A DNA stretch of 26,342 nt from a virus. The number at the start of each line of letters is the position of its first letter. Position 1 is the stretch's first letter. This document shows positions 1 through 26,342 of the stretch, in pieces. The DNA lies in IMG/VR virus record IMGVR_UViG_3300042397_001420, positions 1 through 26,342 of that record; one strand, 5' to 3'. A program made the position numbers and the translations under genes. The notes below the pieces were generated by a model that did not search any database, was not told the DNA's origin, and saw only the letters and a list, made by a program, of their open reading frames with translations.

Positions 1-49
1 AATGATTGATGCTACATTGAATTATGATTGGGCATTGTTAAGCTATTAA
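1..49 (+). CDS. 3' end of an upstream gene (partial)
   Basis: Reading frame 2 is open from the window edge to a TAA at 47-49, and the last visible residues are NYDWALLSY. The other two + frames stop within the first 11 nt. A strong terminator follows 25 nt later, as expected after a gene end. The product cannot be identified from so few residues. Its place just before the chaperone pair and tape measure gene would suit a tail tube or other tail protein, but that is inference from typical gene order only. Confidence 0.5.
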   Translation, partial: MIDATLNYDWALLSY

Positions 50-73
50 TCATTATTAAGCTATTATAACAAG

Positions 74-101
74 ATGGGTGGAAGAAATTTCACCCATTTT
101 T
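74..101 (+). terminator. Rho-independent terminator
   Basis: A 10-bp stem (74-83 pairs with 88-97, one G-U pair) closes on a GAAA tetraloop at 84-87. It is followed at once by a run of five T (97-101). It separates the partial upstream gene from the tail/baseplate module, which therefore probably has its own promoter at about 112-139. Confidence 0.88.
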
Positions 102-111
102 ACTGTCTTAC

Positions 112-120
112 ATATTTATA
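112..120 (+). promoter_or_regulatory. ATATTTATA junction motif, candidate phage promoter element
   Basis: ATATTTATA lies just after the terminator and 26 nt before the first baseplate gene, followed by an AT-rich stretch and AAAAGGA as a ribosome binding site. The same core recurs at six other gene junctions in the window. Function is inferred from position only. Confidence 0.4.
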
Positions 121-145
121 ATAAAGTTATATAAAAGGAAAGTTT

Positions 146-913
146 ATGCCAGTAACAGAACGTTTTAATGATAAGAATCTTATCGAATTAGCAAAACAAC
201 AATACGAAAACAAGCAGAGAAGCACAATACCTTCAATTGCTGTAACATTGCCTAGCAAAGGTCTAGTTTATCCAGAATCAAGCCCATTACGAAAAGGCAC
301 TGTAGAAATGCGATACATGACTGCATATGATGAAGATATCCTAACAAATATAACGTATATTAAACAAAATACAGTTTTAGATAAACTTTTGCAGTCTCTG
401 CTATTAGAACCAGTTGATGTTGATGATTTGATTATTTCAGACAAAGAATATCTTATCATTGCAGCACGGGTTCATGGTTTTGGTTCAGAATATACAGTTG
501 CAGTAACAGATCCCGCCACCAATAAAAGTTACATACGAACACTAGATTTATCCAAGTTAACAATGCGTCCGTTTGACATAACATCTAATTCACAAGGTGA
601 ATTTACATATACTGCGGAAGGTATTGACATCAAATTTCGATTTCTTAACAAACGAGAAGTAGATTCAATCTCAGATGAACATACAGTTTCAGATTTTTTA
701 GCGCGTTCGATTGCTGAAGTTAATGGATCCAGAAAACAACACGACATTGAACAATTTATTCGCTATCAAATGACACCATTAGAATCTAGAGCATTTCGCC
801 GTCATGTAGCAGAACATATACCAGGCATAAACTTAGAAGCAACATTCGAAGGTGAAGAGGGAGGCACCTTCACAGCCGGGTTTCCACTTAGATCAGACCT
901 TCTTTGGTTATAA
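146..913 (+). CDS. gp26-like baseplate/tail assembly protein
   Basis: This 255-aa protein resembles the T4 gp26 (T4_baseplate) family. Residues 36-52 hold an LPSKGxxYP..SPLRKG signature, followed by a VEMRYMTAxDEDILT stretch and an IIAARVHGFGSEY segment, all typical of the family. The C-terminus ends hydrophobically in SDLLWL. AAAAGGA about 5 nt upstream supports the ATG at 146. It is followed by a gp51-like frame overlapping its last 62 nt and then by the tape measure gene. That is the T4 order 26-51-...-29, and also the position of tail assembly chaperones in many phages. The role is probably in hub or tail-tube initiation. It is longer than T4 gp26 (208 aa). Confidence 0.75.
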   Translation: MPVTERFNDKNLIELAKQQYENKQRSTIPSIAVTLPSKGLVYPESSPLRKGTVEMRYMTAYDEDILTNITYIKQNTVLDKLLQSLLLEPVDVDDLIISDKEYLIIAARVHGFGSEYTVAVTDPATNKSYIRTLDLSKLTMRPFDITSNSQGEFTYTAEGIDIKFRFLNKREVDSISDEHTVSDFLARSIAEVNGSRKQHDIEQFIRYQMTPLESRAFRRHVAEHIPGINLEATFEGEEGGTFTAGFPLRSDLLWL

Positions 914-1127
914 GCCAGAAGACCGCGTTGCATTGCACGAAAACATATTCAACATGATTTGGTGGGGCGAAGGACGTTGGGACTGGGATACTATATATAA
1001 TATGCCTATACCTATCCGCAAACTGTGGACTAAGAAAGTCAATGACATCATTGAAGCTCGCAATCCAAAAAATACAGGAACTAACAACACAGGCCCTAAA
1101 CGAGCTGCACCCAGAAAAACCCAGTAA
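852..1127 (+). CDS. gp51-like hub assembly protein, possibly made by frameshift
   Basis: This frame encodes a short protein with the pattern ALHENIFNMIWWGEG, a tryptophan-rich turn, then YNMPIPIRKLW. That is the shape of the small gp51-type baseplate hub assembly proteins that follow gp26 in T4-like phages. The tail after about residue 70 is Asn/Lys/Pro rich. The only start upstream of the conserved part is GTG at 852 with no spaced Shine-Dalgarno sequence; a TTG at 933 and an ATG at 954 would cut into the conserved region. A GGAGG at 860-864 has no start codon at the right distance. Expression as a +1 (or -2) frameshift extension of the preceding gene is therefore an open alternative. Confidence 0.65.
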   Translation: MKREAPSQPGFHLDQTFFGYKPEDRVALHENIFNMIWWGEGRWDWDTIYNMPIPIRKLWTKKVNDIIEARNPKNTGTNNTGPKRAAPRKTQ

Positions 1128-1130
1128 CAG

Positions 1131-1139
1131 ATATTTATG
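1131..1139 (+). promoter_or_regulatory. ATATTTATG junction motif
   Basis: This copy of the ATATTTAT core lies between the gp51-like stop (1127) and the first ATG of the tape measure gene (1145). It could be a promoter or translation-initiation element; no function is shown by the sequence. Confidence 0.3.
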
Positions 1140-1144
1140 ATTAT

Positions 1145-3055
1145 ATGATGCATTCACACTACATACTGATTTCCCGTTTAAAACATCAACCGCGTCATGG
1201 TATGCCTGATGATGATATGTCTAAGCGATACATTGGTAATATGGAAGCTATGAAATTAGCATTACAATCAGATGTAAATGCAATAGAACAGTCAATTGAT
1301 AAATTAGCTAATGTAATTTTATCTGACTTTTCAAAAGTTGCTAGCACATTAGCTAATGAATCATTAGCGATACAAATGGGAATTGGAAAACTAGCTAAAG
1401 TTTTCGAAGACACTGCCGGGGCAGCTACTAAATTAATTGAACAAGCTACATATCTAGAACAGAGAAATAAAGAACTTAATAAATCATTTCGAATAAATTC
1501 CGCAGAAGCGGCAACATTAGGCGAATCATATGATGCTCTAGCAGTTAGTTTAGGTACGGGAGGTGCTCAAATCCGGAAAACCGGAATGCGAATCGAAAAA
1601 GATCTATTGCCAGGAATGGGTAAAATCATAGCTCAAAACAGCAAGTTTGGTAAAGGTATATTGATGTCTAACACATTGTTAGAAGAACATCTAGGCGTAA
1701 CCGGCGAAGCTGCTTTAAATTATGAACTTTATGCTGCCGGAATGGATAAATCAAGTATGGGCATGATAGGAGCGACTAATGAATTAGCAGATCGACTTGA
1801 AAAAACAACAGGCATGACCGGACAATTTAGTTCAATATTGCAAGATGTTGCTATGCTAGGAGCTGATATTCAAATGCAATATAAAAAAATGCCTGGTCAA
1901 TTAGAATTAGCAGTTGTTAAAGCTAAAGTTTTAGGCGTTACATTCAAACAACTTGATGCAACTGCAAAAGGTTTTTTAAACATAGAAGAATCTGTAAATA
2001 ATGAATTAGAATATCAATTAATCAGTGGTAAACGTTTAATAGATCAAAACGGGCAAAGTATAGCTCAAAAATTCCAAGAAGCAAAATTAGCTGGCAATCC
2101 ACTAAAAATGGCAGAAGCCATGAATGATGTTTATGAATCACAGCAAGATATATTAGAAGGCAATAATTTTTATGCTAAAGAACAATTAGCGAAAACATTA
2201 GGTATGACTGAAGAGGCATTGATGAAATCATATCAAATGCAAAAGTTGTATAAAAAAACCGGAATGGATACTGCTAGTGTTGATAAATTGTTAGCAATGT
2301 CGCCAGAAGATTTTGCAAAATCATACGAACAAATGACTGACGATCAAAAGGCTACATTTGATCAAATTAAAAAAGAACAAAGTCAAAAGACAACAGACCA
2401 ACTAGCAGCAGATTTTTATAATGCTGCACTCACGAATGGAATTCGAATAGCAGTTGGAACTGCCCCTGGATCTCAAGCAGCTGCTATTAAAGAATCACAA
2501 AGTGCAATTTTAGGCGCTGATAAAACAGGCGGAGCTGGCACATTCGTCGGAGCTTCAGCTGATATAGCATCAATGGGTATGAAAGGATCTTTAGCTTCTA
2601 TAGTAGGGGCAAGTCAATTAATGGGAGGTGCTTCAACTGTAGTAACTACAAATCTAAAAGGATTAGGCGATCAAATTCCAATATTTGGAACAGCATTAAC
2701 AACTGCTACAGAAAAATTAAAAGCATTTTCTGATGTTGTTTTTCGTTCCACCGCCACCGGAACAACAGGAAAAGATGCGGTCATGGTCAATGATGGTGTA
2801 ATCCAATTCCATCCGGCAGATAAATTTGCAACCGTGCCAGATGGTGCAGCATTACTTGCTAGCACAGGCACCGGACAATTAGCATCAGCAGTTGATTCAA
2901 TGACCGGAGGCAAAACTGCAGTGGTAGATCCTCTTCCAATTGCCCGAACTGTAGCAGCAGAAATTAAAAATGCATTGGCAGGTATGATATTAGTACTAGA
3001 TGGATACAACTTAACAAAAGCAATAGAATTTTCTAATCGATCAATAAACGGATAA
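1145..3055 (+). CDS. Tail tape measure-like protein
   Basis: This 636-aa protein is Ala/Leu/Lys/Met rich, with long predicted helical and coiled-coil stretches (about 40-330, including LEQRNKELNK and repeated KLA/KAK segments) and a Gly/Ala/Thr-rich, partly hydrophobic C-terminal third. With its position after the gp26/gp51-like pair and before the tube cap, this fits a tape measure protein (T4 gp29 analogue, 590 aa). If it sets tail length in the usual way, the tail should be close to T4's. No lysozyme or peptidase motif is visible. The start is uncertain: ATG at 1145 gives the longest frame, but ATGs at 1202 and 1217 are equally plausible, none having a good ribosome binding site. Confidence 0.7.
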   Translation: MMHSHYILISRLKHQPRHGMPDDDMSKRYIGNMEAMKLALQSDVNAIEQSIDKLANVILSDFSKVASTLANESLAIQMGIGKLAKVFEDTAGAATKLIEQATYLEQRNKELNKSFRINSAEAATLGESYDALAVSLGTGGAQIRKTGMRIEKDLLPGMGKIIAQNSKFGKGILMSNTLLEEHLGVTGEAALNYELYAAGMDKSSMGMIGATNELADRLEKTTGMTGQFSSILQDVAMLGADIQMQYKKMPGQLELAVVKAKVLGVTFKQLDATAKGFLNIEESVNNELEYQLISGKRLIDQNGQSIAQKFQEAKLAGNPLKMAEAMNDVYESQQDILEGNNFYAKEQLAKTLGMTEEALMKSYQMQKLYKKTGMDTASVDKLLAMSPEDFAKSYEQMTDDQKATFDQIKKEQSQKTTDQLAADFYNAALTNGIRIAVGTAPGSQAAAIKESQSAILGADKTGGAGTFVGASADIASMGMKGSLASIVGASQLMGGASTVVTTNLKGLGDQIPIFGTALTTATEKLKAFSDVVFRSTATGTTGKDAVMVNDGVIQFHPADKFATVPDGAALLASTGTGQLASAVDSMTGGKTAVVDPLPIARTVAAEIKNALAGMILVLDGYNLTKAIEFSNRSING

Positions 3056-3060
3056 CTGCA

Positions 3061-4452
3061 ATGAGTTCAACACAATTACATAGCAACATAACACTAAGCT
3101 CAACAAACCAACGACTTATTGGTTTAGGTGCAACCGTTATTGGTAGTGGATTAGGAGTACCACAAGTAAGTGCAGTATACAACAATTTCATTAATTTAGC
3201 TAATCCTAATGATCCGCCATATTCCACATCACCATTCACTCAGCTTTGGAACTTGCCATGGATCACTCTCAATGATTTTCGTAGCAGAAAAGGCATACGT
3301 AATATTGGGCTTTCTGCAGATACGAGATTAGATGGTGCATCATTACTTGCAAGAAAATTTACAGCAAGAGCGGCACAACTTGCTGCATTATCGGCACAAC
3401 CAGGCGGCGCATATACCATATTCAATCGAGATGGTTTTGGTAAATATGGTTATGGTTGGGGAGATCATGGAAATCCATATGCACTTCGCAATGATTTTAC
3501 TCAACAAAGTCATGTTGCAACACGTTGGTCGAGCGCAGATAAAACATGGAAACCTGTCATTCACCCACTATCGATAGCAACACCATTCCGCGGAGATAAA
3601 GTCAATGTTATTGATTATCAACCAAATGGTAATTTAGGTGCTATATATAAATGGAAAAATCATGTAATCGGATTATCCGATATCGGATTTCAAGAAACTC
3701 AAGATTTCATTAAATTCTTCTTTACTGGACCTAAATTAGCCCCGCATTTAAAAGAAGATGAAACTGCAAAAGATGATGTTATTGTTTTTCGTGCAACACT
3801 CGGAAGCATTTCAGACACATTTAATCCACAATGGAATGCAGTACAATTAATGGGTCGTGCAGATCCAAATTATCATTACTCCGGGTATAGCAGAGATATG
3901 AGTATGGATTTTACAGTATATGCAACGGACCGAGATGAATTAAAACCTATATATCGTAAATTGAATGCTCTTGCTGGATATACAACACCAGAATATGCAA
4001 GTGATACTATAGGATTTAAAGGTCCATGGATGCGCATAACGGTTGGAGATTTATACAATCAAATGCCAGTTATCATATCTAGTTTATCATATACATTGGG
4101 TGATGCAGATTCGCCATGGGAAATCAACATGGAAGATGATCCAACCATGATGCAAGTACCATTAATGGTTAAAGTTTCAATTGCATTCAATGTAATTGGA
4201 GATTGGCTTCCGCAGAAAGGAGGTCAATTCTATTCATTATCAAAACGATTTGATGAGTTCGGATCATTACCTGGAACTGATAATTGGTTGAGTGATGGTA
4301 TACAAGAACGAACAAATAACCAACTCAGAATAGACAAATTCAATAGAGAAGCAAAAGCTGCATTAGAAAAAAATCAACAATATAAATCAACAAATAAACC
4401 ACAATTAACTACTCGTGAAATGCCCGGTGAACTTGTATTAAATAAAAAATAA
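3061..4452 (+). CDS. Baseplate tail-tube cap protein (gp48/gp54-like)
   Basis: This is a 463-aa protein. The N-terminal part has a TQLWNLPWITLNDFRSRKG segment. The region at about 285-380 carries YSRDMSMDFTVYATDRDELKPIYRKL..LAG.T.PEY, then a WMRITVGDLYNQMPVIISSLSYTL strand pattern and WEINMEDD. This is the C-terminal pattern of the T4 gp48/gp54 tail-tube initiator and cap family. The final 80 residues are Lys/Asn/Gln rich. It lies 5 nt after the tape measure gene and 1 nt before the LysM-like gene, so it belongs to one translational unit. Which T4 protein (48 or 54) it corresponds to cannot be settled here. Confidence 0.72.
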   Translation: MSSTQLHSNITLSSTNQRLIGLGATVIGSGLGVPQVSAVYNNFINLANPNDPPYSTSPFTQLWNLPWITLNDFRSRKGIRNIGLSADTRLDGASLLARKFTARAAQLAALSAQPGGAYTIFNRDGFGKYGYGWGDHGNPYALRNDFTQQSHVATRWSSADKTWKPVIHPLSIATPFRGDKVNVIDYQPNGNLGAIYKWKNHVIGLSDIGFQETQDFIKFFFTGPKLAPHLKEDETAKDDVIVFRATLGSISDTFNPQWNAVQLMGRADPNYHYSGYSRDMSMDFTVYATDRDELKPIYRKLNALAGYTTPEYASDTIGFKGPWMRITVGDLYNQMPVIISSLSYTLGDADSPWEINMEDDPTMMQVPLMVKVSIAFNVIGDWLPQKGGQFYSLSKRFDEFGSLPGTDNWLSDGIQERTNNQLRIDKFNREAKAALEKNQQYKSTNKPQLTTREMPGELVLNKK

Positions 4453-4453
4453 A

Positions 4454-4750
4454 ATGAGATACGCAACTACAAATCAATTGAAAACGCCATCCGGTAAGCG
4501 CCGATTAGAAACTACTATATTTCCTAGTGTTCCGCCATCTGCAGCAGATACATTCATTCAAATTCTTACACCAGAGCGTTTAGATCGTTTAGCTGTAAAT
4601 TTTTATGATGATGTTGCGGCGTGGTGGATCATTGCAGCATCAAACAATATACCACGTGGAACATTTATAGTACCAGCTAATACCGTGTTACGAATGCCAC
4701 CTAAACCCAATGTTATAGAACTAATTAGAACCGCAAATTTAACAAGATGA
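4454..4750 (+). CDS. LysM-like baseplate protein (gp53/gpX type)
   Basis: This 98-aa protein has one LysM-like unit at about 38-85: ERLDRLAVNFYDDVAAWWIIAA, then NNIPRGTFIVPANTVLRMP. The same arrangement is found at the C-terminus of T4 gp53 and in the small gpX tail proteins of P2-type phages, where it is structural and sits at the baseplate. It is immediately followed by the hub gene with a 4-nt overlap. There is no Shine-Dalgarno; the start follows the preceding stop by 1 nt, suggesting coupling. Confidence 0.7.
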   Translation: MRYATTNQLKTPSGKRRLETTIFPSVPPSAADTFIQILTPERLDRLAVNFYDDVAAWWIIAASNNIPRGTFIVPANTVLRMPPKPNVIELIRTANLTR

Positions 4751-7005
4751 GTCAAATATTTTATTCACAAGTAGACCCAAACTTACAGCAAGAATTGCTT
4801 CTTCGCGCCAGCGCCGGCAAAACAGACCGTTCTGAAACGGCACTTCGTTACATGACCGAGAAGATTGCAAATGCTGAAGTAACGGCTTATGAAGGTAATC
4901 GTCGGGATGCTACTAAAATTGTACATACATTAGGCGGCAAAACCGTATTAACTGGAGAATATTTACCAGGAGGCGATTACGGATTCTTATCAGAACGACC
5001 ATATACATTAGCAGAAACGCGTTGGACTACTGGAGTTTTAGATGATTCGGTAACAGTCGCAGCACAAACTAAAACAGAAAAATTAAACAATACATCATAT
5101 CGTATTCCTCCATTTATTAACGGGGTCGAATTAGCGATCAATGATAATTCTAGAGGTTTAACTAACAAAGCAACTATCAACATAATTATTCCGAATCCAG
5201 AACGTGATTTAGATTTCATGGAAAGTGTGTATGCTCGTCCCGGACGTTATTGTTCTTTATTAATAGCTCATCCAGATTCAGCCTTAATGACACGAGATGT
5301 AGCAAATGTTAATGGATTATTAGATCAAAAATCATTACCAAATTTTGAATTTCTAAAAGAAAATAGTTCAATAACTAAGCAAGAATATGATGAACTACGA
5401 AAGATGAATGAAATACGTTTTGAAGGTTTGATAACATCATTTGAATATCAATACACACAAGATGGTTCAGTTACAATGACAGTTTATATTCTAGGTACAA
5501 GCATGGTGTATACAGATCTGTCAATGATTATGCAAACTGGAACGGCTGCTGAAGTCTCTGCATCACAAGATCCAGAAATAGTTGACCAAGCAAAATCATT
5601 TTACCAAGCAATATATGATGAAGTATCTACATTATATAAACTTAAAACTGATGAAACTGGCGTTAAATGGGCGTTTGGTCTAAGTCAAGGTTTTGACCGA
5701 AACAATCCAAAAGCATATTTTGCTGGCCATACTAGTATTACCGGAAATTCGAACATGTTTATCAATCTTAATTATTTGATGTCATTTATTAATAGAAAGA
5801 TTTTAACCAAAATTAAATTAAATGTTGATAAACCAACAATATTAACAAGCGCTAACAACAATATACGATGTAACTATTATCCTAATTTATGTTCTTCAGA
5901 TCCAGATAACATTTTACTACCTGGACATATCGTCAATCCAACTGCAAATGTAGGCACAGATTGTTATGGGTGGTTTAACAAGAAAAATACGAAATTTAAT
6001 TTAGAGAAAGATAAAAAGCCAGCTAGGAAATGGTTTCCAAATTTAGATTTTACTAAAGATGTGTTATCAGAGTTATCCGTTACGCCTACTTTTTATCCGA
6101 CTGCTAGAGAAAAAGCAGTATCTCAACGAAATGACGATTCCGGCCGACCTGGGCACATCATGATAAATTTAAAAGTCGTTGAAACTATTATTAATGAATT
6201 AGCTGGAACTAAGGATCAATTTACAGTAAAAGCTTTTTTAGAACGCATTAGCGCTAAAATTAATTCAGCAACAGGCGGTGCAATTGATTTAAAACTAACA
6301 GCAGATCCATCATATCCATTATTAATGTATTTTCGAGATGCTAATTGGATATTTGATCCATCCAATCCAAAACCACAACCATTTTTGATTCCGATGTTTG
6401 CAAATGATCCACGTGGTACTATAGTTAGAGATTTCAAACTTTCTGCTAAACTACCAAGTAATGCACAAAGTTTAATGTATGCTATCAACAGCAGTGACAA
6501 GGTTACGGAAGATCAGGTAGCTCCATATATGAATTTCATGTACAATAATGCAGCAACAAAACGAAGTGGCACTGGAGCTAATACTACTGATACGGTTGTT
6601 TATGGTGATAAAGAAATGACTCGTAAACTTGCAGAACAATACAAAGAAACTCACGAAAAATATCTAAAACAACTGCATGATGCTCGAGAAGCTTTCGGTG
6701 CAGATCCGACAAACACTCAGAAACAAATTTCATTGGCAGCTGCATTGAAAAAATACATACAATATCCACGTCCAACCATAGAACAGAGCAACCAACTTGC
6801 AGCACCAGTATTTCCAATTGATGCTGAATTTACAATTGATGGCATTAATGGATTTCGTTACGGAGATATTGTAGATTTTCCAGGAATACCAGAAAAATAC
6901 AGAAGATGCACAACATTCACCATAAAAGGTATATCGCATAGTGTATCAGAAGCAGGAGAATGGACAACTAAAGTTTCATGCATGATGCGACCAAGATTTG
7001 ATTGA
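4747..7005 (+). CDS. Baseplate hub protein
   Basis: At 752 aa this is the largest baseplate protein here. About residues 125-190 form a structural domain (FINGVELAINDN..., IIIPNPERDLDFMESVYARPG). The last 60 residues read FTIDGINGFRYGDIVDF..IPEKYRR, then FTIKGISHSVS..GEWTTKVSCMMRP. That is the closing domain of gp27/gpD-type hub proteins, in which a final beta domain handles the tube/spike interface. A Lys/Glu-rich helical insert lies at about 620-665. The ATG overlaps the LysM-like stop by 4 nt. No lysozyme domain is visible, so any cell-wall activity must reside elsewhere. Confidence 0.7.
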   Translation: MSQIFYSQVDPNLQQELLLRASAGKTDRSETALRYMTEKIANAEVTAYEGNRRDATKIVHTLGGKTVLTGEYLPGGDYGFLSERPYTLAETRWTTGVLDDSVTVAAQTKTEKLNNTSYRIPPFINGVELAINDNSRGLTNKATINIIIPNPERDLDFMESVYARPGRYCSLLIAHPDSALMTRDVANVNGLLDQKSLPNFEFLKENSSITKQEYDELRKMNEIRFEGLITSFEYQYTQDGSVTMTVYILGTSMVYTDLSMIMQTGTAAEVSASQDPEIVDQAKSFYQAIYDEVSTLYKLKTDETGVKWAFGLSQGFDRNNPKAYFAGHTSITGNSNMFINLNYLMSFINRKILTKIKLNVDKPTILTSANNNIRCNYYPNLCSSDPDNILLPGHIVNPTANVGTDCYGWFNKKNTKFNLEKDKKPARKWFPNLDFTKDVLSELSVTPTFYPTAREKAVSQRNDDSGRPGHIMINLKVVETIINELAGTKDQFTVKAFLERISAKINSATGGAIDLKLTADPSYPLLMYFRDANWIFDPSNPKPQPFLIPMFANDPRGTIVRDFKLSAKLPSNAQSLMYAINSSDKVTEDQVAPYMNFMYNNAATKRSGTGANTTDTVVYGDKEMTRKLAEQYKETHEKYLKQLHDAREAFGADPTNTQKQISLAAALKKYIQYPRPTIEQSNQLAAPVFPIDAEFTIDGINGFRYGDIVDFPGIPEKYRRCTTFTIKGISHSVSEAGEWTTKVSCMMRPRFD

Positions 7006-7006
7006 T

Positions 7007-7621
7007 ATGGATACTAGAATTAAAATACGATATAGTGTTGCTGAAACACGAAACAACTTGTATACTTATGGGGGAGAATGGCAAACTGAAGATGGTGTGG
7101 AATATCGCGGACTATATCATCAATATACTACTACACAAGAAACATTCACACAACCAACGTGGCGACCTAACATATCACGTCGATTAGTTGCATTGAAACA
7201 ACAACCGGAACTTGTTAAACAATATGTACAAGTTCAACCAAATGTCGATGTAAACTTTCAAACACCAAGACCCGTAGCAATTCGCATTACAGAATCACAA
7301 CGAAAAGATGGTTTCATCATGCGGTATTTCTTGAAAAAGATCAATGAAACCGTAATCATTGAAGTATCTCAAGAACAATATACATCATATCAAAATCAAC
7401 GCATTGATAACAACATGTACACTGCAGCTGCATTGCGATGGCAGATTACAGGTCCACTGCAAACCGTAACTGTTCCTGTAAAAGTCACCGGAGTTCTAGA
7501 TGCAAATCGGCAATCAATCAAACAGATAGAAAAACAGATTCCTGGTATTAGTTCTAAATTGACAAATCTAACAGAATTTTATTCAGACACAGATTATGTA
7601 GTGCCTAGAAATATCAATTAA
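7007..7621 (+). CDS. Unknown, probable virion/baseplate protein
   Basis: This is a 204-aa protein if started at the ATG at 7007; a TTG at 6998 would extend it into the hub gene. It begins with an RYSVAETRNNLYTYGGEWQTEDG..Y.GLYHQYTT segment, a pattern I associate with structural proteins of marine T4-like phages, followed by beta-rich sequence and a small C-terminal helix. It has no signal peptide, transmembrane segment or catalytic motif. It is the last gene of the tail block and ends 36 nt before the polymerase-like gene. A virion role is inferred from context. Confidence 0.6.
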   Translation: MDTRIKIRYSVAETRNNLYTYGGEWQTEDGVEYRGLYHQYTTTQETFTQPTWRPNISRRLVALKQQPELVKQYVQVQPNVDVNFQTPRPVAIRITESQRKDGFIMRYFLKKINETVIIEVSQEQYTSYQNQRIDNNMYTAAALRWQITGPLQTVTVPVKVTGVLDANRQSIKQIEKQIPGISSKLTNLTEFYSDTDYVVPRNIN

Positions 7622-7657
7622 ATTTGGATTTCTGCATTATTTTTCATATTATTTAGT

Positions 7658-8977
7658 ATGATACTGGACCATGAACAAGATGCACTAAATCTGCTAAAAA
7701 GAATTGCAGAGCAGAAAACCTTGTTCGTACCAATATTTGCAAGTCCAACGCATCATGTATCGCATAATCCACTGATTGCATTATACATATACAATGAAGC
7801 AGATGAATACATTGTTCCATTCCGACATACTGAACAAGTAAGGGGCTTTCCTGAGCTTGTACCGCAGTTTTTAGCAATGGAGAATATCTTTGTTCATGAC
7901 AAGAAGCAATGGCTTCAAACGGGAGGTAATGCGTCTGTATGGGATGTTAAGACATTGTGGTGGTATACATATGGAGAAGCATATGATGAATCGCATTATC
8001 CAACTGCAGCTCATTCATTTTATTGGAGAAGGCACGGTACAATGCCGCAAGTTAATGCAATTGTTCCTTTGCAACAACATTTAGCAATGTGTCAAAAGAT
8101 CCGGCACTATGCTTGGCCAATGTGTGTGAATGCAGAAATGTCAGCATCATATAAACATTTCAATGAAACCTATCCCAAGGTATTTGCTGCAATTGAACAC
8201 AATGGATTGCAAGTTAATGATTCATTTCGAATGCCAGACATACAACATGCAGGACGAGTTTATTCACAATACAATTATCATACAACCACAGGTCGACCTA
8301 GCAATGCATTTCGAGGATTCAATTTTGCAGCAATGAACAAAGAAGATGGAACTCGTGCAGCATTTTCAAGTAGGTTTGAAGTAGGTGCATTAATAGAAAT
8401 GGACTTTGATTCATATCATGTTAGATTGATTGCTCGATTAGTAGGATATGCATTGCCAGCATCATCTATACATGATTATTTAGGACAATTTTATTTTGGT
8501 GTTAGTGAATTGACAGACGAGCAACGAGATGAAAGCAAGGCAATAACATTCAGATTGTTGTATGGAGGTATTGATTCAGAATTCCTATCAATTCCATTCT
8601 TCCGGCAAGTAAATGATTTCATATACACACTATGGAACAAATGGAAAACAAAACGATACATTGAAACACCCGTTCTTAAACGACGATTAACTGCAGACAC
8701 TTTGAAAAATATGACTGCAAACAAATTGTTCAATTACTACCTACAAGCCACTGAGACCGAAGTGTCTGTTGAAAAACTCCGGCTAGTACAAGACTTATTA
8801 GAACCATATCAAAGTTGCATGATTCTATATACATATGATTCTGTATTATTTGATGTGACAATGCAAGAAGCAAAACAACTTTTACCAGAAATTAAAGCCA
8901 TATTAGAACAAGGCAATTTCCCGGTCAAAACGAAAGTTGGTGATATTTATGATAAAATGAAAACAATCAATATATGA
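7658..8977 (+). CDS. Family-A (Pol I-like) DNA polymerase, proofreading domain degenerate
   Basis: In this 439-aa protein the polymerase core runs from about 170 to the end. T211-GRPSNAFRGFNF matches the TGRLSSxxPNLQN loop; motif A is D249-FDSYHVRLIAR; IHDYLGQFYFG matches the DIHxxxAxxxFG block; motif B/O-helix is R290-x3-K294-x7-Y302-G; motif C is Y393-D394-S395 in place of HDE. The two metal-binding Asp (249, 394) and the Arg/Lys/Phe/Tyr of the O-helix are kept. The steric-gate Glu of motif A (E710 in E. coli) is His254 and the HDE His/Glu are lost. Residues 22-150 look like a 3'-5' exonuclease fold without its DxE metal ligands. Its stop overlaps the next gene by ATGA. It coexists with a family-B replicase at 23626, so repair or recombination-linked synthesis is likelier than bulk replication. 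Confidence 0.82.
   Translation: MILDHEQDALNLLKRIAEQKTLFVPIFASPTHHVSHNPLIALYIYNEADEYIVPFRHTEQVRGFPELVPQFLAMENIFVHDKKQWLQTGGNASVWDVKTLWWYTYGEAYDESHYPTAAHSFYWRRHGTMPQVNAIVPLQQHLAMCQKIRHYAWPMCVNAEMSASYKHFNETYPKVFAAIEHNGLQVNDSFRMPDIQHAGRVYSQYNYHTTTGRPSNAFRGFNFAAMNKEDGTRAAFSSRFEVGALIEMDFDSYHVRLIARLVGYALPASSIHDYLGQFYFGVSELTDEQRDESKAITFRLLYGGIDSEFLSIPFFRQVNDFIYTLWNKWKTKRYIETPVLKRRLTADTLKNMTANKLFNYYLQATETEVSVEKLRLVQDLLEPYQSCMILYTYDSVLFDVTMQEAKQLLPEIKAILEQGNFPVKTKVGDIYDKMKTINI
8944..8952 (+). promoter_or_regulatory. ATATTTATG motif inside the 3' end of the Pol I-like gene
   Basis: This is the only copy of the ATATTTAT core seen inside a coding region. It still lies only 22 nt ahead of the next start codon (8974), the same spacing range as the intergenic copies. 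Confidence 0.25.
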
Positions 8978-10215
8978 ACATAGATTTAATTTTAACGGAG
9001 TGGTGTTACAGATTACCGAAAGGCTATCCGTCAAATTCTAAAGATTACGAAGTATTATACAACGTTTTATTGGAATTTGCTAAAATCACCCCGGACGAAG
9101 CTCGGCTAATTGTTGAACGAGCTCAAGGTCATGTTAAACAAGTTATATCCGAATCAGTACAATTTGATTCTATAGAAAATCAACTATTGATTGATGCAAT
9201 TACATCTGCAGGTAAAGTTGCTGAATTTCGTCAATTTTTAAGTTTACTGCCAACTGAAGCAGATGCAGCAACATTGCAGTTTCTAAATGGCATTCGTGAA
9301 GAACAATGCATACAATTTGCCTCATTGTTATATTCACAAAACGGCGTTGATGAAGAACAATTGAACCGTATAAATTTCCGATCAGGAATAGCTCATGAAT
9401 TGTTCCGGATTGAACCGAAAGGTCTAGGAAAAGGCGAAATCCTATTAGCTACCATGATTAATGGAGCTCAAATTAATGGTGGAGGAACATCGTTTGATAT
9501 GACTGTTGAAAATCGACCATATGAAATTAAAGATTATACAGGTGGCAAAGGCAATGCAAAATCAATTCGATTAGGAACTAAAGGCAGTGTAACTAGATTT
9601 AAGTTTTGGGATGAAATAGTAACCACATTGAAACGCATCGATCAATTACGCGGAACCATGGAAAACCCAAAATTTGATTTCCATAAATATTTTGATCAAT
9701 CATTATTAGATTCAATTGCATATTTAGATGAACGAAGAGCATTTATTTTAGCTGGGAACTTGAACATGAAGGATAAGCAATTCTTGATGCAGTTTTACCG
9801 TGAAGCAAATGCATTGAATTCTGACATACAAGGATATACCAATGTTATCTTGCGAGGACCGAATGCAACACCGGTAGAAATGTCAATTGAACCATTAAAG
9901 AAAAATCCAGATGGCTCATTGATTATCAAACCTATTGAAGACGGTAGCCAGGATATAACATATATCAATGCAGAGTTGAGACGTTTGAAATATGTAAGAA
10001 CTCCAGATGCATTAGATACAGACCTGCAAGAAGCAGTTGATTCTATCATCGGAACAGATTTGCAATTCATTGTTTTCAGAAAAGATCGCATACGAGTTAC
10101 AAGTGATTTTAGATATGTAGTTATCGATGCCGGCAAGATACGAATAATAGAAAAAGCCATTGGTACAGAAAAAATTGATTTAAGTGATACCGAAATAACC
10201 GAGGAATATGAATAG
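8974..10215 (+). CDS. Putative PD-(D/E)XK-type nuclease
   Basis: This 413-aa protein of unassigned family has a PD-(D/E)XK-like centre: E155 in GLGKGEILLA (helix), D175 in GGTSFDM, then E184-I-K186 in YEIKDY. The spacing is that of the restriction-endonuclease fold, with E184 and K186 on the expected second strand. It is followed by basic and aromatic sequence (SVTRFKFWDEI). The first 140 residues are helical and the last 100 unassigned. The ATG overlaps the Pol I-like stop (ATGA), so the two are almost certainly co-translated and may act together at DNA ends or gaps. The GKGE-containing block is one I recall from unannotated phage proteins, so a structural role cannot be excluded. Confidence 0.55.
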   Translation: MNIDLILTEWCYRLPKGYPSNSKDYEVLYNVLLEFAKITPDEARLIVERAQGHVKQVISESVQFDSIENQLLIDAITSAGKVAEFRQFLSLLPTEADAATLQFLNGIREEQCIQFASLLYSQNGVDEEQLNRINFRSGIAHELFRIEPKGLGKGEILLATMINGAQINGGGTSFDMTVENRPYEIKDYTGGKGNAKSIRLGTKGSVTRFKFWDEIVTTLKRIDQLRGTMENPKFDFHKYFDQSLLDSIAYLDERRAFILAGNLNMKDKQFLMQFYREANALNSDIQGYTNVILRGPNATPVEMSIEPLKKNPDGSLIIKPIEDGSQDITYINAELRRLKYVRTPDALDTDLQEAVDSIIGTDLQFIVFRKDRIRVTSDFRYVVIDAGKIRIIEKAIGTEKIDLSDTEITEEYE

Positions 10216-10601
10216 TGAAAACCCAACTACTTTGCACATTTGCACACAGATCAGATTTAAACATCATTATTGATTACATACAAGGAAGCTACGAGATACC
10301 AGAACAACGAATATTTGTGTTCGCAAACGGAGATGCTCCGGATAATTTGTATTGCACGTATAATGCAGATGCAGGAACACAACGGGGACAGAATACCATA
10401 AGCATACATCGTAAAAAAGAAACCAATACTTTATATACAGTAAATGCACTCAATGAAATAATCCGAGCGGTAAACAATGGAGTATTGGATCGAACATATC
10501 AATTGGATTGGAGCATGTATCAAAATTCATTCATACTTACAGATGCATCAAGTTATCGGGTAATTGACTTAGTTTTCTTTAAGAAATTCTCTTGGCGTTG
10601 A
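10215..10601 (+). CDS. Conserved phage hypothetical protein
   Basis: This 128-aa protein starts at GTG 10215, overlapping the last base of the upstream TAG, with GAGGA 9 nt before it. A competing ATG at 10208 is in another frame and closes early. The centre reads TLYTVNALNEIIRAVNNGVLD then LDWSMYQNSFILTD, a recognisable pattern in uncharacterised T4-like phage proteins. There are no catalytic motifs, signal peptide or transmembrane segment. It is the third gene of the Pol I-like/nuclease run and may share its transcript. Confidence 0.65.
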   Translation: MKTQLLCTFAHRSDLNIIIDYIQGSYEIPEQRIFVFANGDAPDNLYCTYNADAGTQRGQNTISIHRKKETNTLYTVNALNEIIRAVNNGVLDRTYQLDWSMYQNSFILTDASSYRVIDLVFFKKFSWR

Positions 10602-10609
10602 TATTTATT
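10601..10609 (+). promoter_or_regulatory. ATATTTATT junction motif
   Basis: Directly after the GTG-start gene's stop lies ATATTTATT, followed by ATATAAAAGG and the next start. This mirrors the arrangement at 112-146, where the same core is followed by ATATAAAAGG and the next start. Confidence 0.4.
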
Positions 10610-10626
10610 TATATAAAAGGTTGATG

Positions 10627-10872
10627 ATGATAAAGTTAAAAAATGTTCTTACGGAACAAGAATATAAAGCATTAGCAGTTGGCAGATTAAATGAAACTGA
10701 AAAGAAAGTGTATCAACACATACTAAATGCAGTTGCCGAATTAACTACAATGACAGCAGATGATGTTGATGACATAACAGAACAACCAGAAAAACGACAA
10801 ATGTATGATCGTCAAATTGATGCAATCATCAAAGCAATAAAAAACTTTGCACGTGATATTGAAAATGACTAA
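10627..10872 (+). CDS. Small acidic helical protein, unknown
   Basis: This is an 81-aa protein starting at the second of two tandem ATGs (10624, 10627); AAAAGG at 10615-10620 is best spaced for 10627. It is rich in Glu, Asp and Lys and looks mostly helical. The N-terminus MIKLKNVLTEQE contains an L-x-E triplet like the cleavage sites used by T4 gp21 prohead protease, but the resemblance is weak. The TAA overlaps the next gene's ATG (TAATG), so the pair is probably translationally coupled. Confidence 0.6.
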   Translation: MIKLKNVLTEQEYKALAVGRLNETEKKVYQHILNAVAELTTMTADDVDDITEQPEKRQMYDRQIDAIIKAIKNFARDIEND

Positions 10873-11294
10873 TGGGAAACCCAATGAAAAACTTAGAAAA
10901 ATTACTCGCAGAAAATATGCGTCGGTTTAATACTAAAAACTTATTAAGCGAAGATACAGATCAAAACAACAACGGATTTCCGGATAAATCGGAAACAGAT
11001 TGGTTTTCAACTTATTACATTTATTTAGGACATCTTCCAAACCCAGACTACACTAACATTCTTAAGACTCATCATGCGGACCGCATAAAAAAGGCATTTG
11101 AAAACGCGGGATTACGAGCAAAACTTGATCAAGGACGTTATTATGATGAACTAGAAATTGGAATTAAAAAAGAAGACGAAAAACAAATATTAGATACATT
11201 ACGTAAAATTGGATATGCCCCTGATACTGTTGAAGACCTATATAGGCGAGCTGCTTGGAAGTTAGGTATGGGTGATAATACTACGCTAAATTAA
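10872..11294 (+). CDS. Unknown protein with ENMRRF.TKNL N-terminal peptide
   Basis: This is a 140-aa protein, or 136 aa if the second ATG at 10884 is used. Residues 11-27 read LLAENMRRFNTKNLLSE; almost the same peptide opens the gene at 26180. It contains L-A-E and L-S-E triplets, the (L/I)-x-E form cut by T4-type prohead proteases. I infer a capsid-targeting peptide removed during head maturation. The remainder (30-140) has a YYIYLGHLPNPDYTNIL segment and a DELEIGIKKEDE/ILDTLRKIGYAP region that looks like a small alpha/beta domain, with no known function recognised. It is the last gene before the gp32 promoter. Confidence 0.65.
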   Translation: MGNPMKNLEKLLAENMRRFNTKNLLSEDTDQNNNGFPDKSETDWFSTYYIYLGHLPNPDYTNILKTHHADRIKKAFENAGLRAKLDQGRYYDELEIGIKKEDEKQILDTLRKIGYAPDTVEDLYRRAAWKLGMGDNTTLN

Positions 11295-11334
11295 GATAAC
11301 CAAATAAACAAAAAAACTTAACTATTTACTTTGA

Positions 11335-11363
11335 TTTACCGAATTAATTATCTATATTATAAT
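11335..11363 (+). promoter_or_regulatory. Sigma70-like promoter for gp32 cluster
   Basis: TTTACC (11335-11340), a 17-nt spacer and TATAAT (11358-11363) lie in the 112-nt gap before gp32. The -10 is a perfect consensus and the -35 matches 4 of 6 positions. This is the largest non-coding gap in the window, suiting an early or middle promoter for gp32-uvsX-rnh-gp41. Confidence 0.55.
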
Positions 11364-11406
11364 TAATAATTTATATTTTTATTAACCATTTAAAAGGAAT
11401 TAACCA

Positions 11407-12195
11407 ATGGGCTTAAATCTTGATGCCATCAAGGCAAAACTTAATCAGTTGAACAAGACTGATGACAAAAAACAAAATTTGTGGAAACCTGAAGCAGGAA
11501 AATCACGTATTAGAATCGTGCCATACATCCACCGCAAAGACAATCCGTTTTTAGAATTGTATTTTCATTATGACATCGGAAAGAAATCCATGTTGTCGCC
11601 AATTTCATTTGGTAATGCAGATCCAATCGTTGAGTTTGCAGACAAATTAAAGAAAACCGGAGACAAAGATGAGTGGCTAATGGGTCGTAAAATTGAACCG
11701 AAAATGAGAACTTATGTTCCAATCATCGTGCGTGGAAAAGAGTCCGAAGGAGTTAAGTTTTGGGGATTTGGTAAAACAATTTACGCAGAACTTCTTTCAA
11801 TCATTTCAGATGCAGATTATGGTGATATTACGGATCTTATGAATGGTCGTGATATTGATGTAGAGTTTGTTCCAGCAGAAGGTGCAAATTATCCAAAAAC
11901 ATCAATTCGTGTTAAACCGAATACACAACCAGCAACTGAAGATAAAGAGATTGCACAAAAAATCATGAATCAACCTCAAATCACTGATTTATTTCCAGAA
12001 CCAACTTATGACGAATTAGAAGCAGCTCTTAAAGAATGGATGAATCCAGAATCAGCTGACTCAGATGTTGATGAAGATGAAGATGCACCAACAACACCAG
12101 CACCAGCTAAAACTGCAAAGGCCGCAACACCAAGTCCAGCAGCAAGTAAAGTTGAAGATGTATCTGCAGCATTCAATGATTTATTCAATTCATAG
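11407..12195 (+). CDS. 32: gp32-like single-stranded DNA-binding protein
   Basis: This 262-aa protein has the T4 gp32 layout. A short N-terminal region is followed by the OB-fold core at about 25-180 (LWKPEAGKSRIRIVPY, FLELYFHYDIGKK, then RTYVPIIVRGKES..VKFWGFGKTIYAELL). An acidic and Ala/Pro linker runs at about 210-245, and the C-terminus ends VSAAFNDLFNS, like the partner-binding tail of gp32. It coats ssDNA and recruits UvsX, helicase and polymerase. There is no Cys anywhere, so the zinc site of T4 gp32 is missing; SFGNADPIVEF stands where the first zinc cysteines lie in T4. The start is supported by AAAAGGA. It heads the replication operon. Confidence 0.92.
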   Translation: MGLNLDAIKAKLNQLNKTDDKKQNLWKPEAGKSRIRIVPYIHRKDNPFLELYFHYDIGKKSMLSPISFGNADPIVEFADKLKKTGDKDEWLMGRKIEPKMRTYVPIIVRGKESEGVKFWGFGKTIYAELLSIISDADYGDITDLMNGRDIDVEFVPAEGANYPKTSIRVKPNTQPATEDKEIAQKIMNQPQITDLFPEPTYDELEAALKEWMNPESADSDVDEDEDAPTTPAPAKTAKAATPSPAASKVEDVSAAFNDLFNS

Positions 12196-12204
12196 GAGTA
12201 AATC

Positions 12205-13365
12205 ATGGCGAAAACTAAAAGCAAACTAGAAATCGAAGACAGTTTAGCAAACACCTTAGCAGAAAGCATCAACAAACAATTTAAAGGACAAGCTCTTAAA
12301 ACAGCGTTCTTTTTAGATGGTGATGCAGATTCGCCGAGCAATGTTAAAGAATGGATTTCATCTGGCTGTGATTCTTTGGATTTAGCAATATCAAATCGTC
12401 CCCATGGAGGATTCCCGGTAGGCCGAATCACCGAAATCACCGGATTGGAAGCATCTGGTAAATCTTTGTTAGCAGCACATACTTTAGCAGAAACGCAAAA
12501 GAAAGGTGGTTTAGCAGTTTACATTGATACTGAATCAGCAACAAGCAGTGAATTTTTGACGGCAATTGGAGTTGATTTGAAAACCATGTTGTATGTTCCA
12601 TTAGAGACAGTTGAAGAAATTTTTGAAACAATTGAAACTATAGTTGAACAAGTACGTAAATCAGACAAAGATCGTTTAGTTACGATTATTGTGGATTCAA
12701 TCATGGGTGCTTCAACTAAAATTGAAATGTCTGCAGAATATGACAAAGATGGTTATGCAACTAGCAAATCAATTATTCTATCAAAAGCAATGCGTAAAGT
12801 TACCAATTGGATTGCCCGGGAACGAATTTGCCTGATATTTACCAATCAGCTCAGAACCAAAATGGGTGTATCATTTGGAGACCAATGGACAACGGCGGGT
12901 GGTAAGGCAATTCCATTTCATGCATCAGTTCGTCTTCGTTTAAAGAATACCGGAATGATCAAAGCCAAGATAAATGGAGTTGAACAAGTTGTTGGTAGCA
13001 AAACAGAAGTGCAAGTTGTTAAGAACAGAATGGGACCACCACACCGCAAGGTAAATTACGAAATCTACTATGATTCAGGAATTGATAATTATGGTGGTTG
13101 GTTAGAAACAATGAAGAAATTTGATCTAGTGAAACAAGCAGGTGCACATTATACATTGGAAGATGTTGATATCGCTACCGGGGAAACATATGGTGAAATC
13201 AAATTTCAATCAAAAAACTTTCTCGAAAAGGTGATTACAAAACCAGAAGTGAAAGAACGGTTATATCAAAGAATCTGCGATGCTTACATATTCAAATACC
13301 AAGCCGGAATTGATGGCGGAATTGATGATGTGATTATCACTGATGAAGTTTATGATGAAGAATGA
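12205..13365 (+). CDS. uvsX: UvsX RecA-like recombinase
   Basis: This 386-aa protein has a Walker A G80-LEASGKS87, a YIDTESA motif at about 106-112 with the likely catalytic Glu, a Walker B VTIIVDSIMG (D164), and a FTNQLRTK..VSFGDQWTTAGGKA loop region at about 212-235. These mark the UvsX/RecA strand-exchange ATPase. It would load on gp32-coated ssDNA and drive recombination-dependent replication and repair. AGGAG at 12194-12198 gives good spacing to the ATG. It lies 9 nt after gp32 and 3 nt before the FEN-type nuclease. Confidence 0.93.
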   Translation: MAKTKSKLEIEDSLANTLAESINKQFKGQALKTAFFLDGDADSPSNVKEWISSGCDSLDLAISNRPHGGFPVGRITEITGLEASGKSLLAAHTLAETQKKGGLAVYIDTESATSSEFLTAIGVDLKTMLYVPLETVEEIFETIETIVEQVRKSDKDRLVTIIVDSIMGASTKIEMSAEYDKDGYATSKSIILSKAMRKVTNWIARERICLIFTNQLRTKMGVSFGDQWTTAGGKAIPFHASVRLRLKNTGMIKAKINGVEQVVGSKTEVQVVKNRMGPPHRKVNYEIYYDSGIDNYGGWLETMKKFDLVKQAGAHYTLEDVDIATGETYGEIKFQSKNFLEKVITKPEVKERLYQRICDAYIFKYQAGIDGGIDDVIITDEVYDEE

Positions 13366-13368
13366 TAG

Positions 13369-14421
13369 ATGAATAAGTATCAAAGATTATTTAAAGAGTT
13401 ACAACAAGAAAAGAATTTAGGTCCGTCAAAAGTCAATGATCATCTCATGATTTTTGACGGCTTAAATGCTTTCATCAGAGCATTCGGCGCTACTCCAGCA
13501 TATAACGAAGATGGAGATCACATAGGAGGAATTTCTGGTTTCTTGTATTCTATTGGTAAAACAGTTCGAGACTTTCGTCCATCACGTTGCATAATTGTTT
13601 TTGATGGTCGAGGAGGATCTGCAAAACGCAAACGCATATATGGTGATTACAAAGCCAATCGAGCCAATAAAACAAGATTACGGCGTCATGACCACCATGA
13701 CTCAACGATTGAAGAAGAACAAGAATCAATGCGACATCAGTTCAGCAGATTGATTTCTTATCTAGATTATTTGCCGGTAACATTCATGGCTATGGATGGA
13801 ATTGAAGCAGATGATGCAATTGCTTATATTGCTCAAATGTATGAAACGGAGTGCAAAAAGATAACCATAGTTTCAACGGATCGAGATTTTTATCAATTGG
13901 TAGATGATCGAATCCAAGTTTGGTCTCCAATCAAAAAGAAAATGTATGACACTCAAGCAGTTCTAGATGAATTCGGAGTTCATCCTGCAAACATGGTCGT
14001 GTATCGTTCTTTCACAGGAGATGCATCAGATAACATACCAGGTATCAGTGGAATTGGCCCTAAAACCATATTGAAATTAGTTCCCGAATTAGGAGATGCT
14101 ACAGAATTTACACCGGAAATGTTGCTAGAAAAATGTCAACAACATCAAACAGAATCAAAATCATGGCAAAAGATTCTAGATAATTCCCGGATACTTGAAC
14201 AGAATTATCAATTAATGAACATCAAGCTGTTAGACATACCAGCACAGACTGCATCAAAGATTCGAGGCATAATGGAACACCCAATTCCAGAATTGAATCG
14301 AGCAGAATTTCAAAGATTATTCTATGAAGATAAGATGTGGGCTATCATGAAGAATCTACCAGATTGGTTAACTAATACATGGTTATCATTGAATGCATTT
14401 GCAAAACAAACACACAATTGA
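13369..14421 (+). CDS. rnh: RNase H / 5'-3' FEN-type exonuclease
   Basis: This 350-aa protein is a flap-endonuclease-family nuclease, the counterpart of T4 RNase H. Acidic metal ligands appear in order: D30 (MIFDGLN), D79 (IVFDGRGGSAKRK), E146 with D148 and D149 (IEADD), D171 and D173 (STDRDF), D218 and D221 (TGDASDN). The helix-hairpin-helix DNA contact follows as IPGISGIGPKT at 223-233. It removes RNA primers and 5' flaps from lagging-strand fragments. It sits between uvsX and the helicase, consistent with a replication role. It is slightly longer than T4 Rnh (305 aa). No Shine-Dalgarno is seen; translation may be coupled to uvsX. Confidence 0.9.
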   Translation: MNKYQRLFKELQQEKNLGPSKVNDHLMIFDGLNAFIRAFGATPAYNEDGDHIGGISGFLYSIGKTVRDFRPSRCIIVFDGRGGSAKRKRIYGDYKANRANKTRLRRHDHHDSTIEEEQESMRHQFSRLISYLDYLPVTFMAMDGIEADDAIAYIAQMYETECKKITIVSTDRDFYQLVDDRIQVWSPIKKKMYDTQAVLDEFGVHPANMVVYRSFTGDASDNIPGISGIGPKTILKLVPELGDATEFTPEMLLEKCQQHQTESKSWQKILDNSRILEQNYQLMNIKLLDIPAQTASKIRGIMEHPIPELNRAEFQRLFYEDKMWAIMKNLPDWLTNTWLSLNAFAKQTHN

Positions 14422-14456
14422 TTTGAATATTCAACAAGTTTTATTATATATAAAGT

Positions 14457-15812
14457 ATGACAGATAAACTAAGTGAATATGGCTACGGCTTTCAAGTAAA
14501 GGTCTTAGCAGCCATGTTTACCGACCGATCATTTTTACAGCAAATTGCTGACATCATTCAACCAGATTATTTTGAATCAGATGCAAATAGTTGGTTGTTG
14601 GAAATCATAATATCACACTTCCGAGAATATAAAACACCTCCTTCGAAAGATGTACTCAAAGTTAAAGTAACGGAGATTGATAATGATATTCTAAAAACTG
14701 CAATACTAGAACAACTTAAAGAAGTATTTCGATTCATGGAATCCGATGACCTTTCTTTTGTTAAAGATGAAATTCTGCGGTTTTGTAAGAATCAAGAAAT
14801 CAAACGAGCCATAATGGATTCAGTAGGTCTTCTTAAAATGGGGAACTATGATGAAATCAAAACCAAGATCGATGGTGCCATGAAAGCGGGTGCCGATACC
14901 AATATTGGATTAGAATACAAATTGAACATTGCAGCACGATATGCAGAAGCATCACGACATACAATTACTACGGGTTGGGATGTTATTGATGATTTAATGG
15001 ATGGCGGATTAGCCCCGGGCGAATTAGGAGTAGTTATGGCTCCTGCTGGTATTGGTAAATCATGGATGCTTATCAACATCGGAGCTAATGCCGTAAAAGC
15101 AGGTCATTGCGTCATACATTACACCTTAGAGCTTAATGAAAACTACGTAGGCCAGCGCTATGACTCCGTTTTAACCGGTATCAACGCACAGACATTAAAG
15201 AACCACCAAGACACTGTAGAAGAACGTATGCACAGTCTTAAAGGTGATTTAGTGGTGAAATATTTTCCAACCAAGTCAGTTGGTATAATGGGTCTTAAGG
15301 CACATTTAGAAAAAACAATCATGCTCGGCAAAACACCAAATTTAATCATAGTAGATTACGGCGACTTGCTCAAAATAAACATGAAAAAGGACAAACATGA
15401 AGCTCTTGAAGAATTATATGAAGAATTACGGGGAATGGCAGGAGAGTATGGTATTCCTGTCTGGACAGCTTCACAAGCAGGTAGGTCAGCATTGGAAGAA
15501 GATGTTATCGAAGCTGACAAAATAGCATCATCATATGGAAAAGTAATGGTTGCAGATTTCTTGATGTCGTTGTCCCGAAAAGTAGAAGACAAGATGTCAG
15601 GAACAGGACGAGGACATGTTATTAAGAATCGTTTTGGCCCAGATGGTATTACGTTGCCTAGTAAAATCAATACCAATAATGGTCAATTTCAATTCTTTGA
15701 ACCAGACACTACGCAAGGCAAACAAACAACTCAAACTATGAAAACTGGTGAAAATTTAATTAAGAAAAGTTTGGCACAAAAGTTTAAAGACTTGGGTGGA
15801 CAATTAGGATAA
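14457..15812 (+). CDS. 41: gp41-like replicative DNA helicase (DnaB family)
   Basis: This 451-aa protein has an N-terminal helical domain (1-150) like DnaB/gp41, then a RecA-type motor. Walker A is A195-PAGIGKS202, a HYTLEL..NYVGQRYDS motif follows at 221-237, Walker B is LIIVDYGDLL (D300), and WTASQAGRSALE comes later (sensor-like). It unwinds the fork ahead of the polymerase as a hexamer and would recruit a primase that is not in this window. It lies 35 nt after rnh and 20 nt before a terminator, so it closes the replication operon. Confidence 0.92.
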   Translation: MTDKLSEYGYGFQVKVLAAMFTDRSFLQQIADIIQPDYFESDANSWLLEIIISHFREYKTPPSKDVLKVKVTEIDNDILKTAILEQLKEVFRFMESDDLSFVKDEILRFCKNQEIKRAIMDSVGLLKMGNYDEIKTKIDGAMKAGADTNIGLEYKLNIAARYAEASRHTITTGWDVIDDLMDGGLAPGELGVVMAPAGIGKSWMLINIGANAVKAGHCVIHYTLELNENYVGQRYDSVLTGINAQTLKNHQDTVEERMHSLKGDLVVKYFPTKSVGIMGLKAHLEKTIMLGKTPNLIIVDYGDLLKINMKKDKHEALEELYEELRGMAGEYGIPVWTASQAGRSALEEDVIEADKIASSYGKVMVADFLMSLSRKVEDKMSGTGRGHVIKNRFGPDGITLPSKINTNNGQFQFFEPDTTQGKQTTQTMKTGENLIKKSLAQKFKDLGGQLG

Positions 15813-15816
15813 AAAC

Positions 15817-15825
15817 ATATTTATA
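15817..15825 (+). promoter_or_regulatory. ATATTTATA junction motif
   Basis: The same core appears 4 nt after the helicase stop and just ahead of the terminator at 15833. A promoter that fires straight into a terminator would be odd, so this copy speaks for another role (for example RNA processing) or chance. Confidence 0.25.
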
Positions 15826-15832
15826 TGAAATT

Positions 15833-15863
15833 AGGCCCGGACGAAATACTCCGGCCTTTTTTT
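15833..15863 (+). terminator. Rho-independent terminator after gp41
   Basis: AGGCCCGGA (15833-15841) pairs with TCCGGCCT (15850-15857) with one bulged C, an 8-nt loop and a T-run to 15863. It closes the gp32-uvsX-rnh-gp41 operon and separates it from the nucleotide-metabolism block. Confidence 0.85.
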
Positions 15864-15907
15864 ATCTAAAAACAAATTAAGTTAACAACATTAAAAGGAT
15901 TTATGCA

Positions 15908-17764
15908 ATGGAGATTTCAAACAAAATTTTAAGTGAAATTACAGTATACATGAAGTATGCGAAATATATTCCAGAACTCAACCGTCGAGAAACATGGGAT
16001 GAATTAGTTACAAGAAACAAATTGATGCACATTAAAAAGTATCCACAGTTACAGGATGAAATTGAATCTGCATATCAGTTTGTTTACAATAAAAAGATAC
16101 TACCTTCAATGCGTAGTTTACAATTTGGCGGTAAACCAATTGAAATCTCTCCAAACCGTATTTACAATTGTGCATATCTTCCAATTGATGATTACCGAGC
16201 ATTTGGTGAAGCAATGTTTTTACTCTTAGGAGGAACAGGTGTAGGATATTCGGTTCAATTACATCATGTTGAAAAATTACCAGAAATTCGTAAACCTAAT
16301 CCTAAAAAGACACGTCGCTTCCTAATTGCAGATTCAATTGAAGGTTGGGCTGATGCAGTTAAAGCAGTTGTTAAATCTTATTTTGAAGGCGGATCAACAT
16401 TCGTATTTGATTTCTCCGATATTCGTCCAAAAGGTGCACGTCTAGTTACATCAGGAGGAAAAGCACCAGGACCACAACCACTTAAAGAATGTTTAATTAA
16501 ACTAACAGGTATTTTAGATGCAAAAGAAGATGGAGAAAAACTTTCACCGATTGAAGTGCACGATATGGTTTGTCATGTTGCAGATGCAGTATTGGCCGGC
16601 GGTATTCGTAGAGCAGCTCTTATTAGTTTGTTTAGTGCAGATGATGAAGAAATGATTGCATGTAAGTCAGGCAATTGGTGGGAAACAAATCCACAAAGAG
16701 GTCGTGCTAACAATTCAGCAACGTTAATGCGTCATAAACTTACACGAGAATTCTTCATGGATCTTTGGAAGCGCGTTGAATTGTCAGGAGCGGGAGAACC
16801 AGGAATCTATCTTACAAATGATAAAGATTGGGGAACTAATCCATGCTGCGAAATTGCACTTCGTCCATTTCAATTCTGTAATCTTTGTGAAGTAAATGCA
16901 TCGGATATTGAATCACAAGAAGATTTAGAAGCACGTGTTCGAGCAGCAGCATTTATTGGAACACTTCAAGCAGGTTACACTGATTTTCATTATCTACGTC
17001 CGATTTGGAAACGCACAACTGAAAAAGATGCACTTATTGGAGTATCAATGACAGGTATTGGTTCCGGAACGGTATTAGGATATGATATGAAAGCAGCAGC
17101 ACGAGCTGTTAAAACGGAAAATGAACGTGTTGCAAATCTTATTGGTATTAATCGTTCAGCTCGTACAACCACAGTTAAACCTGCAGGAACAACATCATTA
17201 GCACTTGGAACATCATCTGGAATTCACGCCTGGCATAATGATTACTATATCCGTAGAATTCGTGTTGGAAAGAATGAAGCAATTTATTCTTACCTAGCAA
17301 TTAATCACCCAGAATTAATTGAAGATGAATATTTCCGTCCACACGATACAGCAGTTATTTCAATTCCACAAAAAGCGCCAGAAGGTGCAATTATGAGAAC
17401 AGAATCTCCATTCCAATTATTGGATCGTATTAAACGAGTACATTTAGAATGGGTTAAACCAGGACATAGAAGCGGAAACAATACTCACAATGTATCTGCA
17501 ACGGTATCTTTACGTGATGATGAATGGGAATTGGCAGGAGAATGGATGTGGAATGAACGTCAAAATTATAACGGATTATCAGTTCTGCCATACAATGGAG
17601 GAACTTACACTCAAGCACCCTTCGAGGATATTACTAAAGAACAATATGAAGAAATGATGAAATCTCTTCATAACATTGATTTGAGTCAAGTTATTGAATT
17701 AGACGATAATACAGACCTGTCAGGCGAGTTAGCTTGCAGCGGAGGCGCGTGTGAGGTTCGCTAA
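15908..17764 (+). CDS. nrdJ: Class II (adenosylcobalamin-type) ribonucleotide reductase
   Basis: This 618-aa protein matches monomeric B12-dependent reductases of the Lactobacillus RTPR type. Expected residues are present: C88 (NCAYLP), N311-P-C313-C-E315 (the N-x-C-x-E thiyl site), C324 eleven residues later (redox partner with C88), a TVKPAGTTSLALGTSSG loop at 422-438, and a swinging-arm pair C610/C615 at the very end. It makes deoxynucleotides without a separate radical-generating subunit, and none is encoded beside it. At 618 aa it is shorter than RTPR (739), so parts of the allosteric or cofactor lid may be trimmed. AAAAGGA (15893-15899) gives a good start at 15908. Cobalamin would come from the host. 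A phage thioredoxin at 21715 could reduce it. Confidence 0.88.
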   Translation: MEISNKILSEITVYMKYAKYIPELNRRETWDELVTRNKLMHIKKYPQLQDEIESAYQFVYNKKILPSMRSLQFGGKPIEISPNRIYNCAYLPIDDYRAFGEAMFLLLGGTGVGYSVQLHHVEKLPEIRKPNPKKTRRFLIADSIEGWADAVKAVVKSYFEGGSTFVFDFSDIRPKGARLVTSGGKAPGPQPLKECLIKLTGILDAKEDGEKLSPIEVHDMVCHVADAVLAGGIRRAALISLFSADDEEMIACKSGNWWETNPQRGRANNSATLMRHKLTREFFMDLWKRVELSGAGEPGIYLTNDKDWGTNPCCEIALRPFQFCNLCEVNASDIESQEDLEARVRAAAFIGTLQAGYTDFHYLRPIWKRTTEKDALIGVSMTGIGSGTVLGYDMKAAARAVKTENERVANLIGINRSARTTTVKPAGTTSLALGTSSGIHAWHNDYYIRRIRVGKNEAIYSYLAINHPELIEDEYFRPHDTAVISIPQKAPEGAIMRTESPFQLLDRIKRVHLEWVKPGHRSGNNTHNVSATVSLRDDEWELAGEWMWNERQNYNGLSVLPYNGGTYTQAPFEDITKEQYEEMMKSLHNIDLSQVIELDDNTDLSGELACSGGACEVR

Positions 17765-17853
17765 TGGCAATTCGGGTAACATGGGGCAATGATATTACAT
17801 TGACATATCAAGTTCTAATAGCATTTTACAATTTAAGACAGCAAAACGGATAA
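17764..17853 (+). CDS. Micro-ORF, 29 aa, unknown
   Basis: ATG at 17764 overlaps the reductase stop (TAATG), and the frame ends with TAA at 17851-17853, one nt before the next ATG. The product (MAIRVTWGNDITLTYQVLIA...) has no recognised motif. Exact fit between two genes and start/stop overlap favour real translation, perhaps only as a coupling device for the following gene. Confidence 0.4.
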   Translation: MAIRVTWGNDITLTYQVLIAFYNLRQQNG

Positions 17854-17854
17854 C

Positions 17855-18070
17855 ATGATACAATCAGCATCAAAAGATTGGATACAACAACAGTTTGTGA
17901 AGGAGTTTAGCAACAAGCTCCTTCCGAGCGATTTCTATTATGAAAATGGACGTCGGGTAATGACCGAATCATATCACCGTAGGCGAGGAACATGCTGCGG
18001 AAATGGTTGTAGACATTGTCCATATGAACCTTCACATAAAAAAGGTGAGAAAACTTTGAAACACCAATAA
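17855..18070 (+). CDS. DUF5522-like small Cys-rich protein
   Basis: This 71-aa protein has the pattern DFYYENGRRVMTESYH then GTCCGNGCRHCPY. C47, C48, C52 and C55 could bind a metal. This is the hallmark of the DUF5522 family of short proteins, which I know chiefly from Bacteroidota genomes; function is unknown. It sits between the reductase micro-ORF and folE. It may have been picked up from the host and is a modest clue to host phylum. Confidence 0.75.
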   Translation: MIQSASKDWIQQQFVKEFSNKLLPSDFYYENGRRVMTESYHRRRGTCCGNGCRHCPYEPSHKKGEKTLKHQ

Positions 18071-18105
18071 AATATCTTATATTATTAATAAAAAAAAGAA
18101 CATAT

Positions 18106-18771
18106 ATGAAAACAGATGAAAAATTAGGATTAGAAGTACAACAATTTTTAATCAAACATGGTGTAGAAACTCCAATAAAAGAAAATAGATTATCTAACCA
18201 AGAAAAAATTGAAGCAATCCGCGATAAATTTTCGGATATTATGGAATTGTTAGAATTAGATTTATCCGACGATTCATTACAAGATACACCGTCTCGTGTA
18301 GCAAAAATGTATGTTAATGAAATATTTTTTGGATTGGATTATAAAAACTTTCCTAAGGCAACTACCGTTGATAATAAAATGAATTATGACGAAATGGTAA
18401 TTGAACGAAATATCAATGTACAATCTAATTGCGAACATCATTTTGTAATAATAGACGGTGGGTGTCATATTGGTTATATTCCTAAAGATAAAGTATTAGG
18501 ATTAAGTAAATTGAATAGAATTGTTCAGTTCTTCTCAAAACGACCTCAAATACAAGAACGATTAACAGAACAAATTTATTACGCATTATCTTATATATTA
18601 GATACTGAAAATATTGCTGTGATTATAGAAGCAACACATTATTGTGTTAAAAGTAGAGGTATACAAGATGTAAACTCTGATACCGTAACTAGTAAAATGG
18701 GTGGATGTTATAAAACAGATCCGGAAGCTCGTAAAGAATTTTTATCAATTGTTAGTAACCATAAGAAATAA
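18106..18771 (+). CDS. folE: GTP cyclohydrolase I
   Basis: This 221-aa FolE converts GTP to 7,8-dihydroneopterin triphosphate, the first step to both folate and 7-deazaguanines. Visible motifs: DTPSRVAKMY at 60-69, C109-E-H111-H112 (zinc Cys and catalytic His), GYIPKDKVLGLSKLNRIV at 123-140, and HYC180VKSRGI (second zinc Cys). All active-site residues are present. The C-terminal VTSKMGGCYKTDPEARKEF is complete. Directly after its TAA, in the same frame, lies a second, diverged folE-like tail (18772-18849). With QueD-like (19336) and QueE (20142) it makes a 7-carboxy-7-deazaguanine route. Confidence 0.93.
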   Translation: MKTDEKLGLEVQQFLIKHGVETPIKENRLSNQEKIEAIRDKFSDIMELLELDLSDDSLQDTPSRVAKMYVNEIFFGLDYKNFPKATTVDNKMNYDEMVIERNINVQSNCEHHFVIIDGGCHIGYIPKDKVLGLSKLNRIVQFFSKRPQIQERLTEQIYYALSYILDTENIAVIIEATHYCVKSRGIQDVNSDTVTSKMGGCYKTDPEARKEFLSIVSNHKK

Positions 18772-18849
18772 ACGGCAAAACTATCTGGAGCATTCTTAAA
18801 TGACGGAAATGCTCGTTCAGAATTTTATGAATTTGTAAAAGGTTATTAA
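18772..18849 (+). pseudogene. Fossil 3' end of a second folE
   Basis: The 25 codons after the folE stop, in the same frame, read TAKLSGAFLNDGNARSEFYEF..., ending at TAA 18847-18849. They align without gaps to the end of the intact folE (TSKMGGCYKTDPEARKEFLSIV): T, K, G, D, AR, EF and V coincide at 9 of 22 positions and most others are conservative. This is what remains if an incoming folE replaced a resident one up to, but not including, its last codons. There is no start codon or ribosome binding site, so it is not an independent gene. A diverged partial tandem duplication is the alternative. Confidence 0.7.
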
Positions 18850-18850
18850 T

Positions 18851-19069
18851 ATGAGTGAAGTAACAGTTTGTGTAGGTATTGGTATGAATATGTTCTTTCC
18901 TGAATATATTACAATTCAGTTGGAAGAAGAATATGATCCAAGTATATCTAAAACACCAACATCGGCTAAAGAAATGTTTTTAGCTGACCCAGTTCCGGAT
19001 ATTGATAACATTGCACCAATAGTTAAACTCACATCAGAACAACTTAAAGATTTAGGATTAAAAAAATAA
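18851..19069 (+). CDS. Unknown small acidic protein
   Basis: This is a 72-aa protein starting 1 nt after the folE fossil. The first half is hydrophobic and beta-like (VTVCVGIGMNMFFPEYITIQL); the second half is acidic with a short Lys-rich end. I recognise no family. It is 4 nt ahead of the next gene and probably part of the same transcript. It may have come in with the present folE. Confidence 0.55.
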   Translation: MSEVTVCVGIGMNMFFPEYITIQLEEEYDPSISKTPTSAKEMFLADPVPDIDNIAPIVKLTSEQLKDLGLKK

Positions 19070-19073
19070 TAAA

Positions 19074-19334
19074 ATGGGAATATATAAAAAAAAACCAGTT
19101 GAAATTGAAGCAATTCAATGGAATTCTGATAACATTGAAAAAGTATATGAAATGTTAGGTGATAATCTAAAAGTAACCCCCTCAGCAGATGGTGAAGGAT
19201 TATACCACTTTATAAGAACTTTAGAAGGAGATATGGAAATCTCTTGGAACGATTATATTATCAAAGGTGTTAAAGGAGAATTTTATCCATGTAAACCTGA
19301 TATTTTTGAATTAACTTATGATAAAGTAGATTAA
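19074..19334 (+). CDS. Small conserved phage protein (PGDYG-like)
   Basis: This 86-aa protein has the pattern YKKKPVEIEAIQW at the start and SWNDYIIKGVKGEFYPCKPDIFELTY at the end. It is very common in phages and some bacterial genomes and related to the PGDYG domain. Its biochemical role is not established. It lies between the folE block and the QueD-like gene. The family assignment is firm, the function is not. Confidence 0.8.
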   Translation: MGIYKKKPVEIEAIQWNSDNIEKVYEMLGDNLKVTPSADGEGLYHFIRTLEGDMEISWNDYIIKGVKGEFYPCKPDIFELTYDKVD

Positions 19335-19335
19335 T

Positions 19336-19800
19336 ATGGCACGATTTCAATCAACAAAACTATTCGACGGATATTCAACATGTTTTCGTCAATGGCGAGC
19401 AGATGGCACTCATTGCAAATTCCTCCACGGATATGCAGTATCATTCCGAGTATGGTTCGAAGGTGAATTAGATCATCGTAATTGGGTATTTGACTTTGGC
19501 GGTATGAAACGTGCAAAAACATCAATTTCTGGTATGTCCCCAAAAGAGTATTTTGCATTTTTATTGGATCATACTACAATTATAGCACAGGATGATCCTT
19601 ACTTAGAAAATTTTAAACAAATGGATAAAGATGGCATAATCCAACTCAGAATTATGGAAGCTACAGGTTGTGAACGATTTGCCGAATATCTTTACAAAAC
19701 AATAAATGATTTTTTACGAGAAGAAACCGAAGGCAGAGTTAAGGCAACAAAAGTAGAAGTATATGAACACGAAAGAAATTCAGCAAGTTATGAAGAGTGA
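19336..19800 (+). CDS. queD: QueD-like 6-carboxytetrahydropterin synthase, altered zinc site
   Basis: This 154-aa protein belongs to the 6-pyruvoyl/6-carboxytetrahydropterin synthase fold. It aligns to E. coli QueD without gaps over the N-terminal active site: C27 (THC27KF) is the catalytic Cys and H31 of LHGY is kept. The two other zinc ligands differ: H16 becomes C16 (STCFRQW) and H33 becomes Y33. WVFDFGGMK at 50-58 and FLLDHTTI at 75-82 match the substrate and catalytic His blocks. It would convert dihydroneopterin triphosphate to 6-carboxytetrahydropterin for QueE. The variant CFRQWRA/HGY signature looks like a subfamily, so the exact reaction is not certain. The 3' end overlaps the next gene by 38 nt. 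Confidence 0.8.
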   Translation: MARFQSTKLFDGYSTCFRQWRADGTHCKFLHGYAVSFRVWFEGELDHRNWVFDFGGMKRAKTSISGMSPKEYFAFLLDHTTIIAQDDPYLENFKQMDKDGIIQLRIMEATGCERFAEYLYKTINDFLREETEGRVKATKVEVYEHERNSASYEE

Positions 19801-20164
19801 AGATCAATACATATCACTTTATGAGTATTTAGGTAAAGGTTCTGGCGGCACTAATACAGGTCGCGAAGTTACAGCAGAAGCCATTAAACGAGGCGTTGAT
19901 ATTAAATGGAGAACTCTTCCAAAAGAAGCACAGCGACCAGAATATACACAAGTACAGATATATCCATTATCATTTCTAGATGATTATTTTGGTAACACGG
20001 ACAATGCTAATAACATTGAAGTAGATCGAACTCCATTTGTAAGACGTTCTGAATTAATTAAAATACAGAAACGATTAGAAGACTTAGAAGCTAAATTTGC
20101 TGAAGTAATTAAAAAATTAGAAATACCAACTAAATTAGAAGATGACTATGACCTCCCATTCTAA
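19763..20164 (+). CDS. Unknown protein with C-terminal coiled coil
   Basis: This is a 133-aa protein, or 124 aa from an in-frame ATG at 19790 that would shorten the overlap with the QueD-like gene. It has a SLYEYLGKGSGGTNTGREV segment seen in uncharacterised phage proteins, an acidic middle, then a heptad-like Leu/Ile/Lys helix at about 98-125, suggesting oligomerisation. The end overlaps queE by 23 nt. Lying between queD and queE, it may help the deazaguanine pathway, but nothing in its sequence shows this. Confidence 0.6.
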   Translation: MNTKEIQQVMKSEDQYISLYEYLGKGSGGTNTGREVTAEAIKRGVDIKWRTLPKEAQRPEYTQVQIYPLSFLDDYFGNTDNANNIEVDRTPFVRRSELIKIQKRLEDLEAKFAEVIKKLEIPTKLEDDYDLPF

Positions 20165-20930
20165 CCGAATCACAGATTACACAAAAATATTGCCCATAAT
20201 AGAACTTTATAGATGCGTTCAATCAGAAGGTTCTCGATTTGGTCGGCCTACTATTGCAGTTAGAACTACAGGTTGCACTCATCGATGCTTTTTTGGAGAG
20301 GGCGGGTGGTGTGACAGCTGGTATAGTTCAATTCACCCGGAGAAAGGAACATTTACTTTCAATGACATCGTTGCCATATATGATGAAAATCCTCATATCA
20401 AGGAAATGATGTTAACTGGAGGTTCTCCCACAATGCATCCAGCATTGGTAAATGAATTAACACATTTTGCTCATGAAAGAGACATTCTTATCACTATTGA
20501 AACTGAAGGCTCGCATTTTATTGGCACTGATTATCCTATTGGTCTTATCAGTCTTAGTCCTAAGTTTAGCAATAGCATTCCCGTTTTGGGTACACGTACG
20601 CCGCAGGGTAAGGTCACGGATGAATCTATGATTCGCCAACACAATAAATTCCGTATGAATCTTACAGCAATGAAGGAAATGATTGAATTTCATGCAGATT
20701 ATCATTATAAACCAGTATGGGATGGCACTGCAGAGAATCTAGCAGAGATTGAAAAAATACGTCAATTCTTAGATATTCCAAAAGATAAGACATACATTAT
20801 GCCAGCTGGCGACACTAGAGAAGAATTGATTCGAATGTATCCCGTAGTATTTGAAATGTGTGCTGAAAAGGGATACAACATGACAGGAAGGGATCACATA
20901 ATAAGTTACGATACAAAGAGGGGAGTATGA
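20142..20930 (+). CDS. queE: 7-carboxy-7-deazaguanine synthase (radical SAM)
   Basis: This 262-aa QueE homologue has CVQSEGSRFGRPTIAVRTTG leading into the radical SAM cluster loop C45-THR-C49, then seven residues, then C57. That gives Cx3Cx7C rather than the canonical Cx3Cx2C. MLTGGSPTMHP at 94-104 is the GGE-like SAM-binding segment and LITIETEGS at 115-123 follows. It would turn 6-carboxytetrahydropterin into 7-carboxy-7-deazaguanine. Alternative in-frame ATG at 20148. It ends with a 4-nt overlap to the next gene. QueC and a DNA-inserting transglycosylase are not in the window. Confidence 0.88.
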   Translation: MTMTSHSNRITDYTKILPIIELYRCVQSEGSRFGRPTIAVRTTGCTHRCFFGEGGWCDSWYSSIHPEKGTFTFNDIVAIYDENPHIKEMMLTGGSPTMHPALVNELTHFAHERDILITIETEGSHFIGTDYPIGLISLSPKFSNSIPVLGTRTPQGKVTDESMIRQHNKFRMNLTAMKEMIEFHADYHYKPVWDGTAENLAEIEKIRQFLDIPKDKTYIMPAGDTREELIRMYPVVFEMCAEKGYNMTGRDHIISYDTKRGV

Positions 20931-21283
20931 GCCAAGATAATCTAACAATCATTACCAAAGAATTCAATGAGTTCAAAGGTCAATTCGTAATTTGCAGTGA
21001 CCAGGTTTATCGTTTCATTGGTATAGCTGATGATGACGAAGATTGGTATTATGTTCTCTATGATGGCCGCAGAATCACTTTGCATTCATGTGTAGGAAGT
21101 ATAACTCCACTTAAAGGATATATTCTTGAAGACCATTATGAAGAAATGATACGCATAGCAAAACTTAACCATTATGACCAATTACAAGAAGCATTTTCAG
21201 AATTCGTCGAACAGCATAAAGCAGATGTGACGTATTGGACAGATACACGTTTCATTCTAGGACCGCATTGGGAATTAAACTAA
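20927..21283 (+). CDS. Conserved phage hypothetical
   Basis: This 118-aa acidic protein overlaps queE by ATGA. It has an SH3-like beta pattern (GQFVICSDQVYRFIGIADDDEDWYYVLYDGRRITLHSCVG) in the first 60 residues, then helical sequence and a short end TRFILGPHWELN. No catalytic motif is seen and function is unknown. It is probably co-translated with queE. Confidence 0.65.
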   Translation: MSQDNLTIITKEFNEFKGQFVICSDQVYRFIGIADDDEDWYYVLYDGRRITLHSCVGSITPLKGYILEDHYEEMIRIAKLNHYDQLQEAFSEFVEQHKADVTYWTDTRFILGPHWELN

Positions 21284-21297
21284 AAAAAAGGATAAAT

Positions 21298-21489
21298 ATG
21301 ACACAATTACAAGATCAAAATCTTAAGATAAAGATTCAAATTTTAGATGCTGAAGATAACATTTTAGTATCAGGCGTAACTAGTTATACCATGGTACATG
21401 ATCTCGAAGTATATCAAGGTATTAGTGGTGTAGAACAAGTATATCGTATGTTATTAGATGAATTAGAACAAAAACAAAAAACAATATGA
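21298..21489 (+). CDS. Small unknown protein
   Basis: This is a 63-aa protein. AAAGGA at 21287-21292 with 5-nt spacing fixes the start at ATG 21298; upstream in-frame codons back to 21235 overlap the previous gene and lack a ribosome site. The product is beta-rich then helical (LKIKIQILDAEDNILVSG ... VYRMLLDELEQKQK). It overlaps the next small gene by ATGA. Confidence 0.6.
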   Translation: MTQLQDQNLKIKIQILDAEDNILVSGVTSYTMVHDLEVYQGISGVEQVYRMLLDELEQKQKTI

Positions 21490-21659
21490 AAACATTAATA
21501 GTAAAATTACAGTTTAAAATAGCAAGTTGGTTATACAATCAAGGAATTATTGCGCCACAATTGCTAGTACGACCCGATGGAACTTCTAGAAGAACTATTA
21601 CAATTCTTACGCCAGAAGAAAGTGCTGAATTAGAACAAAAACAACAAGCAGAAAAATGA
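21486..21659 (+). CDS. Small unknown protein, 57 aa
   Basis: ATG at 21486 overlaps the previous stop (ATGA) and the frame ends with TGA at 21657-21659, which overlaps the next ATG. The product begins MKTLIVKLQFKIASWLYNQG, has a basic middle (VRPDGTSRRTI) and a Glu/Gln-rich tail (PEESAELEQKQQ). No family recognised. The tail resembles that of the preceding protein (LEQKQK), which hints at an old duplication but is too short to prove it. Confidence 0.5.
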   Translation: MKTLIVKLQFKIASWLYNQGIIAPQLLVRPDGTSRRTITILTPEESAELEQKQQAEK

Positions 21660-21718
21660 ATTGGACAGTAACAACAACCGTTGGCAATATCAACATTAAA
21701 TACGAGATAAAACAATGA
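21656..21718 (+). CDS. Micro-ORF, 20 aa, between ATGA overlaps
   Basis: ATG at 21656 overlaps the preceding TGA, and its own TGA (21716-21718) overlaps the thioredoxin ATG. The product is MNWTVTTTVGNINIKYEIKQ. It is too short for family recognition. The perfect ATGA joints on both sides favour a real translated link that couples thioredoxin to the upstream genes. Confidence 0.35.
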   Translation: MNWTVTTTVGNINIKYEIKQ

Positions 21719-21966
21719 AAAAAATTATCTATTTCACAGCAGAATGGTGCGGACCATGCAAAATGATCAAACCGCAAATGAAAGAATTGGCAACGCAACT
21801 ACCAATTACATTTATCGATGTTGAAACAAGCAAATCAACAGCAGACCATTATCTAGTAAAAAGCATTCCATGTGCTATTCTAATAGATGAATTTGGATCT
21901 GAACGAGGTCGACTTGTTGGAAATAACATCAACAAAAATACAGTTACAGAATTATTTAATCGTTAA
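21715..21966 (+). CDS. Thioredoxin
   Basis: An 83-aa minimal thioredoxin fold with the active site W11-C12-G13-P14-C15-K16 and a cis-Pro loop S50-I-P52-C-A. It is shorter than E. coli TrxA (109 aa), in the range of phage thioredoxins. It probably re-reduces the C-terminal Cys pair of the class II reductase, though a general redox role is possible. It is coupled upstream by ATGA and followed by the GroES-like gene 13 nt later. Confidence 0.88.
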   Translation: MKKIIYFTAEWCGPCKMIKPQMKELATQLPITFIDVETSKSTADHYLVKSIPCAILIDEFGSERGRLVGNNINKNTVTELFNR

Positions 21967-21979
21967 AAAGGAACAAGTT

Positions 21980-22279
21980 ATGGAATGGAATCCAATTGGA
22001 GATCAAGTTTTATTGAAAATCGAAAAAACAGCAGAGAAAACTAAAAGCGGCATCATCTTGGTAGATCGAGATATGCAGTTTAACGCAGGAACAGTTGTAG
22101 CAGTAGGCCCAGGCTTATTCACAATGACCGGAGACAGAATACCAATGTCAGTTAAACCAGGCGATACGGTTATGATCTACAAATCAAATCTAGGCGAAAA
22201 CAAAAGCATTGTGATTGAAGATGAAGATCTTTATTTAGTTCGTGAATCAGAAATTGGTGTTGTAAAATCTGCAAAATGA
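21980..22279 (+). CDS. GroES-like co-chaperonin
   Basis: A 99-aa protein with the GroES order: NPIGDQVLLKIEK..EKTKSGIILVD at the start, then GTVVAVGPG at about 38-46 and VKPGDTVMIYKSNLGE at about 57-72. The mobile loop corresponds to EKTKSGIILV. AAAAGGA at 21966-21972 with 7-nt spacing fixes the start at 21980; a longer frame from 21887 would run through the thioredoxin gene. It would cap host GroEL, as T4 gp31 does for folding the major capsid protein. The sequence looks like true bacterial GroES rather than the diverged gp31. It overlaps the next gene by ATGA. Confidence 0.9.
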   Translation: MEWNPIGDQVLLKIEKTAEKTKSGIILVDRDMQFNAGTVVAVGPGLFTMTGDRIPMSVKPGDTVMIYKSNLGENKSIVIEDEDLYLVRESEIGVVKSAK

Positions 22280-22524
22280 TAGAAGCATTAGGATGGATTA
22301 GTACCGCATTAGTACTATTAGGATACATATCCAACGCAACCGGCCGAACAAAACTTGCCATGGTTACATGGATTGCCGGAGACATTGGTTGGATTACATA
22401 TGACTTTTTTATCAACAATTTCAGTCATTTGGTTTTAAGTTTAGTTATCATTATTATTAATTTATACGGCATATACAGGTTATGGAAATCATCATCAGTC
22501 GAGAACAAATCACAGAACGCGTAA
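22276..22524 (+). CDS. Small three-helix membrane protein
   Basis: An 82-aa protein with three hydrophobic segments at about 5-22 (LGWISTALVLLGYISNA), 28-46 (AMVTWIAGDIGWITYDFFI) and 49-68 (FSHLVLSLVIIIINLYGIY). The short loop between the first two contains TGRTK. It resembles small inner-membrane proteins of the YgjV or PnuC-fragment kind only in general shape. It overlaps the phosphoribosyltransferase gene by 43 nt. A role in uptake, membrane signalling or superinfection exclusion is possible, but none is shown. Confidence 0.65.
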   Translation: MIEALGWISTALVLLGYISNATGRTKLAMVTWIAGDIGWITYDFFINNFSHLVLSLVIIIINLYGIYRLWKSSSVENKSQNA

Positions 22525-22988
22525 AGGATTTAGCAATAGAAATTTCGCAGGATCATATTGATTCGGGTAATGCAATGCCCCCAGTAATGATTTGCATATT
22601 AAATGGATCAATTCATTTCTTTTCAGATTTGACCAGAGCAATGACTGTTGATTGTGAAATAGATTTCTTGAGATTGAAATCATATGAAGGACAAGACAAT
22701 TCTGGAGGTATCAAGTGTCTTAAAGAATTGGAATTAGAACTCAAAGGCAAACGAGTTTACATTGTTGATGATATTTGTGATACTGGTGCAACATTGTTAG
22801 AAGCCATAATAATGTGTAACAGTCGAATAGCACAAGAAGTAAAAATAGTTACATTGCTAAAAAGACGAGATGGCGTTGACTTAACCGATTACTGCGGATT
22901 TGAAATAGGCGATGAATTTGTTGTAGGATATGGATTGGATAATAATGGATATCAACGCGAATTAGTAAATATATACAAGATAAATTAA
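22482..22988 (+). CDS. Hypoxanthine/guanine-type phosphoribosyltransferase
   Basis: A 168-aa type I phosphoribosyltransferase. It shows ILNGSIHFFSDLTR (PRPP pyrophosphate loop, 39-52), and V92-YIVDDICDTGATL (PRPP ribose-5-phosphate loop with D96 and D97). TLLKRRDG follows at 124-131, the last holding the Lys that in HPRTs reads the purine O6. It would convert hypoxanthine, guanine or possibly a deazaguanine base to the nucleotide with PRPP. Substrate cannot be read from sequence. The neighbourhood (deazaguanine genes, reductase) suggests purine salvage or modified-base activation. Confidence 0.85.
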   Translation: MEIIISREQITERVKDLAIEISQDHIDSGNAMPPVMICILNGSIHFFSDLTRAMTVDCEIDFLRLKSYEGQDNSGGIKCLKELELELKGKRVYIVDDICDTGATLLEAIIMCNSRIAQEVKIVTLLKRRDGVDLTDYCGFEIGDEFVVGYGLDNNGYQRELVNIYKIN

Positions 22989-23003
22989 TTGGATACGGGT
23001 TAG

Positions 23004-23012
23004 ATATTTATA
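23004..23012 (+). promoter_or_regulatory. ATATTTATA junction motif
   Basis: ATATTTATA followed by ATAAAGGA and the start of the GIY-YIG gene at 23026. Same layout as at 112 and 10601. Confidence 0.38.
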
Positions 23013-23025
23013 ATAAAGGAATGTT

Positions 23026-23625
23026 ATGATTATCTATAAAACAACAAATTTGATTAACGGTAAATTTTATATAGGACAAGATTCAAAAAATGACCCGTTG
23101 TATTTAGGATCCGGTAAATTATTACATAAAGCAATAAAAAAATACGGAATAGGAAATTTCCGTAAAGATATTTTAGAACATTGTGTATCTAAACGAGAAT
23201 TGAATGAACGAGAAATTTTTTGGATAACGGAATTAAACCCGATATATAATATAGCAAAAGGAGGTTCTGGGGGCGATACGATAACAAATCATCCAGAATA
23301 TGATAAGATTATCGATAAGTTGAAGAAACGTCCAGTACGATATTGGACCGAAGAACAAAAAGAAAATCAGCGCGGAGAAAATAATCCAGCTAAGCGTATT
23401 GATGTTAGAGAAAAAATAAGTAAATCAAAAATTGGAAGACCTAGGTTAGATCAATTAGGAGATCTTAATTCAGCGAAACGACCGGAAGTTAGAGAAAAAA
23501 TCCGAATGCAATTAAAAGGAGTTCCTAAACAAAAAATAAATTGTCCTCATTGTAATAAAGAAGGGCAGCCATCGAATATGTATCGGTGGCATTATGATAA
23601 TTGTAAATTTAAAACGAAAGACTAA
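23026..23625 (+). CDS. GIY-YIG homing endonuclease (Seg-like, free-standing)
   Basis: In this 199-aa protein the GIY-YIG core is at 2-90: MIIYKTTNLINGKFYIGQDS, FRKDILEHC, and a likely catalytic E63 in NEREIFWI. Two NUMOD-like DNA-binding repeats follow (118-132 and 146-160, both x-N-x-AKR-x-x-VREKI). A C-terminal zinc finger has C173, C176, H189 and C193. Such enzymes cut homologous phage genomes lacking them and spread by repair. It sits directly against the family-B polymerase gene (TAA then ATG, no gap), a common target neighbourhood. Its GGT/GAT/AAT-rich, SD-preceded sequence looks foreign next to the polymerase but this was not measured. Confidence 0.88.
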   Translation: MIIYKTTNLINGKFYIGQDSKNDPLYLGSGKLLHKAIKKYGIGNFRKDILEHCVSKRELNEREIFWITELNPIYNIAKGGSGGDTITNHPEYDKIIDKLKKRPVRYWTEEQKENQRGENNPAKRIDVREKISKSKIGRPRLDQLGDLNSAKRPEVREKIRMQLKGVPKQKINCPHCNKEGQPSNMYRWHYDNCKFKTKD

Positions 23626-26145
23626 ATGTATCAATCAATAGGTTATGATAAGAAAAATGGCGTAATGCATGTTTGGGACTCTGAATTAGGACATCAAAAA
23701 TTTCCATTCAAACCATACGCATATTTGCCAGATGATGCAGGAAAATACATTTCATTAGATGGAACTCGCCTAAAACGTGTAGAAGGCAATCACAAAGATA
23801 ATCCAACGGCGTATGAATCTGACATCAATGAAGAAATGCGAACTCTTATTGATTTATATTATGAATCAGATGAACCTTCAAAAGGACATAGAGATTTATT
23901 TTTTGATATTGAAACAGAACGAGATGAAAACGGATATTCAACTGCCGAAGAAGCTCGTGCACGTATTACATCAATTGCATATTATGATAAAGCAGGACAA
24001 AATCGCCGGGTATTGCTTCTTGATGAAGAACGCAGATTAAACAATGCAGGATTTGAAGGAGATGGCTATGTAGTTGAAATATTCAATACAGAAGCTGAAA
24101 TGCTAACACGCTTTATTAATGCATTTGCTGCAATTCAACCAACCGTTATATCCGGATGGAACACGGACAATTATGATATTCCATATCTTGTTAATCGCAT
24201 CAAAAAGATATTAGGTGCACAGGCACTTAAAAAGCTTTCTCCTGCAGGTATCGTTGAATGGAGTAAAAGCAGAGAACGTTACAAGATATTTGGTGTATCT
24301 AGTTTAGATTACTTGACACTATATAAAAAGTTTACGTATACAGAACTTCCGAATTACCGATTAGATACTGTAGCCAAATTTGAATTAGGTCGCGGAAAAG
24401 TAGAATATGACGGTGATTTGAACCAATTGTTTGCAACCGATATTCACAAGTTTATTGAATACAACATGGTTGACGTTAATTTGGTTTATGATTTAGATGA
24501 TAAACTTCAATTGATACCATTAGCACGGACTATATGTCATAAAGGACATGTTCCATATGAAGATGTGTATTATGCATCTAAATACCTAGATGGTGCTGCA
24601 ATTGTTGATTTGAAACGCAATGGCCTAGTTGCTCCGAATAAAAGATTCAGATTCATTGAAGAAGAAACAGAAGCTGATGCATTAGCAGGTGCATATGTAA
24701 TGCCACCAGTACCAGGCCTATATAAATGGATCTATGACTTAGATTTAACGTCACTGTATCCTAGCATCATCATGAGTTTGAATATTTCTCCAGAAACAAA
24801 AATAGGAGTTATTCAGAATTGGGATGAAGAATGCTTGCTACGGTCAGAAGCCACTCAAGTAACATTCGCAGATGGTACTTATGCTCAAGACATTCGAACA
24901 TGGCTAACGGATAATGCATATACAGTTGCATCCAATGGTGCAGTATATCGAACAGACATTAAAGGCTTCTTACCGGCCATTCTAGAAAAATGGTTTGATG
25001 AACGTGTTGAATTTAAGGATAAACGTGATGAATATGAAGTAGGAACCGAAATGTATAAGTTTTATGATGCATTGCAGTTAACACAAAAGGTATTGCTCAA
25101 TTCATTTTATGGAGTATTGGGACTTAAAACATTCCGCTTCCATGACTTAGATAATGCAGGTGCAATTACTGCAACAGGTCAAAGTGTAATCAAATTTTCT
25201 GCAAAGGTTATCAATGCACATTATGCAAAAGAAACTGGTAAGGATCATTTCATCAACGCAACCGGAATGCCAGCAGAGTTTGCATTCTATACAGATACGG
25301 ATTCAACCTTTTGTTCTTCGTTGCCTTTGATTCAAGCACGATATCCGGATTTTGATGAAACAGATGAACAATTCATGATAGACCAAACCAATGCCATTGC
25401 ATCTGAAGTTCAACGCAAGGTTAATGCCATGTATGACATATATGCAGTGCGCTTTCACAATACAGCAACACATCGTTGGCAGATCAAACAAGAATACATT
25501 GCAAAATCTGGTTTATGGATTGCTAAGAAGCGTTATGCACAATGGGTTATTTACAAAGAAGGCAAACCTACGGATAAATTAGATATCAAAGGATTGGACG
25601 TTGTTAGATCAAGTTTCCCGGAAGATTTCAAAAAGATAATGAAAGAAACATTGTGGTATATTCTCAAAGAAAAGGATAAAACTGCAACATCGGATATGAT
25701 TCATAAATTCAAATCTGGATTGAAAAATTCTGAAGTACTCAATGTTATGAAGAATTCCGGAGTCAAAGAAATATCCAAATTCATCAAAGGAAGAAAACCA
25801 TTTACAGGATACATATCAGGAACTCCCGCACACGTTAAAGCAGCAATCAATTTCAATGACTTTTTACATATGTATGGCATCAAAGACATTACTCCTATTC
25901 AAAATGGAGAAAAAGTAAAATGGGCATACCTATCAGATAATCCATATGGAATGGAAACAATGGCTCTTCGAGGATATCAAGATCCAGCGCAAACCGTAGA
26001 ATTTGTTACACAATACATTGATCGCAATAAAATCTTTGAAAAGGAATTGAAAAATAAACTTGATGATTTTTATGCTGCAATGAATTGGGGTGCATTTCCT
26101 GAAAATAATAATGTAGCACGTTTCTTTTCATTCGGAAGTAAATGA
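23626..26145 (+). CDS. 43: gp43-like family-B replicative DNA polymerase
   Basis: In this 839-aa protein, ExoI is D94-I-E96 (LFFDIETER), ExoII SGWNTDNYDIPYL (D181/D184 region), ExoIII YNMVDVNLVYD (D283). Polymerase motif A is D373-LTSLYPSII, motif B K488-VLLNSFYGVLG, motif C Y555-TDTDS. All catalytic Asp are present, so it should replicate and proofread. The C-terminus ARFFSFGSK looks like a sliding-clamp-binding tail. It is about 60 residues shorter than T4 gp43 (898). The ATG directly follows the homing endonuclease stop and lacks a Shine-Dalgarno sequence, so expression may depend on reading through from the endonuclease. Confidence 0.94.
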   Translation: MYQSIGYDKKNGVMHVWDSELGHQKFPFKPYAYLPDDAGKYISLDGTRLKRVEGNHKDNPTAYESDINEEMRTLIDLYYESDEPSKGHRDLFFDIETERDENGYSTAEEARARITSIAYYDKAGQNRRVLLLDEERRLNNAGFEGDGYVVEIFNTEAEMLTRFINAFAAIQPTVISGWNTDNYDIPYLVNRIKKILGAQALKKLSPAGIVEWSKSRERYKIFGVSSLDYLTLYKKFTYTELPNYRLDTVAKFELGRGKVEYDGDLNQLFATDIHKFIEYNMVDVNLVYDLDDKLQLIPLARTICHKGHVPYEDVYYASKYLDGAAIVDLKRNGLVAPNKRFRFIEEETEADALAGAYVMPPVPGLYKWIYDLDLTSLYPSIIMSLNISPETKIGVIQNWDEECLLRSEATQVTFADGTYAQDIRTWLTDNAYTVASNGAVYRTDIKGFLPAILEKWFDERVEFKDKRDEYEVGTEMYKFYDALQLTQKVLLNSFYGVLGLKTFRFHDLDNAGAITATGQSVIKFSAKVINAHYAKETGKDHFINATGMPAEFAFYTDTDSTFCSSLPLIQARYPDFDETDEQFMIDQTNAIASEVQRKVNAMYDIYAVRFHNTATHRWQIKQEYIAKSGLWIAKKRYAQWVIYKEGKPTDKLDIKGLDVVRSSFPEDFKKIMKETLWYILKEKDKTATSDMIHKFKSGLKNSEVLNVMKNSGVKEISKFIKGRKPFTGYISGTPAHVKAAINFNDFLHMYGIKDITPIQNGEKVKWAYLSDNPYGMETMALRGYQDPAQTVEFVTQYIDRNKIFEKELKNKLDDFYAAMNWGAFPENNNVARFFSFGSK

Positions 26146-26158
26146 TTTTTTTTTGTAT

Positions 26159-26167
26159 ATATTTATA
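26159..26167 (+). promoter_or_regulatory. ATATTTATA junction motif
   Basis: Lies after a T-rich stretch (26148-26154) behind the polymerase gene and 12 nt before the next start (26180), followed by TAAAAAG. It is the closest to a start codon of all copies, which makes a classical promoter here hard to fit. Confidence 0.35.
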
Positions 26168-26179
26168 TAAAAAGATAAT

Positions 26180-26342
26180 ATGCGGCGATTCCAAAGAAAC
26201 ATTCTATCAGAAAATATGCGACGATTTAGAACTAAAAATCTAAATGAAGAGACGATATTCAAAAAAGCATCTGAAGAGAATGATGGAAACTGGGAAGAAA
26301 TATTTAATGATATGAAACCGTCCGATATTTCCGTTAATGAAT
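26180..26342 (+). CDS. Start of a second ENMRRF.TKNL-peptide protein (partial)
   Basis: The frame from ATG 26180 is open to the window edge (54 codons). Residues 8-23 read ILSENMRRFRTKNLNE, nearly the same as residues 11-27 of the gene at 10872. MRRF also opens the protein, so the motif looks internally doubled. L-S-E and L-N-E triplets fit T4-type prohead protease sites. The visible remainder is acidic (KKASEENDGNWEEIFND). Identity of the mature protein is unknown; an internal head protein or ejected protein is the inference. Confidence 0.7.
   Translation, partial: MRRFQRNILSENMRRFRTKNLNEETIFKKASEENDGNWEEIFNDMKPSDISVNE

Follow-up and report, generated by a model that had tools for sequence, protein, structure and literature searches.

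The window analysed here, 26,342 nt of DNA at positions 1-26,342 of IMG/VR virus record IMGVR_UViG_3300042397_001420, encodes mini-PolA, a small uncharacterised cousin of Pol I that is carried by many large T4-like phages beside their main polymerase. Its main anomaly is that, as judged from alignments, the Pol I thumb has been deleted, so that the protein is predicted to be made up of palm, fingers and an exonuclease-like base that is inert. With a probability of about 0.45, we favour the reading that mini-PolA is an accessory, distributive, non-proofreading family-A polymerase whose main job would be short-patch synthesis or gap filling after a 5'-3' exonuclease. Features of the window are collected in Table 1.

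Table 1. Mini-PolA, its parts and the neighbouring genes in the window.
Feature	Position	Strand	Basis
Mini-PolA, thumbless family-A DNA polymerase (predicted), 439 aa	7658..8977	+	Pfam DNA_pol_A, predicted fold, Z 28.7 vs Bst Pol I
N-domain (residues 1-137) resembling a 3'-5' exonuclease but degenerate, without the catalytic carboxylates; H33, H57 and P137 invariant in the family	7658..8068	+	Alignments
Residues 188-199, the junction at which the Pol I thumb (about E. coli residues 549-652) is absent	8219..8254	+	Alignments
Motif A, MDFDSYH region: D249 (=D705), D251, H254 (=E710 steric gate, replaced)	8393..8428	+	Family alignment
Motif B / O-helix: R290, K294, F298, Y302, G303	8525..8566	+	Family and reference alignments
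N359-E366 (=E. coli N845, Q849 region)	8732..8755	+	Family and reference alignments
Motif C, YTYDS: Y391, Y393 (=H881), D394 (=D882), S395 (=E883)	8828..8842	+	Alignments
Putative PD-(D/E)XK nuclease with N-terminal EWxYRxxxGYP module; overlaps mini-PolA stop	8974..10215	+	Conserved columns, 109 homologs
Partner protein of mini-PolA, 128 aa	10215..10601	+	Co-occurrence with mini-PolA
gp32-like single-strand DNA-binding protein	11407..12195	+	phrog_1192 2.8e-16; conserved order
UvsX/RecA recombinase	12205..13365	+	PF00154 2.9e-53
5'-3' exonuclease (FEN / T4 RNase H-like)	13369..14421	+	PF02739 1.2e-33
gp41-like replicative helicase	14457..15812	+	phrog_19 1.3e-73
gp43-like family-B replicase (PolB)	23626..26145	+	phrog_262 1.5e-180; PF00136 1.3e-36

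The initial annotation, made from the letters alone, had described the gene as a Pol I-like family-A polymerase, and profile searches bear this out: the DNA_pol_A profile (PF00476) scores 43.1 bits on residues 197-425 against a curated cut-off of 34.3, and phrog_17 'DNA polymerase' matches at 2e-15. Scores against the bacterial Pol I equivalogs TIGR00593 and PRK05755 (19.4 and 26.2 bits) fall far short of their cut-offs of 600 and 720. Queried with a profile of 60 relatives, the best solved relative is Klenow (E 4e-7), and a global profile alignment with E. coli Pol I and phage PolA reaches 99.9% (E 3.3e-35). Comparison of a predicted structure with Klenow and a phylogeny had been proposed as checks. 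The AF2 model (pLDDT 92.6, pTM 0.90) matches Klenow in Foldseek with E 4e-19 and Bst Pol I ternary complexes in VIA with Z 28.7, over residues 1-435 with 406 aligned; the core tree parts the family from nine reference PolA with support 1.00. The likeness to the bacterial Pol I large fragment (Klenow, Bst) thus lies in the predicted fold over residues 1-435 and in motifs A, B and C, whereas mini-PolA differs in having no thumb and no exonuclease ligands, a His at the steric gate and a Tyr in place of H881. T7 gp5 and the SPO1/Twort-type PolA are also phage family-A enzymes, but they are full-size replicases with a thumb region and a Glu gate, and mini-PolA is parted from them with support 1.00. 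Every one of the best 50 BFVD matches is a longer PolA, of at least 517 aa. Values of dN/dS against ten homologs are 0.12-0.20, indicating purifying selection.

IMG/VR holds hundreds of mini-PolA relatives, which fall mainly into a window-like, an immuto-like and a Mel-JY01-like group; additional groups were found via a linked gene. Matches among 84,980 species genomes are limited to two MAG contigs, and the family is thus almost exclusively viral. In a set of 50,697 phage records, matches spanning at least 80% of mini-PolA come from just six, namely four records of immuto, one of Microcystis phage Mel-JY01 and one of an uncultured phage of 484 kb. The LR756508 protein used as a query gave no confirmed loci. 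The 'DNA polymerase family A' of Flavobacterium phage immuto (immuto35A_1, 441 aa) belongs to the same family, is about 30% identical and lies in the same cluster; thumb loss is not mentioned in its record. Among open-licence papers we found no description of the mini-PolA family or of thumbless or second phage family-A polymerases.

In a family alignment of 220 members of 398-452 aa, D249, D394, H254, Y302, Y391 and Y393 show no variation, and the invariant positions further include H33, H57, P137, E180, Y205, R213, P214, N216, N222, Y360 and Q363. D249 and D394, which the initial annotation had named as intact metal-binding residues, align with D705 and D882 of E. coli Pol I; it is the alignment to Pol I complexes that implies a common metal site for the two. 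The O-helix had likewise been called intact. Its mapping is correct (R290=R754, K294=K758, F298=F762, Y302=Y766), but R290 is replaced by Tyr in 149 of the 220 members. In motif C, where HDE had been seen to read YDS, the mapping also stands, and position 393 is Tyr throughout the family and His in all nine reference PolA. The last residue, on the other hand, is ordinary: HDS is common in phage PolA, and the position of S395 is Ala or Ser in the family and Ser in five of the nine references. An extra Asp two residues past D249 (D251) is kept in 214/220 members and might substitute for the lost E883 carboxylate.

With both Asp and the O-helix Lys, Phe and Tyr kept, catalysis, which had been judged plausible at the outset, is predicted from the sequence. 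Mini-PolA could instead be a structural or regulatory replisome subunit of polymerase descent with little or no catalysis, as the lost thumb, the altered gate and the non-conserved equivalents of R754 and E883 might suggest. We consider this very unlikely: both metal Asp and the equivalents of K758, Y766, Q849 and R668 hardly vary even between very divergent members, as would be expected of an active enzyme.

The thumb is a standard element of right-hand polymerases; it is usual in family A and falls outside the matched part of the Pfam DNA_pol_A core. Two conserved anchors, E180 and Y205, are 15-33 residues apart in the mini-PolA family, compared with 118-228 in reference PolA (118 in E. coli). 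Nothing in mini-PolA corresponds to E. coli residues 562-649, and the absent stretch is one that, from established Pol I anatomy, we take to be the thumb. One candidate for a T7-style processivity factor, a thioredoxin-like gene at 21715, was rejected because mini-PolA offers no thumb loop to which its product could attach. The N-terminal domain was rightly described as exonuclease-like and devoid of its DxE ligands, hence non-proofreading, since D355, E357 and D501 of E. coli Pol I correspond to P25, F27 and I148. The 5'-3' exonuclease domain is not in the mini-PolA chain and is encoded by a separate gene of the window. By Pol I anatomy, loss of both thumb and proofreading would imply short, distributive synthesis.

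A second gene is tied to mini-PolA. The 128-aa partner is confined to the same six phage records, out of 50,697, that have full-length mini-PolA, and it is present at every mini-PolA locus with sufficient downstream sequence. When the partner alone was used for scanning, at least 600 matches were obtained, and among the matches listed mini-PolA lies upstream on the same strand in each of the 45 loci that have 3 kb or more of upstream sequence; the pair is therefore common in environmental viruses. The partner had no convincing family in Pfam, PHROG or NCBIfam. Its AF2 model is confident (pLDDT 93), but Foldseek gave nothing below E 0.1 and VIA at most Z 6.1 over half of the model, and a RegA-like or other known fold was dropped on these grounds. 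Fusions of mini-PolA to the partner, the exonuclease or the single-strand DNA-binding protein, sought as a clue to contacts, were absent from 298 mini-PolA ORFs. The partner is probably a cofactor dedicated to bringing the thumbless enzyme to DNA or steadying it there. A stricter version, in which the two proteins form an obligate two-subunit polymerase and the partner replaces the thumb in trans, providing grip and processivity, seems unlikely to us; if true, it would be a new family-A polymerase architecture, spread in a large, mostly uncultured phage group.

The gene between mini-PolA and the partner had no match in Pfam, PHROG or NCBIfam. The initial annotation had called it a putative nuclease, and the E...D...(E/D)xK signature of the PD-(D/E)XK type is indeed recognisable in its homologs (E155 in 106, D175 in 108, E184 in 89 and K186 in 106 of 109). 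Its N-terminal EWxYRxxxGYP module is more conserved than the remaining protein, with E9, W10, G17 and P19 present in 108 of 109 homologs; it recurs in an immuto protein away from the cluster (L249:46488-47549) and may be a docking element. The gene is frequent among window-like phages and in many other groups. It was seen in only two Mel-like loci, and the immuto relative lies elsewhere in the genome.

In all groups of these very divergent phages, the genes follow one conserved order on one strand: mini-PolA, other genes, partner, gp32, UvsX, 5'-3' exonuclease and gp41. This setting, the thumb deletion and the linked partner had all escaped the initial annotation. A gp43-like PolB in the same phage had been recognised correctly. 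PolB is present in 15 of the 30 carrier records tested, comprising window-like and Mel-like phages, and in none of ten immuto-like records; metagenomic records are mostly fragments, so the absence of PolB or QueC from a single record is weak evidence. The immuto phage differs from the window phage in that a second, full-size PolA is present and PolB was not found, and 8 of the 10 immuto-clade records have such a second family-A frame of 778-796 aa. A full-size family-A polymerase has apparently taken the place of the family-B replicase in this clade, with the T4-like cluster kept (MW353176.1 37854-40187, L248). Since the immuto clade still has mini-PolA, mini-PolA stays when the replicase changes.

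A full-size replicase of one family or the other accompanies mini-PolA in most large carrier records, and on this ground a sole-replicase role for mini-PolA was rejected. A DnaG-type primase is encoded separately in 12 of 15 large carrier records, and priming was likewise rejected as the main role. Extension past lesions or mismatches, with a short takeover from the replicase, would suit an enzyme that has no proofreading site and a weaker grip on DNA and that works beside a second replicase. A damage-tolerance polymerase of this kind is nevertheless improbable, as mini-PolA is kept beside core replication genes in all groups.

Several other genes of the window can be named. The PolB start codon is immediately preceded by the gene of a GIY-YIG homing endonuclease, group I intron type (TIGR01453, 1.5e-17; 23026-23625). 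PolB is in at least two open frames in G023 and G026 (the records of loci L227 and L169) and in LR756508.1, perhaps because it is interrupted by an intron or intein or because the gene is truly split. The window also encodes a DUF5522 protein (17855-18070, 3e-17) and a phage GroES (21887-22279, 1.8e-18).

Glu710 is the steric gate of Pol I (PMC13228545), and the initial annotation had noted that it is replaced by H254. The two positions do align, and the residue is His in 220/220 mini-PolA and Glu in 9/9 reference PolA; a Glu here is usual for family A without strictly defining it. This replacement could relax sugar selection, so that ribonucleotides or modified dNTPs would be inserted, for priming or for modified DNA, and the window does carry FolE, QueD and QueE (18106-18771, 19336-19800 and 20142-20930). 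A role with unusual nucleotides is nonetheless of low probability. His is bulky like Glu, Tyr302 and Phe298 are retained, and the primase is a separate gene. QueC reaches the cut-off in just 3 of 18 large carrier genomes, all of the immuto clade, and it was not found in six large window-like relatives, in which the deazaguanine pathway may stop at 7-carboxy-7-deazaguanine. Immuto itself has, by annotation, DpdA, a base exchanger that acts after replication. With QueC missing from most carriers, a deazaguanine-specific polymerase is not supported. Of the roles first proposed, the modified-nucleotide polymerase is thus weakened, while short-patch synthesis or gap filling still gives the best reading.

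For gap filling, the nearest known system is the lagging-strand repair set of T4 (gp43, RNase H and gp32). The window phage shares with T4 gp32, UvsX, the 5'-3' exonuclease, gp41 and a gp43-like PolB, whereas T4 itself has no polymerase of the mini-PolA type. After RNase H has acted in T4, either gp43 or host Pol I fills the gap, and RNase H itself can be replaced by host Pol I (PMC3012046). Set against this, the position of mini-PolA near the exonuclease and gp32 makes gap filler its most likely role. A separate replicase would copy the genome, while mini-PolA would work within the phage replication and recombination module. The 5'-3' exonuclease would strip RNA primers or resect ends on gp32-coated DNA, and mini-PolA, helped by the partner to hold DNA, would fill the resulting gaps and leave them ready for sealing by ligase. 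Two functions of Pol I, gap filling and 5'-3' exonuclease, would then be split over separate genes of one cluster.

Some points speak against gap filling. A thumbless enzyme may bind primer-template poorly unless a partner lends it grip, gp43-like enzymes would, by analogy with T4, be able to fill gaps alone, and the fold of the partner offers no functional clue. Moreover, UvsX is part of the cluster, so synthesis during recombination fits the neighbourhood about equally well. The strongest rival, though rather unlikely, is a recombination polymerase that briefly extends the invading 3' end in UvsX D-loops while the PD-(D/E)XK protein trims ends, a role that would belong to double-strand-break repair or to recombination-dependent replication. 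UvsX, gp32, gp41 and the putative nuclease are all neighbours of mini-PolA in the window. Against this rival, immuto-clade UvsX is only 24% identical to that of the window, yet mini-PolA and its partner are kept, and the nuclease gene lies elsewhere in immuto and was seen in only two loci of Mel-like phages.

A widespread and strongly conserved family-A enzyme with no thumb, an invariant gate His and a constant partner would reveal how small a part of Pol I suffices for templated synthesis. The gap-filling reading suggests that in a whole lineage of T4-like phages, as in bacteria, DNA synthesis is shared by a replicase and a polymerase dedicated to short patches and is not left to gp43 alone. 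The immuto clade, which has cultured members and in which the replicase was apparently exchanged and the mini-PolA module kept, renders the question testable.
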